This document shows, piece after piece, positions 1 through 64,000 of a DNA stretch of 64,000 nucleotides (its first letter is position 1; each line of letters begins with the position of its first letter). The translations under genes were made by a program, and so were the position numbers. The DNA lies in assembly GCA_021107755.1 (NCBI GenBank), contig JAIOSF010000004.1, positions 1 to 64,000 on the forward strand, given 5' to 3'. Under the pieces are notes generated by a model. It was not told the DNA's origin and did not search any database. It worked only from the letters and a program-made list of their open reading frames with translations. This stretch comes from Arcobacteraceae bacterium. Its GTDB lineage: Bacteria; Campylobacterota; Campylobacteria; Campylobacterales; Arcobacteraceae.

Positions 1-159
1 GCAACAAAAGATGGAGGATACTATTGGGTGTTCGCAACAGTGTTTCCATTTGAGAGTTGTGATGGAAGTAAAGGATATCTTTCATGTCGAAGAAAACCAT
101 CTCGTGAAGAGATTGCTGAACATGAGGTTTTATACAAGCAATGGAAAGCTAATGAATAG
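1..159 (+). CDS. C-terminal end of a PAS-domain protein (partial)
   Basis: Open from the first base of the window to a TAG at 157-159. The 52 visible residues contain GGYYWVFATVFPF, then a short loop, then GYLSCRRKPSR. This resembles the last beta strands of the small single-PAS (Aer-like) sensor proteins common in Campylobacterota, where the PAS core is followed by a YxSxRRKPSR segment. The gene starts outside the window, so its full length and any further domains cannot be judged. It converges on cysS with directly adjacent stop codons. The PAS call is a family resemblance judged by eye. Confidence 0.6.
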   Translation, partial: ATKDGGYYWVFATVFPFESCDGSKGYLSCRRKPSREEIAEHEVLYKQWKANE

Positions 160-1572
160 TTAGTTTTTCTCCCACATTGTTCCATTTGGGGTATCCATAA
201 GAGATATTCCCATATCTGTTAATTTTTCTCTTATCTTATCTGATTCCTCAAAGTTTTTATTTTGTTTTGCTATTGTTCTATCACTTATAAGTTTTTCAAT
301 GCTACTTTTTTCCTCTTCAGTAATCCCAAATTGAAAATACTCAAAACAATCTTGAGCTCCAATTCCTAAAAGAGATGAGATAAAATCAATAGTTGCTATA
401 AACTCTTTTTTAAGAGCTTTGTCTTTTGGATTATTATTTAACGAGTCATTAACACTTGAGATATATTCATCTAAAAAAGCCATCGCTTTTGCGGTATTCA
501 TATCATCATTTAAAGATTCTAAAAGTTGTTTTTGTATATCTTTATTGACAATACTCGCAGTTGTTCCATAAACTCTTTTTTTTACTCTATAGAGTTTATC
601 AAGCCTTTTTTTACTTGTTAATAAATCTTCTTCATTAAAACTCAAATCAGATCTATAATGAGTACTTAACATATAAAATCGGATAACTTCACCATCATAT
701 TTATCTAAAGCATCTTTGAGAAAAAAACTATTTCCAAGTGATTTAGACATCTTTTCCCCATCTATATTTACAAAACCATTATGCATCCAATATTTTGCTA
801 ACTCTTGAGAGGTACAACATCTTGTTTGACTTGCCTCATTTTCATGGTGTGGAAACAGTAAATCGGCTCCACCCCCATGAATATCAATAGCATAAGGCAA
901 ATTGTGATTTGCAAGGTGTTTATCAATCATTGCACTACATTCAAGGTGCCAACCTGGTCGTCCATAACCAAAGGTTGTTTCATAGCCTACTTGCTCTTTT
1001 GAAAAAAATTTCCAAAGTGCAAAATCTTTTTGATCTTTCTTATTATTGTTTGACTCAACTCTTGCTTGTGAGTTTTCATCACTTGCTCTACCAGAAAGTT
1101 CACCATAGTGTGTATCTTTTGAAGTATCAAGATAGACACCATCTTCTAAAGTATAGGCTTTATTGGTATCGAGAAGTTTTTGACACATCATTTCCATAGC
1201 ATCGATATTTTTTGTAGCATAGGGTTCAAGTGTATTTGGTAAGATATGAAGTTTTTCCATATCTTGTTTATAGCTCTTGATATAATAAGTTGTAATTTCA
1301 TCTAAAGATTGATTGGTTTGAACCATCTTTTTAATGATTTTATCATCAATATCTGTAAAGTTTTTAGCCATAGTTACCTCATAGCCATTGACTTTAAAAA
1401 CTCTATGTAACACATCAAAAACTATTGCACTTCTCGCATGCCCTAAATGTGCATCATCATACACAGTTGGGCCACATACATAGATAACTACCTTGCCTTT
1501 TTCTTGAGGCTCAAATAATAGTTTCTTTTTTTTTACACTATCAAATAGGTATATATCTGATGTTTTAGACAT
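160..1572 (-). CDS. cysS: cysteinyl-tRNA synthetase
   Basis: Charges tRNA-Cys with cysteine in the cytoplasm. The 470 residues match the usual bacterial length. Class I signatures are present: the HIGH-type HLGH at residues 42-45 within GPTVYDDAHLGHAR, and KMSKSLGN near residue 273. The zinc/cysteine-binding residues are visible as Cys33 (VCGPT), the cysteine of GWHLECSAM, and the histidines of LLFPHHENEASQ. The ATG overlaps the nusA stop by one base (TAATG), so translation is probably coupled to nusA. Identification is secure. Confidence 0.97.
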   Translation of the reverse strand: MSKTSDIYLFDSVKKKKLLFEPQEKGKVVIYVCGPTVYDDAHLGHARSAIVFDVLHRVFKVNGYEVTMAKNFTDIDDKIIKKMVQTNQSLDEITTYYIKSYKQDMEKLHILPNTLEPYATKNIDAMEMMCQKLLDTNKAYTLEDGVYLDTSKDTHYGELSGRASDENSQARVESNNNKKDQKDFALWKFFSKEQVGYETTFGYGRPGWHLECSAMIDKHLANHNLPYAIDIHGGGADLLFPHHENEASQTRCCTSQELAKYWMHNGFVNIDGEKMSKSLGNSFFLKDALDKYDGEVIRFYMLSTHYRSDLSFNEEDLLTSKKRLDKLYRVKKRVYGTTASIVNKDIQKQLLESLNDDMNTAKAMAFLDEYISSVNDSLNNNPKDKALKKEFIATIDFISSLLGIGAQDCFEYFQFGITEEEKSSIEKLISDRTIAKQNKNFEESDKIREKLTDMGISLMDTPNGTMWEKN

Positions 1573-2777
1573 TAGTTAAAAAGTGCCTCTAAGCCAGAAG
1601 TATCTGTTGATTTTTCTTCTGTTGTATCAACCCCATCTGCTGCAGTTGCTTTTGTTCCAACTTCTAAAACATTCAGTTCAATTTCACATTTTGTTAACAT
1701 TGAAGCTAGTCTAATATTTAAACCAACTTTTCCAATAGCTCTACTTTTTTGATCCTCATCAATTGTTACAATAGCTTTATCTTTCCCTTTTTCACCAGCA
1801 CCAACTTCTATTTTTACACTTTTAACAATAGCTGGACTTAGTGCTCGGCTTACAAACATCTCTTTGATTGGAGTATATTCAATACAATCTATATTTTCAC
1901 CATTTAATTGTTGACTAACAGCATTAATTCTTACACCTTTAACCCCAACAATTGCACCAATAGGATCAATATTTGCTTCATTTGTAGATAGTGCAATTTT
2001 AGCTCGACTTCCAGGGATTCTTGCTGTATTTTCTATTGTTATTTTTTTATCGTGAAGTTCTGGTACTTCTAAAGTCAGTAAACTTTCTAGAAATTTAGGG
2101 CTAGTTCTTGAAACTTCTACCACAAGACCATGTTGTTTATCAATATTTACGCTTTTTACAACAGCTTTTAAAGAATCTCCAACTTTAAATGACTCCCCTT
2201 TAATTCTATTTTTTCGTGGAAGAATACCTTTTACTTCACCTATTTCTATAAAAGTGTTGTCATTTTGATCAACTCTTGTTACAACACTTGTGATTGTATC
2301 TCCAACTTGGTCATTGTATTTATTGTATAAATTATCTTCTATAAATCTTTGAAGTTTATATTCTAAGTTACTAAATAAAATAGTTGCGGCATTTCTCCCC
2401 ATAGATTCAAATTCTAAATCATAATTTAAAAAGTCTCCTATCTCTAGGTCAGGGTCTATCTCTTTTGCTTCATCTATTGGTAAAAAGTTTTCAGGGTTTA
2501 TAAGTTTCCCCTCTACACCATTTTCTTTTTCCCAATCATTTTGCTCCTCTTTAGCCTCACCAGAGAGTCGTTTATCATCATTTGATACTACTTCAATTTT
2601 TTGTGATAGTTTTAATGTTTTGTTAGCTCTATCAATATCTGCTTCATATACTAAACTATCATCTTGCATTTTTTGTGCAGTTTTTATAAGTGATTCTTTT
2701 AATGCATTTTCTACATCACTTACTTTTAACCCTTTTTCATATGCAATTGAGTCTATAATATCAATAATTTTTTCCAT
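1572..2777 (-). CDS. nusA: transcription termination/antitermination factor NusA
   Basis: RNA polymerase-associated elongation, pausing and antitermination factor. The 401 residues give an N-terminal polymerase-binding domain (about 1-125), an S1 domain (about 135-205, with VVTRVDQNDNTFIEIGEVKGILP) and tandem KH domains with a GAIVGVKGVRIN-type GXXG loop. It stops after a short acidic tail (DTTEEKSTDTSGLEALFN). It therefore lacks the two C-terminal acidic repeats of the longer E. coli protein, as is usual outside the gamma group. The start is ATG with AGGGAT eight bases upstream. cysS follows with a one-base overlap, forming a two-gene operon. Confidence 0.95.
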   Translation of the reverse strand: MEKIIDIIDSIAYEKGLKVSDVENALKESLIKTAQKMQDDSLVYEADIDRANKTLKLSQKIEVVSNDDKRLSGEAKEEQNDWEKENGVEGKLINPENFLPIDEAKEIDPDLEIGDFLNYDLEFESMGRNAATILFSNLEYKLQRFIEDNLYNKYNDQVGDTITSVVTRVDQNDNTFIEIGEVKGILPRKNRIKGESFKVGDSLKAVVKSVNIDKQHGLVVEVSRTSPKFLESLLTLEVPELHDKKITIENTARIPGSRAKIALSTNEANIDPIGAIVGVKGVRINAVSQQLNGENIDCIEYTPIKEMFVSRALSPAIVKSVKIEVGAGEKGKDKAIVTIDEDQKSRAIGKVGLNIRLASMLTKCEIELNVLEVGTKATAADGVDTTEEKSTDTSGLEALFN

Positions 2778-2917
2778 AATTTTATCCCTGTAATTTTACT
2801 TTTTTAACAATGCAATGTCTTTTTATGATTTTTTTGCTTTGTAGAGTGTAATTCTAACTTAAGTTTTCTTTAATTAAACTTTGTTAGAAGTTTTTAAGTT
2901 TTGGAGACAATGAAGTA

Positions 2918-3985
2918 TTATACTCCACTCATCTCCATAAGTTTTGATTGGTGATCTGCAATAAGTGGATCGATAATCTCTTCAAGTAGTCCATCATTCA
3001 TAATTGCATCAAGTCTGTAAAGCGTTAAGTTTATTCTATGGTCACTTATACGGCCTTGCGGATAGTTGTAAGTTCTAATTCGTCCACTTCTATCTCCTGT
3101 TCCAACTTGTGCTTTTCTATCTGCACCAGCAGCTTCCATTCGCTCTCTTTCTTGCAGATCATGAAGACGAGCTTTTAAAACTTTCATTGCTTTTTCTTTA
3201 TTCTTGTGTTGCGATTTTTGATCTTGATTTGTAACTACAAGTCCTGAGGGTAAGTGAGTGATTCTTACAGCCGAATCTGTTGTATTTACAGATTGTCCTC
3301 CACATCCACTACTTCTCATTACATCAATCTTAAGATCATTTGGATCAATATGTATCTCTACATCATCAACTTCTGGAATAACAGCAACGGTAATAGCACT
3401 TGTATGAACTCTACCTTGTGATTCTGTTGCTGGAACTCTTTGAACTCTATGAACACCTGATTCAAATTTCATTTTACTATATACCGATTCCCCTTTTACA
3501 AGAAAAATCATCTCTTTGTATCCACCAGATTCCGATTCACTACTACTCATAATTTCAGTTTTCCAACCTTGATTTTCAGCAAATCGTATATAAGTTCTAA
3601 ATAAATCTGCAACAAATAGTGCAGCTTCATCTCCACCTGTTCCAGCTCTTAGTTCTATATAGATATTTTTTTCATCATTTGGATCTTTTGGTAAAAGAAG
3701 TAGTTTTATCTCCTCTTCAAGTTGAGGTTTTCTGGTCTCTAACTCTTTGAGTTCCTCTTTTGCTAACTCTCCTAACTCTTCATCTCCTAAAAGCATTTTG
3801 TTATCTTCTATATCTGAGATTATAGTATTATACTCACGAGCAGCCTCAACAACTTTTGCAATACTTGACTGTTCTTTTGATAGTTCAGTCATTTTTTTAA
3901 TATCATTAGTAATTGTATCTGATATTAAAAGTGTATTTATCTCTTCATATCTATCAATAAAGTGTTGTAGTTTCTCTTGTAACAT
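2918..3985 (-). CDS. prfA: peptide chain release factor 1
   Basis: Recognises UAA and UAG stop codons and triggers peptidyl-tRNA hydrolysis. The 355 residues carry the RF1-specific tripeptide PAT at 185-187 (RF2 would have SPF) and the catalytic GGQ at 229-231 in [18 protein letters not shown]. The N-terminal helical domain, domain 2/4 and domain 3 are all present. It lies downstream of rpsT on the same strand, 92 bases away across a hairpin, so part of its transcription may be readthrough from rpsT. Confidence 0.97.
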
Positions 3986-4027
3986 AATAATACCTAAGTG
4001 TGGATTTGTTGTAAAATAAAGAAAAGT

Positions 4028-4062
4028 AAACTATTTATATACCGAAAGTATATGAATAGTTT
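4028..4062 (-). terminator. hairpin between rpsT and prfA
   Basis: An inverted repeat of 15 bases per arm with one mismatch and a 5-base loop lies 15 bases after the rpsT stop. On the minus strand it is followed by a T-rich stretch (ACTTTTCTTT). It looks like a partial terminator that would attenuate transcription from rpsT into prfA. Confidence 0.6.
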
Positions 4063-4077
4063 AAAATAAAATTAGTC

Positions 4078-4338
4078 TTATAAAGCGTTAACTTTAGTTT
4101 GTAATCTACTTACTTTTCTTGCAGCAGTAGCTTTTTTAAGAATATTTTTGCTTACACAGTGGTGAAGATATTTGTTTGCATCTTTCATTGCTGTTGTTGC
4201 AGTTTCTTTGTCATTAGCTTCTACTGCAGTTATAACTGCTTTAGTAACATTTTTGATTCTTGCTTTAAAGAATCTGTTTCTTTCAGTTTTTACGATAGTC
4301 TGTTTTGCTCTTTTTGCAGCTGATTTATGGTTTGCCAT
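4078..4338 (-). CDS. rpsT: 30S ribosomal protein S20
   Basis: Primary 16S rRNA-binding protein of the small subunit. It has 86 residues, with the typical opening MANHKSAAKRAKQ and the conserved basic helical pattern (NRFFKARIKNVTKAV, then NILKKATAARKVSRL). The start is ATG with AAGGGATAAC upstream. On the minus strand a TATTAT -10-like hexamer lies about 40 bases before the gene. prfA follows downstream. Confidence 0.96.
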   Translation of the reverse strand: MANHKSAAKRAKQTIVKTERNRFFKARIKNVTKAVITAVEANDKETATTAMKDANKYLHHCVSKNILKKATAARKVSRLQTKVNAL

Positions 4339-4434
4339 AGCTGTTATCCCTTGTTATAAAAAATTTAGTTTGGAATAATACTTAAGATGTTCTTAAAGAA
4401 AGCTTTAGTAGGAAATAGGAAACTAAATACTAAA

Positions 4435-5499
4435 TCATACTATAATAGTTTCTTTTACATCTTCAAAAACTTTTGAGTTGCAAGATACTTCTATTTTTTC
4501 ATCAAGAATCTTTTCTATAACTATTATACAACTAAGATCATATGGGTTGTGTGTAAGTTGGTTCCTCAAACTTAATTCAGCTTCAAAATTGAGTGGATTG
4601 TATATAAGTGCATAAATAGACCCATAGTTTGTATTTGCAATAGTATTAAAATATTCTAAAGAGATGATTTTTACTTCATCACGATTAAGATAATGGATAT
4701 TTTTGACTGACTTTTCAATTCTTCCTGCAGTTTTTTTGTTTTTTAATGTTGAGTAGCATAAAAAATATGATGGGATTACCTCTTTATTGATTGTTATTTT
4801 TCCATGAAGAAGTCTATAGTTTAAAAATCGTTGTTTTACTATTTCATAATTCTCCAAACAATCTCTTTGTTTGTAAAGTTCTAATCTCTCCTCAATAGAT
4901 TCTGGTTGTACTTGTCTTCCTATAGGCATTATAAGTTCATCAGCTAGTTTATTTTGATAGACCCTTTGGGCATTCAGTCCATATAAACAACCACAATAAT
5001 TTTGTCTATAAAGATTATTTTGTTTTACCTCTTTTCCTTGAAGCTCAACCCCATTACCACTTCGATAGTCTTTAAAAATAAATTCACAGTTATATTTATT
5101 TGAGAGTTGATTTCCAATTTTTTCTAATTTATCTTGTGATTTCTTTGGACTAATAAGAAGTGTAGTTGTAAATTTATCGTGACCTAAAGTAAGTGCTTTT
5201 TCTACACTTACTTTTAATCTATCATCAAAACACACGGTACATCTATCACCTTTTTCAGGCTCATTTTCAAGCCCTTTTGTAATATTTAACCAATATTTTA
5301 AATTGTATTCTCCCTCAATAAGTTCAATACCAAGTTTTTTACAACTATATTGAACATCTTGAAGCCTGAGTCTATATTCACTATATGGATGTATATTTGG
5401 ATCATAAAAAAAACCAACAAAAGTTTCATTTGGATATTCCTCTTGTAATCTTTGTAAAAAATAGTGACTATCTACACTACAGCAAATATGAACTAACAT
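4435..5499 (-). CDS. queH: epoxyqueuosine reductase QueH with C-terminal extension
   Basis: Catalyses the last step of queuosine synthesis in tRNA, the cobalamin-independent reduction of epoxyqueuosine. The first 190 residues hold the DUF208/QueH cysteine pattern: HICCSVDS at 4-11, RCTVCFDDRL near 87-96, and YRQNYCGCLYG near 163-173. These would bind the iron-sulfur cluster and the catalytic metal. The protein is 354 residues where the core family is about 200, so the last 150 residues are an extra region with no motif I recognise. Its ATG overlaps the end of bioC by seven bases, with AAGGGAT as ribosome site. Confidence 0.88.
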   Translation of the reverse strand: MLVHICCSVDSHYFLQRLQEEYPNETFVGFFYDPNIHPYSEYRLRLQDVQYSCKKLGIELIEGEYNLKYWLNITKGLENEPEKGDRCTVCFDDRLKVSVEKALTLGHDKFTTTLLISPKKSQDKLEKIGNQLSNKYNCEFIFKDYRSGNGVELQGKEVKQNNLYRQNYCGCLYGLNAQRVYQNKLADELIMPIGRQVQPESIEERLELYKQRDCLENYEIVKQRFLNYRLLHGKITINKEVIPSYFLCYSTLKNKKTAGRIEKSVKNIHYLNRDEVKIISLEYFNTIANTNYGSIYALIYNPLNFEAELSLRNQLTHNPYDLSCIIVIEKILDEKIEVSCNSKVFEDVKETIIV

Positions 5500-6185
5500 T
5501 TTATCCCTTTTACAAATATAACTTCAAATTCCAAATAATTTAAAGTATAGTTTTTATAAAGTTGTTTTGCTTCTGTAAATGTTAGTTTATTCCCACCACT
5601 AACTCCTGAGTTTTTTATATAATCGAAAAGCTTTTTTTTACTATCAAATTCGAGTTTATAGTTGAGTATTTCATATTTACAATCAAAGAGACTATCAAAA
5701 GATTGTTTTATAGAATCTACATCTAATATAGGTGATTTTTTTCCAGTGAGTGAAAAAATAGTTTTAAAAGTATTGGAGGTAAAAAGTACAAGATTTATAT
5801 TGGTTGTAATCTTTGCTAATTGTTTTGCAATTTTATTTAAGTTTTGTGACCATTGTAAAGCAGATGAGGACAATACCATATCATAATTATCATTTTTAAT
5901 ATTGTCAATAAACTCATTACTATCAAAATCTAAACACACTATCTCTAGATTTTTTTCTCTAGGATGAATATCACACATACTAGCAGAAAAATCTATCGCT
6001 TTGTAGTAGTCAAAATTAAAATCAATATTTTTAAATACTTGTCCTGAACCACATCCTAACTCTAATATTCTTTTAGGTTGAAAAGGAAGTTCTCTTACTA
6101 ATGCTTTAGAGATAATCTGTTGTATGATATTATAATGGTTATATTCTTTTGCATGCTTTGAAAATTGTTCATTAACTATATTCAA
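5493..6185 (-). CDS. bioC: malonyl-ACP O-methyltransferase BioC-like
   Basis: S-adenosylmethionine methyltransferase that would cap malonyl-ACP to prime pimelate synthesis for biotin. Motif I is ILELGCGSGQVFKNI, followed by an acidic strand-2 residue in YYKAIDFSASM and MVLSSSALQWSQNL, typical of BioC (the LQW signature). I chose the TTG start at 6185. It overlaps the upstream ydcF stop (TTGA), has GAGAGG nine bases before it, and gives NIVNEQFSKHAKEY as the usual BioC opening. The upstream ATGs at 6236 and 6212 would overlap ydcF by 31-55 bases. Length is 230 residues. bioF lies separately at 53.4 kb. Confidence 0.82.
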   Translation of the reverse strand: MNIVNEQFSKHAKEYNHYNIIQQIISKALVRELPFQPKRILELGCGSGQVFKNIDFNFDYYKAIDFSASMCDIHPREKNLEIVCLDFDSNEFIDNIKNDNYDMVLSSSALQWSQNLNKIAKQLAKITTNINLVLFTSNTFKTIFSLTGKKSPILDVDSIKQSFDSLFDCKYEILNYKLEFDSKKKLFDYIKNSGVSGGNKLTFTEAKQLYKNYTLNYLEFEVIFVKGIKC

Positions 6186-6892
6186 TCTATTTGTCCTCTC
6201 AATTTCCCCCATAATATCCCTAAATATTCGTGCCAAGCAATTTCTGTTTTTTGTAAATTGCCACCGTTTGGTATAGAAAAAATATCTATATTACTGTAAC
6301 TATTATAATTTGCAGGGGCAGCTATAGGGTGAAGACCTTCTTTTTGGAATAAAGCCATGGCTCTTGGCATATGATGAGCTGCTGTTACTAAAATAAAAGG
6401 CTTTTCTCCTAAAAGTTGTTTGATTTCAATAGCTTCCTCTTTAGTATCTTTAGGATTTGAATGGATGATAATATCTTCTTTAGGAATTTGAATTTGATAT
6501 AAAATATTTGCAGTACGAACAGCTTCAGGTATAGCGTATCCACTTTTATACCCAGAAGTAATTATTTTAGCGTTAGGTATTTTATAATAGAGCTTTAGAA
6601 CTTCCCAAGCTCTATTTTCCATATCTCCTCCTACAAGTAAAATATATTTTACATCTTTTGGTATCTCTTCAAGTTTTTTATAGGTTGTAGCTATTGGTTT
6701 TATTAATGAGTTCGCAAATGGAGAATAACTAATTAAAGCTATCCACAAGATACTTATAGTTAAAAGTATTTTCGCACTTTTAATTCTATTGATATATAAA
6801 AGTATAAGACCAATTATTGCTAAAAAAAGTCCAATGCTCAATGGCATTACCATAGCACTTATAATTTTTTTTAGTATAAAAGCAAACTCCAT
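6182..6892 (-). CDS. YdcF/SanA/ElyC family membrane protein (DUF218)
   Basis: Has 236 residues with two N-terminal membrane helices (about 10-32 and 38-62), followed by a DUF218 domain. That domain shows ILLVGGD, then KIITSGYKSG, then the closing VTAAHHMPRAMALFQKEG. This ElyC/YdcF layout is linked in enterobacteria to envelope integrity and peptidoglycan precursor supply, but the biochemical activity is unsettled. The start is ATG with AAGGAT upstream. It is first gene of the ydcF-bioC-queH overlapping operon and is divergent from yraN 40 bases away. Confidence 0.85.
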   Translation of the reverse strand: MEFAFILKKIISAMVMPLSIGLFLAIIGLILLYINRIKSAKILLTISILWIALISYSPFANSLIKPIATTYKKLEEIPKDVKYILLVGGDMENRAWEVLKLYYKIPNAKIITSGYKSGYAIPEAVRTANILYQIQIPKEDIIIHSNPKDTKEEAIEIKQLLGEKPFILVTAAHHMPRAMALFQKEGLHPIAAPANYNSYSNIDIFSIPNGGNLQKTEIAWHEYLGILWGKLRGQID

Positions 6893-6932
6893 AAATATCC
6901 TTATAACTTAAATTAAGATAGTATTTTACCTA

Positions 6933-7280
6933 ATGGATACTAAAACTACTAACACTACCAATAAGGGAAAATATTTTGAAACTAAGGCTGTTGATTTCTT
7001 GCAGTCAAATGGTTTTAAAATAATAGAGCAAAACTATCATGCAAAAAAACTAGGTGAGATAGATATTATTGCACAAAAAGATAGTGTATATCATTTTGTA
7101 GAGGTGAAAAGTGGAGAAAGTTTTGAAGCTGTTTACAACATAACACCTCAAAAGCTTTATAAACTTTATAGGGCAATAGATTATTATCTTAAAGAGAAAA
7201 AACTAGATGTTGCCTACTGTATAGATGCGATAATATTTGCCAAAGAAGAATTAGAATATTTGGAGAATATTACTCTTTAG
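6933..7280 (+). CDS. YraN family protein (UPF0102, endonuclease-like fold)
   Basis: Small 115-residue protein with the UPF0102 core NYHAKKLGEIDIIAQKD followed by YHFVEVKS. This is the E-x(n)-D-x(n)-ExK pattern of PD-(D/E)XK nucleases. The physiological role of the family is not established. Its last 11 bases overlap the 3' end of convergent ftsW. No clear Shine-Dalgarno is seen before the ATG, and TATTTT five bases upstream could act as a -10 giving a leaderless message. Confidence 0.88.
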   Translation: MDTKTTNTTNKGKYFETKAVDFLQSNGFKIIEQNYHAKKLGEIDIIAQKDSVYHFVEVKSGESFEAVYNITPQKLYKLYRAIDYYLKEKKLDVAYCIDAIIFAKEELEYLENITL

Positions 7281-8502
7281 TATTTTCTTTTTTTGGCTCT
7301 TTAGGGATACTTCTACTAATAGATAACACCATCCCAATAGCAATTGAGATTCCCAACATGGAACTCCCCCCATAACTTAAAAATGGTACGGCAATCCCTT
7401 TAATTGGTATCATCCCGGAGATTCCATAAGAGTTGATTAAAAAAGCGATACTAACCATTAGTCCAATACCTAATGTAAAAAGATGGTATTTGGGATTTTT
7501 AACTCGTCTACTTGTACGAAAAACTCTAAAGATGATAGTAAATAGAATTAAAACAATGGTTAAAAAACCTATAAAACCAATCTCTTCTGTGATACCTGCT
7601 AATACAAAATCTGTATGAACTTCACTTAAAAAGCCAAGTTTAAGTGAACCATTCCCTATCCCCTCACCAAAATACCCACCATTATTTATGGCATTGAGGG
7701 AATTACCTACTTGATAAGGTTCTGGAAACTCTTCTATTCTCAAAGATGTTGCAATACTATTTGGCATAAACGACAGTACTCCATCTTGTACCATACTCCA
7801 CCAACTTTTTACCCTAGTGATTCTGTGTGGAAAAAGGAGAATTAAGCTTGCTAGGCCAACAATAGCTATACCTATTAAAGAGGCAAATATTTTCCAACTT
7901 CTATTTGCAAATATTAACATTATAAATAAAATAGCAGCGAGAAGAACAACTTGCCCTAAATCTTTTTGTAGTACAGCAATTAAAAATACAGAAAAACTAA
8001 ATACTAAAGCATAGGGTGCCAAAACTTTCAACTCCTCTTTAAAAGAAAGTTTATCAAGATCAAGAAGTTTTCTATGAAATGACCATGCAAGATAATAGAT
8101 AAATCCAATTTTAAAAAACTCAACAGGTGAGATAGAGATACCAGGGAGTCGTATCCACCTTTTTGCACCTCCTGATTCCGTGACCATAGATGCTGGAAGT
8201 ATCTGCATAAGTATCATTAAAAAAAGGAAAAATAAAAATAAAAACCAACCAAGTTTTGGGATAAGAATATCAGGTTTAATTTGAGATAAACTCCACATAA
8301 TAAGGATTGCTAAAGTTCCTGTAAAAAGTTGTCTTAAAAAAAAGTGAAATTGTGTGTAATCCCAGTAAACAACTGTATAAATTGATAATGAATAAGAGAA
8401 TAATATACTAATAATGATGAGTGCTGAGCTTAAAAAAAACAGTGTATAATCTGGTTGATTGTTGTCTGTTAAGGATTTAATCATATTTTTGATAGAATTC
8501 AT
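7270..8502 (-). CDS. ftsW: FtsW-type SEDS peptidoglycan glycosyltransferase
   Basis: Integral membrane glycosyltransferase that polymerises lipid II, probably for septal wall because its PBP2b-type partner ftsI is divergently adjacent. Visible signatures are the GGAKRWIRLPGISISPVEFFKIG block, EVHTDFVLAGITEEIGFIG (FtsW-type), and the closing PFLSYGGSSMLGISIAIGMVL. About ten membrane helices are apparent. I chose the ATG at 8502, which gives 410 residues. TATAAT lies six bases before it, so the transcript would be leaderless. A TTG at 8538 is in frame and also has a TATAAT seven bases upstream, so the N terminus is uncertain by 12 residues. RodA is the alternative name. Confidence 0.88.
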   Translation of the reverse strand: MNSIKNMIKSLTDNNQPDYTLFFLSSALIIISILFSYSLSIYTVVYWDYTQFHFFLRQLFTGTLAILIMWSLSQIKPDILIPKLGWFLFLFFLFLMILMQILPASMVTESGGAKRWIRLPGISISPVEFFKIGFIYYLAWSFHRKLLDLDKLSFKEELKVLAPYALVFSFSVFLIAVLQKDLGQVVLLAAILFIMLIFANRSWKIFASLIGIAIVGLASLILLFPHRITRVKSWWSMVQDGVLSFMPNSIATSLRIEEFPEPYQVGNSLNAINNGGYFGEGIGNGSLKLGFLSEVHTDFVLAGITEEIGFIGFLTIVLILFTIIFRVFRTSRRVKNPKYHLFTLGIGLMVSIAFLINSYGISGMIPIKGIAVPFLSYGGSSMLGISIAIGMVLSISRSIPKEPKKENTKE

Positions 8503-8508
8503 TTGGGA

Positions 8509-8514
8509 ATTATA
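8509..8514 (-). promoter_or_regulatory. -10 box of ftsW (leaderless)
   Basis: TATAAT on the minus strand with six bases to the ATG at 8502. A second TATAAT at 8546-8551 sits seven bases before the alternative TTG start. No ribosome-binding sequence precedes either start. Confidence 0.55.
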
Positions 8515-8552
8515 CCAATTAAAACCAAAACTTTTCAAACTATGGATTATAA

Positions 8553-10367
8553 ATGTCTTTAAAACAACAACAATTACCAGTGATGAAAAAAATCTTGATA
8601 CTTGTTGGTTTAATTTTTATCTTTTTTTCCATACTTATCTATTCAGTAATCAATACAATAAAAGATACAAGAGATCTCCCTTCATTAACTTATGCAAAAA
8701 AAGATTTAGCAGTTCGTGGTAATATTTATAGTGGTGATGGATTTAAGATAGGAACTTCTAGAAAGATTTATTCAGCTTCTGTAGATACTCGTTCAATTGA
8801 TAAGAATAAAAAAGATTTATTTATAACGCTTTTTTCTATATATAGTGATATTCCAAAAAAAGAGATACAAGAAAAAATTTCTTTAAAAAAAGGATACACA
8901 ATACTCTCTCGAACAATAGATCAAAAAACAGCAAAAGAGTTAAAGACATTAGCTTATAAATTAAGAGTTTTAGATGTCTTTGTCCCTATGAAGAGAAATG
9001 GGAATAGTTATTTGCATGGATTAGATATCTATGAAACAGGAGAGGAAAGAATCTATCCTTATGAAGATACCCTCACCCCTGTACTTGGATATATAAAAGA
9101 GCAAAACTCAAAGCAGGGAAAACAAAGAGTTAGAGGTTTAAATGGGATAGAAAGAGAGTTTGATAAGCAGCTCAATAATTTTCAAGATGGATTACTAGAG
9201 GGGGAGAAAGATATCCTTTCTTATATAATATTTAACAAAGACTCAAAAATTATCAAAAGAAAAGATGGGGATAACATACAAATTACCATTCCATTAAAAT
9301 TACAAAAAAATATTGAGTTGATGTTAGATAGATATAAAAAGGAGTTTGAAGCTCAAGAGATACTGGTATCTGTTATGGATAGCACTACCGGAAAAGTTTT
9401 ATCACTAGCTAGTTCAAATCGATATAATCCTTCTCATATAAAACAAAATGAGATAGAACATCTAAAAATAAATGCAATTGAATATAATTTTGAACCAGGT
9501 TCAGTTATAAAGCCATTAGCTATATCCTTAGCAATTGATGCAAATAAAATAAAAAAAGATGAACTCTTTTTTGCCCATAATGTTGGAAAAAAGAATAAAA
9601 AAGGGGAGTTCCCAAAGGGAAAATATAAAATTGGGAGATATATTATTAAAGATGATCATAGGTTTGAAAAAAACTATTTAACCCTAGAAGATATTATTAT
9701 CTACTCTAGTAACATAGGAACCCTTACTATTGCAAATAGATTAAGTGCGGAACAGTTTTATAATGGCTATTTAAATTTTGGACTATCTCAGAAAACAGGG
9801 ATAGACCTACCTTTTGAATCTAAGGGGATTATTCATAAACTCTACCAATACCGAGCAGGGGAAGACAAGGGTGAGGATAATGTCTTCAAAGCAACAGATT
9901 CGTACGGTCAAGGTATCACTGCTACTTTTATGCAAGTTATGAAAGCGTATAGTGTTTTTAATAATGATGGAAAGATAGTAACTCCATATATTGTAAATAA
10001 AAATCCTCAAGTTCAAGAACCACAAGTTATATCACAAAAAACAGCAAACTATATGAAAAAGATGCTTGTCCATACTGTAGAAAAAGGGACAGGGCGAAAA
10101 ACACAAATAGATGGACTTGAAATTGGAGGAAAAACAGGTACTGCAAATGTGGTTGAAAATGGAAGATATCAAAGAAAATATATGAGTAGTTTTTTTGGTT
10201 TTGTAAATGATAAAGAGCATAGATACACTGTTGGAGTTACTGTAAATGACCCAGTAAATAGAGGTGAAAAGTGGTACTATTATTACGCTTCAAACTCAGC
10301 AGTTCCTGTTTTTAAAGAGGTTGTGAAAATACTTATAAAACTTGACTACTTAGAGCCAAGTTTATAA
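8553..10367 (+). CDS. ftsI: penicillin-binding protein 2 (FtsI-type D,D-transpeptidase)
   Basis: Cross-links septal peptidoglycan in the periplasm. The 604 residues comprise a short cytoplasmic N terminus, one membrane anchor (about 13-33), a dimerisation/pedestal domain starting at the conserved AVRGNIYSGDG, and a transpeptidase domain. That domain has SVIK near 317 (nucleophile serine in EPGSVIKP), SSN near 385, and KTGT near 526 (GGKTGTANV). The first ATG is used. An ATG at 8583 is another possible start that keeps the anchor. Only 14 bases separate this start from the furthest upstream ftsW start, so the divergent promoters must overlap. Confidence 0.92.
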   Translation: MSLKQQQLPVMKKILILVGLIFIFFSILIYSVINTIKDTRDLPSLTYAKKDLAVRGNIYSGDGFKIGTSRKIYSASVDTRSIDKNKKDLFITLFSIYSDIPKKEIQEKISLKKGYTILSRTIDQKTAKELKTLAYKLRVLDVFVPMKRNGNSYLHGLDIYETGEERIYPYEDTLTPVLGYIKEQNSKQGKQRVRGLNGIEREFDKQLNNFQDGLLEGEKDILSYIIFNKDSKIIKRKDGDNIQITIPLKLQKNIELMLDRYKKEFEAQEILVSVMDSTTGKVLSLASSNRYNPSHIKQNEIEHLKINAIEYNFEPGSVIKPLAISLAIDANKIKKDELFFAHNVGKKNKKGEFPKGKYKIGRYIIKDDHRFEKNYLTLEDIIIYSSNIGTLTIANRLSAEQFYNGYLNFGLSQKTGIDLPFESKGIIHKLYQYRAGEDKGEDNVFKATDSYGQGITATFMQVMKAYSVFNNDGKIVTPYIVNKNPQVQEPQVISQKTANYMKKMLVHTVEKGTGRKTQIDGLEIGGKTGTANVVENGRYQRKYMSSFFGFVNDKEHRYTVGVTVNDPVNRGEKWYYYYASNSAVPVFKEVVKILIKLDYLEPSL

Positions 10368-11618
10368 TTATTTTGGAGAGAAAAGTATTTTAGCTCTTTG
10401 TTGTTTATAGTATGGGGAGTTGAGTTTTTCTAGTTGCTTTGGTAAAAGAGGAGAACCGTTTAAAATAGCACCTTGAAAAAGATCTTTATTGATGAGGTTA
10501 CTATCAAGTATAATTTTGTTTTCATGACACATCTCACATGATTTTGCTTTTCTTATAACAGTATGTGGCGAAGTTGGTATAAATGCTTCTAATTTTTTAC
10601 CATCAATTTGTGACACATCATCAAAAATCATCTCCCCTTTTTCATTTTTGAAGCTGATTCTATATTGATATCTTGGTATTGCTATTTTAATTTTTCCATT
10701 CTCATCATTTATTAAAAAGAAATTCTCCCATCTTTTAAATCTCCAACCACTATACCAAACTCCATCTTCTAATTTGTTACTTAGATAATCTGGCATTTGA
10801 GGCTTTAACTCTGGGTTTTTTAGAGCTTTCTTTAAAAACTTTTCTAAATATCTATCTTCTTGGACTGTGAGCCTTTTCCACTGTTTATAGTTTTTTGTAT
10901 CATCCCTTAAAACATTAAGTTCATAGTTACTAATATTCCATGCACTATGACAAGTATTACAAGAAATATTGGTATGATATTCTTGATGGTTTTGTTTTGA
11001 AATATCACTATGGCAAGATTTACAATCAACTTTATCTTCCCATTTTTTATCGTTACCATTTTTATGACAATCTATACAATTCAAACCTTTTTGATGATGT
11101 ATATCTGGTGTTAGATGATGAAAATCTATCCCATAGGGTCGTTTAGGGTAGTTTCCTTCTTTTGTTAGTGGACTTCTATATGCTTTGTCATAGTCATGTG
11201 GAAAAAGTCCTAGATAGTCTGTCCCTATATAGTTATTATTATGACATTTGAGACATTTTTCTTGTGCAGGTTTTGCTTTAAAACTATCTTGTTTATTTAC
11301 ATGGGGACTATGACAAGCTAAACAAAGGTTTTGTGTAGGGTTTATCTCTTTACTTGTGAGATGACATTGTAAACATTTTCTTCGTAAAAAATCATCAACT
11401 AAATCAGCTGGTTTATCTATAGTGTCTTTGGGCATTGGTAAAGTTTGTAAAGTAACATTGCTATCTTTTATCCCCCATGCAGACCTAGTAATATTTATCT
11501 CATTTTTCATAGTAAAATGGTTTGAGTTTTTACATTGTTCCATTTTTTTAGGATGACAAGTGATACACTCATTTGAGTATAAAACCAATGGTAATAAAAA
11601 TAGTATGGTTAATTTCAT
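10368..11618 (-). CDS. octahaem c-type cytochrome
   Basis: A 416-residue exported protein with an N-terminal signal sequence (LTILFLLPLVLYSN) and eight CXXCH haem sites: CITCH, CLQCH, CLACH, CLKCH, CIDCH, CKSCH, CNTCH and CEMCH. The first seven are in the first 225 residues and the eighth is near 365, leaving a haem-free stretch of about 140 residues. No CXXCK or CX15CH site is seen, which argues against octahaem tetrathionate reductase and MccA sulfite reductase. Its ATG overlaps the stop of the upstream 12-haem gene (ATGA). The two are therefore likely partners in periplasmic electron transfer, and the donor or acceptor is unknown. Confidence 0.9.
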   Translation of the reverse strand: MKLTILFLLPLVLYSNECITCHPKKMEQCKNSNHFTMKNEINITRSAWGIKDSNVTLQTLPMPKDTIDKPADLVDDFLRRKCLQCHLTSKEINPTQNLCLACHSPHVNKQDSFKAKPAQEKCLKCHNNNYIGTDYLGLFPHDYDKAYRSPLTKEGNYPKRPYGIDFHHLTPDIHHQKGLNCIDCHKNGNDKKWEDKVDCKSCHSDISKQNHQEYHTNISCNTCHSAWNISNYELNVLRDDTKNYKQWKRLTVQEDRYLEKFLKKALKNPELKPQMPDYLSNKLEDGVWYSGWRFKRWENFFLINDENGKIKIAIPRYQYRISFKNEKGEMIFDDVSQIDGKKLEAFIPTSPHTVIRKAKSCEMCHENKIILDSNLINKDLFQGAILNGSPLLPKQLEKLNSPYYKQQRAKILFSPK

Positions 11619-13375
11619 TTTAATACCTCTTTACTACAAGAAGTTTTTTTATCATAAAAAAGTTTTTTACTTTTTTGAAAATCTTTATAGATTGTATCAT
11701 CCCATTTATTATGGCAGATGATACATTTATATGCTTCTATTATTTTATTTACCTCTTTTTTATTAAAACCTCTTGCATCTTTTCTTGAAAAGCTTTGAAA
11801 CTGTTTTCCCTCTTTTGAAATTAGGGCATCGATTGGATAGTTAATAGGAAGTCCATCTTCTTTACTTTGATAGTGGGGATTAAAAGTGACATTGTTATCT
11901 TTTATATCTAAAATTCCAGCTCCAAGTCCTAATGTTTGTGGATTGAAGTGGCAGTCAATACAAGTTCGACTCTCTTTTTGTGTGGTGTGTGGATCCCAAG
12001 CTGCAAAGGCAAAAGCGTGAAATTCATCTACTTTTACATCTTTATCATAAATGGTTGCTATAACTTGACATCCAGGAGCTGTTGGCATTATCTTTTTATT
12101 GTACCCAATAGCAAGAGCTGGGGATTCATATCGAAGATAACTTCTAAGCTCCATCCATTTTCCTTTTGTTGGTTTATGCTTTATCCAATCATATTGCTTC
12201 CCATCTTTAAAGTACACTTCATGGCAACCATAACAGCTAGGTATCCACGAGCTATGACATGCTGTACAATCTAATCTTTCATGATTTTTTGAAGTATGAT
12301 AGGGTGCATCACTCATTTTTGTCAAGTCAAACCTTTGACCATCTGATTTTCTATAAAAGTCTATTTTTTCATCTACTTTTTGTAAGTTATAAATAGGTGA
12401 ATTTTTCTTTTTGGTCACAGCTATCTCTTTAGAGTAGGGGATATCACCATTAAGTGCACTTAAGAGTCCTGCAAGACCAAATTGGTTTGATGGTTTAAAT
12501 TGTGGATCATGACAATCTTTACAAGAGATATCCACAGCATCTTCCATATGGGCATGGTGCTTTCCATCTCCCATCACTCCAGCTTCCGTATGGCAATCGA
12601 TACAATCCATCTTTGTACTTGTATGATGTATATCAGCAGGAAGTTCATAGTAGTATCTATTTTTATCTATTTGATGGGTGAGGTTACCACCTTTATACGG
12701 AGTTCCGTACCCCTCACTTTCAAATTTCCCAAAATAAGAGAGTCCTATACGGTTTGAACGATTGTGACATTTAAGACAGTTTGAACTAGGAATTTTAGTA
12801 GAGAGTTTAGGATGTTTGAGTTTTAATATATCATCTTTTATTGCTATTTTTTGTCCATCTTCTACTCTATGACAATCAACACAACCACCACCTCTGGCAG
12901 TAAAACCTGTATTTTTAAATATCTCCTCTTTTTGGTTGATATGACAAGCAGCACACAGTTTACTAAAATGGTCTTCTGCTAAAGATTGTTCTTGGGTTGG
13001 TTTGTTTTTTAAATACTCTATCCCTGTTGATTTTTCTATAGTTTTTGTTTCACCAAATTGGTATTTTAAGACATCTAGTACACCATGCATATTACTCATA
13101 ATAGATTTATCAACACGATTGATTATATCTTGATGACATTTCCCACAAAACATACTAGTATGTTCGAGTCTACTTGGATTTAAAACAATATTTTTATGGG
13201 CTTCTTCTTTTGAAGTTGCTTTTGGTTCACCTCCATGACATGAGGCACAACCAAATTCTTTGTAGGGGTGATAGTTATCAATAGCAGTTGTATTTTGATG
13301 ACAATTTAAACAGTTATCAATATTTTGTCCATACAAAAAAAGTGTAAAGTAAAAAAAGAGTAATAGAAATTTCAT
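11615..13375 (-). CDS. dodecahaem c-type cytochrome
   Basis: A 586-residue exported protein with signal sequence FLLLFFYFTLFLYG and twelve CXXCH sites spread along the chain: CLNCH, CASCH, CGKCH, CAACH, CVDCH, CLKCH, CIDCH, CKDCH, CTACH, CYGCH, CIDCH and CIICH. Extra histidines, for example in DGKHHAHMEDAVDISC, can give bis-His ligation. It is followed with a four-base overlap by the octahaem gene. Upstream lies the terminator of the rhodanese gene. TATAAT at 13382-13387 is six bases from the ATG, suggesting an independent, leaderless transcript. The enzymatic role is not recognisable. Context suggests a sulfur compound redox partner. Confidence 0.9.
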   Translation of the reverse strand: MKFLLLFFYFTLFLYGQNIDNCLNCHQNTTAIDNYHPYKEFGCASCHGGEPKATSKEEAHKNIVLNPSRLEHTSMFCGKCHQDIINRVDKSIMSNMHGVLDVLKYQFGETKTIEKSTGIEYLKNKPTQEQSLAEDHFSKLCAACHINQKEEIFKNTGFTARGGGCVDCHRVEDGQKIAIKDDILKLKHPKLSTKIPSSNCLKCHNRSNRIGLSYFGKFESEGYGTPYKGGNLTHQIDKNRYYYELPADIHHTSTKMDCIDCHTEAGVMGDGKHHAHMEDAVDISCKDCHDPQFKPSNQFGLAGLLSALNGDIPYSKEIAVTKKKNSPIYNLQKVDEKIDFYRKSDGQRFDLTKMSDAPYHTSKNHERLDCTACHSSWIPSCYGCHEVYFKDGKQYDWIKHKPTKGKWMELRSYLRYESPALAIGYNKKIMPTAPGCQVIATIYDKDVKVDEFHAFAFAAWDPHTTQKESRTCIDCHFNPQTLGLGAGILDIKDNNVTFNPHYQSKEDGLPINYPIDALISKEGKQFQSFSRKDARGFNKKEVNKIIEAYKCIICHNKWDDTIYKDFQKSKKLFYDKKTSCSKEVLK

Positions 13376-13381
13376 AAAAGA

Positions 13382-13387
13382 TTATAG
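13382..13387 (-). promoter_or_regulatory. -10 box of the multihaem cytochrome operon
   Basis: TATAAT on the minus strand, six bases before the ATG at 13375 and directly after the rhodanese terminator. No Shine-Dalgarno is present, so the message is probably leaderless. Confidence 0.5.
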
Positions 13388-13402
13388 CTATTTTTAGATA
13401 AT

Positions 13403-13436
13403 AAAAAAGGCTTAGTGATAATCACTAAGCCTTTGT
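13403..13436 (-). terminator. rho-independent terminator after the rhodanese gene
   Basis: Perfect inverted repeat (AAAGGCTTAGTGAT / ATCACTAAGCCTTT) starting 17 bases after the rhodanese stop. On the minus strand it is followed by TTTTTTATTAT. It separates the sulfur-transport genes from the multihaem cytochrome genes. Confidence 0.85.
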
Positions 13437-13452
13437 AGATAAATAGTAAAAA

Positions 13453-14040
13453 CTATTTACTAAAATACATTTTTTCTTTGTGATTTTTATATCCCCAAGA
13501 CTCTGGAGGACAAGTATTTTTCCATCCAGTATTTGTAGTTCTTTGTTTATATTTTTTATCTTTTCCACCTTCAAAACCATCAACTATAGTTGCTACATTC
13601 ATATAACCCTCTTTAGCCATCAGTTTTGATGTATAGATACTTCTTTTTCCTGATCTACACATAAAGACAATTTTATCTTTTTTAGTTAAACCTTTTGCTT
13701 TCATAGCAGCTTCAACTTCTTGAACAAAGTTTTTGTTCATAGTTCTTACATATCTTTGTTTTTTTTCATCCCATTTAGTAAGTGTTATTAGTACTATAGG
13801 TATATTTTTATCAACCATTGGTGTAGAACCAACATATTGAAATTCATAAGGTGTTCTTACATCAATAAAAAGAATTTTATCACCCTCTTTTTTTACAAGT
13901 TCATAAGCCTCTACAGCTGTAAGATAGATACCTTGTGGTGTTTGTTTTTTTGCATTTGTTGGTGCAGGTGCAGCCATACTTAAGGTTGTTGCCATTGCCA
14001 CTACCATAAAGCTAGCAATAATTGTGTGAAATAATTTCAT
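13453..14040 (-). CDS. exported rhodanese-like sulfurtransferase
   Basis: A 195-residue protein with a signal peptide (about 1-23, cleavage after MAA or APA) and one rhodanese domain. The domain shows ILFIDVRTPYEFQYVG near 56-71 and the active-site loop CRSGKRS, with Cys128 as the predicted persulfide carrier. An unusual insertion (TKWDEKKQRYVRTMNKNFVQ) sits mid-domain. The C terminus ends TTNTGWKNTCPPESWGYKNH, a tail shared by some periplasmic rhodaneses. It should act in the periplasm, moving sulfane sulfur near the YeeE/YedE channel. It has AGGAGA before the ATG and its own terminator downstream. Confidence 0.88.
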   Translation of the reverse strand: MKLFHTIIASFMVVAMATTLSMAAPAPTNAKKQTPQGIYLTAVEAYELVKKEGDKILFIDVRTPYEFQYVGSTPMVDKNIPIVLITLTKWDEKKQRYVRTMNKNFVQEVEAAMKAKGLTKKDKIVFMCRSGKRSIYTSKLMAKEGYMNVATIVDGFEGGKDKKYKQRTTNTGWKNTCPPESWGYKNHKEKMYFSK

Positions 14041-14097
14041 TTTTTCTCCTTTGATATTTTGATTAAAAGCCTGTGCTAAACCAATGAATTAGAGTAT

Positions 14098-14115
14098 AAA
14101 AGACTATAAAGTCTT
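14098..14115 (-). terminator. short hairpin after the TPR-like gene
   Basis: AAAGACT/AGTCTTT palindrome in the 133-base gap between the TPR-like gene and the rhodanese gene, with a short T-run on the minus strand. It could partly separate the rhodanese gene from the upstream operon. The stem is short, so support is modest. Confidence 0.35.
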
Positions 14116-14173
14116 TAGAAAAATATTATTAAATAATCTCTTTCTAAAAAGTTCTTATTGTATATAAGTTGTA

Positions 14174-14518
14174 TTAACAACCCATATCTGGTGCTTCTTC
14201 AATCACTTCTTGAACTGGTGACTCTTCAACTATTTGATTTATCTCTATACTTTCTTGAGGTTTAAATTTAGCTTCCATAATTTTATTATATAGAGTAAAC
14301 CCAATATTACTATTTGGATCAACTTGAATTGCCATTTTTGCAAATTTTGTTGCTGTAATATAATCATTTTTATCTAAAGCTTTGTTCCCATTTGTTATAT
14401 ATTTCTGAATCATTTGTTCTTTTTTTGCAGTATAACTATCATCACCTGTTGATAAGACTATTATGACTACTGCTGTTAGTAGTAGTACTAGCCCTATAAT
14501 ACCTGATATCGCTCTCAT
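14174..14518 (-). CDS. small membrane-anchored TPR-like protein
   Basis: A 114-residue protein with one N-terminal membrane helix (about 4-24). A TPR-like helical pair follows (YITNGNKALDKNDYITATKFAKMAIQVDPNS) and then an acidic tail ending DMGC. The start overlaps the upstream YeeE/YedE stop by four bases (ATGA), tying it to the sulfur-transport operon. No catalytic motif is seen. It may be a small accessory or scaffold for the transporter, a role inferred only from position. Confidence 0.75.
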   Translation of the reverse strand: MRAISGIIGLVLLLTAVVIIVLSTGDDSYTAKKEQMIQKYITNGNKALDKNDYITATKFAKMAIQVDPNSNIGFTLYNKIMEAKFKPQESIEINQIVEESPVQEVIEEAPDMGC

Positions 14519-15120
14519 ATATCATCCCCTTTTTTATCTCTAATTGATTTCATATATCTCATAAATGTTATTAGTCCTAGACCCAATACAATTGTAATAA
14601 GGTATGAAGTATAAATATCTCCGCCTAATACACTATGAATTGTGTATCTACCTACATTTGTTGAGTTTGCAAACTCAATAATTGCATCAAAATTTATGAA
14701 ATACACATACATACCAGCTATCACACCTAGTAAAAATGCAACAGCATCTAATTTTCCTGAAGAAAAACCAACTAAAGCTGTCCCTGGACACCATCCTGAC
14801 ATAACCATTCCTAGTCCAAACAATGCACCACCTGCTAAGTAAGGCCATAGGTAAGTTGTAGGTATAAAGATTTGATTATAATCAATCCAACCCATATAAG
14901 ATGCAATGATTATCCAAGTAGATATTGTTAAAATAGCACTAATCATCATATCTGAAACCTTAGTATTTCTAAAGTACATAATAGGTGCTATATTTATTGA
15001 TCTACCATATCCAGCCCGCTCAATTATAAATCCAAATGCCATCCCTATAAATAATCCATAAAATAGGTTTAAATTCGAGTCAATTGCCCCTGTTGTAAAT
15101 AAAGGATAAGTTGTTTCCAT
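14515..15120 (-). CDS. YeeE/YedE family transporter, second half
   Basis: A 201-residue multi-helix membrane protein carrying GWCPGTALVGFSSGKLDA, the cysteine-containing signature of the YeeE/YedE (sulfur transport) family whose structurally known members import thiosulfate. With the adjacent 171-residue protein it makes up the two pseudo-symmetric halves that are fused in longer members. The start is ATG with GGAGAGAACA upstream, 12 bases after the previous gene. The substrate (thiosulfate or another sulfur species) is inferred from family and context. Confidence 0.88.
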   Translation of the reverse strand: METTYPLFTTGAIDSNLNLFYGLFIGMAFGFIIERAGYGRSINIAPIMYFRNTKVSDMMISAILTISTWIIIASYMGWIDYNQIFIPTTYLWPYLAGGALFGLGMVMSGWCPGTALVGFSSGKLDAVAFLLGVIAGMYVYFINFDAIIEFANSTNVGRYTIHSVLGGDIYTSYLITIVLGLGLITFMRYMKSIRDKKGDDI

Positions 15121-15132
15121 TTGTTCTCTCCT

Positions 15133-15648
15133 TTACTTCACATTTTTCCATTGTTTTTTAAACAAAGGAGCAAATAGGAATCCAGCACCAAAAGCTGCTA
15201 ACATAAAAATCCATGCACCTACACTAAAGGTAGCTGCCCCATCAAGTGCTTGACCACTTGTACATCCTCTTGCTAGTCTTGATGCAACAGCGATAATTAC
15301 ACCACCTAAAAAAGCCCAAAAAAGTCTTTTAAAAGCAGGATAATCTTCCCCTCTATCAATACCACTTTTGATTCTTCCTGCAAGTGCGGCACTTAAAAAA
15401 CCACCTAAAAATATCCCAACAGATTCTACAACTGTCCAGTTTGCTAAGGCATTTCCATCTTTTAGATAATTTATTACATAGGCATTTTGTGCAAACGAAG
15501 AATCAACTAAATATGTTAATTGTGCTGTTACTCTAGCAAAAGTTCCACTAGCACCCATCCCTTGACCTGCAACCATAAAACTTATAAAAATAGCAGTACC
15601 AAGTACAAAACCAGCAATAACAGGGTGCCAGTATTTATTATTATTCAT
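15133..15648 (-). CDS. YeeE/YedE family transporter, first half
   Basis: A 171-residue membrane protein with about four to five helices and the signature ASRLARGCTSGQALDGAA, the other conserved cysteine motif of the YeeE/YedE sulfur-transport family. Encoded just before its partner half, it probably forms one permeation unit with it. The conserved cysteines relay thiosulfate-type anions in characterised homologues. The start is ATG with AGGAGA upstream. It follows the deformylase-like gene by 38 bases. Confidence 0.88.
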   Translation of the reverse strand: MNNNKYWHPVIAGFVLGTAIFISFMVAGQGMGASGTFARVTAQLTYLVDSSFAQNAYVINYLKDGNALANWTVVESVGIFLGGFLSAALAGRIKSGIDRGEDYPAFKRLFWAFLGGVIIAVASRLARGCTSGQALDGAATFSVGAWIFMLAAFGAGFLFAPLFKKQWKNVK

Positions 15649-15686
15649 ATAATCTCTCCTTTAAGATATTTAAATTTATTTATATT

Positions 15687-16496
15687 TCAAGTAACTAAAA
15701 AGAAAGAAAGAACCATCAATACAGTTAACTTTATAAAGCTAATAGTTAATGTGCCTATTAAATTTCCTATTTGGCAACTAGTACAAGAAGAATATCTCTT
15801 CCCCTCATAGTAGCCGTAAACTAAATAAATAAAACCATTTATCACTGTAGCATACGAGATATATTTTTGATAATTCCATATCTCTTGTAAAGTTGTTTCA
15901 TCACTTATAAAAAATGATCCAACTAATAACAGAGCAATAACTATTAAAAATATATTTGATAATTTATTCAAATAATCTTTATATGAAACTATCGGACAAC
16001 TCTCAGGTATCGCTACATTTGAACCAAACTCTAGTTTTTTCTCAAACCTTTTTTTCTCATCTTTAGTTAATTTATTTAAAAATGTTGAACCAAAAGTGTA
16101 ATCAATCTTTCGTTGTAATAAAATAGAGAGAGAACCATCAGCTTTGAGTGAATGTTGATTTGAGTCTCTATCTTGATAAATCACACTTATTTTTTCATAT
16201 CTTGGTACTTTTGCACTAAGATTTGGGAAATAAGATGTAGTTTCTTCTGTAGTTACCTTTCCTATAGGGTTTATAACCCTTGGATTAATAAGTTCCAAAA
16301 AATCATCATCTTGCTTTATAATAACAACATTAAAATAGTTTCCTATTTGATAAGCTGCAAGTCCATCCAATTGATTTGCTTTAATCGTATCTTTTAAGTC
16401 CTCAATTAAAGTAAATAAATCATCATCGAAAACTCTTACATCAGTTGCATACTCAACACTCGGAGGTGTTGGGTATGTGATAATATCTTTAACCAA
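15687..16496 (-). CDS. membrane-anchored, catalytically degenerate peptide deformylase-like protein
   Basis: A 269-residue fusion. Residues 1-150 follow the peptide deformylase fold: ITYPTPPSVEYA opening and DGLAAYQIG at 44-52 for the motif GxGLAAxQxG. Motif 2 (EGCLS) reads YFPNLS, with Asn92 in place of the metal cysteine. Motif 3 (QHExDHLxG) reads QRKIDYTFG at 128-136, so both histidines and the catalytic glutamate are Arg129, Tyr133 and Lys130. Deformylase activity is therefore not expected. Residues 182-269 add three membrane helices with SSCTSCQ between the last two. The start is TTG, two bases after the 56-residue gene. A role in the sulfur locus is inferred from context. Confidence 0.8.
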   Translation of the reverse strand: MVKDIITYPTPPSVEYATDVRVFDDDLFTLIEDLKDTIKANQLDGLAAYQIGNYFNVVIIKQDDDFLELINPRVINPIGKVTTEETTSYFPNLSAKVPRYEKISVIYQDRDSNQHSLKADGSLSILLQRKIDYTFGSTFLNKLTKDEKKRFEKKLEFGSNVAIPESCPIVSYKDYLNKLSNIFLIVIALLLVGSFFISDETTLQEIWNYQKYISYATVINGFIYLVYGYYEGKRYSSCTSCQIGNLIGTLTISFIKLTVLMVLSFFLVT

Positions 16497-16498
16497 TT

Positions 16499-16669
16499 TT
16501 AGTGACTTTTACCAACAACAATTATCATTTTTAAATTGATAACTACAAATCTGATAAATTGCCAAATCACACAAGTTCTCATTCTTTTTGCGAATGGACC
16601 AGGAGTCATTGTTGTAAAATTTTGACTATATGCTTTTATGTTTTTTTCTTCTTCTTTAACTTTTGCCAT
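16499..16669 (-). CDS. 56-residue small membrane-associated protein
   Basis: Short gene between the SQR-like and deformylase-like genes. ATG is preceded by AAGGAAATAC. The protein has a charged start (AKVKEEEKNIKAYSQ), a TMTPGPFAKRMRTC block and a hydrophobic C-terminal half (VIWQFIRFVVINLKMIIVVG) that could be one membrane segment. The next gene starts two bases after its stop and the previous one ends 43 bases before it, so it sits in the operon. I do not recognise the family. Good ribosome site, spacing and composition support it as real. Confidence 0.7.
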   Translation of the reverse strand: MAKVKEEEKNIKAYSQNFTTMTPGPFAKRMRTCVIWQFIRFVVINLKMIIVVGKSH

Positions 16670-16712
16670 TGTATTTCCTTTTATATATTTTTTAAATTAA
16701 TTACTATGGTTC

Positions 16713-18182
16713 CTATTCAGGAATCATAGTCCATCCCATTTTTAGTTTTGCTTTCCATAGGAATAAGTAATGTAAAATATGTTTAATCCAATGCCCAGCA
16801 AGACCAATCTCTCCAAAAGTATAATCTGTATCTCTCCCAGTTCCTGGATATTTTTCAAAATCAGGAACAACAGGATAGATAGTCATAGCAGCAGCAGTAC
16901 CATCAAAGATACCTTTACCAGCACTGGCTACACAAGCTGCACCCATCTCTGCCATACTTGCCTCATGTAGTGGAGCATCTTTCCCTTTTAATATTCTGTC
17001 ACAAATACTATGTGCAACAGTTTTTCCCATAATACCAGATGGCATACCTGTTCTTGGAGGTGTTGGATTGATTGCAGTTCCATTTGGAGAACTCATAGGT
17101 TTTGAGATTGTGTGTGGTGGTGCAAAAGCAATACCACAAGCAAATATATTTTCATATGTTGGGTTTTGATATGTTTTTGGCCAATCTGAAGCTTTCCAAT
17201 TTTCATAAGCACCAGCTGCGTAGTTTGCATCAACTTTTAAGAATCCATTTGGAGCAAAAATTGTATCAGTGATATCACTACCATCTTTATCAATAGCTTT
17301 AATTCCAACACCAGCAAAAGGTGGGATCAACATAGAGAAGTCAAACTCCTCTTCACCCATACTACCATCAAGAAGTTCGTAAGATACTTTACCACTTTCT
17401 ACTTTATTTACATGTGCTCCAATAATCCAATCAACTCCTCTTTCTGTGAAAAGTGATTCTGCAAATATTTTAGAACTTACAGCATAACCCATAGTTTTCA
17501 TATGTAGTCCACCAACACCAAAGTCACCTAAGAAAGACTCATTTGATATCCATTTGATATCTGCTAGGTCTCTTACTCCTGCTTTGCTTAGCTCATGTTC
17601 AATATTAAAGATATACTCAAAAGCGGCACCTTGACATGTGCACATACCGTGACCAGTTCCTATTAAGAACTTTTGTCTTTGACCCTCTTTCATTTTTTTG
17701 ATACATTTTTCTAGTTCATGACTTGCGTGATGCGCGTGGTCTGCTGTACATACAGATACTGTATGCTCACCTAAGTTGCTCCCTTCTCCAAGTCCAGGAG
17801 TTGCACCAAAGTTAAGTTTTGGTCCAGTTGCATTAATAAGATAATCATACTCTAACTCTTCAGTTTTACCAGCATTCGCAACATCTGTAAACTCAATAGT
17901 TACAAACTCTTTATCACTTCCCTCTTTACCATTTGGATGGATAGATACAGCTTTTGCTTGCTTGTAAGTGATTCCTGCTTTTTTATATACAGGTGCTAAA
18001 TCAAATGTTACATCTTCAGGTGTCATTTGACCAACACCTACCCAAATGTTTGATGGTATCCAATTCCATTTTGAATTTGGTGTTACCACTACTACTTCAT
18101 GAGCACTTCCTAGCCATTTAGCTGCAAATGTTGCTGCTGTGTGACCTGAAACACCGCCTCCAAGTACGATTAATCTTGCCAT
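16713..18182 (-). CDS. sulfide:quinone oxidoreductase / flavocytochrome c dehydrogenase-like flavoprotein
   Basis: A 489-residue FAD disulfide-oxidoreductase family protein. The dinucleotide-binding GGGVSGHTAA is at 8-17, ATGPKLNFG near 118-126, and the closing FAD segment ENIFACGIAF near 344-353. Cysteines suited to redox chemistry are Cys145, Cys160, the CTC at 181-183 and Cys349. There is no signal peptide. The last 30 residues (HWIKHILHYLFLWKAKLKMGW) are amphipathic or hydrophobic, which suits a monotopic enzyme feeding quinone. Sulfide oxidation is the family role. The exact SQR type is not assigned, and no cytochrome c subunit of FCSD is adjacent. It is first gene of the sulfur operon, with AAGGGG upstream. 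Confidence 0.82.
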   Translation of the reverse strand: MARLIVLGGGVSGHTAATFAAKWLGSAHEVVVVTPNSKWNWIPSNIWVGVGQMTPEDVTFDLAPVYKKAGITYKQAKAVSIHPNGKEGSDKEFVTIEFTDVANAGKTEELEYDYLINATGPKLNFGATPGLGEGSNLGEHTVSVCTADHAHHASHELEKCIKKMKEGQRQKFLIGTGHGMCTCQGAAFEYIFNIEHELSKAGVRDLADIKWISNESFLGDFGVGGLHMKTMGYAVSSKIFAESLFTERGVDWIIGAHVNKVESGKVSYELLDGSMGEEEFDFSMLIPPFAGVGIKAIDKDGSDITDTIFAPNGFLKVDANYAAGAYENWKASDWPKTYQNPTYENIFACGIAFAPPHTISKPMSSPNGTAINPTPPRTGMPSGIMGKTVAHSICDRILKGKDAPLHEASMAEMGAACVASAGKGIFDGTAAAMTIYPVVPDFEKYPGTGRDTDYTFGEIGLAGHWIKHILHYLFLWKAKLKMGWTMIPE

Positions 18183-18315
18183 ATCTACCCCTTATTACTT
18201 AAATTTTGCTTTGATTACTTGACCAGTAGTCATACATAAGTTATTGTAATAGATAATTTTTTAAATACTGCTTAAATAGTAATAAGTTTTGATTATATCA
18301 TAAGTTAAAATTTAC

Positions 18316-18612
18316 TTATAATACATTAATAATAGTTGCCTTGTTTTTAAGGACTCTTACATATAAAGTGAATTCATATGCATGTTCATGATTGATTTTT
18401 ATAGGTAGTGTATAGTCACCATCTGTAGGATTATTCGACCAAGAGTCAAGTCCAATTAATTCCTCTTCTCCTTCATAATCATACCCATCAAATTTTTCAA
18501 TTACTAATTCTTTAAACTCTTCAGTGGGACAATCTTGTATCTCTAATAATCTCTCAATAACTTTTTTTACAGTGACTCTAAAAACTTTTACTACTCTTTC
18601 TTGTTCAAACAT
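18316..18612 (-). CDS. conserved hypothetical protein, 98 residues
   Basis: An unrecognised acidic protein of 98 residues, predicted soluble, with no signal peptide or cysteine motif. Notable segments are VKKVIERLLEIQDC and SWSNNPTDGDYTLPIKI. It starts three bases after the methyltransferase gene with AGGAGTAAAG as ribosome site and is the last gene of the luxS-led operon. The gap to the SQR promoter follows. No function is proposed. Confidence 0.75.
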   Translation of the reverse strand: MFEQERVVKVFRVTVKKVIERLLEIQDCPTEEFKELVIEKFDGYDYEGEEELIGLDSWSNNPTDGDYTLPIKINHEHAYEFTLYVRVLKNKATIINVL

Positions 18613-18614
18613 CT

Positions 18615-19379
18615 TTACTCCTTATCTTTTAATGCAATTGCAGTTTTATTTCGTTGTTGTTTTAATTCCATATCTATATATTTATAGTTTTTATCTATTT
18701 GTTGTTTGTTTAATGCTAGTGTAATTCTATTAGAACTATCTGGTTTATATTCATAGATATTGATATCATTGTTATAAATAGAGAGTCGAATAGGTGTTGC
18801 AATAGAATATGTGCTAATTATTGCATCATCATTTAAAATATTTTTTATTTGTCCAAAATACTCTTGTGTCCATAATGTTCTATTTACTTCACTACTAAAA
18901 GCGTCTTGATATACTATATCAAAGAGTATCTTTTTGTTGTTTAAAATTTTTAAATATTCTCTAGCATCACCATGGTATATTTCAATTTTACACTTTTTAT
19001 CTTCATAATATAAGTTTTGTGAAATTTCATGAATAATAGTTTTTAAAGATTCAAACTCTTTTGGAAATGTGAAGTCTTTTATACTATGAAGTAACGCTAA
19101 ATCAAATTCTGGAGAGTAAATATTGACTTTTATATCTAAGTTATTTGTTTGTATATAATATAAGGTTGCGAAACTATTATATCCAATACCAAAACAGATA
19201 TCTAAGATAGTTAATTCTTTTTTATCTTTATGATAATGAAAAGCTGGAATGACATGTTTTGAAAGAGACTCATTTAAAGCTCCCTCTTTGACACTATGAT
19301 AGTGTTGATCAAATTGTTTGCTATAAAGTGTATGGCTCCCATCACTGGTTGTAATAAGTTCTATTGCCCAGCTCCCCAC
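18615..19379 (-). CDS. mnmD: MnmD/MnmC-like tRNA wobble-uridine methyltransferase
   Basis: A 254-residue methyltransferase resembling the N-terminal half of MnmC, which methylates 5-aminomethyl-2-thiouridine at position 34 of tRNA. Visible signatures are GALNESLSKHV, ILDICFGIGYNSFATLYYI (motif I), YHGDAREYLK, and IVYQDAFSSEVNRTLWTQEYF, the MnmC-specific D-F-P/S-x region. The oxidase half of bifunctional MnmC is absent, as in other monofunctional members. It overlaps the previous gene by 19 bases. Confidence 0.85.
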   Translation of the reverse strand: MGSWAIELITTSDGSHTLYSKQFDQHYHSVKEGALNESLSKHVIPAFHYHKDKKELTILDICFGIGYNSFATLYYIQTNNLDIKVNIYSPEFDLALLHSIKDFTFPKEFESLKTIIHEISQNLYYEDKKCKIEIYHGDAREYLKILNNKKILFDIVYQDAFSSEVNRTLWTQEYFGQIKNILNDDAIISTYSIATPIRLSIYNNDINIYEYKPDSSNRITLALNKQQIDKNYKYIDMELKQQRNKTAIALKDKE

Positions 19380-19804
19380 ATATGAAGTTTTTTAGCCATA
19401 ACAAGATGATATTTTTCAAAAACACTTATATCGTTTACCGCTCTAAAATTATTTTTATCTAAAAGTTCTATCATCTCTTGGATTGAGATGTTTTCTTTAT
19501 TTTGCAAGATTATTATAAAAGCAGAGTTCTCTAAACTATGATAAACACCAGTTATAAATCGGTCTTTATTTTCTACTAAATGCAAACAGTCACTTATGAT
19601 TGCATATTCAAAATTTCTATCTTTAAGTCTAAAAGTATTTGGTTGAATTTGATGAAACTCTTTTGTGGTTAATTCCCCAAAAGAGTTATCAACAATATTT
19701 TGTAACTCGATGTTAATCTCATTACAATTATTGTTGATATGTAGTATTGCTAGATTTGGAGAATTGTCAAAAAGTGACTTGAAAAGTTCTAGCTCTTTTG
19801 ACAT
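19361..19804 (-). CDS. hypothetical protein, methyltransferase-like C-terminal fold
   Basis: A 147-residue protein without a clear family assignment. The segment NFEYAIISDCLHLVENKDRFITGVYHSLENSAFIIILQ resembles the fourth and fifth strands of class I methyltransferases, but the glycine-rich SAM-binding motif I is missing. Activity is therefore doubtful. It starts six bases after luxS ends and overlaps mnmD by 19 bases, so all are co-transcribed. The C terminus KKLHMWGAGQ looks like a conserved lineage tail. Confidence 0.7.
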   Translation of the reverse strand: MSKELELFKSLFDNSPNLAILHINNNCNEINIELQNIVDNSFGELTTKEFHQIQPNTFRLKDRNFEYAIISDCLHLVENKDRFITGVYHSLENSAFIIILQNKENISIQEMIELLDKNNFRAVNDISVFEKYHLVMAKKLHMWGAGQ

Positions 19805-19809
19805 TATGT

Positions 19810-20325
19810 TTACTTTTCTAACTCTTTGAGTTGTTTTTTTGTTAATAATAGATCTTTATTATTCATAACTCCAACACCTTTTTTTACAACATATTTAGCT
19901 GTTTTTTGTGCTGATTTTAGGCTATGCATTTTATATGTACCACACTGGTATAAGTTAAGTTCAGGAATATCTGATTCACTTTTTACTTTTAATACATCTT
20001 TCATAGCTTTGTATGTAGCATTTGCTACCTCTTTTTCATTTGGAGTTCCTAAACAACTCATATAAAAACCTGTTCTACATCCCATTGGGCTACAGTCAAT
20101 TATCTCTACATCTTTACCGTTTAAATGCTCTCGAATAAATCCAGCAAAAAGATGCTCTAAAGTATGAATTCCTCTCCCTGTCATTTTATCTTTATTTGGT
20201 TTGTGGATTCTAATATCAAAGACACTAATATTATCACCTTTTTTTGATTTCATTGTTTTTGCAACTCTTACAGCAGGAGCTGTCATCTTTACATGATCTA
20301 CTTTAAAACTATCTAATAATGGCAT
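19810..20325 (-). CDS. luxS: S-ribosylhomocysteine lyase LuxS
   Basis: Cleaves S-ribosylhomocysteine to homocysteine and DPD, the AI-2 precursor, in the activated methyl cycle. The 171 residues contain all key positions: the metal ligands His54 and His58 in HTLEH, Cys128 in [10 protein letters not shown], catalytic Glu57, and catalytic Cys83 in [11 protein letters not shown]. It has its own promoter (TATAAT 26 bases upstream) and the ribosome site GAAGGAAACAC. It leads an operon with a hypothetical gene, mnmD and a 98-residue gene. Confidence 0.97.
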
Positions 20326-20350
20326 TGTGTTTCCTTCTATTTATTTTTTG

Positions 20351-20356
20351 GATTAT
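20351..20356 (-). promoter_or_regulatory. -10 box of luxS
   Basis: TATAAT on the minus strand, 25 bases before the luxS ATG and immediately after the ccoG terminator. No clear -35 box, as is normal for this group. Confidence 0.6.
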
Positions 20357-20360
20357 AACA

Positions 20361-20396
20361 TAAAAAAACCTAAGTTCTAAAGGAACTTAGGTTTTT
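20361..20396 (-). terminator. rho-independent terminator after ccoG
   Basis: Perfect 14-base arms (AAAAACCTAAGTTC and its complement) around a short loop, ending in a T-run on the minus strand, 22 bases after the ccoG stop. The A/T symmetry means it could also work in the other direction. Confidence 0.85.
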
Positions 20397-20417
20397 AGTT
20401 GTTTCTTTTAAGATAAG

Positions 20418-21797
20418 TTATTTTAGTTTATCTGCTCTTGGATAGATAAATACAGCTTTTCTTATAACAAAAATCTCTTCAGGATTTTCAATTGCATATG
20501 ATTTAAGTGTAACAGTGATTGGTGTATCTTTTTCAACACTGTCAACTAACCTTTCTGTAGTAGCAAGTTGGATAACTTTTTTTGCCATCTTATTATGACT
20601 TAATTTAAAAGGTGTAAACCTTTTTATCTCAATTTTTCCTGCATATTCACCTATTACTTCTAAATTATATGTATAGTTTTCTCTTTGAGTATTTTGGAAT
20701 AGTAATACAAAGTTATTTGCTACCTCACCATTATCTCTTATTTTATAAAGTTCAGTTGTTTTATTGATATTTAAAAGCATATACTCTTTTTTACCACCCA
20801 TAACAAAAAGCATACCTACTATTATAAGTAACGCTACTGCATACATTATAGTTTTACTTCTTATTAGTTTTGTTGGTTTGTTATTTTGGATTTGATTTGT
20901 ACTTGTCCACTGAACAAGAGATTCTTTTCCAAGTTTACCCATAACTTGTGTACAAGCATCAACACATTCTAAACAGTTGATACACTCTAGTTGCATCCCT
21001 TTTCTAATATCAATATGTGTTGGACATACTGTTACACAACTTTGACATGCAGTACACTCATCAGTTTCATTAGCTAAATCTTTTTGTTTGAAAACAATTT
21101 TTTCATTTTTTTCATTATAGATATCACCACCTCTTTTTGTACTATAGATTGCTTGAACTGTATCATCATCATAAAGTACAGATTGTACTCTTGAATATGG
21201 ACAAACATATACACAAAAGTTTTCTTGTAAAAATACAACATCATATACTAAGAAACCTGCAACCCCAAGAATAAATCCAAGTAAGACTGTGTGTTCCATA
21301 GGATTTTTCATATATTCAAAGAAATCTGCTGGTGGGATAAAATACCACATAAAGTCAGCTGCTGCTAAAAGAGCAAGTGATGCCCAAATAATAATAGCTA
21401 TAACTCTTTTAGAAGCATTTTTAGGATCTTTCCAATTAGGCTCTTTTTGTTTATTTTTTATTCTTCTTAAACCTAATAGTTTCCCCTCTATTAAATCTCT
21501 ATAGATAACTCTAAATACAGTTTGCGGACATGCCCATCCACACCATGCTCTACCACCAACAGCAGTTACGGCAAAAATACCTAAAAATAATAACATTAAT
21601 AAAAATGGCATCATATATAACTCTTGCATATCAAAGGCAACACCCATTAAATGCAACTGTTTTTTATCAAATGATAATAGAAATATTTGATTTCCATTTA
21701 TTTGTATAAATGGTGTAACTATAGCTACAACAGTAGCTAAAACATAGGCCCAATATCTTTTAATTCGATAAATACTTACCTGAACTTTTTCACTCAT
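20418..21797 (-). CDS. ccoG: cytochrome c oxidase accessory protein CcoG (FixG/RdxA)
   Basis: Membrane iron-sulfur protein required for maturation of the cbb3-type oxidase copper centre. The 459 residues include an N-terminal membrane helix (about 17-33), GGRAWCGWACPQTVFR, ENFCVYVCPYSRVQS, and a two-cluster ferredoxin domain near 250-290 (CTACQSCVTVCPTHIDI and CINCLECVDACTQVMG). A further membrane helix (about 318-337) and a C-terminal Ig-like periplasmic domain follow. It is monocistronic, with its own terminator. cbb3 structural genes are not in this window. Confidence 0.93.
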   Translation of the reverse strand: MSEKVQVSIYRIKRYWAYVLATVVAIVTPFIQINGNQIFLLSFDKKQLHLMGVAFDMQELYMMPFLLMLLFLGIFAVTAVGGRAWCGWACPQTVFRVIYRDLIEGKLLGLRRIKNKQKEPNWKDPKNASKRVIAIIIWASLALLAAADFMWYFIPPADFFEYMKNPMEHTVLLGFILGVAGFLVYDVVFLQENFCVYVCPYSRVQSVLYDDDTVQAIYSTKRGGDIYNEKNEKIVFKQKDLANETDECTACQSCVTVCPTHIDIRKGMQLECINCLECVDACTQVMGKLGKESLVQWTSTNQIQNNKPTKLIRSKTIMYAVALLIIVGMLFVMGGKKEYMLLNINKTTELYKIRDNGEVANNFVLLFQNTQRENYTYNLEVIGEYAGKIEIKRFTPFKLSHNKMAKKVIQLATTERLVDSVEKDTPITVTLKSYAIENPEEIFVIRKAVFIYPRADKLK

Positions 21798-21920
21798 ATT
21801 CTATCCTTCTGGAAAATTTATTCCTAATTATATATTATGTAAACTTATATTTACCATAAATTATTGTAATAATAATTAAAATACTTTCTTATAATAAGTA
21901 TTATATAACTATAAACTTAA

Positions 21921-21926
21921 TATAAT
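21921..21926 (+). promoter_or_regulatory. -10 box of tilS (leaderless)
   Basis: TATAAT with six bases to the tilS ATG at 21933 and no Shine-Dalgarno. The transcript should begin at or next to the start codon. Confidence 0.6.
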
Positions 21927-21932
21927 CGTCAA

Positions 21933-22895
21933 ATGAATAAGTTTAAAATAGATATAAATACTCAAAATAATCTTTTAGCTTTTAGTGCTGGAGTTGATTC
22001 TACAGCATTATTTTATCTTTTAGTAGAGAAAAATATACCATTTGATATTGCTATTGTGGATTATGCTCAAAGAGAACAGTCAAAAGATGAAGTTATATAT
22101 GCAACACAGCTTGCTCATAAATATAATAAGAAATGTTTTATATCTAATTATCCTAGTGAAGCTAAGTTTAGTGAAAAAGAAGCACGGGATTATCGATACA
22201 ATTTTTTTGATGCAATTATGCTTGAAAATAGTTATGAATCACTTCTTACAGCTCACCAGCTCAATGATAAGTGTGAGTGGTTTTTGATGCAATTTACAAA
22301 AGGAGCAGGACTTAGTGAACTTCTAGGTATGCAAATGCAGAGTTATAAAAATGGATATAATATTGTAAAACCACTTTTAGAACACACAAAACAATCTCTC
22401 AAAGAGTACCTTCTTACTAATAATTATAAGTTTTTTGAAGATGCTAGTAATAGTGATGAAAAATACAAAAGAAATTATTTTAGGCATAACTTTAGCGATA
22501 AGCTTCTTGAACAATATCAAAGTGGTATATCTAATAGTTTTGAGTATTTGGAAAAAGATTTCCACTCTTTGTTTAGTAACTCTACAAAACGCGTTTTCGA
22601 GCAATTAACAATCTATGAATACAATAAAGATTTAAATATTGCTATGAGAATTATTGATAAAGATTTAAAAATAAGAGGTATAATCATATCAAAAGCTACA
22701 AGAGATGAAATAGTTCAAAAAAAAGAAGTTGTTATTTCACATAAAATTGCAGTAGCTATAGTTGATGAAAAAATATATATAGCACCATATCTTAAAAACA
22801 TTATGACAAAAGAGTTTAAAGAGAGATGCAGGGTAAATAAAATTCCTACTAATATAAGAGGATATCTCTCTACTTTAGAGGATTTTATTTACTAA
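21933..22895 (+). CDS. tilS: tRNA(Ile)-lysidine synthase
   Basis: Modifies C34 of the CAU-anticodon isoleucine tRNA to lysidine. The 320 residues hold the N-terminal ATP-pyrophosphatase loop near 17-25, written FSAGVDSTALF. Its first glycine of the usual SGGxDS is alanine. The TilS substrate signature is ESLLTAHQLNDKCEWFLMQF, with GAGLSELLGM and RNYFRHNFSD following. The C-terminal region is short, as in the epsilon group. The gene is divergent from ccoG and overlaps the convergent downstream gene by 11 bases. Confidence 0.9.
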   Translation: MNKFKIDINTQNNLLAFSAGVDSTALFYLLVEKNIPFDIAIVDYAQREQSKDEVIYATQLAHKYNKKCFISNYPSEAKFSEKEARDYRYNFFDAIMLENSYESLLTAHQLNDKCEWFLMQFTKGAGLSELLGMQMQSYKNGYNIVKPLLEHTKQSLKEYLLTNNYKFFEDASNSDEKYKRNYFRHNFSDKLLEQYQSGISNSFEYLEKDFHSLFSNSTKRVFEQLTIYEYNKDLNIAMRIIDKDLKIRGIIISKATRDEIVQKKEVVISHKIAVAIVDEKIYIAPYLKNIMTKEFKERCRVNKIPTNIRGYLSTLEDFIY

Positions 22896-24501
22896 GTTGT
22901 AGTTGTTCTTTATTTTTTTGATGAATAGATAAATTATATTTTATCTCAATACCATCATTAGTTTTACTAAACACAATTGGATATTCTAAAGTTATAGAAA
23001 GTTTTTGCTGATTTAGCTTTTCTACAAAACTAAAAAAGTCTTTAGGTGTTTTTGCTATAGATTTTATAGCAAATTTATAAGTTAAATAATCTTTCTCCTC
23101 TTTATTAGAAAACTTGATTGTTGATTGATCTATAAGAAGTTTATTAATATAGTCTGTTGATTGACCAATAGATATAAATTCAGAATCACTATATTGTTTA
23201 TATTGTATTTTTTTATTTGGTGTTAGAAAATTTTCATTTTCAAGAATAATATTTAGAATAGATTTATTTTCATGTTTTAAAAGTATTTTTGAATCTTTGT
23301 AAAGATTTAAAAGTTTTATTCTCATATCTTCAAATGATTGGCTTTGTGATGTAAACATACAAACATAAGTTGAACTATTTTGTGTAATCTCTAAATCTTT
23401 TAAAACAGCATCATAAGGAACTATATCAAATAGCATATAAACATCTTGTAATAGATGATTATTTGTAAGAATATGATTTGGAAACTCAATAACCTTTGGT
23501 GTTACTGGTTCTTTTTTTGCAACTTTTTGTATCTGTTTTTGTTGTTCTATTTTTTGTTTACTAATCTCTTGGGATGAACTATATTGTGTATAAATTAAAC
23601 CAATTACAATAAGTACACTAACAGCAGCAAAAACAATCCAAGTCATAGCACTTTTATTTTGTTTTTTTACTCGAGGGTCTATAAATGAGTGTTTTATAGC
23701 ATCCTCTTTTTGAGTTATTTTTAAAAGGTATTGCTCTATATTGATAGCTTCGTAATCAATATCTACCATAATAGTTTCATACAATGAATTTACTTGTTCA
23801 TCAGATAAAGGTTTAAGTGTATATAATATTTTTACCTGCTCTAAAAACTCTACATCGCTATTTTGTGTATAGTATGTCTGTACCATATCACTTAAAAATT
23901 GTTGTATCTCTAAGAAGTGTACCTCTTCATAAAGTTTTTGGTCAACAATCTCATCATTTGAAAAACTTTTATCTGCAATTTGATCAAATGGAGTTAATGA
24001 TTTTACACCACATTGTACTATAAGTTTTAAATCATTTAAAATTAAAACATAGACAACATTATTATAAATCAGTACATTAATAGAGTTTTTAATACTATTG
24101 TCTTGTACATATTCATTTAAGATTGTAAAAGGGGAAACGATATAATCTATTCCACTATTTGAAAAATATCTTGTAGTACTTGTTAGTTCATTTTTAGGAA
24201 TAACGATGCTAAATTTGTTATCAAGTTTTACACTATCATAACCAATCACATCCATATCTTTTGTTAGTATCACTTGTTGCCTATCACCTTCAAAAAGTGA
24301 TGCTAGATAAGTAAGTGGTATGTTTTTTTGAAGTGTATCTAGTTTAAATAATGCATCTTGAGGCATATTTTTATCAACGATTAAAAAAGATGATTGTTCT
24401 TGCTTCAAGATTTTTTTATCTTGTAATATTGCATAGTCTAAATTTAACTGTTTATTTTGCTTTAAAATATTAACATATTGCTTCTTATTACTACTAAACA
24501 C
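22885..24501 (-). CDS. single-pass membrane protein resembling fused PilM/PilN/PilO assembly proteins
   Basis: A 538-residue protein of unrecognised exact family. Residues 1-270 are cytoplasmic and resemble an actin-like PilM/GspL domain. A membrane helix is at about 284-304 (TWIVFAAVSVLIVIGLIYT) and a short coiled coil follows (QEISKQKIEQQKQIQKVAKK). A periplasmic C-terminal domain of about 200 residues ends in a repeat-like fold (SITLEYPIVFSKTNDGIEIKYNLSIH). That order, cytoplasmic-helix-coil-periplasmic, is the layout of GspL or PilM-N-O inner-membrane platform components. The functional call is inference. No other pilus or secretion genes flank it; the recombinase gene lies upstream. Confidence 0.5.
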   Translation of the reverse strand: MFSSNKKQYVNILKQNKQLNLDYAILQDKKILKQEQSSFLIVDKNMPQDALFKLDTLQKNIPLTYLASLFEGDRQQVILTKDMDVIGYDSVKLDNKFSIVIPKNELTSTTRYFSNSGIDYIVSPFTILNEYVQDNSIKNSINVLIYNNVVYVLILNDLKLIVQCGVKSLTPFDQIADKSFSNDEIVDQKLYEEVHFLEIQQFLSDMVQTYYTQNSDVEFLEQVKILYTLKPLSDEQVNSLYETIMVDIDYEAINIEQYLLKITQKEDAIKHSFIDPRVKKQNKSAMTWIVFAAVSVLIVIGLIYTQYSSSQEISKQKIEQQKQIQKVAKKEPVTPKVIEFPNHILTNNHLLQDVYMLFDIVPYDAVLKDLEITQNSSTYVCMFTSQSQSFEDMRIKLLNLYKDSKILLKHENKSILNIILENENFLTPNKKIQYKQYSDSEFISIGQSTDYINKLLIDQSTIKFSNKEEKDYLTYKFAIKSIAKTPKDFFSFVEKLNQQKLSITLEYPIVFSKTNDGIEIKYNLSIHQKNKEQLQLSK

Positions 24502-24515
24502 TTTGATACCTCTAA

Positions 24516-25343
24516 CTATTTATTTAATGGATGTGCATTATTATACTGTTTTAACTTTGTATTTGTGGTTAATTTAGTATAAATTCCTGTTGCTTTTAAA
24601 CTACTGTGCCCAAGAAGCTCGCTAATATCGTTGATTCTAGCACCATCATTTAGTAAGTCTGTAGCAAAAGAGTGTCTTAGTTGATGTGGTGATGCTTTTA
24701 TCCCAATTCTTTTAAAAGCTTTTTCAAGTCTGTATTGTAATTGTCTTGTAGTAAGTGCCTTTTCATCCTCTTCAAAAAGGTATTTTTTTGGAGTGTAAAC
24801 TTCTAAATACTCTTGTAATAATACTTGAATAATATCAGTAGCTGGTATCTCTCTTTGTTTATTTCCTTTTCCTGTAACTTGTATAGAAGTAGTTTTAATA
24901 TCTTCTAACTTTAACGAAGCTAGTTCTGAAATACGCAGTCCAAAAGAGTATATAAATACGATGATGAGTTTTTCTTGGATAGTTGCCTCTTCTAAACTTT
25001 CAAAAATATTTTTTGTTTGTATTGGTTTTGGAAGAGTTTGTGGTGATTTAATAGTATTATTTCCAACAAGCTTTATAGCTATATTTTTTGATTCTAAATA
25101 TTTTATAAAACTATTGATACTTGATATTTTTTTATTGATTGTTTTTGGATTTAAAGAGGCAATTTGGATTCTAAATTTTGTTATATCAAAAATTATTTTG
25201 CCATTTTCTTCATATATTTCACTGATTTTTATAGCTTCTGCTATAGGGGTATTATATGTTTTGACTGTAAGTTGAGAATAGTTTTTTAAATCCAATAAAT
25301 ACTCACAAAACTCTTTTAAGTATTTATAAAATTTTTCTTTCAT
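24516..25343 (-). CDS. tyrosine recombinase of the Xer type
   Basis: A 275-residue site-specific recombinase. An N-terminal SAM-like DNA-binding domain (about 1-95) precedes a catalytic domain with the full set of active-site residues: Arg in SFGLRISELASLKL, Lys in VTGKGNKQREIP, HQLRHSFATDLL, LGHSSLKATGIY, and the Tyr nucleophile in IYTKL. It is probably the chromosome dimer-resolution enzyme (XerH/XerD-like), as no integrase-associated element borders it. It starts one base after the upstream acyltransferase stop. Confidence 0.85.
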   Translation of the reverse strand: MKEKFYKYLKEFCEYLLDLKNYSQLTVKTYNTPIAEAIKISEIYEENGKIIFDITKFRIQIASLNPKTINKKISSINSFIKYLESKNIAIKLVGNNTIKSPQTLPKPIQTKNIFESLEEATIQEKLIIVFIYSFGLRISELASLKLEDIKTTSIQVTGKGNKQREIPATDIIQVLLQEYLEVYTPKKYLFEEDEKALTTRQLQYRLEKAFKRIGIKASPHQLRHSFATDLLNDGARINDISELLGHSSLKATGIYTKLTTNTKLKQYNNAHPLNK

Positions 25344-25344
25344 C

Positions 25345-25977
25345 TTATTTCTTTAGTTGATTTTCCATCATTTTTGAACTAATAAGATTTTTTGCATCCT
25401 CTAGCTCTAATTTTTCCACATCAAATGGCTCACTTACATAAAAATCAATTTTTCCAAAAGGTTTTGGGACTATAAATTTATCCCATGATTTCATTTGCCA
25501 ATAAGATGTTGGGATAGAACTTAACACTACTATTGGAGTTTTTGTTTTTTGTGCTAAGAGTACAATACCATCTGCAACACTATAGATAGGACCTCTTGGA
25601 CCATCTGGTGTGATAGCTACATCAATTCCACTTTTTAGAGCTTTAATTGCTCCAATAAGTGCTTTTGCTCCACCTTTTGAAGAGGAACCACTTAACCCCC
25701 CAACACCAAGATAGTCACAAACTTTTCTTATAATCTCACCATCTTTATGCTGACTTACAATCACTTTTATCTCTCCATTTTTTTTAAAATGTCGATAGTT
25801 TAAAGGTTGCATCAATAAATCTCCATGCCACATAGCAACAATTAGGTTTTCATTTTCAAGATTTTTGGTAGGGTAGTGGTAAGTTTTTTTATTTGTAAGA
25901 TGGATTAATCTTACAATTATTTGAAGAATAAATGGAAGAACTGTAAAATATAAATAGTGTTTAATTTTTTTTTTCAT
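25345..25977 (-). CDS. lysophospholipid acyltransferase-like protein (DUF374)
   Basis: A 210-residue member of DUF374, related to lipid A and phospholipid acyltransferases. It shows the family's NLIVAMWHGDLLMQPL, VSQHKDGEIIRKVCDYLG, GSSSKGGAKAL and DVAITPDGPRGPIY blocks, which stand in for the HX4D and glycerolipid-binding motifs. An N-terminal hydrophobic segment suggests membrane attachment. I chose the ATG at 25977, just after the miaB stop. An in-frame GTG at 26028 would add 17 residues and overlap miaB. Together with miaB upstream and the recombinase gene downstream it forms a tight operon. Confidence 0.85.
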   Translation of the reverse strand: MKKKIKHYLYFTVLPFILQIIVRLIHLTNKKTYHYPTKNLENENLIVAMWHGDLLMQPLNYRHFKKNGEIKVIVSQHKDGEIIRKVCDYLGVGGLSGSSSKGGAKALIGAIKALKSGIDVAITPDGPRGPIYSVADGIVLLAQKTKTPIVVLSSIPTSYWQMKSWDKFIVPKPFGKIDFYVSEPFDVEKLELEDAKNLISSKMMENQLKK

Positions 25978-25990
25978 CAGTTTGAAGTCT

Positions 25991-27289
25991 TTAGACAACT
26001 TCCCCTTTAAGTGAAGTTCTACTTGCACTCGTAACTTTTACTTTGACTATCTTTCCAAGTAACTCTTCACTTCCATTGACAAATACTTGTATATAGTTAT
26101 CACTAAAACCAAAAACTTCCCCATTTGGTTTTAACTCTTCAAATAACACTTCTAAAGTTTGCCCAACAAGTTTTGCCATATGCTCATCTTGATGCTCTTT
26201 GTGCAGTTCAATAACTCTTTGAAGTCTTTTTGTTGCAGTTGCATCATCTATTTGATTTGGCATATTTTGTGCTGGGGTTAATGGTCTTGGGGAATATTTG
26301 AAGTTAAACACTGCATCAAATTTTACTTTTTCCATCACATCAAGAGTATCTAAAAACTCCTCATCACTTTCCCCTGGAAATGCGACAATAATATCGGTAG
26401 AGATTCTCACATCTGGTACAAGTGTTCGTATTTTTTCACAACGATTTAAGAACCACTCTTTTGTGTATCCTCTTTTCATATCTTTTAAAACTCTTGTATT
26501 ACCTGCTTGAAGTGGAACATGAATTTGCTTTGATATTTTAGGATTTGATGCAAACTCTTCTATAAACTCATCATCCATATGTAAAGGATGAGGAGAGGTA
26601 AATCGAATTCTTTTCACCCCTTCAATTTTACTAATCAGTTGTAATAGTTGTGTAAAATTGGTAGTTTCAGTTTTATCACTAAAGTGTTTCCCGTAGTTGT
26701 TGACATTTTGCCCTAAAAGAAATACTTCAACAGCTCCTGAATCAACAGCTTTTTGTATCTCATTGAGTATCATTTGACTTGGGATACTTATCTCATCACC
26801 TCTTGTTGCTGGAACGATACAAAAAGTACAGCTTTTATCACAACCTAAAGAGATATTAATACTTGAACGATACAAAGAGTTTCTATAATCTGCAAAATCA
26901 TAGTTTGTCTCATCATTGTTTATATCAATCTCTACAGTCCCTTTTTTTAGAACCGCATCAGTTATTTTAGAAACATTTCTAGCCCCAACAACAAAATCCA
27001 CATAAGGTGCCTTTTTGATAATCTCATCACCTAAATGACTAGCTGTACAGCCACAAACACCAATTTTAGCGCCTATCTTTTTCTTTTTGTTAAAAACACC
27101 AAGTTCTGAAAATAGTTTTGCAACAGGTTTTTCTCTTACTGAACAAGTATTGATAATAATTAAATCAGCGTCTTCTAAAGTTTGTGTTTGTGAGTATGAT
27201 TGATGTTTGTTGAGCTCTGCTATGATATGTTCTGTATCTCGAACATTCATAGCACACCCTAAAGTTTCTATAAATAGTTTTTTCGACAA
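25991..27289 (-). CDS. miaB: tRNA-2-methylthio-N6-dimethylallyladenosine synthase MiaB
   Basis: Radical SAM methylthiotransferase acting on A37 of tRNAs reading UNN codons. The 432 residues include the UPF0004 domain with three cluster cysteines ([26 protein letters not shown]), the radical SAM CxxxCxxC in [17 protein letters not shown], and a C-terminal TRAM domain. The start codon is TTG at 27289, with AAAGAGAATAGC before it; no better ATG exists. It is distinguished from rimO at 27.7 kb by the VPATRG and CAMNVRDTE sequences. Only a short gap separates it from the HP0268-like gene upstream, as in Helicobacter. Confidence 0.95.
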
Positions 27290-27317
27290 GCTATTCTCTT
27301 TTTAAAATTATAAAATT

Positions 27318-27560
27318 TTATAATGAGTGAATTTCGTAAATATACTCATCATCAGCTAACCCATATTTCACTTCTCTAAAGTGTACTGTATATCCAGCTG
27401 CTTCAAATTTATCTACGATAGCCATCATATCTTTGTGAGAATTTTCTCTATCAAAATAGAAAATTTCCTCTTCATTTTTTGCTAAACTTTCTAATAGTTT
27501 CTCAAATTTTACTTTTTTTGGTTTTGCTGTAAGCTCTTCTCTTGCTAATAAAATATCCAT
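27318..27560 (-). CDS. HP0268-like small protein (putative nuclease)
   Basis: An 80-residue protein matching the Helicobacter pylori HP0268 family in length and in the core EEIFYFDRENSHKDMMAIVDKFEAAG (shown here in parts: EEIFYFDRENSHKDM, IVDKFEAAGYTVH). HP0268 has been described as a nicking endonuclease and ribonuclease with a Smr-like fold. Position next to miaB is conserved with H. pylori (HP0268/HP0269). The start is ATG with AAGGAAAG upstream and TATAAT 33 bases upstream. Confidence 0.8.
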   Translation of the reverse strand: MDILLAREELTAKPKKVKFEKLLESLAKNEEEIFYFDRENSHKDMMAIVDKFEAAGYTVHFREVKYGLADDEYIYEIHSL

Positions 27561-27593
27561 TTTATAACTTTCCTTAATTTGTAATAGTTGTGG

Positions 27594-27599
27594 ATTATA
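27594..27599 (-). promoter_or_regulatory. -10 box of the HP0268-like/miaB operon
   Basis: TATAAT on the minus strand, 33 bases before the HP0268-like ATG, with an AAGGAAAG ribosome site between. Confidence 0.6.
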
Positions 27600-27638
27600 C
27601 CTTTTTTGCTATAAATATTTGTTGAAGCCATTTTTTTA

Positions 27639-27644
27639 TATAAT
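27639..27644 (+). promoter_or_regulatory. -10 box of rimO
   Basis: TATAAT on the plus strand, 32 bases before the rimO ATG. It forms a divergent promoter pair with the HP0268-like gene across about 115 bases. Confidence 0.55.
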
Positions 27645-27676
27645 ATATTCTTATTTAATACAAAGGTTTATGATAT

Positions 27677-28996
27677 ATGTCTACAAAAAAACTCCATCTT
27701 GTTAGTCTAGGGTGTACAAAAAATTTAATTGATAGTGAAGTGATGTTAGGAAAGCTCAAAGAGTATGAGATAACTGACGATAGTACCCAGGCTGATTTAA
27801 TTATAGTGAACACTTGTGGATTTATAGAAAGTGCAAAACAAGAGAGTTTAAATACAATTTTTGAACTTGATGGTACAAGAAAAGAAGAGTCAGTGTTAGT
27901 TATGGCTGGGTGTTTAAGTGAGAGATACCAAGATGAGCTAAAAGAGGGACTCCAAAACGAAGTTGATATTTTTACAGGTGTTGGAGATTATGATGTTATT
28001 GATAAACTAGTTGAACAGAAGCGAAATCAATTCTCTCAAAAAGTATTTTTAGCAGATGAGAGTAACGATAGAGTTGTAACTGGTTCCTCTTATCATGCCT
28101 ATATCAAATTAAGTGAAGGGTGTAATCAAAAATGTTCATTTTGTGCAATTCCTGCATTTAAAGGAAAACTTAACAGCCGACCATTGGGTTCAATAGAAGC
28201 AGAAGTGAAAAATCTTGTATCTCAAGGGTATTATGACTTTTCCTTTGTTTCACAAGATAGTAGCTCTTATTTAAGAGATTTTAATATTAACGATGGACTA
28301 GAACAACTTATCTCAAAAGTAGAGCAAATAGATGGGGTAAAGAGTGCTAGAATTTTGTATCTTTATCCATCAACAACAACAAACGCTTTGATAGAAAAGA
28401 TTGCTAATTCAAAAATTTTCCATACATATTATGATATTCCACTACAACATATCTCTTCAAGTGTTTTAAAAATCATGAAAAGAGGGAAAGGTGCTGAACA
28501 ACTAAAAGAGCTAATGCAACATATGAAAGATATGCCAAATAATTTTGTACGAAGTACTTTTATCGTTGGACATCCAGGGGAGACGCAAGAAGATTTTGAA
28601 GAGCTTTGTGAATATCTCAAAGAGTATAAGTTTGATAGGGTAAATGTATTTTCTTATAGTGATGAAGATGGCACAGGTGCCTATGACTTAAAAGATAAAG
28701 TATCTCAAGAAACAATTGATCAAAGAGCAGAAATCTTAGGTGATATTATCACTCAAACTACATTAGAAACATTAGAGTCTCAAATTGGAGAAGAGTTTGA
28801 AGTAGTTGTAGATGGAGAGAGTGATGAACATGAATATCTTTTAAGTGCTAGAAAACTCTCTTGGGCACCAGATGTTGATGGTGAAATCTATATCAATGAT
28901 AAAGAGATAGTTGAGGAGATAGAATTTGGAAAGATATATACAGCTCGTATGACAGAACTTAGTGGAGATAAACTAATAGCAACTATTATAAAGTAG
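27677..28996 (+). CDS. rimO: ribosomal protein S12 methylthiotransferase RimO
   Basis: Radical SAM enzyme that methylthiolates an aspartate of ribosomal protein S12. The 439 residues hold the UPF0004 cysteines (SLGCTKNLIDSE, VNTCGFIESAKQES, MAGCLSERY), the CxxxCxxC in SEGCNQKCSFCAIPAFKG, and a C-terminal TRAM domain. The opening LVSLGCTKNLIDSEVMLG and IPAFKGKLNSRPL are RimO-specific. Monocistronic; the accessory stretch with transposase debris begins just downstream. Confidence 0.95.
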   Translation: MSTKKLHLVSLGCTKNLIDSEVMLGKLKEYEITDDSTQADLIIVNTCGFIESAKQESLNTIFELDGTRKEESVLVMAGCLSERYQDELKEGLQNEVDIFTGVGDYDVIDKLVEQKRNQFSQKVFLADESNDRVVTGSSYHAYIKLSEGCNQKCSFCAIPAFKGKLNSRPLGSIEAEVKNLVSQGYYDFSFVSQDSSSYLRDFNINDGLEQLISKVEQIDGVKSARILYLYPSTTTNALIEKIANSKIFHTYYDIPLQHISSSVLKIMKRGKGAEQLKELMQHMKDMPNNFVRSTFIVGHPGETQEDFEELCEYLKEYKFDRVNVFSYSDEDGTGAYDLKDKVSQETIDQRAEILGDIITQTTLETLESQIGEEFEVVVDGESDEHEYLLSARKLSWAPDVDGEIYINDKEIVEEIEFGKIYTARMTELSGDKLIATIIK

Positions 28997-29040
28997 TTGC
29001 TAATTTTCCACTACTATATCTCTTGTTCTACCTTTCTCGA

Positions 29041-29053
29041 GACTGTGAAATAA
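29041..29053 (+). repeat. 13-base direct repeat, left copy
   Basis: GACTGTGAAATAA, identical to 30693-30705 and in the same orientation. The two copies bracket the transposase remnant and two orphan exported proteins. CACAGTC-type ends are common in insertion sequences, so this may be an element end. The assignment is inference. Confidence 0.45.
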
Positions 29054-29195
29054 CTACATTTTAGTAGTCTTTTCAAGTCTCTTAAAATTCAAGTTAATTC
29101 TATATTTTTTACTACAATTTCACCAAATTAAAACCAAAATTTTAGTACAATATTATCTTGTAAGACTAGATATAATCAGCTTTAAAAGGTATTTA

Positions 29196-29276
29196 ATGAG
29201 TGAATTATACAAACAAGGTTTAAACAGAAATCAACAACTTTTATTTCCTCCTAGTATTGATGACTATCTAGATTAA
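29196..29276 (+). pseudogene. N-terminal remnant of a transposase (IS1182-like)
   Basis: ATG with AAAGGTATTTA upstream opens a 26-codon reading frame, MSELYKQGLNRNQQLLFP and then PSIDDYLD, stopped by TAA. This matches by eye the opening of IS1182-type transposases, which begin with a short lead, then ...QLLFPPSLDDYVxENNPVR. The rest of the transposase (about 450 residues) is missing, so this is a truncated remnant. Confidence 0.6.
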
Positions 29277-29483
29277 GATAACGGTGTATGGAATGACCCC
29301 TATTAACTCCTATTACTTGTATGAAACTCAAAATAGTATAAATTTTCTTCTTGACTTTTTTATATACAATAGACACAAATTTATTGATACCACCTGAGCC
29401 TTATTTTTTAATAAGTATTTTAGTACATCATTATATGTTTTTTGTTACAATAGTTATAAATTTATTATTATAGGAAGAAAAGA

Positions 29484-29852
29484 ATGAACAAAATAATTAC
29501 TATTATGATATTAATTATATCACTATTAGTATTTACAGGATGTATATCAAGTCATTATCTTCAAGTAACTACAAAAAATAATCCTTTAAAAACAACATAT
29601 AATGCTCAAGATATATTTGATAAAGTACAAAAATGTTATTACGAAGAAAATAGAGAGATTCTTTTTGAAAAACCTAAAAATAGCAACTATAAAAAAATAC
29701 GAATTTATGAAGAATCTAATAACTTTTATCGATTAATTGCAGTAATTACAATTTTTTCGGATAAAGAAAAAACAATTCATATCAGTGAAAATTTATCTAA
29801 AAATCTAAAAATTTCAGAATGGATAGAAAATAATATGGAGTGTAAACTATGA
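29484..29852 (+). CDS. small putative lipoprotein
   Basis: A 122-residue protein with a lipoprotein signal: hydrophobic MILIISLLVFTGC with the lipobox cysteine at about 20. The mature part (SSHYLQVTTKNNPLKT and onward) has no family signature I know. Composition is more AT-rich and lysine/asparagine-heavy than the flanking housekeeping genes. The start is ATG with AGGAAGAAAAG upstream. Its stop overlaps the next ATG by four bases, so the two are translated together. Confidence 0.7.
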   Translation: MNKIITIMILIISLLVFTGCISSHYLQVTTKNNPLKTTYNAQDIFDKVQKCYYEENREILFEKPKNSNYKKIRIYEESNNFYRLIAVITIFSDKEKTIHISENLSKNLKISEWIENNMECKL

Positions 29853-30619
29853 TAAGAAAAGTTTGTTTAATATTAATAATTCCATTATATGTATGGTCTT
29901 CTAGCTATGATTTAGTATTAGATAAAAACTACTCACTAAAGAATATTCAAAATAAAAAAATCGCTATTATTTCAAATATTGGAAATGTATTTACATCATA
30001 TGATGATAACCCATATTTTCATAAACGTTATTATTCTTTAGTAGAAAATTGGGGAAATGATAAATTTATACAAAATAAAATAAAAGATATATTAGAATCA
30101 AAAGGATTTACTAATGTTTCTATACTTGATCCAATTAAAGAAATCACTTTAATTGATAAAGTAAGATATGTAAAAATACTTCATAAAGAAGCTGCTTTTG
30201 CCTTAGGACCATTAATTATAGATGATAAATTTGATTTAATAATATACATTGAGAAAGTTTTAGAAAGAGATGGAACAAGACCAATATCAATAAATAAAGT
30301 ACATGTAAATAATACTAACTTTGGTTTAGAAAAGTATTCTTATGTTTCTTCAAATACACAAGAACTTTTAATATCAACATTAAGTTTTATTTGTATCTTT
30401 TCAAAAAAAGATATTATAAAGGACATGGAGGATTTAAGTTATTATCGTACTTATCTAAACCATACAGACTTTATAAGTAATCCTAATAATATATATTGGA
30501 TGGATACTTCTTTTAAGCCTAATATTAAAACTATTAATAGTTTTGAAAAAAAGATAAAAAAACTTTTTTCATTAAATATTGAAAAATTTGTACAAGACTA
30601 TATAAAGTTTAATGAATAA
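29849..30619 (+). CDS. exported hypothetical protein
   Basis: A 256-residue protein with a signal sequence (VCLILIIPLYVWSSS) and no lipobox. The fold is unrecognised. KKIAIISNIGNVFTSYDD and FDLIIYIEKVLERDG suggest an alpha/beta core. It is coupled to the upstream lipoprotein by an ATGA overlap. The pair has no obvious link to rimO or murG on either side and lies between the two 13-base repeats, so it looks acquired. A 32-base repeat begins 25 bases after its stop. Confidence 0.65.
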   Translation: MIRKVCLILIIPLYVWSSSYDLVLDKNYSLKNIQNKKIAIISNIGNVFTSYDDNPYFHKRYYSLVENWGNDKFIQNKIKDILESKGFTNVSILDPIKEITLIDKVRYVKILHKEAAFALGPLIIDDKFDLIIYIEKVLERDGTRPISINKVHVNNTNFGLEKYSYVSSNTQELLISTLSFICIFSKKDIIKDMEDLSYYRTYLNHTDFISNPNNIYWMDTSFKPNIKTINSFEKKIKKLFSLNIEKFVQDYIKFNE

Positions 30620-30644
30620 ATATAATAATTTAAAATAAATCTAT

Positions 30645-30676
30645 AAATTACACCCCAGAGGTTGAATCTCCACTTT
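30645..30676 (+). repeat. 32-base dispersed repeat, copy A
   Basis: This sequence begins AAATTACACCCCAGAG and matches 29 of 32 bases of the reverse complement of 53402-53433. Both copies lie just downstream of a gene's stop codon in non-coding DNA. The three differences are transitions. See the separate finding. Confidence 0.7.
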
Positions 30677-30692
30677 CCCAAGGAGGAATAAA

Positions 30693-30705
30693 GACTGTGA
30701 AATAA
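30693..30705 (+). repeat. 13-base direct repeat, right copy
   Basis: GACTGTGAAATAA, same orientation as 29041-29053, next to the 32-base repeat and 15 bases from the end of murG. Confidence 0.45.
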
Positions 30706-30719
30706 TTAAAAATAGTTTG

Positions 30720-31739
30720 CTACTTTTCTACAATAATATCAACAATATTTTTAACTGCATCTTTATGAATTGTATTAAGAAGTCGTTCACTTTTTAATGC
30801 AATATTATCGTTTAAACATTGGAAAAAATAGTTTTCATCAAGTTCATTTTGATTTTGTAAAAAACACAAATTATTATCTAATAGATATTTAGCATTATAG
30901 TATTGATGATTTGCTGCTGCGTATGGAAATGGGATAAATAATGTTGGAATTCCTAAGGCTACAAGCTCCCAAAGGGTACTAGCCCCTGCTCGACTTACTG
31001 CAAAGTCTGCTTTATCCATCTTTTCTAGAAGTTGTTTTGAAAAGTCAAAAACATCAACATCTATCTCTAACTCTTCATATTTTTTCTTTATTTTTTCAAA
31101 ATCATTTTTTCCTGTTTGGTGGATGATAGATATCCCCATTTGTGTTAGTTTTGGTGCAACTTTGAGTGCAAAGTCATTTATAGCAGTTGCCCCTTGACTT
31201 CCACCTAAAAATATTATTGTTTTAACTTCACTTCTTACCCTTTGGTGTTCAAAAAAGTTTTGGGCTATTGGATAATCTTTTACTTTAGAACTCTCTAAAT
31301 AAGAGCTAAAAATCTCTTTTGCAAATTTTGATGTGATAGTATTAAGGCGTCCCATTACAGAGTTCTGTTCATGGATATAAAAATCAGTTCTAGTTATAAT
31401 AGCAGCAAAACTAGCAGCTGCTGCACTAAATCCCCCTACACTAATTACTTTTGAAATATTGTGTTTTTTAATAATTTTTGTAGAGCTGATTACCGCTTTT
31501 AGTATCATAAACAATGAGACAATTTTTCCTAAAAAATTTTGATTGACTACACCTTTTGTGTTCATAAAATAGGTATGAGAAAGTAGGGGATAGTTTTCGA
31601 ACCATTTTTTATCTTGTCCTTTTGTAGAACCTATAAAGATAACTTTATAACCTCTTGCGTAAAACTCATCGATAAAAGATTTGGCAACACTTAAGTGTCC
31701 ACCCGTACCACCACCTGTGATAAGAATAGTTTGTGACAT
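30720..31739 (-). CDS. murG: undecaprenyldiphospho-muramoylpentapeptide beta-N-acetylglucosaminyltransferase
   Basis: Adds GlcNAc to lipid I to form lipid II at the cytoplasmic face of the membrane. The 339 residues show the glycine-rich ITGGGTGGHLSVAKSF at the N terminus, ISVGGFSAAAASFAA, IFLGGSQGATAINDF, and the UDP-binding AVSRAGASTLWELVALGIPTLFIPFPYAA region near 250-275 (given in part). The usual HxxP of GGHxxP is HLSV here. It lies alone, away from a division/cell-wall cluster. Confidence 0.95.
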   Translation of the reverse strand: MSQTILITGGGTGGHLSVAKSFIDEFYARGYKVIFIGSTKGQDKKWFENYPLLSHTYFMNTKGVVNQNFLGKIVSLFMILKAVISSTKIIKKHNISKVISVGGFSAAAASFAAIITRTDFYIHEQNSVMGRLNTITSKFAKEIFSSYLESSKVKDYPIAQNFFEHQRVRSEVKTIIFLGGSQGATAINDFALKVAPKLTQMGISIIHQTGKNDFEKIKKKYEELEIDVDVFDFSKQLLEKMDKADFAVSRAGASTLWELVALGIPTLFIPFPYAAANHQYYNAKYLLDNNLCFLQNQNELDENYFFQCLNDNIALKSERLLNTIHKDAVKNIVDIIVEK

Positions 31740-32088
31740 ATTTTTTCCTAATACTTAGTGGGTGAATTTTACTAATATTCCACTTAAGTATTGGTTTTGT
31801 AGTAACCTATAAGCTTTATGTTTATATCCCAAAATTGTAACTGTATATTTTCTATACTACAAATATGTTGTGTAAAATATTAAGATTTGCTAGAATTATA
31901 TTAAGAGTTAAGCAATGTTATTAATCGAAGCTAATTTCAATCATAAATAGTCTCCTAAACTAAACTAAAACACGAAAGAGACATTGTTTTTCTCATTTTA
32001 TTCAAAACTATTCAAACTTATCTCCTTTATTTATTTACACATTAAATGAATGATAGTATACTATAGTATTAAAGTTTGGAGTTATCAA
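31740..32088. other. intergenic region between murG and the 134-residue gene
   Basis: There are no supported genes in about 350 bases. An imperfect 12-base inverted repeat (ATACTTAGTGG / CCACTTAAGTAT, 31753-31795) lies in the murG upstream leader. A TATACTATAGT stretch at 32057-32067 could serve as -10 for the plus-strand gene that starts at 32089. Otherwise only AT-rich sequence is seen. Confidence 0.5.
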
Positions 32089-32493
32089 GTGTTAAAAAAG
32101 TTATTTACTAAAAAAGAGCCTACAGAAGATTATAAAACAATCTCATTTTATAAATTTGCTCAGTCTATTGGTGCCGTTGATTCAAAAAGTATAGAAAATA
32201 TAGATATAGATGAGCTTCTTTTAAAATCATTTTTATTTTTGATAAGAGATACAATAGTAACACATAAACAACAACAAGAATATCTCATCTTTAAAGATAG
32301 ATATAATAGATATTTAGACTATTGTATTGAAAACAAACTAGTCAAAAAAGAGCAATATTTAAAAGTGGAGAAGCTTTTTATATCAACACTCCCTGATATG
32401 TCACATATAGAAGTTCCAGATATAAAAAAAGAGTTAGAAGAGATGGATTTTGACTTAGGTAAGATAACAGAAGTATTCTCAAAACTAAAGTAG
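32089..32493 (+). CDS. conserved hypothetical protein, 134 residues
   Basis: I chose the GTG at 32089, which has TTTGGAG eight bases before it. An in-frame ATG at 32050 would sit on the promoter-like TATACTATAGT and has no ribosome site. The protein begins VLKKLFTKKEPTEDY and is soluble, charged and mostly helical, ending FDLGKITEVFSKLK. No domain is recognised. It is 12 bases upstream of the Aat-like gene, so the two probably work or at least are expressed together. Confidence 0.7.
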   Translation: MLKKLFTKKEPTEDYKTISFYKFAQSIGAVDSKSIENIDIDELLLKSFLFLIRDTIVTHKQQQEYLIFKDRYNRYLDYCIENKLVKKEQYLKVEKLFISTLPDMSHIEVPDIKKELEEMDFDLGKITEVFSKLK

Positions 32494-32505
32494 ACGAGGA
32501 GAGTT

Positions 32506-33210
32506 GTGTCAAATAAAGTATATGGTATCTCTCATGAAAATATTTTAGATAAAAATGTTTTAGAAAATTTTATTTATAGAAACATGGAGTTAAATTACTA
32601 TTACAGTGTTGATTTCTCCCCCATATTTTACATAGATTTAGCACTTGCTGGATTTATCTCTATATGGCATAAAGAAAATGATATTGAATATCTACTCCCT
32701 GAGATGCAATTTGATTATGCTGTTTTGGAGTTTAAAGATCTGCATATCTCTAAAAAGGTGCAAAAATTATTAAAACAATCTTCAAAATACCATTTTTTTA
32801 TAGATGAGTATTTTGAAGAGTTACTAGATATTTTGGGTAACTATCATGAAAACTCTTGGATAAAAGGAAAATACTGCGATCTTCTAAAAAAGCTAAAAAA
32901 CAAAGCATATCAAACAAAAGATTTTCAGCTGATAAGTTTCGGGATACTAGATAGTGAGACTAAGAAAATAGTTGCAGGTGAGATTGGCTACATCACAAAA
33001 GAAAAAATATATACTAGTTTAAGTGGATTTAGCTCAAAAGAGAAAAAGTATAATAACTATGGAAATCTACAGTTAGTACTACTAGCCCAATATCTTGAAA
33101 AACAAAATTTTCTTTTTTGGAATTTAGGACATCCCTATATGGATTATAAACTCAAACTTGGAGCAAAAGTTTTAAGTAGGGTAGAGTTTTTAGACAAGTT
33201 CCTTATCTAA
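32506..33210 (+). CDS. leucyl/phenylalanyl-tRNA-protein transferase-like (Aat/GNAT) protein
   Basis: A 234-residue protein starting at GTG with GAGGAGAG upstream. The C-terminal half, with IVAGEIGYITKEKIYTSLSGF, LVLLAQYLEKQNFLFWNLGHP and MDYKLKLGAKVLSR, follows the acceptor domain of Aat-type transferases. There VxGGxxG, YxSxSGF and a terminal LG motif shape the GNAT fold. It lacks the usual GGVFGGESMFS motif, so it may be a divergent relative with another substrate. N-end rule aminoacylation is possible but not shown. Its end overlaps the sensor kinase gene by 21 bases. Confidence 0.55.
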   Translation: MSNKVYGISHENILDKNVLENFIYRNMELNYYYSVDFSPIFYIDLALAGFISIWHKENDIEYLLPEMQFDYAVLEFKDLHISKKVQKLLKQSSKYHFFIDEYFEELLDILGNYHENSWIKGKYCDLLKKLKNKAYQTKDFQLISFGILDSETKKIVAGEIGYITKEKIYTSLSGFSSKEKKYNNYGNLQLVLLAQYLEKQNFLFWNLGHPYMDYKLKLGAKVLSRVEFLDKFLI

Positions 33211-36198
33211 AGGTAATCTTACTGTAAAACATGCACCTACATCACTATTAGCAACTTCAAGAATACCATTAAGATGCTCTTCAATAATCATTTTACTCAT
33301 ATAAAGCCCTAGTCCAGTTCCGTTTTTCTCTTTTGTTGTAAAGTATGGTTCAAATATTTTTGCTATGATATTCTTATCAATACCATTTGCATTATCACAT
33401 ATTTGGGTATTCATATATTTGTCATCATTATATACTCTTACTTTAATAAAAGCATTGTCTATTTTTCTCTCGATTAGAGCATATTTTGCATTATTTATAA
33501 TATTTAAAAATACTTGCATTAATTCTCTTGTATAAGCATTTATTTTTAAGTGAGATTCAATATTTGGGATGAATTGAATATTATTATTTACTAAACTATC
33601 TTTTACTATAGTGTATGTTTCATCTAAAATTGTTTTGATTTCTACTCTTGCAATAGTTTTTTCAGGTTTAAAAAAATTACTAAAATCATCAATAGTTTGT
33701 GAAAGATGTGCTGTTTGATGTAAAATATTATTGGAAAGTTTTTTTACCTCATTGGAATCTAAACTATCCAAATCTATATCTACTAATAGATTATTAATAT
33801 CCATTGAGATTATACTAAGTGGTTGACGCCATTGATGAGCTATCATACTTATCATCTCCCCCATTGCAGCATGACGAGATTGGTTTATTAACATCTCCTC
33901 TTTTTGTTTTAATTCAGTAACATCCATAGCAGATGAGATCACTACTCTTCTTCCCTCCATTTCTCCTAAAGGTGTTGAACTAAATTTCCATAGGACAGTA
34001 TTCCCTTTTTTTGTAACTATTTTATATTCTCCCTCATCAACTTTTTGATTTAGATTGTATAGGCTATCAATATGTTTTTTTACAGTTGACACCTCTTTCC
34101 CATAAGCTTGTTTTGTCCATTTTTCAATGGTATTTATATCCTCATAATTATAACCAGTAAGCTCTTCCCAAGCTTTGTTTATAAGAAGGACTTTACCATC
34201 TTCATTATGCAACATAATTGGATTTGGTGCTTCTTGGATAATTGTTTCTAACTCTTTCTTTTTTTGCTCCAAAAGGTTCCAGTTTGCTTTTCTTTCTGTG
34301 ATATCTTCGATAAATCCTCGTACTGTCTTTTTTTGATTTACAGTGTCATATTCAACTTTTGCAATAGCATGAATAGTTTTTTTGCTACTATTATCCATAG
34401 GTTGAATCTCAAATTCTAAATTATACTCTTTCTCTTTTTCAATAAGATCAATTAACGCTTGATGGACTCTCTCCCTTTCAATAATACACCCTTCAACTTT
34501 CTCTGTTGTAAAAAAATCATCATCTTCGTTAAAACCATAGATCCGTTTAGCCTCATTTGAACCCCAGAAATTTGTGCTATCTATATCATATTCCCAACTA
34601 CCAACATGACCAATTTGCTCTGTAGTTTTATAACGATAGTTCACTATTTTTAAAGTATCTTCAATATTTTTTTGTTTTGTAATATCTACAGAGTTACCTA
34701 CAAGTCCAAGAATCTCATTATTATCACTAAGTAAGGGTGCTTTTGTTGTTAACAGGTATTGTTTTGTACTATCTGGATATGTTATCCACTCAAAGTTTGA
34801 TATTGATTTTTTGTTTGTAAGCATAATCTCATCATGTTTACGAAAAGAATCTGCAATTTCTTTATCAAATAAATTATAATCGGTTTTTCCTATAATTGAA
34901 TCCTTTGTTTTTCCTACGAATTGTGCAAAAGCATTATTACATGTGATATAGTTAAATTTTGTATCTTTTACAAAAATTAAATTATCAATACTATTCATAG
35001 TGTGGTCATAGAGCTCTTTTACTCTATGAATTTCATTTTCATTTTTAAGATTAAATATAGCATATCCTATGTCGCCAGCTACCTCTTCTAAAAGACTTAA
35101 TTCATCTTTATCATTAATAAACTTACTCTCTAGGGCAAGTGTTAAAAAACCATAAACTTCATTATTATATTGAAGTTTTATAGTAAAAGCATTTTTTGTA
35201 TGATAAAAATCTTTTAATGCACATTCTGTACATTCTGTAAGTGTATTTTTAACATAGGAATAATTCTCTTTACTGTTTATAGTTTTATTAATACATTTTG
35301 GAATATTACCATTAAGGATACTTTGTTTAAAACTATTAAATTCTTTTGTATCTTCATTACTTATACAATATTTTATATCCTTCTCTTCACCATATAATGT
35401 AATCCATACATTAGTATAAATATGAGTAGATGTAAGTATTTCACATGTTTTTTCAATTAATGACTTTTCATCTTTTTCCCGTACAATAAGTTGATTTACA
35501 TCTCTTATAACACCTAATACTCCAGCTAAATGTTCATTTTTAGCTATATATACTGCAATTCTATTGATTGTATAGTAAATAATAATAAGAAATAACAACA
35601 ATAGTATGAAACTAACTTCATAATTAAAAAATTTTACTTTATCAAAACTTTGTTGGGATTTAATCATAAAATCTGATGCTTTATTTTGTGCATAGTTATA
35701 GAGTTTATCACTTGCCTCAATTAGTTTCAAAGTATTTTCCATACCAGTATTTTCAACCATGGCTTTAGCTTGAGCTATTTTATTATTGTTTATAAGTGTG
35801 AAGATTTTCTTGCGAATTTGTTTACATTTATCAAACATTTTTCTTGTATTGGCTTCTATTTCGGCACCCTCCGTACCTAAAATATATTGTTTAATAATAT
35901 TTAAATTTTTATATATCTCTTGTTCTGTTTGCTTAATTTGTATAAGGAAGTATTTGATTTCATCTTCTGATTGTGGGTTTACAATATGTAGCATAGAATC
36001 GTGCATGATATAAATATTTGATTTGATAGATAAAGCAGCATTTGATACTTTTAAGGGATGTTCATATATCTTAGAAGTAATGGTTTTAAGTGTATCACTT
36101 TGTTGAAAACTAAGATAATTAGAAACTATAGTTAATAAAAGGATAATACTAAAAGAAATGAGTATAATATAAATTGATTTTTTGCCACTTTTTGTCAT
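33190..36198 (-). CDS. multi-PAS hybrid-input sensor histidine kinase
   Basis: A 1002-residue membrane sensor. A membrane helix near 10-29 precedes a periplasmic four-helix-type domain (about 35-195). A second helix is near 200-215, then a GAF-like domain with TECTECALKDFYH (about 240-395). Three PAS/PAC segments follow, around 400-520, 525-645 and 650-765. The HisKA H-box is SRHAAMGEMISMIAHQWRQPL (given as HQWRQPL with the phospho-His), and the HATPase ends with NANGIDK and GTGLGLYMSKMI. The ATG at 36198 is preserved behind AAGGAGG. An upstream TTG abuts that site and is less likely. No classical response regulator is next to it. Confidence 0.9.
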   Translation of the reverse strand: MTKSGKKSIYIILISFSIILLLTIVSNYLSFQQSDTLKTITSKIYEHPLKVSNAALSIKSNIYIMHDSMLHIVNPQSEDEIKYFLIQIKQTEQEIYKNLNIIKQYILGTEGAEIEANTRKMFDKCKQIRKKIFTLINNNKIAQAKAMVENTGMENTLKLIEASDKLYNYAQNKASDFMIKSQQSFDKVKFFNYEVSFILLLLFLIIIYYTINRIAVYIAKNEHLAGVLGVIRDVNQLIVREKDEKSLIEKTCEILTSTHIYTNVWITLYGEEKDIKYCISNEDTKEFNSFKQSILNGNIPKCINKTINSKENYSYVKNTLTECTECALKDFYHTKNAFTIKLQYNNEVYGFLTLALESKFINDKDELSLLEEVAGDIGYAIFNLKNENEIHRVKELYDHTMNSIDNLIFVKDTKFNYITCNNAFAQFVGKTKDSIIGKTDYNLFDKEIADSFRKHDEIMLTNKKSISNFEWITYPDSTKQYLLTTKAPLLSDNNEILGLVGNSVDITKQKNIEDTLKIVNYRYKTTEQIGHVGSWEYDIDSTNFWGSNEAKRIYGFNEDDDFFTTEKVEGCIIERERVHQALIDLIEKEKEYNLEFEIQPMDNSSKKTIHAIAKVEYDTVNQKKTVRGFIEDITERKANWNLLEQKKKELETIIQEAPNPIMLHNEDGKVLLINKAWEELTGYNYEDINTIEKWTKQAYGKEVSTVKKHIDSLYNLNQKVDEGEYKIVTKKGNTVLWKFSSTPLGEMEGRRVVISSAMDVTELKQKEEMLINQSRHAAMGEMISMIAHQWRQPLSIISMDINNLLVDIDLDSLDSNEVKKLSNNILHQTAHLSQTIDDFSNFFKPEKTIARVEIKTILDETYTIVKDSLVNNNIQFIPNIESHLKINAYTRELMQVFLNIINNAKYALIERKIDNAFIKVRVYNDDKYMNTQICDNANGIDKNIIAKIFEPYFTTKEKNGTGLGLYMSKMIIEEHLNGILEVANSDVGACFTVRLPLDKELV

Positions 36199-36362
36199 GG
36201 AGTACAACCTCCTTGGTTCTTCTAGTATAATTATACCTAATATATCAGATATGTCAATCTATTATAAATTTATTAAAATATTATACTAAAAATTGCTTTT
36301 TTATCTTTATTTTATAAGATATTAGATACTTTAAAAATAATATAAATTACAAAGAGTTATAA

Positions 36363-36809
36363 ATGAAATTGTTTATTGATGGGGATGCCTTTCCAAATAT
36401 TTTAAAAGCAATTCTCCTACGAGCTATAGATAAAAGAGGATTAGAAACTTATGTGGTATCAAATAAAAAAATATCTATAGGAGATTCAAGATATATACAC
36501 TATATTATTGTAGATACAGGTGCAGATGAAGCAGACAATAAAATAATTGAGTTAATAAATGCATCGGATTTGGTTATAACAGCAGATATACCACTAGCAG
36601 ATAGAACTATCACAAAAAATGCTCATGCTATTGACCATAGAGGGGAACTCTATTCAGTGGATAATATAAAACAATATTTAGCTATGAGAGATTTGATGCA
36701 AAGTATCAGAGATAGTGGGGAAGTTACAAAAGGTCCAGCACCTTTTACCCAAAAAGATGCACAAAGTTTTGCAAATCAGTTAAATAAGTTTTTACAAGCA
36801 CACTTGTAA
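36363..36809 (+). CDS. YaiI/YqxD family protein (UPF0178)
   Basis: A 148-residue protein of UPF0178, a PIN-like fold family of unknown function. The opening FIDGDAFP, the DTGADEADNKI stretch and the DLVITADIPLADRTI and IDHRGELY motifs are the family hallmarks, with acidic residues suited to metal binding. Monocistronic, divergent from the sensor kinase across a 160-base AT-rich gap. Confidence 0.88.
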   Translation: MKLFIDGDAFPNILKAILLRAIDKRGLETYVVSNKKISIGDSRYIHYIIVDTGADEADNKIIELINASDLVITADIPLADRTITKNAHAIDHRGELYSVDNIKQYLAMRDLMQSIRDSGEVTKGPAPFTQKDAQSFANQLNKFLQAHL

Positions 36810-36827
36810 GAATATAGTATATAAGTA

Positions 36828-37400
36828 TTAAATTATTTGTATATCTCTTCCGTTGATTATTTCATATTTTGTATTATGATTATCTAATATACCAGTAATT
36901 TCTAATAAATCTAATACAAAACTATTTGAACGAGCATTTTCTTTTTTATAAATTATATTGCTATCAGAACAAAAATCGTAGGTGTTAAAACGCTTTGTGA
37001 TATCTGAAAGGATTGGTTTAATATTGTTAAAACAGTCTGTTTGTAAATATTTACACTCATGGCTATTAAAATCAATAATTAAATCAAGAAGAGTATTAAT
37101 TTGAATAGGTTTTAAAAGTCTATGTTTATTATATTTTACTGGACAAATATCACATCCAATTTCGTTAATACAATCTAAGTTGTCAGAGATAACTATTATT
37201 TTTTGTTTAGGGGTTAGTTCTAGTATTTGAAGAAGGTTTTTTTTATGAGTTGAAATATCGACAATTACAATATCAAAATTGTTTTTTTCATAGTCTACCA
37301 TCGGTTGATTAGAATTTACAAAAGAGTAGTTCAACTTGTTTTGTCCAATTTCTAAATAACTTTTTATCGTATAGTCATTGCTTAGTAATAAAATATTCAT
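36828..37400 (-). CDS. atypical receiver-domain protein
   Basis: A 190-residue protein. Residues 1-118 look like a CheY-type receiver: MNILLLSNDYTI opening, a phospho-acceptor-like aspartate in FDIVIVDIS near 44, and the conserved lysine in RLLKPIQINTLLDLI. The acidic pair after the first strand is reduced to ND. The remaining 70 residues (NSHECKYLQTDCFNNIKP and on) contain no DNA-binding domain I recognise. I chose the ATG at 37400, with GAAGGA nine bases before it. The sensor kinase upstream on the same strand (33.2-36.2 kb) may be a partner, but this is inference. Confidence 0.65.
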   Translation of the reverse strand: MNILLLSNDYTIKSYLEIGQNKLNYSFVNSNQPMVDYEKNNFDIVIVDISTHKKNLLQILELTPKQKIIVISDNLDCINEIGCDICPVKYNKHRLLKPIQINTLLDLIIDFNSHECKYLQTDCFNNIKPILSDITKRFNTYDFCSDSNIIYKKENARSNSFVLDLLEITGILDNHNTKYEIINGRDIQII

Positions 37401-37605
37401 CTCTAACATTCCTTCAAAATATAAATATAATATACATAACACTATATTATCTTAATTATAATATAGTTGGTGTTAAAAGCTAATAAAGTACTTAAAGTAT
37501 TCAAATGAAATCTAACTTCATTTTCATTTCATTTTTGTTTCTTATAATTGTATTACAAGTTGAGGTTGTTCATTTACCTTTACTTTCCTTAAAATTCGAA
37601 ATTTT

Positions 37606-37636
37606 AAAAAAGCTCTACTTTTTAGTAGGGCTTTTT
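37606..37636 (-). terminator. terminator after the 42-residue membrane protein gene
   Basis: Arms AAAAAAGCTCTACT and AGTAGGGCTTTTTT around a 3-base loop, with a T-run on both strands. It begins 19 bases after the stop of the small minus-strand gene. Confidence 0.75.
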
Positions 37637-37654
37637 TGGTTTAAGAATATTACT

Positions 37655-37783
37655 TTATATGTCTATTCTCAATTTTTCATGAAAGGGAGTTTTCTCTTTT
37701 TCTATTGTTTTTTCTTTCAAATATTCAAATGCTACATATAAAGTAACTACTGAAAAAAGGCTAATGAGTAATGATTCTAGCAT
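37655..37783 (-). CDS. 42-residue small membrane protein
   Basis: ATG at 37783 is preceded by AAAGGAG with nine bases spacing. The product has a single membrane helix (LLISLFSVVTLYVAFEYL) and a charged tail (KEKTIEKEKTPFHEKLRIDI). A strong terminator follows directly. No family is recognised. The ribosome site, helix-plus-charged-tail layout and terminator support a genuine small gene. Confidence 0.65.
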   Translation of the reverse strand: MLESLLISLFSVVTLYVAFEYLKEKTIEKEKTPFHEKLRIDI

Positions 37784-37913
37784 AGTATATGCTCCTTTGA
37801 TAATATTGTAATTGATTTCTTCATAGTTGAATAATAGCATAGAAAAAAGTTTTAGGTTAAAAACATTGCATTTTGTTAATTTTTTTATCTTTGATAGTTT
37901 AAGTGTTTGTAGA

Positions 37914-37990
37914 TGGTGTCAGGAGGGAGACTTGAACTCCCGACCTCCGGCTTATGAGACCAGCGCTCTAGCCAGCTGAGCTACCCTGAC
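37914..37990 (-). tRNA. tRNA-Met (CAU anticodon)
   Basis: A 77-base cloverleaf reads on the minus strand. The acceptor GTCAGGG pairs with TCCTGAC, and the D arm is GCTC/GAGC. The anticodon stem CTGGT/GCCGG has loop CTCATAA (anticodon CAU), and the T arm GGGAG/CTCCC has loop TTCAAGT. The CCA is encoded. Elongator methionine is the likely identity. A CAU isoleucine tRNA (lysidine-modified by TilS) cannot be excluded without comparison. It is third of three tRNAs in one transcript. Confidence 0.93.
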
Positions 37991-38025
37991 AGGTATATTA
38001 TTAATTGGCTAATTGATATGAATAA

Positions 38026-38114
38026 TGGAGGAGAGTGGGGGATTCGAACCCCCGGAGGTTTAACCCTCGCCGGTTTTCAAAACCGGTGCTTTCGACCAAC
38101 TCAGCCAACTCTCC
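38026..38114 (-). tRNA. tRNA-Ser (UGA anticodon)
   Basis: An 89-base class II tRNA with acceptor GGAGAGT/ACTCTCC, a long variable arm (CGAGGGTTAAACCTCCGG region), and anticodon stem ACCGG/CCGGC around TTTGAAA (anticodon UGA). The T arm is GGGGG/CCCCC and the CCA is encoded. Confidence 0.95.
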
Positions 38115-38164
38115 ACATTAATGATGCAAAAAAAAAGATACCTTAAGTATCATTTTTAAAGTTA

Positions 38165-38251
38165 TGGTGCGAATGATCGGAATTGAACCGATACTCCGAA
38201 ACCGGAATTGGATTTTAAGTCCAACGCGTCTACCTATTCCGCCACACTCGC
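38165..38251 (-). tRNA. tRNA-Leu (UAA anticodon)
   Basis: An 87-base class II tRNA with acceptor GCGAGTG/CATTCGC, anticodon stem TTGGA/TCCAA around CTTAAAA (anticodon UAA), a long variable arm, T arm ATCGG/CCGAT and an encoded CCA. It is first gene of the tRNA transcript. Confidence 0.95.
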
Positions 38252-38323
38252 ATGTATTTTTGATATTGCTATCAAAGGTATATTAATCCTAACTTAAAAG
38301 CTTTACTCTTAAATTGGACTGGA

Positions 38324-38352
38324 ATTATAGCGCTTTCTTTTTTATAAGTCAA
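38324..38352 (-). promoter_or_regulatory. consensus promoter of the tRNA operon
   Basis: TTGACT at 38347-38352 and TATAAT at 38324-38329 with exactly 17 bases between, on the minus strand, about 70 bases before tRNA-Leu. A full -35 box is unusual here and fits a strong stable-RNA promoter. A GCGC follows the -10 upstream side. Confidence 0.85.
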
Positions 38353-38410
38353 GAGTTTTTTGAAGAAATTTAAAAATTTATAATTTTTTTGATATTAATG
38401 AAAATTAAAC

Positions 38411-38416
38411 TATAAT
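38411..38416 (+). promoter_or_regulatory. -10 box of ilvD
   Basis: TATAAT 37 bases before the ilvD ATG. The AAGAGGAT ribosome site lies between them. No recognisable -35 box. Confidence 0.55.
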
Positions 38417-38453
38417 GTCGAAATAAAAATATATAATTTTAAGAGGATATTTT

Positions 38454-40148
38454 ATGCGAAGTGATGAAGTAAAAAAAGGGCACAGTCGTGCACCACACAG
38501 AAGTTTGTTTAGAGCTACTGGACTAAAAGATGAAGATTTTGATAAACCATTTATTGGTGTAGCAAACTCATTTATAGAGATAATCCCTGGACATTTTTTT
38601 CTTGATAAAGTAAGTGCTATTATTAAAGAGGAGATTAAAGCAAATGGTTGTGTACCTTTTGAGTTCAATACTATTGGAGTTGATGATGGTATAGCTATGG
38701 GACATGATGGTATGCTTTTCTCACTTCCAAGTCGTGAGATTATTGCAAATAGTATAGAAACAGTTATGAATGCACATAAGTTAGATGCAATGATTGCTAT
38801 TCCTAACTGTGACAAAATAGTTCCTGGGATGATTATGGGAGCATTGAGAGTAAATGTACCTACAGTTTTTGTATCAGGTGGACCTATGGCAAAAGGGTAT
38901 ACAAAAGATGGTACACCTATAGATTTAGCAACAGCATTTGAAGCAGTTGGTAAATATGAGAATGGTGATATCACAGCAGATGAATTAAAAGATATTGAGT
39001 GTAATGCCTGTCCAAGTGGTGGGTCATGTTCTGGGATGTTTACAGCAAACTCTATGAATACACTTATGGAGGCTATGGGTATTGCATTGCCAGGTAATGG
39101 AACTATTCTAGCATTAACAAAAGAGAGAGAAGAGTTATATAGAAAAGCTGCACGAAGAGTTTGTGAGTTAGCTAAACTTGACTTAGAGCAAAAAAAGAAA
39201 TATAACATTAAAAATATTTTAAATGAAAATGCAGTAAGAAACGCATTTGCAGTTGATATGGCTATGGGTGGAAGTTCAAATACAGTTTTACATATGTTAG
39301 CTATTGCGAAAGAAGCGGGTGTAGATTTTGAATTAGAAGATATTAATACTATCTCAAAAAGAGTTTCACATATAGCAAAAATAAGTCCTAGTTTAAGTAC
39401 TGTACATATGCAAGATATAGATAAAGCTGGTGGTGTAAGTGCTGTTATGGCAGAGATGAGTAAAAGAGGTGATGATATCCTTGCTGACAATCTTACTGTT
39501 ACAGGAGAAACTATTAAAGAGCGAATTAAAGATGCACATATAACAGATACAAATATTATCCATACTATTGATAATCCGTATAGTGAAGTTGGTGGATTAG
39601 CGATACTTTATGGAAACTTAGCAGAACAAGGTGCTGTTATTAAAACTGCTGGTATTACAGGGGATAGAGTATTTACAGGAACTGCTGTTTGTTTTAACTC
39701 TCAAGATGAAGCGATTGCGGGTATTATAGACCATAAAGTAAAAGCAGGTGATGTTGTAGTTATCAGATATGAAGGTCCAAAAGGTGGTCCTGGTATGCAA
39801 GAGATGCTAGCACCTACAAGTCTTATTATGGGGATGGGACTTGGTGATAAAGTTGCACTTATCACTGATGGTAGATTTTCTGGGGCTACAAGAGGCGCAA
39901 GTATAGGACATGTCTCTCCTGAAGCAGCTGAAGGTGGTGTTATTGGGTTACTAAAAGATGGCGATGTTATACATATTGATGTTGATAAATATATTTTAAG
40001 TGTTGATTTAACATTTGAAGAGCTTGCTGAAAGACGAGACCATTTTGTACCTATTAAAAAAGAGCTAAATTCAAGCTGGTTAAAGCAATATCGAGCACTA
40101 GTAACAAATGCTAGTAGTGGTGCTGTTTTAAATACAGAATTGTTCTAA
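38454..40148 (+). CDS. ilvD: dihydroxy-acid dehydratase
   Basis: Dehydrates 2,3-dihydroxy-isovalerate and -methylvalerate in valine, isoleucine and pantothenate synthesis. The 564 residues contain the cluster cysteines in [11 protein letters not shown] (about 118) and [14 protein letters not shown] (about 183-196), the conserved [12 protein letters not shown], and the closing [25 protein letters not shown] region (in part). The start is ATG with AAGAGGAT upstream. Alone, not with other ilv genes. A 361-codon open frame on the opposite strand is a shadow. Confidence 0.96.
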
Positions 40149-40162
40149 ATAGAATTCTTATT

Positions 40163-40198
40163 AAAGTATATAAAAACTTATTAGTTGATATATACTTT
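40163..40198. repeat. AT-rich inverted repeat after ilvD
   Basis: Perfect 10-base arms (AAAGTATATA / TATATACTTT) separated by 16 bases, 15 bases after the ilvD stop. It may act as a weak transcript end, but has no GC-rich stem or T-run. Confidence 0.35.
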
Positions 40199-40228
40199 AG
40201 AATGATTTTAGATTATATAAGAGTCTTT

Positions 40229-42184
40229 TTAAAGAGCACTAAAGTCTTTTTTTACTTGGTCAGCAACAGTTTTCAAGTTTTTTAAGTCAGATAAATCTTC
40301 TACATCTTGAGTTAGTTTCTCTAAGTTTTTTAACATAGGGCTAAATTTTTTGATAGCCTTTGCTTCTATTTTTTTCTTAGAGTGAATAAAAGAACCTAAC
40401 CTTAAAAATTCTAATACAATCTCCTTATTTCCTAAAAGAGCAGCATAAACCATTGGTAAGATATTATAATTGTCTTCTATATTGATACTCTCTTTTGAGT
40501 GAGTTGCAATTTTTTTAATAATATTTTTCTTATTTCCCCAAACTGCATTGTGAATAACACTTCTCCCTAGTTTATCAACTATTGTGTAGTCAAAAGGGAC
40601 AACTTTTGTTAATATATCAAAAAGTTTTTCATCACAAGCCGTTCCCACAACTTTATGTAAAATGGTCCATCCTAAAGCATCTTGATAGTTTTTATCTATT
40701 TTACTACTAATAAGGTTTGTTAAGTTGTGTTGAAAGTTTTCACAGGCCTTTAACGAGTTATCATTTTTTTCAAATACTTTTAAAACATATTCAAAAAAGA
40801 TATTATGATTTGCTTTGTTTTTTGCATGAATATTAAAACCAAACTTGATATAGACTTTAAAAAGTATAAAGTGGTCATAAATTAAAGGTTTGAAGAACAG
40901 CGGGTCACCTGTTGAATCAAGATAGTTAATTTTTTCCACATGTTCAGCAGAGTTATTAATCTCAAGAAGTTTTTTAACTATCTCTATATATTGTCCATTT
41001 CTTTCTATTTTTGCAACCACATCTTTTTCATCAATGATTTTTGTTCCATACTGATGAAGAATAATATCATTGAGAACTTCATATATACATTTTCCATGTT
41101 TATTTTTTAGTTTTGGATTTGCTCCATGATTTATAAGTAATAAAATTAAATCAATTTCTTCAAGACCATAATAGATAGCATACTCTAAGGCTGGTTTTCC
41201 TGTAGAGTCTTGTATATTTGGATCAATTCCATAAGTAAGAAGAAAGTTAATAAGTTCCATATCCATAAGTCTTACAGCATGAAATAGTATAGTTTCCCCA
41301 TTTGGGTCTAAGAGGTTTAAATCTCCATGATGTGCTATCATTTCTTTAGCTCTCTCAAGATATAACGCTCTTTTTGCTTTTTCATTTTTAGGTAACATTG
41401 AAGCTATATAGATAAGCTCTACTAAAAGAGTGTTTCCATTAAGAGCTCTTTCATTCACATTTGCTTTATGCTCTAGAGCTACATCAAAAACAGATTGAGA
41501 ATCTTTGTCATCTCTCAACATAGTTTTATATAGAAATGACTCTTCATCTTTTTTCGTGATAGTTGAATCTATCCCAGCTACAAGTATATCTTTTGCAATG
41601 GAATCATTTTTTGTAACTTCAGGATATTGCATTAAAGAATTACCCTCTTCATCAATATGGTTAATATTTAGTTTATCAAGAGATAATAAATATCTTAAAA
41701 AACCTTGGTCTCCATAGGCTAAAGCATCATATAAAACAATTCTTCCATAATTGTCTACACTATTAACATCAGCACCATATTTTAGTAGTACTTTTGCCAT
41801 TTGGTGATTTCCCCAAACAACAACATTTTGAAGTAGACTTCTTCCAGACATATCCTTTTGATTTACATCAATTTTGCCTAAATCTAGTAGTCCTTTAACA
41901 ATAGGAAGATTGTTTTTCTCAACTGCAATTTCAAGAGCATTTTTCCCTTGGTTATCTTTAAGGTTTATATCAGCACCATTTTTTATAAGCCACTCAGCAG
42001 CATTATATCTTCCCTCTTTAACAGCCTTTGTTAAATAAGTATCACCATTCTTATCTTTATGATTTATATCTATATAGTCTGATTTTAGACCGTCTAATAG
42101 CCAACCTTCATCAAACTTCTTTTTAGTAAGTTCTAGTCCAAATGTTTCATTTGAATGTTCTTTTTTAAAAAGTTTTTTAATCAT
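40229..42184 (-). CDS. large ankyrin-repeat protein
   Basis: A 651-residue protein made mostly of ankyrin repeats from about 45 to 595. Clear units are DKNGDTYLTKAVKEGRYNAA, DNQGKNALEIAVEKNNLPIV, DMSGRSLLQNVVVWGNHQMA, DPNGETILFHAVRLMDMELI and DALGWTILHKVVGTACDEKL. Central repeats are degenerate and interrupted. The C terminus is a lysine-rich helix (KNLEKLTQDVEDLSDLKNL). It has no signal peptide or membrane helix. It overlaps pyrC by four bases, so it is co-translated with it. A protein-binding role is expected from the repeats; the partner is unknown. Confidence 0.85.
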   Translation of the reverse strand: MIKKLFKKEHSNETFGLELTKKKFDEGWLLDGLKSDYIDINHKDKNGDTYLTKAVKEGRYNAAEWLIKNGADINLKDNQGKNALEIAVEKNNLPIVKGLLDLGKIDVNQKDMSGRSLLQNVVVWGNHQMAKVLLKYGADVNSVDNYGRIVLYDALAYGDQGFLRYLLSLDKLNINHIDEEGNSLMQYPEVTKNDSIAKDILVAGIDSTITKKDEESFLYKTMLRDDKDSQSVFDVALEHKANVNERALNGNTLLVELIYIASMLPKNEKAKRALYLERAKEMIAHHGDLNLLDPNGETILFHAVRLMDMELINFLLTYGIDPNIQDSTGKPALEYAIYYGLEEIDLILLLINHGANPKLKNKHGKCIYEVLNDIILHQYGTKIIDEKDVVAKIERNGQYIEIVKKLLEINNSAEHVEKINYLDSTGDPLFFKPLIYDHFILFKVYIKFGFNIHAKNKANHNIFFEYVLKVFEKNDNSLKACENFQHNLTNLISSKIDKNYQDALGWTILHKVVGTACDEKLFDILTKVVPFDYTIVDKLGRSVIHNAVWGNKKNIIKKIATHSKESINIEDNYNILPMVYAALLGNKEIVLEFLRLGSFIHSKKKIEAKAIKKFSPMLKNLEKLTQDVEDLSDLKNLKTVADQVKKDFSAL

Positions 42185-43194
42185 TCAGTACTCCATTTTA
42201 TTATTTGTCCACTAAACATTGGGATAACTTTAAGTCCATTATTTTCATAAGCTGTAGGTACGAGGAACTCTTTTTGAATTAATGTAATTGATTTTGATGA
42301 TGGTTTTAAATTATAAATTTTAGAAGCATTGGTACTTACAAATGCTTCTAAATTATCTAGCTTTCCATTTTCATCAAAAATCTGTGCTAATACTTGAAGC
42401 GCTATAGGTGCTGTAAATACTCCAGCTGCACATCCACAACTCTCTTTTGCTTCTTGTGGATGTGGAGCACTGTCACTTCCAAACATCACTTTAGGATTAC
42501 CACTTAATGCTATTTCTAATAAAGCATCTCTATCAATAGGTGTTTTTGCTATTGGTTTACAAAATAAATGTGGCTGTAGCATACCACCTGCTACATCATC
42601 AAGAGTGATTAAAAGATGATGAAGAGTAATAGTTGCATAAAGATTATCATATTTTTTTAATAGCTCTACGGCATCTTTTGTTGTTATATGTTCCATAATT
42701 ATTTTTAGTTTTGGAAAAGCAATAGCAAGTGCTTCATAGACACTCATAAACTCTTTTTCTCTATCCATAACAAAACCATTAGTTTCCCCATGAACACATA
42801 AAGGGATGTTTAGCTCAGCCATAGCGTTTAGCGTAGGTGCAAGTGCAACTGTATCAATTGATTCAACTCCACCCTCACTATTTGTAGTGATCCCTGCTGG
42901 ATAAAGTTTAATGGCAGTTATCTCGTCTTTAATATCTTCTAGAAATTCTTTTGTGTATGGTTTGAAAAAAAGTGTCATAAAAGGTGTGAAGTTATCATCT
43001 GCCTCTATGGCGTCTAATATTCTGTTTTTGTATGAGATTACAGCTTCTTTTGTATCTACTGGTGGGACAAGATTTGGCATAACAATAGCTCCACTAAAAC
43101 TTTTTGAACTCAACGGTGCAACAAGTTTTAACATATCATTATCTCGTAAATGTAGATGCATATCGTATGGGCTATTTATCTCAATACTTTTCAT
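42181..43194 (-). CDS. pyrC: dihydroorotase
   Basis: Cyclises carbamoyl aspartate to dihydroorotate in pyrimidine synthesis. The 337 residues match type II dihydroorotase: metal-binding MHLHLRDND at 12-20, lysine region IKLYPAGITTNSEGGV (carboxylated Lys), LCVHGET near 136, MEHITTKDAV, and GSDSAPHPQEAKE with the catalytic Asp. The start is ATG with TTAGGAATA upstream and TATAAT 34 bases before. The ankyrin gene follows with a four-base overlap. Confidence 0.95.
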   Translation of the reverse strand: MKSIEINSPYDMHLHLRDNDMLKLVAPLSSKSFSGAIVMPNLVPPVDTKEAVISYKNRILDAIEADDNFTPFMTLFFKPYTKEFLEDIKDEITAIKLYPAGITTNSEGGVESIDTVALAPTLNAMAELNIPLCVHGETNGFVMDREKEFMSVYEALAIAFPKLKIIMEHITTKDAVELLKKYDNLYATITLHHLLITLDDVAGGMLQPHLFCKPIAKTPIDRDALLEIALSGNPKVMFGSDSAPHPQEAKESCGCAAGVFTAPIALQVLAQIFDENGKLDNLEAFVSTNASKIYNLKPSSKSITLIQKEFLVPTAYENNGLKVIPMFSGQIIKWSTE

Positions 43195-43227
43195 TTTTTA
43201 ATATTCCTAATTAACTAAATTGTACTT

Positions 43228-43233
43228 ATTATA
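43228..43233 (-). promoter_or_regulatory. -10 box of pyrC
   Basis: TATAAT (in GCTATAATAAG) on the minus strand, 33 bases before the pyrC ATG. Confidence 0.6.
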
Positions 43234-43304
43234 GCAAAAAAATTATTATAAATGGAGAAAATTATTAAGTTACTTATGATTTAAGTACCAAAAAAGTATT
43301 AGAA

Positions 43305-43829
43305 CTAGCTATTTTCTAATATGAGGTAACTATTTTTTGTAGTTATTTTTTTGTTATTTATATCAACATTAATTATATAATCATCAAGATATGGTATTAA
43401 AAATTGATTTGAAAGTTTTTTGTCAATAAGCTCTTTTGCAGTATCAATTAAAAGATAATCTGATAAAGGCATTCTTTGTATATCTACAACTTTTCCTAAA
43501 ACTACATCCTCTTCTATAATTTCACAATTCATCATATCAAACCAAAAATACTCTTTGTCTTTTAGTTGACAAAGCTCTTTTGTATCTTCCATTGAGGTAA
43601 AAAGTTGTCTATTTGTTAATTTTTTTGCATCTTCTATAGTATCGATACCGATAAACTTGACTACACTATTTGTATCATTATATGACTCTATAGTTAGTTC
43701 TTGTTTTTTATCTGTTATAAATTTTGCATCTTTTTTGAATTGTTCAGGAAAGTCTGAATCAATGTGAAGTTTTTGTTGCCCTTTTAAGCCAACTGTTTTA
43801 CCAAGTTTCGCTACATAAATTTTTTCCAT
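43305..43829 (-). CDS. rimM: 16S rRNA processing protein RimM
   Basis: Assembly factor for the 30S head that binds S19. The 174 residues begin with VAKLGKTVGLKGQQKLH, the family N-terminal beta-barrel signature (GxLGKPHGLKGxV...). The PRC-barrel half is visible as EYFWFDMMNCEIIEEDVVLGKV and FLIPYLDDYIINVDINNKKIT. It is the last gene of the rpsP-khpA-rimM operon. trmD and rplS, which usually follow in this phylum, are not present downstream. Confidence 0.9.
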   Translation of the reverse strand: MEKIYVAKLGKTVGLKGQQKLHIDSDFPEQFKKDAKFITDKKQELTIESYNDTNSVVKFIGIDTIEDAKKLTNRQLFTSMEDTKELCQLKDKEYFWFDMMNCEIIEEDVVLGKVVDIQRMPLSDYLLIDTAKELIDKKLSNQFLIPYLDDYIINVDINNKKITTKNSYLILENS

Positions 43830-43868
43830 AGTAAACCTTAATAAATATTATTTACAAGTAGTATCAAA

Positions 43869-44108
43869 TTATTTTGATACTACTTGTATTTTATAGGAGA
43901 TTCCATCTTTCGCTTTACAACCATTTAAAATAGTTTTCATAGCGTTGATCATATTTCCATTTTTTCCAATAAGTTTCCCTATATCTGCACTATTTGCAAT
44001 AATTGTTATCTCAAAAAAAGAATCATTTATCTCTTTTGTTTCAACCTGAATATCTTCAGGATAACTAACAATCATCTTTGTATAAGTGGAAACAAATTCA
44101 GCTGTCAT
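43869..44108 (-). CDS. khpA: KH-domain RNA-binding protein
   Basis: A 79-residue single KH domain protein with the RNA-binding loop IGKLIGKNGNMINAMKTIL and surrounding strands. KhpA-type proteins act in RNA regulation and ribosome assembly. It lies between rpsP and rimM in the conserved ribosomal operon position, five bases after rpsP. The symbol follows the family; function here is inferred. Confidence 0.88.
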   Translation of the reverse strand: MTAEFVSTYTKMIVSYPEDIQVETKEINDSFFEITIIANSADIGKLIGKNGNMINAMKTILNGCKAKDGISYKIQVVSK

Positions 44109-44113
44109 AAGAA

Positions 44114-44344
44114 CTATTTTTTAGCTGTTAGTTTTGCTACTTTTTCTGATGGTTGTGCACCAACACTTAGCCAATAGTCAAGTCTCTCTTGATCAAATTT
44201 TAATTCTTTTGGCTCTGATACTGGGTTGTAGTAACCAATTGATTCAATCCAACCTGAATCTCTTCTCTTTCTACTATCTGTTACAACGATTCTGTAAAAT
44301 GGTTTTTTGTTTCTACCCATTCTTGTAAGTCTAATTACTGTCAT
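44114..44344 (-). CDS. rpsP: 30S ribosomal protein S16
   Basis: Small-subunit assembly protein. The 76 residues open with [21 protein letters not shown], and continue with [19 protein letters not shown] and [18 protein letters not shown], all characteristic. The start is ATG with AAAGGAATTAAA upstream. A perfect 21-base hairpin lies between it and ffh and may control or process its transcript. Confidence 0.96.
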
Positions 44345-44374
44345 TTTAATTCCTTTTGTTTTTGTTTTAACTTT

Positions 44375-44419
44375 TGTGTTAAGTGCTAAATATTAAACTA
44401 ATATTTAGCACTTAACACA
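44375..44419. repeat. perfect 21-base inverted repeat between ffh and rpsP
   Basis: Arms 44375-44395 (TGTGTTAAGTGCTAAATATTA) and 44399-44419 are exact complements with a three-base loop. It begins 12 bases after the ffh stop and ends 30 bases before the rpsP ATG. No T-run follows on either strand, so a simple terminator is unlikely. A processing site or a regulatory RNA element is possible. Confidence 0.75.
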
Positions 44420-44431
44420 GAGTATCTTTAC

Positions 44432-45787
44432 CTATCTGGGTAAGTTTGGCATTCCACCTTGTCCCATTTGAGACATCATTTTTTGCATATCTTTCATGCC
44501 ACCTTTTCCTGACATTTTTTTTGCCATTTTTGCCGCATTTTTGAACTGTTTGAGTATTTTGTTTACTTGTACTTCAGAAAGTCCAGCACCTCTTGAGAGC
44601 CTTTTCTTTCTTGATGGATTGATAATACTTGGAGTTTCTCTCTCATTTGGAGTCATTGAAGATATCAATGCTTTAATTCGGACAATTTCTCCGGAGCTTT
44701 CTAAATCCATATCTTTTAGTTGATTTGCCATACCAGACATCCCTGGAATCATCCCTAAAATAGATTTCATACTTCCAAGTTTTTTCATCATATCAAGTTG
44801 TTCTAAAAAGTCATTAAAGTTAAATTCACCTTTTCTGATTTTTTTAGTAACTTCTTTTGCTTTTTTCTCATCAATTACAGCTGCTGCTTTTTCGCTTAAA
44901 CCTTCAACATCTCCAGCACCCATAAGTCTTGATACAATTCTATCTGGGATAAATGGTTCAATATCTGGCATCTTTTCACCAATACCAACAAATCGTAGTG
45001 GAACTTCAACTTGATGTGCAATAGAGATAGCTACCCCACCTTTAGTGTCTCCATCATATTTTGATAAAATTACACCATCGATTCCGATTTTTTCTTTAAA
45101 TGTAGTTGCTGTTTTTGTTGCATCATGACCTGTTAATGAATCAGCAACATAAAATATCTCATCAGGTTGTACTGCATCTTTTACATCTTTTAGTTCATCC
45201 ATTAATGCTTCATCAATAGCGAGTCGACCAGCTGTATCTATAAATAACACATCATAGAGTTCAGCTTCTGCTTTTTTCTTTGCATTAAGAGCTATTTTAA
45301 CTGGATTTGTTTCATTCTCTTCAAAATATACATCTACTTCTATTTGAGCACCAATTTGTTTTAGTTGTTCAACAGCTGCTAGTCTTTGTAAATCCGCAGC
45401 TGCAACTAAAACTTTTTTGTTTCTTGTTTTAAGATAGTTTGCAAGTTTTCCAGTTGTAGTTGTTTTACCACTTCCTTGAAGACCTGTCATTAAAATAGTT
45501 GTTAGGGGTGATTTATTACTGTAAACAAAACCTTGATTTCCAGTAGTTGTAAGTATTTGTGTAAGAGCATCTCTTAAAGCTTTTAAGAAAGAATCTTGAC
45601 CGATTCCATTAGCTTTTGTATCGAGTTCTATTTTTGTTAGGAGTTCTTTTGTCGTTTTGTGGTGTACATCTGCTTTTAATAGTGATTTTTTAAGTTCTGT
45701 TAATGCTCTTTTTAGGGCAGCGGCATCATCTTTGTATCGAATTTTTCCAACAACAGATTTAAATGAACTGGTTAAAGTATCAAACAC
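44432..45787 (-). CDS. ffh: signal recognition particle protein Ffh
   Basis: GTPase that binds signal sequences and 4.5S RNA to target proteins to the membrane. The 451 residues carry the N domain, then the G domain with GLQGSGKTTTTGKLA near 107-121, DTAGRLA, TKGGVAI and the GIGEKMPDIEPFIPD closing motif. A methionine-rich M domain ends in KMSGKGGMKDMQKMMSQMG. The start is GTG with TAGGAGTTC upstream. It precedes rpsP on the same strand, the usual order in the phylum. Confidence 0.96.
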   Translation of the reverse strand: MFDTLTSSFKSVVGKIRYKDDAAALKRALTELKKSLLKADVHHKTTKELLTKIELDTKANGIGQDSFLKALRDALTQILTTTGNQGFVYSNKSPLTTILMTGLQGSGKTTTTGKLANYLKTRNKKVLVAAADLQRLAAVEQLKQIGAQIEVDVYFEENETNPVKIALNAKKKAEAELYDVLFIDTAGRLAIDEALMDELKDVKDAVQPDEIFYVADSLTGHDATKTATTFKEKIGIDGVILSKYDGDTKGGVAISIAHQVEVPLRFVGIGEKMPDIEPFIPDRIVSRLMGAGDVEGLSEKAAAVIDEKKAKEVTKKIRKGEFNFNDFLEQLDMMKKLGSMKSILGMIPGMSGMANQLKDMDLESSGEIVRIKALISSMTPNERETPSIINPSRKKRLSRGAGLSEVQVNKILKQFKNAAKMAKKMSGKGGMKDMQKMMSQMGQGGMPNLPR

Positions 45788-45820
45788 TATAGAACTCCTA
45801 ATTTTTTTTTAAAGTTTGGG

Positions 45821-45826
45821 ATTATA
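45821..45826 (-). promoter_or_regulatory. -10 box of ffh
   Basis: TATAAT (in CTATAATCCC) on the minus strand, 33 bases before the ffh GTG start. Confidence 0.55.
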
Positions 45827-45866
45827 GTAAATTAAAACTTTTATATAGCTTAAGTGTAAAATGTTA

Positions 45867-45891
45867 AAACCCTTTATTTAAAGGATTTTTC
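45867..45891 (-). terminator. terminator of the PHP phosphatase operon
   Basis: Stem CCTTT/AAAGG extended by AT pairs around ATTT, followed by a T-rich run on the minus strand, about 35 bases past the PHP gene. Also flanked by A-rich sequence, so possibly usable in both directions. Confidence 0.55.
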
Positions 45892-45928
45892 TTATTTAAA
45901 AGGTGTATTTTTTTAGTTTATTTTAAGT

Positions 45929-46714
45929 TTAGAACTTTGTTTGAATCATCTGTTTTTCTTTAAAATAAACACAAGTACTGTAGCCAATTTTACGAGCAAG
46001 TTCTTTTGCCTCTTTATATTTAAAACCGATATGATCAACACTATGTGCATCACTACTAAAAGTGATTGGAATATCAAGTTCAAAGGCAAGCTCTAAAAGT
46101 TCATAAGAGGGGTATTGTTCTCCTATGGGTTTTCTAAATCCTGAACAATTTATCTCTATAACTATATTTGATTTTTTAATCTGCTTTAAACTCTCAATTG
46201 CAATAGATTTTATATCTTTTGAAGGTAAATAGTTAAATACTTTGATAAGATCAAGATGTCCTACAATATTAAAGTAACCAGTTTTTGCCATAGCTTTGAT
46301 AGCTTCAAAGTACTCTTCCCAGATAGTGTCTATATTTTTACTTTTATAAACACCTATAAACTCAGGATTATCAAATCCCCATTTATCTAGATAGTGGACA
46401 CTTCCTATGAGGTAGTCTACATTTGCATTTTTAATTTCATCTAGGATATAGTCTCCATTCATATAGTCTACTTCATATCCTAAAGTTATTTGGATTTTAT
46501 CTTGATACTTTTTTTGTAGCTCTAAAATACTATTTTCATAAAATTCTTTTTTCTCTAAAACAAGTCGATATCCATCTTCAAAGTCTCTCATAGGAGCATG
46601 TTCGCTAAAACCATAGATATCAATTCCTAACTCAATAGCTTTTTGAATATATTCCTCCATAGAACCCTCTGCGTGGTTACATAAGGTTGTATGGTTGTGT
46701 AGATCAACTCTCAT
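45929..46714 (-). CDS. PHP-domain histidinol-phosphatase-like hydrolase
   Basis: A 261-residue PHP-fold metal-dependent phosphatase. Metal-binding residues appear in order: MRVDLHNHTTLCNHAEGS, YGFSEHAPM, an acidic LGYEVDYM, YLIGSVHYLD, NIVGHLDLIKVF, and the closing ITFSSDAHSVDHIG. This is the HisK/PHP pattern for L-histidinol phosphate hydrolysis. No his genes are nearby, so substrate assignment rests on similarity alone. It ends the moaD-moaE-PHP gene string. Confidence 0.8.
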   Translation of the reverse strand: MRVDLHNHTTLCNHAEGSMEEYIQKAIELGIDIYGFSEHAPMRDFEDGYRLVLEKKEFYENSILELQKKYQDKIQITLGYEVDYMNGDYILDEIKNANVDYLIGSVHYLDKWGFDNPEFIGVYKSKNIDTIWEEYFEAIKAMAKTGYFNIVGHLDLIKVFNYLPSKDIKSIAIESLKQIKKSNIVIEINCSGFRKPIGEQYPSYELLELAFELDIPITFSSDAHSVDHIGFKYKEAKELARKIGYSTCVYFKEKQMIQTKF

Positions 46715-46723
46715 TCATATCCT

Positions 46724-47167
46724 TTAGCTTAATAGTCCAGCACCAGAAATAGCTGTACTTCTTTCAAGTGCATATACTCTTTTCCCTTTGATAATATCAT
46801 ATTTCCAAATAGGAGCACTAGCTTTAAAATCTTCAACAAATTCATCTATAAGCTCTAGTGCAACTCTCCTTTTTGGACTACAAACTGCTGCTATATAAGA
46901 GCTAGTATGATTTAAAACATCACCACGACTATGTGCCATAAGTACAATTGCATTGTTCTCTTTTGCTTTTTGTTGCCACGAATCAAACCATGAGTTTAAT
47001 ATAGGTTCGTAAATATCAAAACTTAACCCCTCTATCCCATCTTCATCTCTGACAACCCCTACAAAAGTGATAATGGCTCCAAAATTAGAAAGTCTAAAGT
47101 CGTTATACCATCTATTTGTAATTTTTTCTACTTCTAAACTACCATCATACAATTCTAAATATTGCAT
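46724..47167 (-). CDS. moaE: molybdopterin synthase catalytic subunit MoaE
   Basis: Large subunit that inserts two sulfurs into precursor Z to make molybdopterin. The 147 residues show GAIITFVGVVRDEDG near the N terminus, MAHSRGDVLNHTSSYIAAVCSPKRR, and WKYDIIKGKRVYALE with the catalytic lysine pattern WK...KG. I chose the ATG at 47167, one base after the moaD stop, with GGTGG upstream. A further upstream in-frame start at 47212 would overlap moaD by 44 bases. Confidence 0.92.
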   Translation of the reverse strand: MQYLELYDGSLEVEKITNRWYNDFRLSNFGAIITFVGVVRDEDGIEGLSFDIYEPILNSWFDSWQQKAKENNAIVLMAHSRGDVLNHTSSYIAAVCSPKRRVALELIDEFVEDFKASAPIWKYDIIKGKRVYALERSTAISGAGLLS

Positions 47168-47168
47168 A

Positions 47169-47390
47169 TCATCCACCACAAACAGGAGGCAGTAGTGATA
47201 CTTTATCCCCATCGTTTAAAATATAGTTTGTATCTTTAACTAAGGTATCATTTACAGCAACGGCACTGTTGTTTAACCAACTTTTTAAACTCTCATCTTG
47301 TTTTAAAATTTCACTTAACTCATTAAGATTTGTTATCTCTACTTGGAGTGGTTTTTTATTTATTGGTCCTAAAAATTCTATTGTTATCAT
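47169..47390 (-). CDS. moaD: molybdopterin synthase sulfur carrier MoaD
   Basis: A 73-residue ubiquitin-like sulfur carrier ending in the required Gly-Gly (SLLPPVCGG), which is thiocarboxylated for transfer to precursor Z. NSAVAVNDTLV and ILNDGDKVSLLP are typical. It lies directly before moaE and should form the MoaD2E2 synthase with it. Confidence 0.93.
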   Translation of the reverse strand: MITIEFLGPINKKPLQVEITNLNELSEILKQDESLKSWLNNSAVAVNDTLVKDTNYILNDGDKVSLLPPVCGG

Positions 47391-47469
47391 AATCTATCCT
47401 CTAAAATAATCGTATTCTTACCATAAGTTAGTTATTATATCTTATTAAAAATAAGGATTTTATTTAGTT

Positions 47470-48120
47470 ATGATATTTGCAAAAATAGATTTTATTAATC
47501 TTCTACCACTTCATGTTTTTATTAAAAAAAATTTATCATCGCAAACAAAACAAATAATTGAATATCATAAGTCTTATCCCTCATCTATAAATAAAAAATT
47601 CAAAAAACGAAAAGTAGATGCAGCTGTTATAAGCTCTATAGCCTCTAGAAGATGTAAAAAGTGTTTAGATTTTGGGATAGTTGCAAATGGAGTTGTAGAT
47701 TCTGTTTTAGTGATACCTGGAAGTTATAAAAAAGATTTCCAATCAGATACTTCAAATGCACTAGCAAAAGTTTTGAAAATAGAGGGTGAAGTTGTTATTG
47801 GAGATAAAGCACTATATAGATTTCATAATAGTGATGAAGATTTTATAGATTTAGCAACAAAATGGAAAGAAAAATATAATCTCCCTTTTGTATTTGCAAG
47901 ACTTTGTGTAAATAAACATGAGAAATATCTTGAGCAGATTTCAAAAAACTTTTTGAAAACAAAAGTATATATTCCTCAATACATCTTAGAAAAATATGCA
48001 AAAAGAAGTGGTATCTCAAAAAAACAGATACAAAAGTATCTTACAAAAATCAATTACAATTTAGGAAAAAAAGAGAAAAAAAGTTTAAAATTATTTTTAA
48101 GACTTTCAAAGGATATATAG
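47470..48120 (+). CDS. mqnA: chorismate dehydratase MqnA (futalosine menaquinone pathway)
   Basis: Converts chorismate to 3-enolpyruvyl-benzoate in the futalosine route to menaquinone, used by Campylobacterota. The 216-residue protein has the MqnA/SBP-like fold. [14 protein letters not shown] at the N terminus corresponds to the family's NLLPxHx, and the [12 protein letters not shown] stretch corresponds to the substrate-pocket D/S loop. A lysine-rich C terminus follows ([18 protein letters not shown]). Length is slightly short of 240-280 in other groups. uppP starts two bases after its stop. Confidence 0.82.
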
Positions 48121-48121
48121 A

Positions 48122-48889
48122 TTGGGAATATTTGAATCAATACTTTTAGGGATAATAGAGGGATTTACAGAGTTTTTACCTATTAGTTCAACAGGACATT
48201 TAATAGTTGCAAGCCAAGCTTTAGGTATAGATCAAACCCATGTAACAAAAGCATATGAAGTGATTATTCAGTTTGCAGCTATTTTGGCTGTGTTATTAAC
48301 TTATAGTGATAAGTTTACTATTAAAAAAATAGAACTTTGGAAAAAACTTATTTTAGCTTTTATACCAATAGGAGCTGTAGGTTTTATTTTTTCATCACAA
48401 ATAAAAGCGATGTTTGATGTAAAAATAGTAGCCATAATGTTTATAGTTGGTGGGATTATATTTTTGATTGTAGAGAAGTTTTATACAGAAAAAGAACATT
48501 TTATAGATGATGTTGAAAAAGTAAGTTATAAACAAGCTTTATGGATAGGAGTTGCTCAGATTTCAGCTTTAATCCCAGGGACGAGTCGAGCTGGTAGTAC
48601 AATCATTGGAGCTATGTTGGTTGGTTTGAATAGAAAAGCATCTGCTGAGTTTAGTTTTTTATTAGCATTTCCAGTTATGTGTGCTACTACTGGATATGAT
48701 TTATTGAAACATTATAAAGATTTTAGTGATGCTAATTTAGTTGTATTAGGAGTTGGATTTGTAACTGCATTTATAGTAGCATACATTACAATAAAATTAT
48801 TTTTAAAGTTTTTAGAAAATTTTACTTTTATAGCCTTTGGTATCTATAGGATAATTTTTGGTACAATACTACTTATATGGTTTGTATAA
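48122..48889 (+). CDS. uppP: undecaprenyl-diphosphatase UppP (BacA)
   Basis: Membrane phosphatase that recycles undecaprenyl pyrophosphate for cell-wall synthesis. The 255 residues show [19 protein letters not shown] near 10-28 and the catalytic [17 protein letters not shown] near 152-168, with about seven membrane helices. The start is TTG, one base after the mqnA stop. It is the second gene of the operon that runs on into the PEGA/DUF1566 gene. Confidence 0.93.
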
Positions 48890-48903
48890 ATAAGGGATAA
48901 AAT

Positions 48904-49890
48904 ATGTATGGTAAATTTATAGTATTATTAATAGTATGTTTTAGTATGTTAAATGGGGCAGATACAAATACAACAAAACCGCAGACTCTTGTAAAACCAG
49001 CATATGTAAATATTGTTTCAAATGTTGTAGGGACAGAAGTTTATCTTAATGGAGACTATCTAGGAAAGACACCAATTAAAAGATACAATATAACTCCAAA
49101 TAAAGATAATTATCTTTATGCTTTTGCAAATAAAAAGTTTTTTAAAGATGATATTGCAAAAACTATCAATATTAGAGTAACCACAATTCCAACTATATAT
49201 TTAAAGTTCGAAAGAGCAAAAGCAAAAGTTTTTTTAGTTGGTGAAGATGGAGATTTATACCTAAATGGTAAGTTTGAAAAAGTACTTCATGCTAGAAATC
49301 GAGTATTTGAAGTAGATGCAGATACTAATATGGAATTTAGAATTAGAAATGGATATAAAGAGGTTGTATTTTATAAAGATATTTATGCAGATAGTTTTAA
49401 CGAGTTATCATATGAACTCATAACAATACCTCTTGATATAAGACTTTATACACAAACCATAGACAATGAGATGTGGGAAGATACAAAAGAAGCAACCAAT
49501 ACACCTATAGAGTGGGAAAAAGCACAAAAATATTGTGAAAATTTGAGAATAGGTGGATTTGGAGATTGGCAGTTACCAACTATAGGACAACTAGATAATC
49601 TTCACAAAAATCATAAAGATGAGATATATAATGGTTATGGTGGAGTGTTTTATTGGTCAAATGATACAGAGTCTGGTAGAAACAATATTTGGCAGTATGC
49701 AAAAGGGTTAAATATTGAAGATGGTGAAATAATAAAATCAGTTCAAGAGTTTAAAGATGGACGGGTTCGATGTGTAAGAATTATCAATAAAGACTTACCA
49801 ATACCTCAATTTGAAATGGACAACAATGAAACAATTGAGCCAATGGATACAAATATTACACAAAATTTAGAAAGATTTTTATTAAAATAG
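48904..49890 (+). CDS. exported PEGA/DUF1566 protein
   Basis: A 328-residue exported protein (signal FIVLLIVCFSMLNGA). A PEGA-like domain near 36-80 (NVVGTEVYLNGDYLGKTPI) is followed by a beta-rich middle. The C-terminal DUF1566/Lcl-like domain has EWEKAQKYCENLRIGGFGDW (in part), QLPTIGQLDNL, VFYWSNDTESG and DGRVRCVRII. The PEGA and Lcl modules suggest an envelope or surface role, but substrate and partner are unknown. It starts 14 bases after uppP with AAGGGATAAA upstream. Confidence 0.78.
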   Translation: MYGKFIVLLIVCFSMLNGADTNTTKPQTLVKPAYVNIVSNVVGTEVYLNGDYLGKTPIKRYNITPNKDNYLYAFANKKFFKDDIAKTINIRVTTIPTIYLKFERAKAKVFLVGEDGDLYLNGKFEKVLHARNRVFEVDADTNMEFRIRNGYKEVVFYKDIYADSFNELSYELITIPLDIRLYTQTIDNEMWEDTKEATNTPIEWEKAQKYCENLRIGGFGDWQLPTIGQLDNLHKNHKDEIYNGYGGVFYWSNDTESGRNNIWQYAKGLNIEDGEIIKSVQEFKDGRVRCVRIINKDLPIPQFEMDNNETIEPMDTNITQNLERFLLK

Positions 49891-49900
49891 GAAAATATAG

Positions 49901-51193
49901 ATGAAGAAAGTAGAACTATTATCTCCAGCAGGTAATTTAGAAAAATTAAAAATAGCATTTGCATATGGCGCGGATGCTGTATATGGTGGAGTGAGTCACT
50001 TTAGTTTAAGAATAAGAAGTGGAAAAGAGTTCACTATGGAGAGTTTTAAAGAGGGGATTGATTATGCACACTCTTTAGGGAAAAAAGTATATGTAACGAT
50101 AAATGGATTCCCATTTAATTCTCAAATAGAGCTCTTAAAATCTCATATAAAAAATATAGCAGCTTTAGAACCGGATGCGCTTATAGTAGCGACTCCAGGG
50201 GTTGTACAACTTTGTAATGAGTTAGCTCCTGGAATACCTATGCATCTTTCAACTCAAGCAAATGTGATGAACTATCTTGATGCAAAAGTTTACTATGATA
50301 TGGGTGTAAGACGAATTATCGCTGCAAGGGAGATAAGCTTAAAAGATGTACAAGAGATAAAAAAGATGCTCCCTGATTTAGAGATAGAAGTTTTTGTACA
50401 TGGAAGTATGTGTTTTGCATATAGTGGACGATGTTTAGTAAGTGCAGTACAGATGGGAAGAGTTCCAAATCGTGGAAGTTGTGCAAATGATTGTAGATTT
50501 GAATACACTTTATATGCTGGAAATGATGATCATGGGACACTTTTTCGTCTTGAAGAGCAACCTGAAATTGGGACATATATTTTTAATGCAAAAGATATGA
50601 ATCTAGCAAGCCATGTAAAAGAGATAGTAGATAGTGGTGCGGTGGATAGTATCAAAATAGAGGGTCGTACAAAGTCACCATACTATTGTGCAGTAACAGC
50701 GTATGCATATCGTATGGCATTAGAAGATTGCTATAATGATAAGTTTGAATCACAAAAATATCAAGATGAGTTAAATACAACAAAAAATCGTGGATTTACA
50801 GATGCCTATCTTATCCATAAACCCTTTGAAAAAAATGATACACAAAACCATGATTATGCACTCAGTGCTGGAAGTTATGAAGTAAGTGGTCTTGTGCTGG
50901 AAAATGAAGAGTATTTTTTATGTAAATATAAAACATATCCAAATGAAGAGACGGAAATTTTTGCACCATTAAATAGTACTATAGTTGAAGTTGATAACGA
51001 GATAGGGTCTATCTATAAAAAAGAGAATGGAAAATATTATATAAGTTTCAAAAAAATCATAACTGAATCTGACAAAGAGTTAGAATCAGTACATAGTGGA
51101 AATACAAATCCTATAAAACTACCAGGAAAGTTACCATATATGACTATGTTAAGAGTTGAAACACAGTTTGAAGATGATATTGAGTTAGGATAA
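49901..51193 (+). CDS. U32-family peptidase-like protein (tRNA/rRNA hydroxylation type)
   Basis: A 430-residue member of the U32 family. Features are LLSPAGNLEKLKIAFAYGADAVYGG at the N terminus (in part: GNLEKLKIAFAYGADAVYGG), EVFVHGSMCFAYSGRC near 166-180, and the cysteine-rich MGRVPNRGSCANDCRFEY. Related enterobacterial members (TrhP, RlhA) take part in tRNA or 23S rRNA hydroxylation with prephenate and iron-sulfur chemistry; others were named collagenases. The four cysteines at about 169, 178, 192 and 196 match the iron-sulfur set. The specific RNA target is not assigned. Confidence 0.85.
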   Translation: MKKVELLSPAGNLEKLKIAFAYGADAVYGGVSHFSLRIRSGKEFTMESFKEGIDYAHSLGKKVYVTINGFPFNSQIELLKSHIKNIAALEPDALIVATPGVVQLCNELAPGIPMHLSTQANVMNYLDAKVYYDMGVRRIIAAREISLKDVQEIKKMLPDLEIEVFVHGSMCFAYSGRCLVSAVQMGRVPNRGSCANDCRFEYTLYAGNDDHGTLFRLEEQPEIGTYIFNAKDMNLASHVKEIVDSGAVDSIKIEGRTKSPYYCAVTAYAYRMALEDCYNDKFESQKYQDELNTTKNRGFTDAYLIHKPFEKNDTQNHDYALSAGSYEVSGLVLENEEYFLCKYKTYPNEETEIFAPLNSTIVEVDNEIGSIYKKENGKYYISFKKIITESDKELESVHSGNTNPIKLPGKLPYMTMLRVETQFEDDIELG

Positions 51194-51201
51194 TTTAAAA
51201 T

Positions 51202-51960
51202 ATGAAATACCTGTTGATATTAATTTTATTGGTATTTACAGGTTGTAATAATGTACAAGATAAACTTAGAAATAGTGTTCAAACAGAAAATGCAAAACAT
51301 ATAAGAAATAATTACAAAGCTTTAGTGGAACTACTTTTAGAGTATAAAGTAAAATTAGATAAAAGAAACCCAAAAGCTTATAGTTCACAACTTAACAATC
51401 TGTTAAGAAAGAATATAGCTGAGAATACAGACGAGATAAATCTCTATGTAGACAATAGTATCCCATTAAAACATTATCAAGATTATCTTAACCATGCTTT
51501 TGACAAAAAAAAAGATGTGAGTTATAGGAGTGATTATCTAGCAATTGGTATTTATAAGATGCTTTATGAAGCATATGATATGGATTCTAAATATAAGATG
51601 ACAGCTTTAAGTTATGATGTTGATAAACTACAAAAAGCGTATAAAAACTTACAAATTATTCAGTGGAGAATTAAGTTTAATAAAGATAATAGTGGTAAAT
51701 ATCTTTTTTTAACATGGCAAAATAATTGGCAAATTGAATTAGAAAAAAAACTCAATACTCAAACTATAAATACTATTAAATTATCTGATTTATACTATAT
51801 AAAATCAAAACAAGAATCAGTGTTAGACCCATCAAATAATAGTTTTGAAGTTATCACTTCTAAAATGTTATTATATCTGGAACATAGTCTTATCTTATTA
51901 AATGTTGAACCTGAAGAATTAGGGGTAGAAACTATTATGAGTATTTTATTTTTAATATAA
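51202..51960 (+). CDS. putative lipoprotein, helical
   Basis: A 252-residue protein with lipoprotein signal LLILILLVFTGCNN (lipobox cysteine near 15). The mature domain is predicted to be largely helical and rich in lysine and tyrosine. A C-terminal TSKMLLYLEHSLILLNVEPEE closes it. No family is recognised. The start is ATG with TTAGGATAA upstream, nine bases after the U32 gene, so the two are likely co-transcribed. Confidence 0.7.
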   Translation: MKYLLILILLVFTGCNNVQDKLRNSVQTENAKHIRNNYKALVELLLEYKVKLDKRNPKAYSSQLNNLLRKNIAENTDEINLYVDNSIPLKHYQDYLNHAFDKKKDVSYRSDYLAIGIYKMLYEAYDMDSKYKMTALSYDVDKLQKAYKNLQIIQWRIKFNKDNSGKYLFLTWQNNWQIELEKKLNTQTINTIKLSDLYYIKSKQESVLDPSNNSFEVITSKMLLYLEHSLILLNVEPEELGVETIMSILFLI

Positions 51961-51971
51961 ATAGTTAATGA

Positions 51972-51977
51972 TATAAT
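51972..51977 (+). promoter_or_regulatory. -10 box of the glycine-zipper gene
   Basis: TATAAT 30 bases before the ATG at 52008, with GGAGAG as ribosome site. Confidence 0.5.
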
Positions 51978-52007
51978 TATGGTATATAGATAATTATGGA
52001 GAGAAAT

Positions 52008-52508
52008 ATGAAAAGTTTAAAATATATTTTAGCTATTGGTGTGTTAGCATCTAGCTTACAAGCAGAGATGGTTAAAGTAACAGAGTCAACACTTATAACA
52101 AAACCATTTACAGAGAAAGTAAAAGTTGGTGAACAGTGTTATGAAGATACTGTTGAGGTAAATGTAAGATGTGGAAGCACTGATACAAATTCAATAGGTG
52201 TAGATACTTTAGTTGGTGCAGTAATTGGTGTGGCTATTGGAAATCAAATTGGTGGTGGAAATGGTAGAGATGTAGCAAAAGTTGTAGGTGGTTTAGGTGG
52301 TGCTTATACAGCTAACAATATGAGAGCTGGAAAAATGTGTAAATCATATGAAACAGTTACAAGATGTGAACCGAAGTACGAATATAGAACAGTACAAAAA
52401 ACTATTGGATATAACAACTGTGCTTATGTTGATGGTGTGAAATATTGTAAACAAACAAAAGAACCAATTGAGTATCTAAATATTAAAAAAACTATAACAG
52501 TTTATTAA
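52008..52508 (+). CDS. glycine-zipper 2TM-type surface protein
   Basis: A 166-residue exported protein. I chose the ATG at 52008 because GGAGAGAAAT lies in front of it; an upstream ATG at 51996 sits on that site. The signal is YILAIGVLASSLQA. The core DTLVGAVIGVAIGNQIGGGN followed by GGLGGAYTAN is the glycine-zipper (Rickettsia 17 kDa antigen-like) motif, which inserts in the outer membrane. Six cysteines (for example CYEDTVEVNVRC, CKSYETVTRC) flank it and could form disulfides. Confidence 0.8.
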   Translation: MKSLKYILAIGVLASSLQAEMVKVTESTLITKPFTEKVKVGEQCYEDTVEVNVRCGSTDTNSIGVDTLVGAVIGVAIGNQIGGGNGRDVAKVVGGLGGAYTANNMRAGKMCKSYETVTRCEPKYEYRTVQKTIGYNNCAYVDGVKYCKQTKEPIEYLNIKKTITVY

Positions 52509-52515
52509 TATTAGT

Positions 52516-52537
52516 AAAGCTAAGAACTCCTAGCTTT
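52516..52537 (+). terminator. hairpin after the glycine-zipper gene
   Basis: Arms AAAGCTA and TAGCTTT around an 8-base loop, eight bases past the stop. It is short of a T-run on the plus strand (TTTTATCT), so only moderately supported. Confidence 0.5.
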
Positions 52538-52627
52538 TATCTGAAAAATTATTGAGGAGGGGAAAATAGGTAACAGTGCCATATTTTTCTCAAATAAATC
52601 ACCTTTATAAACGGCTTTGATTCTTTA

Positions 52628-53281
52628 TTATAAAGTTTGAGTTGTTTGAAGTTGCTCCTCTGTCTTTTTGGTTTCATCGATAGACTCTTCTAATTCTTGA
52701 GCTGAATTCTCTTCAATATTTTCAGTTACTTCTTTGTGAGTTTGCTCTTCATCTGGTTTTTCTACTATTTCATCTAATTCTTCACTATCTTCTTGTATAT
52801 CATCTTCTAAAAGTTCAGCGTCAATTATCTCTTCTTCTATTTGATCTGGTTTTACTTTATAATTATCTTCAACGGTTATAGCTACATTATCATTCCTTTT
52901 TAAAAGATAATATAAAATATAAATAACCAGTCCAACCCCAAGCAGTAAAAACCAAAAAAATGCACTAAGATAAGAAAACTTTTTCTTTTTACATAGTTTT
53001 ATCTCTAATCTATCCCTATTTACTACCTCAAATCCATTATTTGTATAAAGATGAGCAATGGTATCTAACTTCTCTTTTGAAGTCATATTATGATTTTCTT
53101 TTAACTTTTTGATTTCTGATGAGTGTATTTTTCTAGGTCGTTCTATCTCATTGAGTACATTTAACTGTATTAATTCTTCTGCTTCATATCTACTAAGAGC
53201 TTTTGATGCGAGCATCTCTTTTATTTCAGCTTTTAATTTACCATTTTGAGTTTCTTCTCTATAGAGTTGTGATGGGGTCAT
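52628..53281 (-). CDS. single-pass membrane protein with acidic C-terminal tail
   Basis: A 217-residue protein. Residues 1-97 form a charged, helical cytoplasmic part with SHOCT-like character at its start (LKAEIKEMLASKALSRYEAEELIQ). A basic KLCKKKKFSYL leads to one membrane helix (about 102-125, FWFLLLGVGLVIYILYYLL). The last 75 residues are strongly acidic (IIDAELLEDDIQEDSEELDE). The fold is unrecognised. It is transcribed away from the glycine-zipper gene's terminator and next to bioF, with no operon partner. Confidence 0.7.
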   Translation of the reverse strand: MTPSQLYREETQNGKLKAEIKEMLASKALSRYEAEELIQLNVLNEIERPRKIHSSEIKKLKENHNMTSKEKLDTIAHLYTNNGFEVVNRDRLEIKLCKKKKFSYLSAFFWFLLLGVGLVIYILYYLLKRNDNVAITVEDNYKVKPDQIEEEIIDAELLEDDIQEDSEELDEIVEKPDEEQTHKEVTENIEENSAQELEESIDETKKTEEQLQTTQTL

Positions 53282-53401
53282 TTGAATATCCTTGTAAGAT
53301 TTATTTAAAAATCATAGCAAAGATAACTTTAATTAATAATTGTAGAACCATATCTTTAGTATATTTTTTAAATTATACTAAGGAATTTTATCTATTTAAA
53401 T

Positions 53402-53433
53402 AAAGTAGAAATTCAATCTCTGGGGTGTAATTT
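53402..53433 (-). repeat. 32-base dispersed repeat, copy B
   Basis: The minus-strand sequence AAATTACACCCCAGAG... matches copy A at 30645-30676 at 29 of 32 positions. It lies immediately next to the bioF stop codon (53434-53436), so it would be transcribed at the end of the bioF message. Confidence 0.7.
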
Positions 53434-54540
53434 TTAACTTTTATTTGAAAACTTATTAATAAGCTCACAAATATGTTCTAAATCTTTTTTTGTAGTATCG
53501 AGTTTGATTATAAGTCGTATGATAGCTTTTTTTACAGTTGGTTGCCGTATGGCACCTACTACATAGCCAGATTCTAAAAGTTTGTTTTGTATCTCTAGCA
53601 CTTTTTTATTATCATCTATTACTATTGGAACTATCATAGAGTTTGTAGTGATACCTAATTTTTCTTTGACTATTTGTTGATACACTGAAATTTTTTCAAT
53701 AATATCTTGTTTGTATTTAAGTATAAATTTAAGGTTTTCATATCCTAAAGCTATATCAAAAAGTGAAGGTGCTGTACTATAGATGATAGGTTTAGCTCGA
53801 TTTTCTAAAAATGATATTATCTCTTTTGAAGCTAAAATATAAGCTCCATAACTCCCATATGCTTTTCCTAATGTTCCCATTTTAATATGATTATTATTTG
53901 GTTGAATTTTGTGATAATCAAACCAGCCAAGTAAGTTTTCCCCAATAACTCCAGAGCTGTGAGCTTCATCAACTATTAAAAGAGCATTGTATCTATTTGA
54001 GATATCATAAAACTCTTTTGGAGCTATATCTCCACCCATTGAGTAAACACCCTCTATGGCTATAAGAATTCTGTTGTAGTTTTGACTAGATTTTATTTTA
54101 GTTTCTAAATCTTCAAAATCATTGTGCTTGAAAAATACAACTTCCCCTTGAGTTAACTTTGAAGCTAAGATACCACTTGCATGATACTCCTCATCTATAA
54201 AAATAATATCTTTTTTTCGAGCCATACTTTCAATAAGTGAGATATTTGCTAAAAAACCACTTCCTACTACAATTCCAGCTTTAAAGCCATTAATTTTACA
54301 AAGTTTTTTTTCAAATTTTTTATGAATATTAGAGTAACCATTTACTATTAATGAAGCTTTTGGAGCCACTGATCTTTCTTGTGAAACTCTTTTGTATGCT
54401 TTGGTGAATGTTTGCTTATTAGATGCAAGACCTAGATAATCATTTGATGCCATATCTTTTAAACTTGGATTATAAATTTTTCTTTTTCTAAATCTATTAG
54501 ATTTTTTGATAGCTGATAATTCTTTTGTATAGTAGTTCAT
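53434..54540 (-). CDS. bioF: 8-amino-7-oxononanoate synthase-like PLP enzyme
   Basis: A 368-residue alpha-oxoamine synthase family enzyme. The PLP lysine is in MGTLGKAYGSYGAYI, with LLIVDEAHSSGVIG (Asp and His contacts) and MASNDYLGLASNK at the substrate end. Biotin synthesis from pimeloyl-CoA/ACP and alanine is the likely role, complementing bioC at 5.5 kb. No other bio genes flank it, so kbl-like activity on 2-amino-3-oxobutyrate cannot be excluded on sequence alone, but the length and motifs favour BioF. Confidence 0.85.
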   Translation of the reverse strand: MNYYTKELSAIKKSNRFRKRKIYNPSLKDMASNDYLGLASNKQTFTKAYKRVSQERSVAPKASLIVNGYSNIHKKFEKKLCKINGFKAGIVVGSGFLANISLIESMARKKDIIFIDEEYHASGILASKLTQGEVVFFKHNDFEDLETKIKSSQNYNRILIAIEGVYSMGGDIAPKEFYDISNRYNALLIVDEAHSSGVIGENLLGWFDYHKIQPNNNHIKMGTLGKAYGSYGAYILASKEIISFLENRAKPIIYSTAPSLFDIALGYENLKFILKYKQDIIEKISVYQQIVKEKLGITTNSMIVPIVIDDNKKVLEIQNKLLESGYVVGAIRQPTVKKAIIRLIIKLDTTKKDLEHICELINKFSNKS

Positions 54541-54889
54541 GATATTCTCTTTATGATAATATTGCTATAATTATATTCTAACCTAACTAAAATCAAGGCT
54601 TAATCCATTATTCAGTTTTATTTAAGGTTAACAAAAAAAATTACGCGTAACTTGAAGATAAATAGCCAGATAGTTAAGGCATATTTAGTGCAAAGACAGA
54701 TAAAAAGAACTTAACTGCTAAAGCTATTTTCTTTAATCTTAAATAAAACTGAATAATGGATTGAGCTAATAAAATGAAACGAATAAAAAAGAATTTAAAA
54801 ATAAATCTTATAAGAAACTGAAATTAAGCTTTATTTAAGTAAATATCGATATTATTCCGAACTTATTTTCAAGAAAGGATATATTTCAG
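54541..54889. other. intergenic region upstream of rplM with a MITE-like element
   Basis: This 349-base gap has no gene. Its centre (54598-54766) is an element with 34-base near-perfect terminal inverted repeats, listed separately. The remaining 120 bases before rplM hold a TATTAT (54850-54855) that may be the rplM -10 and the AAGAAAGGATAT ribosome site. Confidence 0.6.
54598..54766. mobile_element. MITE-like element with 34-base terminal inverted repeats
   Basis: Terminal arms 54598-54631 and 54733-54766 are complementary at 32 of 34 positions (core AATCCATTATTCAGTTTTAT). The 169-base unit has no reading frame. Inner sequences (CTTAACT and CTATTT blocks) form a second imperfect palindrome. 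TAAAAT flanks it on both sides (54588-54593, 54770-54775), which could be a target duplication, though such AT-rich hexamers are common. It may be a non-autonomous element or a deletion derivative of an insertion sequence, sitting in the rplM promoter region. Confidence 0.6.
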
Positions 54890-55309
54890 ATGAAATTTAC
54901 ACAAAGTACACATCAAGTAGATGTTAAAAAAGACTGGATTGTAATCGATGCTACAGATAGAATTTTCGGTAGACTAATTACAGAAGTTGCAACAATTTTA
55001 AGAGGGAAGAACAAACCATCTTTCACACCAAATATTGATTGTGGAGATAATGTTATTATTATCAATGCTGGTAAAGTTAAATTTACTGGTGCTAAATTAG
55101 CAGATAAAAACTACTTCACACACTCTGGTTATTTTGGTAGTACAAAAACTCACAAAATGTCAGATATGTTAGAAAACAACCCAGAGAAGCTATTTAGATT
55201 AGCTACTAGAGGTATGTTACCAAAAACAAAACTAGGTGCAAAAATACTTAAAAACTTAAAAGTTTATGAAGGTGCAGAACACCCACATACAGCACAGGTA
55301 CAAGGATAA
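54890..55309 (+). CDS. rplM: 50S ribosomal protein L13
   Basis: Early assembly protein of the large subunit. The 139 residues have the characteristic WIVIDATDRIFGRLITEVATI, NIDCGDNVIIINAGKVKFTG, the YFTHSGYFGSTKTH block, and RLATRGMLPKTKLGAKILKN. The ATG follows AAGAAAGGATATATTTCAG. It is followed by rpsI with five bases between, forming the conserved L13-S9 operon. The MITE-like element lies upstream in the promoter region. Confidence 0.97.
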   Translation: MKFTQSTHQVDVKKDWIVIDATDRIFGRLITEVATILRGKNKPSFTPNIDCGDNVIIINAGKVKFTGAKLADKNYFTHSGYFGSTKTHKMSDMLENNPEKLFRLATRGMLPKTKLGAKILKNLKVYEGAEHPHTAQVQG

Positions 55310-55314
55310 TATAG

Positions 55315-55704
55315 ATGGCAAAAGTATACGCAACAGGAAGAAGAAAAACTGCAATCGCAAAAGTGTGGTTAGAAGTTGGAAAAGGTGAAATCACTGTAAA
55401 TGGTGTAGCATTAAATGTTTGGCTTGGAGGTCACGAAGCTCTTAAAAAAAGAGTTAGACAACCACTAGAAGTATCTAAACAATTAGAATCAGTAAACATA
55501 GTAGCAAAAACTTTAGGTGGTGGTTACTCTGCACAAGCTGATGCTTTAAGACATGGTATCTCAAGAGCATTAGTTGCTTATGATGAGCAATTCAGAACAA
55601 TTCTTAAACCACATGGTTTACTTACAAGAGATTCAAGATCTGTTGAAAGAAAAAAGCCAGGGAAAAGAAAAGCGAGAAGATCTCCTCAGTTCTCAAAAAG
55701 ATAA
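55315..55704 (+). CDS. rpsI: 30S ribosomal protein S9
   Basis: Small-subunit head protein whose C terminus reaches the P-site. The 129 residues show [18 protein letters not shown] at the start, [19 protein letters not shown], and the basic C-terminal tail [17 protein letters not shown] ending in the conserved SKR. A clear terminator follows at 55728. Confidence 0.97.
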
Positions 55705-55727
55705 TCGGTATTTTTACCAGTTTTCTT

Positions 55728-55764
55728 CAAAAGCCAAAAAGGATTTTCTTTTTGGCTTTTTTTA
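55728..55764 (+). terminator. rho-independent terminator of rplM-rpsI
   Basis: Arms AAAAGCCAAAAAG and CTTTTTGGCTTTT (perfect complement) around a short loop, followed by TTTT, 24 bases past the rpsI stop. Confidence 0.88.
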
Positions 55765-55766
55765 TG

Positions 55767-55772
55767 TACAAT
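55767..55772 (+). promoter_or_regulatory. -10 box of the peptide-binding protein gene (leaderless)
   Basis: TACAAT, five bases before the ATG at 55778, immediately after the rpsI terminator. No Shine-Dalgarno is present. Confidence 0.45.
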
Positions 55773-55777
55773 TCATT

Positions 55778-57280
55778 ATGAAAAATCTAATATATCTACT
55801 TATAATTAATACTTTTTTATTTGCATCAACTTTAAATTTAAGTTTATCATCAAATCCTAGTAGAGTTAATCCTATTTTAGCATCAGACTCTGCAAGTGCT
55901 GAAATTGCAGATTGGGTTTTTAATGGACTATTTAAGTATGACAAAGATGGAAATGTTGTTGAAGATTTAGCACAATCATATTATTTCAAAGATAAAACTA
56001 CTTTAATAATAAAACTTAAACACAATGTTCTTTGGCATGATGGAAAAGAGTTTACATCACAAGATGTACTTTTTACATACAATACGATAATTAATCCAAA
56101 AATATTTTCACCTTATACTTCAAATTATTCAAAAGTAAAAACTGTAAAAATTATTGATAAATATACAATACAAATTGATTATAAAGAACCATATTTTAAA
56201 GCTTTAGAGATTTGGATGATGGGGATGCTCCCTTTTCATATCTTAAAAAATGAAGAAAATATTATGACTGCATCTTTTAATAAAAAGCCAATAGGAACAG
56301 GACCTTATACACTCAATGAATTAAAACTTTCTAGTGATATTGTTTTAGAAGTAAATAAAAACTATTTTGAAAAAGTGCCACATATTGAAAAAATATTATA
56401 TAAATTTGTCCCAGATCCTACAACTTCATTTTATATGTTAAAACAAAAACAATTGGATTTAGGTGGATTAACACCAATACAAGTTGATAGACAAATTGAT
56501 GAACAATTTAAATCAAATTTTAACATCTATGAAAAACAAAGTTTTGGTTACTCTTATGTGGGTTTAAATTTAAAAAGTGATAAGTTTAAAGATTTGAAAG
56601 TAAGAGAAGCGATTAGTTTAGCTATTGATAGACAACAGATGGCAGATATCTTGTACTTTGGTCATGCTTCTGTTTGTACGGGACCTTTTTTAAAAGGGAG
56701 TATTGCATATAATGAAGATGTGAAACCTATTGTACAAAATAAACTAAAAGCAAAACAACTATTAGAAGAAGCTGGATATACGAAAGAAAATCCTTTTTCA
56801 TTTACAGTTATTACAAGTGCTGGTAGTTCAACTGGGGTTAATGTAGCTCAAATAATGCAACATCAATTAAAACAGATTGGTGTAGAGATGAAAATACGAG
56901 TGATGGAGTGGCAAGCTTTTTTAAATACAGTGGTTCATCCAAGAAATTTTGAAGCAGTTATTTTGGCTTGGAATTTATCTTTAACACCAGATGCTAGATC
57001 TATTTGGCATAGTTCTAGTGATAAAAAGGGTGGATTTAATTTTGTGGGGTATAGAAATAGTGAAGTAGATAAACTTATAGAACAAGCAGAAAGAACCATA
57101 GATAGAAAAGAGTTTGGTAAAATTTATAAAAAAATTTATAAATATATAAGTGATGATTTACCATATCTTTTTTTATTTGTACCAAATAGCATTACAAGTG
57201 TTAATAAAAATATAAAAAATGTATCACCAGCACTTATAGGTATTACACATAATCAAGAGGAGTGGATAAAAAGTGAATAA
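55778..57280 (+). CDS. ABC transporter peptide/nickel-type substrate-binding protein
   Basis: A 500-residue periplasmic solute-binding protein of the SBP_bac_5 (oligopeptide/DppA) family. It has a signal peptide LIYLLIINTFLFAS (about 4-17) and the family opening SNPSRVNPILASDSASAEI. The GLFKYDKDGNVVEDLAQSY, FTSQDVLFTYNTI and VREAISLAIDRQQMADILY blocks also match. I chose the ATG at 55778. The reading frame continues upstream into the rpsI region, but the signal sequence and promoter favour this start. No permease genes are nearby. Confidence 0.9.
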   Translation: MKNLIYLLIINTFLFASTLNLSLSSNPSRVNPILASDSASAEIADWVFNGLFKYDKDGNVVEDLAQSYYFKDKTTLIIKLKHNVLWHDGKEFTSQDVLFTYNTIINPKIFSPYTSNYSKVKTVKIIDKYTIQIDYKEPYFKALEIWMMGMLPFHILKNEENIMTASFNKKPIGTGPYTLNELKLSSDIVLEVNKNYFEKVPHIEKILYKFVPDPTTSFYMLKQKQLDLGGLTPIQVDRQIDEQFKSNFNIYEKQSFGYSYVGLNLKSDKFKDLKVREAISLAIDRQQMADILYFGHASVCTGPFLKGSIAYNEDVKPIVQNKLKAKQLLEEAGYTKENPFSFTVITSAGSSTGVNVAQIMQHQLKQIGVEMKIRVMEWQAFLNTVVHPRNFEAVILAWNLSLTPDARSIWHSSSDKKGGFNFVGYRNSEVDKLIEQAERTIDRKEFGKIYKKIYKYISDDLPYLFLFVPNSITSVNKNIKNVSPALIGITHNQEEWIKSE

Positions 57281-57938
57281 GAAAAATATAACAATACTAT
57301 TTGATTTAGATGGTACTTTAATAGATAGTACAGAAGCGATATTAGAATCATTTCATTATGCTTTTACAAAACAAGATTTTAATTTTAGTGGAGATGATGA
57401 GGAGATAAAAAGTCATATAGGGTATCCATTGGATATTATGTTTGCTAATTTAGGAGTTGAACAAAGTAGAGTTATGGATTTTGTAGAGAGTTATAAAGAA
57501 AATTATAGAGAAATTTCAGAAGAGAAGACAATTTTACTAGAATCTGCAAAGGAATCAGTCCAAGAAGCAGCAAAATTTGCAAGACTTGGAGTGGTTACTA
57601 CAAAAACTACACAATATAGTATACCATTGTTAAAAAATTTGGGTGTTTTTGAATATTTTGAGACAATAATTGGTCGTCAAGAGGTGAAAAATCCAAAACC
57701 TGACCCAGAACCGATTCAAGTTGCACTAAAAAACATGGGAATAAAGCCTTCTAGAGAGGTTTTCATGATAGGAGATACAAAATTGGATTTGATTGCAGCA
57801 AACCGCGCTAATATTAGTAGTTGTGGGGTATTGTGCGGATATGGTTATAAGAAAGAGTTATGTTGCTACACACCTCTTGTAACCACCAATGCTTTAGAAG
57901 CGGTAAATTTAATTAAAAGCACCATTTCTAAAGCATAA
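57273..57938 (+). CDS. gph: HAD-family phosphoglycolate phosphatase-like hydrolase
   Basis: A 221-residue HAD hydrolase. The nucleophile motif is ITILFDLDGTLIDST at 5-19, threonine motif II is GVVTTKTTQYS, lysine motif III is NPKPDPEP, and the final acidic motif is FMIGDTKLDLIAANRA. Gph/PGPase is the best match. The start is GTG, overlapping the end of the peptide-binding gene by eight bases with AGGAG upstream. Confidence 0.85.
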   Translation: MNKKNITILFDLDGTLIDSTEAILESFHYAFTKQDFNFSGDDEEIKSHIGYPLDIMFANLGVEQSRVMDFVESYKENYREISEEKTILLESAKESVQEAAKFARLGVVTTKTTQYSIPLLKNLGVFEYFETIIGRQEVKNPKPDPEPIQVALKNMGIKPSREVFMIGDTKLDLIAANRANISSCGVLCGYGYKKELCCYTPLVTTNALEAVNLIKSTISKA

Positions 57939-58019
57939 TGTAAGTTGTAATTGCTTAAAATTGGGCTAAGAAATTATAGTTTAGTTAATATTAAAAAATA
58001 AACAAGTATAGGAGTTAAA

Positions 58020-58583
58020 ATGCTAGAGATTAGATGGCACAGTCGTGCTGGGCAAGGAGCGGTTACAGGAGCTAAGGGTTTAGCCTCTGTTTTGGCAGCT
58101 ACTGGTAAGCAGGTGCAAGCATTTTCATTTTATGGGTCTGCAAAAAGAGGTGCTGCTATGACAGCTTATAACAGAGTTGACGATAATTTACTTTTAAATC
58201 ATGAAAGATATATGTGTCCAAACTTTGTATTTGTTATAGATCCAGGATTAGCTTTTTCAGATAATATAACTGAGGATTGTGATGAAAATACAAAATATAT
58301 TATTACAACACATCTTGACAAAAATGAATTAATATCACTTATCCCTGCACTTCAGGGGAAAGAAGATAGTGTTTATACATTAGATTGTTTAAAAATAGCA
58401 CAAGAGACAATTGGTAGACCAATACCAAATACACCAGTACTTGGTGCATTTATGAAAATTAGTGGAATGTTCCCTATTGAAGACTTTAAACTAGCAATGA
58501 AAAAAGTACTTAAAAAACTTCCTGAAAAAATTATTGATGCAAATATGTTGGCTATTCAGCGAGCATATGATGAAGTGAAATAG
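58020..58583 (+). CDS. porG: pyruvate:acceptor oxidoreductase gamma subunit
   Basis: First gene of a four-gene cluster for oxidative decarboxylation of pyruvate to acetyl-CoA with ferredoxin or flavodoxin as acceptor. The 187 residues match the gamma domain: EIRWHSRAGQGAVTGAKGLA near the N terminus and FYGSAKRGAAMTAYNRV. The four-subunit arrangement is as in Helicobacter pylori, where the gene is also called porC. The ATG follows AGGAGTT. porD starts nine bases downstream. Confidence 0.93.
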   Translation: MLEIRWHSRAGQGAVTGAKGLASVLAATGKQVQAFSFYGSAKRGAAMTAYNRVDDNLLLNHERYMCPNFVFVIDPGLAFSDNITEDCDENTKYIITTHLDKNELISLIPALQGKEDSVYTLDCLKIAQETIGRPIPNTPVLGAFMKISGMFPIEDFKLAMKKVLKKLPEKIIDANMLAIQRAYDEVK

Positions 58584-58592
58584 GAGTAAGTA

Positions 58593-59054
58593 ATGGCACA
58601 ACATAAAGATTTAGTAAATAATTTATATAAGAATAAAGACCATTTTGAAAATTCAATTTGGGATATGGGATGGGACGAATTAGTTCCTGGGGCTGCATGT
58701 TTTTCGTTTGAAGGTGAGATAGATCATACTGTAGTAGATGTTCATCCAGAAGATAGAAATACAGCAGAAACAAATTCAATTAACAAATATGTTGGAGATT
58801 GGAGAGTTGTAAAACCAGTATGGAATGTTGATCTTTGTATAGATTGTCAAAACTGTTGGTTATACTGTCCAGATAGTTCAATTATATCAAGAGATAAAGA
58901 GATGGTTGGAATTGACTATGATCACTGTAAAGGGTGTGGAATCTGTTCTGAGGTATGTCCTACAAATCCAAAATCTTTAGTAATGTTTGATGAACATACA
59001 AAAAATGAAGATGCTCTGACACAATGGCCAGAGAAGACAAAGAAAGGTGAATAA
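58593..59054 (+). CDS. porD: pyruvate:acceptor oxidoreductase delta (ferredoxin) subunit
   Basis: Electron-transfer subunit with 153 residues. Two [4Fe-4S] motifs are visible: CIDCQNCWLYCPDSS near 90-104 and CKGCGICSEVCPTNP near 117-131. The acceptor side is expected to dock ferredoxin or flavodoxin. It is inside the por operon. The next gene begins five bases after its stop. Confidence 0.93.
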   Translation: MAQHKDLVNNLYKNKDHFENSIWDMGWDELVPGAACFSFEGEIDHTVVDVHPEDRNTAETNSINKYVGDWRVVKPVWNVDLCIDCQNCWLYCPDSSIISRDKEMVGIDYDHCKGCGICSEVCPTNPKSLVMFDEHTKNEDALTQWPEKTKKGE

Positions 59055-59058
59055 GAAG

Positions 59059-60297
59059 ATGTATAGAAATAAAAGAAGTATGGAATTAAATGAAGTTGAA
59101 GTTTGGGATGGAAATGTTGCAAACTCACATGCTTTAAGACAAGCAAGCGTTGATGTTGTTTCTGCATATCCTATTACACCATCAACTGGTACAGTTGAAG
59201 CTTATGCATCACACAATGCAAATGGTTATGTAGATGGTGAGATGATTATGACTGAGTCTGAGCATGCAGCAATGTCTGGATGTATTGGAGCTGCAGCTGC
59301 AGGAGCAAGAGCTGCAACTGCAACTTCTTCTCAAGGTTTAGCACTTATGGTTGAAACTTTATATCAAGCATCTGGTATGAGATTACCAATTGTATTATGT
59401 ATGATTAATAGAGCATTAGCAGCACCATTAAATGTAAATGGTGACCATTCGGATATGTATTTAGCAAATCAATCAGGTTGGATATCAATTGATGCATGTA
59501 CACCAGAAGAGTCTTATGACTTAGTATTATGTGCATTTAGAATTGGTGAACATTTAGATGTAAGACTTCCTGTTATTGTAAATCAAGATGGATTTTTAAC
59601 ATCTCACAAAGCGCAAAATGTTAGACCACTTCAAGATGAAGTTGCTTATGATTTTGTTGGGGATTATAAAGAAGTTAACTCAATGTTAAATTTTGATAAA
59701 CCTGTAACTCATGGAGTACAAACAGAATCTGATTGGCATTTTGAGCATAAAGCAAAACAAAATAAAGCTATGATGGATTCAGTAACTGTTATTGAAGAAG
59801 TATTTGAAGAATATGCAAAAATCAGTGGTAGAAAATACAACATGATTGAAACATACAAGGCTGATGATGCAGATGTAATTGTTGTTTGTTTAGGTACAAC
59901 TTATCAAACAGCTCAAGTTGCAGCTGATAAAATGAGAGAAGAGGGTATCAAAGCTGGTGTTGTTATGCCAAGAGTTTTTAGACCAACTCAAATGGATAAA
60001 TTAGTAGAAGTATTAAAAAATGCTAAAGCAGTAGTATGTATGGATAGAAGTGCACCAGGTGGTCAAACAGGGCTACTTTACAACGATGTAACAGCTGCTT
60101 TATTTAATACACCTTATAGACCATTAGTAAGTAATAAAATCTATGGACTAGGTGGTAGAGATATTAATATTGGACATCTAAGTACAATATTTAAAGATGC
60201 TCAAGCAGAGATAGAAGCTGGTAAGCTAGATGGTGCAATTCAAAAATGGATTGGTGTTAGAGGTCCAGAATTAAAATATTATAGTGTAGAAGGATAG
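59059..60297 (+). CDS. porA: pyruvate:acceptor oxidoreductase alpha subunit
   Basis: Catalytic domain I/II subunit with 412 residues. It shows AYPITPSTGTVEAYASHNAN (pyruvate-binding loop), EHAAMSGCIGAAAAGARA and the VNGDHSDMYLANQSGW block. RSAPGGQTGLLYNDV lies in the C-terminal part. I chose the ATG at 59059; a GTG at 59047 overlapping porD would add four residues. With porB it forms the TPP-dependent active site. Confidence 0.93.
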   Translation: MYRNKRSMELNEVEVWDGNVANSHALRQASVDVVSAYPITPSTGTVEAYASHNANGYVDGEMIMTESEHAAMSGCIGAAAAGARAATATSSQGLALMVETLYQASGMRLPIVLCMINRALAAPLNVNGDHSDMYLANQSGWISIDACTPEESYDLVLCAFRIGEHLDVRLPVIVNQDGFLTSHKAQNVRPLQDEVAYDFVGDYKEVNSMLNFDKPVTHGVQTESDWHFEHKAKQNKAMMDSVTVIEEVFEEYAKISGRKYNMIETYKADDADVIVVCLGTTYQTAQVAADKMREEGIKAGVVMPRVFRPTQMDKLVEVLKNAKAVVCMDRSAPGGQTGLLYNDVTAALFNTPYRPLVSNKIYGLGGRDINIGHLSTIFKDAQAEIEAGKLDGAIQKWIGVRGPELKYYSVEG

Positions 60298-60300
60298 AAA

Positions 60301-61278
60301 ATGAGTACTTTATTAGGTAAACCACAAGGAAATAAAGAGATTAAAAACTTAAAATCTTTCTCAACAGCAGCAGAAAGATTTGAGGGTGCTCATGTTCTAT
60401 GTCCAGGATGTGCTCACTCAATTATTGTTAGAGAGATTTTAAATGCAACTAATGACAACTTAGTAGTAAGTGCTTCAACAGGTTGTCTAGAAGTTTGTAC
60501 AGCAATTTATCCTCATACATCTTGGGATTGTTCATGGATTCATATTGGATTTGAAAATTCTTCAACTGCAATTGCTGGAGCTGAGTCAGCAAACAAAGCT
60601 TTAAGAAGAAAAGGGAAAATTGATCCAAATACACCGGAACCAAAATTTATAGCTTTTGGTGGAGATGGTGCTACTTATGATATTGGATTTCAATGGGTTT
60701 CTGGATGTTTTGAAAGAGGACACAATATGATGTATGTTTGTTTAGACAATGAAGTTTATGCAAACACAGGAGGACAAAGAAGTTCTTCTACACCTATTGG
60801 CGCAAGTGCTACAACTACACCAGCTGGAAGTCACTCTTATGGTGAGAAACAACATAAAAAAGATATGATGCAAATTATGGCAGCACATGGTGCACCTTAT
60901 GTAGCACAAGTTGCTCCAAACAAATGGAAAGATATGGTGAAAAAAATCCAAAAAGGATTTGATGCAAGTGGACCTGTATATATCAATGCAATGTCTGCTT
61001 GTACAACTGAGTGGAAGTTTCCAATTCACCAAACAATAGAAGTATCTGATATGGCTACAGATTCATTAGTATTCCCATTATATGAGATTATTGATGGTAG
61101 AGAGTTAAATATCACATATAGACCAAAAAATATTGTACCTGTAAGAGATTACTTAGGGGTACAGCCAAGATTTAAACACTTATTTAAACCAGAGTATGAA
61201 TATTTGATTGATGAGTGGCAAAAAAGAGTAGATAAAGATTGGGAATATCTACAAAGAAGAGAAGAAGCTCGCGTATAG
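60301..61278 (+). CDS. porB: pyruvate:acceptor oxidoreductase beta subunit
   Basis: TPP-binding subunit with 325 residues. It shows HVLCPGCAHSIIVREIL, the TPP-binding GGDGATYDIGFQWVSGCFE, and NEVYANTGGQRSSSTPIGAS. One cluster site is formed by the CPGC and later cysteines (CTTEW near 241), as in other PorB chains. Starts four bases after porA. It is the last gene of the operon, followed by a structured 3' region and a terminator. Confidence 0.95.
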   Translation: MSTLLGKPQGNKEIKNLKSFSTAAERFEGAHVLCPGCAHSIIVREILNATNDNLVVSASTGCLEVCTAIYPHTSWDCSWIHIGFENSSTAIAGAESANKALRRKGKIDPNTPEPKFIAFGGDGATYDIGFQWVSGCFERGHNMMYVCLDNEVYANTGGQRSSSTPIGASATTTPAGSHSYGEKQHKKDMMQIMAAHGAPYVAQVAPNKWKDMVKKIQKGFDASGPVYINAMSACTTEWKFPIHQTIEVSDMATDSLVFPLYEIIDGRELNITYRPKNIVPVRDYLGVQPRFKHLFKPEYEYLIDEWQKRVDKDWEYLQRREEARV

Positions 61279-61383
61279 TTTCTCTCAATAATACTGCGAT
61301 AAAAGAGTTTTTTACTTCAGTCATTTACTAGTAGTAAACTCCTTTCGTAAGAAAACACTTTTCTCTTGATTCTTGAGAGAAAC
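61277..61383 (+). ncRNA. structured 3' region after porB (possible small RNA or processing site)
   Basis: The 12-base AGTTTCTCTCAA at 61277-61288 and its complement TTGAGAGAAACT at 61372-61383 enclose about 80 bases. Inside them is the palindrome TTTACTAGTAGTAAA at 61324-61338. The layout suggests a long stem with an inner hairpin in the por transcript, before the terminator. Whether it is a stable RNA is unknown. Prediction only. Confidence 0.3.
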
Positions 61384-61410
61384 TGGGAAGATTGTTTTCT
61401 AAAAAATTTA

Positions 61411-61436
61411 ACCTCGACACTAAGTCGGGGTTTTTT
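61411..61436 (+). terminator. rho-independent terminator of the por operon
   Basis: GC-rich stem CCTCGAC / GTCGGGG (one G-U pair) with loop ACTAA, followed by six Ts. Confidence 0.88.
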
Positions 61437-61450
61437 ATTTTAGGAGATTT

Positions 61451-61906
61451 ATGAAAAAAGAAAAACTAATGGTCAGTTCTTGTTTATTGGGTGAGTTGGT
61501 AAAGTATAATGGTGGTCATAATTTAATAGATGAAGATCTACTTATTCAATTAGAACAAAAATATGAGTTATTTCCATTTTGTCCAGAGGTGGAAGCTGGG
61601 ATGGATATTCCAAGAGTTCCTTGTGAAATAATCTCAACTGATCCTATACAAGTGGTAAATAAAAATTATGAAGATAAAACACAATTTTTTTTGCTGGGTG
61701 CAAACAAAGCTCTTGATTTGTGTAAAAAAGAAAATATAAAAAAAGCTCTTTTAAAAGCTAATTCACCATCATGTTCTAGTGAGACTATTTATGATGGAAC
61801 ATTTAGTGGAATTACAATATTTGGTTTTGGTGTCACAACAAATCTTTTAAAAAAATGTGGTATAACTATATTTGATGAAACAAGAATAGATGAGTTACTA
61901 AATTAA
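61451..61906 (+). CDS. DUF523 family protein
   Basis: A 151-residue protein of DUF523, of unknown function. Typical features are SSCLLGELVKYNGGHN at the N terminus, FCPEVEAGMDIPRVPCEI, ALLKANSPSCSS and TIYDGTFSGITIFGFGVTT. Conserved cysteines in these segments suggest metal or cofactor binding, though none is established. Its ATG follows AGGAGATTT, right after the por terminator. It converges on the next gene with a one-base gap. Confidence 0.88.
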   Translation: MKKEKLMVSSCLLGELVKYNGGHNLIDEDLLIQLEQKYELFPFCPEVEAGMDIPRVPCEIISTDPIQVVNKNYEDKTQFFLLGANKALDLCKKENIKKALLKANSPSCSSETIYDGTFSGITIFGFGVTTNLLKKCGITIFDETRIDELLN

Positions 61907-61907
61907 A

Positions 61908-62231
61908 TTATTTATTAACCTCACCTATTTTATCTTCTACAGACTTTATTTTTGAACTCATTCTATCTTTTGAGTTTGCTCTTATATCAAATTTAAGTAC
62001 AGAGTATATTCTATTACACTTTTTTGCTTCAAGAATCTCATAACACTCTTTTACAAGACTTAAGGCTTCTGACATACTTGGAAACTCAACTATAGTTGCC
62101 ATTGGTGTTAGTTGATAGTCATATCCACTTTCTCTTACACATTTAACAACTGCAGATACATATTCACTTTTACTCTCTCCAACATCTGTTGGGAACATTG
62201 AAAATTCTAATAATATTGAGTTATATTCCAT
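61908..62231 (-). CDS. MTH1187-family thiamine-binding-like protein
   Basis: A 107-residue protein with the DUF77/MTH1187 fold. It shows LLEFSMFPTDVGESKSEYVS, GYDYQLTPMATIVEF, and a C-terminal helix with IKSVEDKIGEV. Related proteins bind thiamine or similar ligands. I chose the ATG at 62231 with TGAGG upstream. An in-frame start four residues earlier has no better site. Confidence 0.85.
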   Translation of the reverse strand: MEYNSILLEFSMFPTDVGESKSEYVSAVVKCVRESGYDYQLTPMATIVEFPSMSEALSLVKECYEILEAKKCNRIYSVLKFDIRANSKDRMSSKIKSVEDKIGEVNK

Positions 62232-62337
62232 ATAAAACCTCACTTTTTGAATTGATTTTTGATATACAAAATTGATACAATGATTGTAGCAAAATGATAT
62301 TAAAATATCTCATTAAAAATAAAAGAAATTTTTAAAG

Positions 62338-62604
62338 TTAAGGGAAGAGTTTATAAATATCTTTTCTATGTAGAAATCTAATAAGGTCAATTTGATTATC
62401 TTGATAAGAAAACCCTAGTCTATAATTACCAATTTTCAATCTATAATATATCTCAAAACCTTTTAGTTTTTTTATATTAGTAATATTTTGGAGGTTTGGG
62501 ACTTGTTCAAATTCTTCAATAAGCGATTTTAACTTTGTAGCAACTTTTTTATCATTGAGTTTTTGAATATCTTTTAAAAAACTCTTTTCATAATTTATTG
62601 TCAT
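62338..62604 (-). CDS. RelE/ParE-superfamily toxin
   Basis: An 88-residue toxin of the RelE/HigB fold: MTINYEKSFLKDIQKLNDKK opening, the LKGFEIYYRLKIGNYRLGF beta hairpin and the closing IRFLHRKDIYKLFP. Arginine, tyrosine and histidine residues typical of ribosome-dependent mRNA cleavage are present (Arg in NYRLGF, HRKDIY). It is the second gene of a toxin-antitoxin pair, six bases after the antitoxin. Confidence 0.85.
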   Translation of the reverse strand: MTINYEKSFLKDIQKLNDKKVATKLKSLIEEFEQVPNLQNITNIKKLKGFEIYYRLKIGNYRLGFSYQDNQIDLIRFLHRKDIYKLFP

Positions 62605-62610
62605 AACTAT

Positions 62611-62814
62611 TTAGATGGTATTGAGAACTTTAAAAACATCATCTTTTGATACAAAATCTTTTTTATGTTCATCTTGAATCATTTTTACAAATTTTTTATC
62701 TTCTAAATCTTCAACTATCAATTCATAAAGATACTCTTTAATTTTCTCTTTTGAATTAAATTGAGAATAAAGAGATTGCTCTAATTCTTGATTATCAATT
62801 TGTAGTGATAACAT
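62611..62814 (-). CDS. antitoxin of the RelE-type pair
   Basis: A 67-residue acidic protein, MLSLQIDNQELEQSLYSQFN and then a helix-rich region with ELIVEDLEDKKFV. It lacks a classic HTH or AbrB motif and resembles small RelB-like or DUF-type antitoxins. The ATG follows AAAGGAAATAGG. Position before the toxin, acidic composition and the strong upstream promoter support the antitoxin role. Confidence 0.72.
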   Translation of the reverse strand: MLSLQIDNQELEQSLYSQFNSKEKIKEYLYELIVEDLEDKKFVKMIQDEHKKDFVSKDDVFKVLNTI

Positions 62815-62840
62815 CCTATTTCCTTTTTGTTGATGGTGTC

Positions 62841-62869
62841 ATTTTATAACAAAAATTATATATTGTCAA
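62841..62869 (-). promoter_or_regulatory. consensus promoter of the toxin-antitoxin pair
   Basis: TTGACA at 62864-62869 and TAAAAT at 62841-62846 with 17 bases between, on the minus strand, 26 bases before the antitoxin ATG. AATTATAATT upstream and a TATAATTTTT inside give partial symmetry that could be an operator for autoregulation. Confidence 0.75.
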
Positions 62870-62899
62870 TTATAATTTAAAATTGATTTTTTTACATTA

Positions 62900-63496
62900 T
62901 TATTTTGTTTTAATACTATCCAAAACCCATTTATCTAAATCTTTTACAAAACTATTAACAACTATATTTAAAGCTTTCACTGCACCTAGTGCATTGTTTT
63001 GTTCACATGGTTGCGTATAGGTGAAGTTTTTGTAGAAAGTTTCTTTTCTGTTTTTTAGATAGATATTTATTGAAAACTCTACAAAAGTTTCCTCTTTTTT
63101 AAAAATTTGATGAAAATTTATTATTTCACTTAAAATTTGCCAGTCACTTCTTACATTGATATTTGAGTTATTTACAAAAGCATAATTGTATGTTGAGGAG
63201 AGATATTTCACCATTTGTGTTTGGATCATTTTTGATGGGTTGTCACTCCATTTACTTAATGCATAATTTTCACTAGTATAGTTTTTTGTAGAGTATGATA
63301 TATATTTAGAATTGATACTATGAAGTGCTTTGGGTTCTTTTATCTCAAGTTTAATATTTGTACTGTTGTTATTGATTTGTTTACTATTATCTACATTAAG
63401 AGTATATGTTGAGTATGCTGGTACCTCTTTAGTTAGGTTAATACATCCAGTAAAAGTTACAACAAACACTACTAGGATAAGACTATTTATTTTCAT
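62900..63496 (-). CDS. ABC-type transport auxiliary lipoprotein of an MCE (Mla/Pqi-like) system
   Basis: A 198-residue lipoprotein. The signal is SLILVVFVVTFTGCINL with the lipobox cysteine at about 18. The family features are an early YTLNV-type strand and the closing ALGAVKALNIVVNSFVKDLDKWV. YmbA/PqiC-like proteins sit in the periplasm and help MCE proteins move lipids. I chose the ATG at 63496 with AGGAGATGC upstream. It starts inside the last 14 bases of the MCE gene, confirming co-expression. Confidence 0.78.
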   Translation of the reverse strand: MKINSLILVVFVVTFTGCINLTKEVPAYSTYTLNVDNSKQINNNSTNIKLEIKEPKALHSINSKYISYSTKNYTSENYALSKWSDNPSKMIQTQMVKYLSSTYNYAFVNNSNINVRSDWQILSEIINFHQIFKKEETFVEFSINIYLKNRKETFYKNFTYTQPCEQNNALGAVKALNIVVNSFVKDLDKWVLDSIKTK

Positions 63497-64000
63497 TTTG
63501 CATCTCCTGTGGTCCATATTTAATATCTCTTGTTTTGAAAATAATATCACCACCATTTTCATTGATATTATCTAGAGTTTCATCAATTTTTTCAATAGTA
63601 TTGTCAATATTTAAAAAAATATCTTCTAAATTTGAAGTACTATCTAAAGTTACATTTGCTTTTTTTACAAGTTCACCTATATCATCATTTATAAACTCTT
63701 TAATATCTTGAGATAATCCACTCCACTCTTTAGTAAGAGTATCAATATTTGCTAAAGTATTTGGTGCATTTGTATCCAAAATAGTATTAAGCTTATCAAG
63801 GGTTTTATTGAAATTATTTGAATTTTTTTCTAGGTTTGAGAGTAGGCTATCTATGTTTTTTATATTACTGTCTTTTAGAAGTTTATTTATTTGATATAAA
63901 GTGAGATTGATATTTTGTGTTATATCTTGAGCACTTGCTGTTAGGTTGTCAAAAAATGATTGTTCTAATGGGAGTTTCTCAAAGCTATCTTTTACTGGAA
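63483..64000 (-). CDS. MCE/MlaD-family lipid-transport protein, C-terminal part (partial)
   Basis: The reading frame is open to the window edge, so the gene starts outside. The visible 171 residues form a long, heptad-rich helix (for example QDITQNINLTLYQINKLLKD and DSLLSNLEKNSNNFNKTLDK). This is the C-terminal tunnel/coil region of MlaD or PqiB-type proteins. The auxiliary lipoprotein gene overlaps its end, supporting the MCE assignment. The MCE core domain itself is not in the window, so the family call depends on the coil and its neighbour. Confidence 0.7.
   Translation of the reverse strand, partial: PVKDSFEKLPLEQSFFDNLTASAQDITQNINLTLYQINKLLKDSNIKNIDSLLSNLEKNSNNFNKTLDKLNTILDTNAPNTLANIDTLTKEWSGLSQDIKEFINDDIGELVKKANVTLDSTSNLEDIFLNIDNTIEKIDETLDNINENGGDIIFKTRDIKYGPQEMQNENK

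Follow-up and report, generated by a model that had tools for sequence, protein, structure and literature searches.

The gene described here lies in a window of 64,000 nucleotides (the whole stretch of DNA that was analysed, from an Arcobacteraceae bacterium) and encodes a peptide deformylase (PDF) fold that has lost its metal site and is joined to three membrane helices (Table 1). There is about an even chance that this protein, called here the dead PDF, serves a sulfide:quinone oxidoreductase (SQR, probably type IV) of chemolithotrophic Campylobacterota as a membrane-anchored accessory protein without enzymatic activity. The partnership is supported by genome context, which makes the dead PDF probably an unrecognised partner of SQR, the enzyme with which sulfide oxidation begins in the chemolithotrophs that dominate vents and sulfidic sediments.

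Table 1. Features of the dead-PDF gene and its neighbours, in window positions
Feature	Position	Strand	Basis or remark
Dead PDF domain with three-helix membrane domain carrying CxxC	15687..16496	-	ORF, 269 aa, TTG start
PDF-fold domain, residues 3-148	16053..16490	-	Pfam PF01327 and genome search match, identical coordinates
Membrane helix 1, residues 171-194	15915..15986	-	Hydropathy and AlphaFold (blocks 181-220, pLDDT about 89-90)
Membrane helix 2, residues 200-234	15795..15899	-	Hydropathy and AlphaFold
Membrane helix 3, residues 236-268	15693..15791	-	Hydropathy and AlphaFold
Cys167 (Cys-Pro), juxtamembrane, ahead of helix 1	15996..15998	-	Kept in 89/92 homologues
C238-T-S-C241 (CxxC), between helices 2 and 3 at their predicted cytoplasmic end	15774..15785	-	92/92 homologues
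Former motif 2, E85-T86-T87-S88-Y89-F90-P91 for EGCLSxP; metal Cys replaced by Thr87	16224..16244	-	Alignments
Former motif 3, Q128-R129-K130-I131-D132-Y133 for QHExxH	16098..16115	-	Alignments
SQR-like flavoprotein, 489 aa, probably type IV, cysteines 145, 183, 417	16713..18182	-	phmmer to Aquifex SQR 3hyv, E 2e-38
Unannotated 56-aa protein (MAKVKEEEKNIKAYSQNFTTMTPGPFAKRMRTCVIWQFIRFVVINLKMIIVVGKSH)	16499..16669	-	Stop 2 bases before dead-PDF start
YeeE/YedE-type sulfur transporter half, next gene	15133..15648	-	Pfam Sulf_transp 1.2e-18
Other YeeE/YedE-type half	14515..15120	-	Pfam Sulf_transp 1.1e-15

The window ORF matched the Pfam Pep_deformylase profile over residues 3-148 with an E-value of 8.9e-31 and a score of 107 bits (cut-off 22.8), and the match covered profile positions 2-155 of 156, so it is not due to chance. 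An hhalign comparison of the window protein with 11 active-type Campylobacterota PDFs of the window's bacterial family gave a probability of 99.8% over residues 1-155. The whole domain was alignable with Campylobacterota PDFs at about 34-36% identity, with motif 1, E85, R99, Q128 and D132 shared. In contrast, the dead PDF differs from PDF (PF01327; TIGR00079) in the metal ligands, the catalytic Glu, the C-terminal three-helix CxxC domain and the NCBIfam scores, which were 73.7 bits for the equivalog TIGR00079 (cut-off 103.95) and below all other NCBIfam PDF cut-offs as well. Weak sequence matches were found with divergent PDF-fold proteins of solved structure outside the housekeeping enzyme, such as the RIIA-RIIB membrane-associated protein (3uwa) and orf60T (5mtc); these matches were limited to the PDF part and included none of the three-helix CxxC domain. 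AlphaFold with an alignment of three sequences modelled the PDF part of the window protein poorly (mean pLDDT 54.5), so the model was not used for a fold search; its helices alone were used, and fold and pocket geometry were taken from the sequence only.

Motif 1 of the window protein is L43-D-G-L-A-A-Y-Q50-I-G, which is the DGLAAYQIG reported in the preliminary description, save that Leu stands at the first Gly of GxGLAAxQ. That description had assigned the metal Cys to Asn92, a position that had to be corrected because the alignments put Thr87 opposite the Cys of EGCLS, five residues away; its motif 3 residues, Arg129, Lys130 and Tyr133, agreed with the alignment of QHExxH. Among 92 aligned relatives, which include two named MAG loci (Sulfurimonas and Helicobacteraceae), position 87 was occupied by Thr in 64, Ser in 17, Asp in 10 and Asn in one, and position 129 by Arg in 77, Gln in 10 and His in five. 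Cys at position 87, Glu at position 130 and His at position 133 were each found in 0/92. The set of Cys, His and His ligands with the catalytic Glu that defines the enzyme was incomplete in the window protein and in 92/92 relatives, and these alignments bear out the earlier reading of a catalytically dead PDF. Retained deformylase activity through an unusual metal site, which the domain-wide similarity and the public annotation of the Sulfurovum copy as 'peptide deformylase' would favour, is very unlikely and hardly to be entertained, since the metal Cys is replaced by Thr, Ser, Asp or Asn, Glu130 and His133 are never seen, and an intact PDF is separately encoded in the genome at C12:5575-6057 (genome profile search).

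Other parts of the fold are kept, as motif 1 residues A48 and Q50 were found in 90/92 and 85/92 relatives, and the structural residues N71, E85, R99, Q128 and D132 also survive. The former pocket positions differ among the six GTDB-level families in which the protein was found (f1, f4, f7, f8, f9 and f11), with Asp87 and Met133 in f8, while parts of f7 and f4 carry Gln at position 129 or 130. An anion pocket formed by T87, R129, K130 and Y133 was considered and not adopted because those positions vary between families, whereas the cysteines of the membrane part do not.

The three membrane helices and the CTSC that had been described after the PDF domain were recovered here, with hydropathy and the AlphaFold helices in agreement and CTSC corresponding to C238-T-S-C241. 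Both of these cysteines, whose conservation had been left for checking, are invariant (Table 1). Cys167 before helix 1 is a further conserved cysteine that had been missed, and the only three copies from which it is absent (L091, L112 and L115) are not linked to SQR. Other conserved residues of the membrane part were E231 (91/92) and N245 (89/92). The loop charges were +1.6 on the C167 side, +1.2 on the CxxC side and -0.7 in the loop that joins helices 1 and 2; by the positive-inside rule, C167 and the CxxC are predicted to lie on the cytoplasmic membrane face and the N-terminal PDF fold in the cytoplasm. A search of Pfam and the PDB with the membrane domain alone gave no meaningful match (best E-values 0.003-0.7, unrelated and taken as chance). 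In close pairs, dN/dS ran from 0.03 to 0.15 over the PDF domain and from 0.05 to 0.28 over the membrane part, and the overall range of 0.03-0.28 indicates purifying selection on both domains. As the pocket positions vary by family and the cysteines are constant, the core function would reside in the cysteines.

In an even draw of 397 Campylobacterota genomes, the dead PDF was present in 79 genomes belonging to 20 genera. Of the 104 genomes in the family to which the window belongs, six had a full-length relative and a seventh had a fragment. Named relatives were a Sulfurimonas MAG, a Helicobacteraceae MAG and Sulfurovum mangrovi. A tree built against Campylobacterota PDFs and E. coli only placed the dead PDFs in a single clade, separate from the true PDFs, with a support of 100/100, and the three-helix membrane domain was fused in every member of the clade. 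The fusion is therefore not confined to one genome, being joined in all six families that have the protein. Overall, the repurposed fold suggested in the preliminary description is well supported by the loss of the metal site in 92 homologues and by the fusion across six families, because neither an active site retained in most homologues nor a membrane part restricted to this genome was found.

The viral contigs searched contained no relatives of the dead PDF, and the sole relative in the plasmid search was on a replicon of Sulfurovum mangrovi (NZ_CP087125.1, a 395-kb 'plasmid'), which carries an SQR unit at 5134-7816 (L139). This replicon also has rpsI and rplM, which suggests a chromid or a misassigned piece of chromosome. 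Its annotation splits the dead PDF into two 'peptide deformylase' genes, and the reading frame looks broken. A pseudogene was rejected on the basis of dN/dS and taxonomic breadth, this broken frame being a single case.

The flavoprotein encoded upstream has three cysteines, C145, C183 and C417, that align with the three cysteines of the Aquifex SQR 3hyv. In PMC9666304, type IV SQRs are reported as the exception in having Ala ahead of the third Cys, and Ala416 of the window SQR precedes C417 in the same way. The window SQR is thus probably type IV, an assignment made from Ala416-Cys417. It shares the SQR cysteines and the Ala-Cys pair with type IV SQR (SqrD) as given for Sulfurimonas (PMC4584964) and Thiocapsa (PMC9666304). 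PMC4584964 states that type IV SQR is common among Epsilonproteobacteria and conserved in the genus Sulfurimonas. Further upstream of SQR, an MnmC2-like tRNA methyltransferase gene, below the NCBIfam cut-off, was found at 18615-19379 on the minus strand of the window.

The small gene between SQR and the dead PDF belongs to a group of proteins of ~55 aa that are basic and hydrophobic, and carry the motif RTCxxWQxxRFxxxNxKM...KSH; a homologue of the window protein gave no Pfam match. Almost wherever this SQR occurs, a gene of this group accompanies it, whether or not the dead PDF is present. Neighbourhoods were counted over 93 dead-PDF loci, of which 77 had SQR upstream on the same strand; the ~55-aa gene was also present at 77/93, and the gene order at 77/93 was SQR, ~55-aa gene and then dead PDF. 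This SQR was found in 111 of the 397 sampled genomes, including 79/79 with the dead PDF (Fisher p about 1e-57, uncorrected for ancestry), and confounding of this co-occurrence by ancestry counts against the SQR-partner reading. SQR was present without the dead PDF in 32/111 genomes, which shows that the dead PDF is not needed for SQR function, and 15 dead-PDF copies were not adjacent to SQR. As the ~55-aa gene stays with SQR where the dead PDF is absent, the pairing of SQR with the ~55-aa gene appears to be the more ancient one, to which the dead PDF would be an accessory.

In three genomes, a three-helix TCTGC protein of ~100 aa with no PDF domain was encoded directly downstream of SQR and the ~55-aa gene (G071 at L041, G039 at L042 and G037 at L043). 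These proteins were found through a search with the membrane domain only and through reading of SQR loci without the dead PDF. Their homology is indicated by modest profile E-values of 4e-8 to 3e-7 (small set searched), by 1.1e-6 for G039 in the membrane-domain search and by their identical position. The occurrence of the three-helix CxxC protein alone at this place shows that the membrane module is separable.

For an accessory protein of SQR, the following course may be proposed. A duplicated PDF lost its metal site once and carries the three-helix membrane domain at its C-terminus, as the single clade with the fusion in every member shows. By gene order and co-occurrence, SQR, the ~55-aa membrane-associated protein and the dead PDF are encoded as one unit. 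C167 and the CxxC may take sulfane sulfur from, or swap disulfides with, the SQR/polysulfide system, and the PDF fold may serve as a docking or ligand-holding scaffold. More tentatively, it is possible that SQR of Campylobacterota functions as a hitherto undescribed complex in the membrane, or is under the control of one, comprising SQR, a ~55-aa basic membrane-associated subunit and a three-helix cysteine protein fused to a metal-free deformylase fold that binds sulfur or peptide. Such a complex, if it exists, would couple sulfide oxidation at the membrane to cytoplasmic sulfane-sulfur delivery or signalling. The adjoining ~55-aa gene and the survival of motif 1 and the structural residues after loss of the metal site would also fit an assembly factor, in which the dead pocket would still bind peptide N-termini and hold the N-terminus of the ~55-aa protein or of SQR at the membrane during biogenesis. 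However, motif 1 is also structural and the invariant CxxC is left unexplained by such a factor, which is therefore considered unlikely.

The main rival to the SQR-partner reading is a membrane sensor, and it concerns the genes that follow the dead PDF in one family. A hybrid histidine kinase (HisKA, HATPase, REC and Hpt) was encoded directly after the dead PDF at 37 of the 39 SQR-linked f7 loci and also at L003 and L004, and the kinase gene is itself followed by one for a response regulator. The kinase has no membrane span by hydropathy, so that membrane sensing would have to be supplied by another protein. The cysteines or the remodelled PDF pocket would then sense sulfide, polysulfide or the redox state and pass the signal to this adjacent soluble kinase, which would control sulfur genes. 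In addition, a MerR-type regulator was near 7 copies away from SQR (L083-L085, L077, L078, L097 and L122). Copies away from SQR also had an AhpD-like CxxC gene nearby at 6 loci and a DsrE-like gene at L083 and L084, which counts in favour of the SQR-partner reading; the names AhpD, MerR and DsrE come from reading of the sequences and not from a profile search. However, no hybrid kinase was found beside the dead PDF in f1, f4, f8, f9 and f11, although the protein and its cysteines are conserved in these five families, and the window genome gave no full-length match to the kinase. A sensor is thus somewhat doubtful.

The SQR-partner reading also bears on annotation. The lost metal site, the cysteine-bearing membrane part and the SQR operon together make the label 'peptide deformylase' misleading; where it is applied, as in the Sulfurovum mangrovi copy, it conceals the link with SQR and leads to a wrong count of deformylases in these genomes. 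Neither of the Sulfurimonas papers PMC4584964 and PMC7952632 mentions a deformylase, and the open-licence literature gave no paper tying a deformylase-like gene to SQR and nothing relevant for deformylase with Sulfurimonas. Differences between the SQR types in the handling of their products are acknowledged to be unsettled (PMC4584964). Direct genetic targets are now offered by two apparently unremarked proteins with a link to this SQR, the dead metalloenzyme fold and the tiny basic protein.

Finally, the preliminary description had suggested that the protein is perhaps a ligand-binding or redox sensor coupled to the sulfur transporter, which would make it a sensor or subunit of the YeeE/YedE-type transporter. 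In the window, both YeeE/YedE halves are indeed encoded 38 bases downstream of the dead PDF on the same strand. However, this pair followed the dead PDF at only 1/93 loci, that of the window, and was absent from the other 92, where gene and cysteines are conserved all the same. SQR and the ~55-aa protein are the conserved partners in its place. The coupling is quite unlikely and is disfavoured as a general function; at most, a lineage-specific link may exist. The wider neighbourhood of the window is sulfur-flavoured, with a rhodanese at 13453-14040. Downstream of the sulfur genes, two multihaem cytochrome-like genes were found at 10368-13375 on the minus strand, with their best NCBIfam matches, below cut-off, to ExtM/ExtO, which are families of the selenite/tellurite reduction operon.
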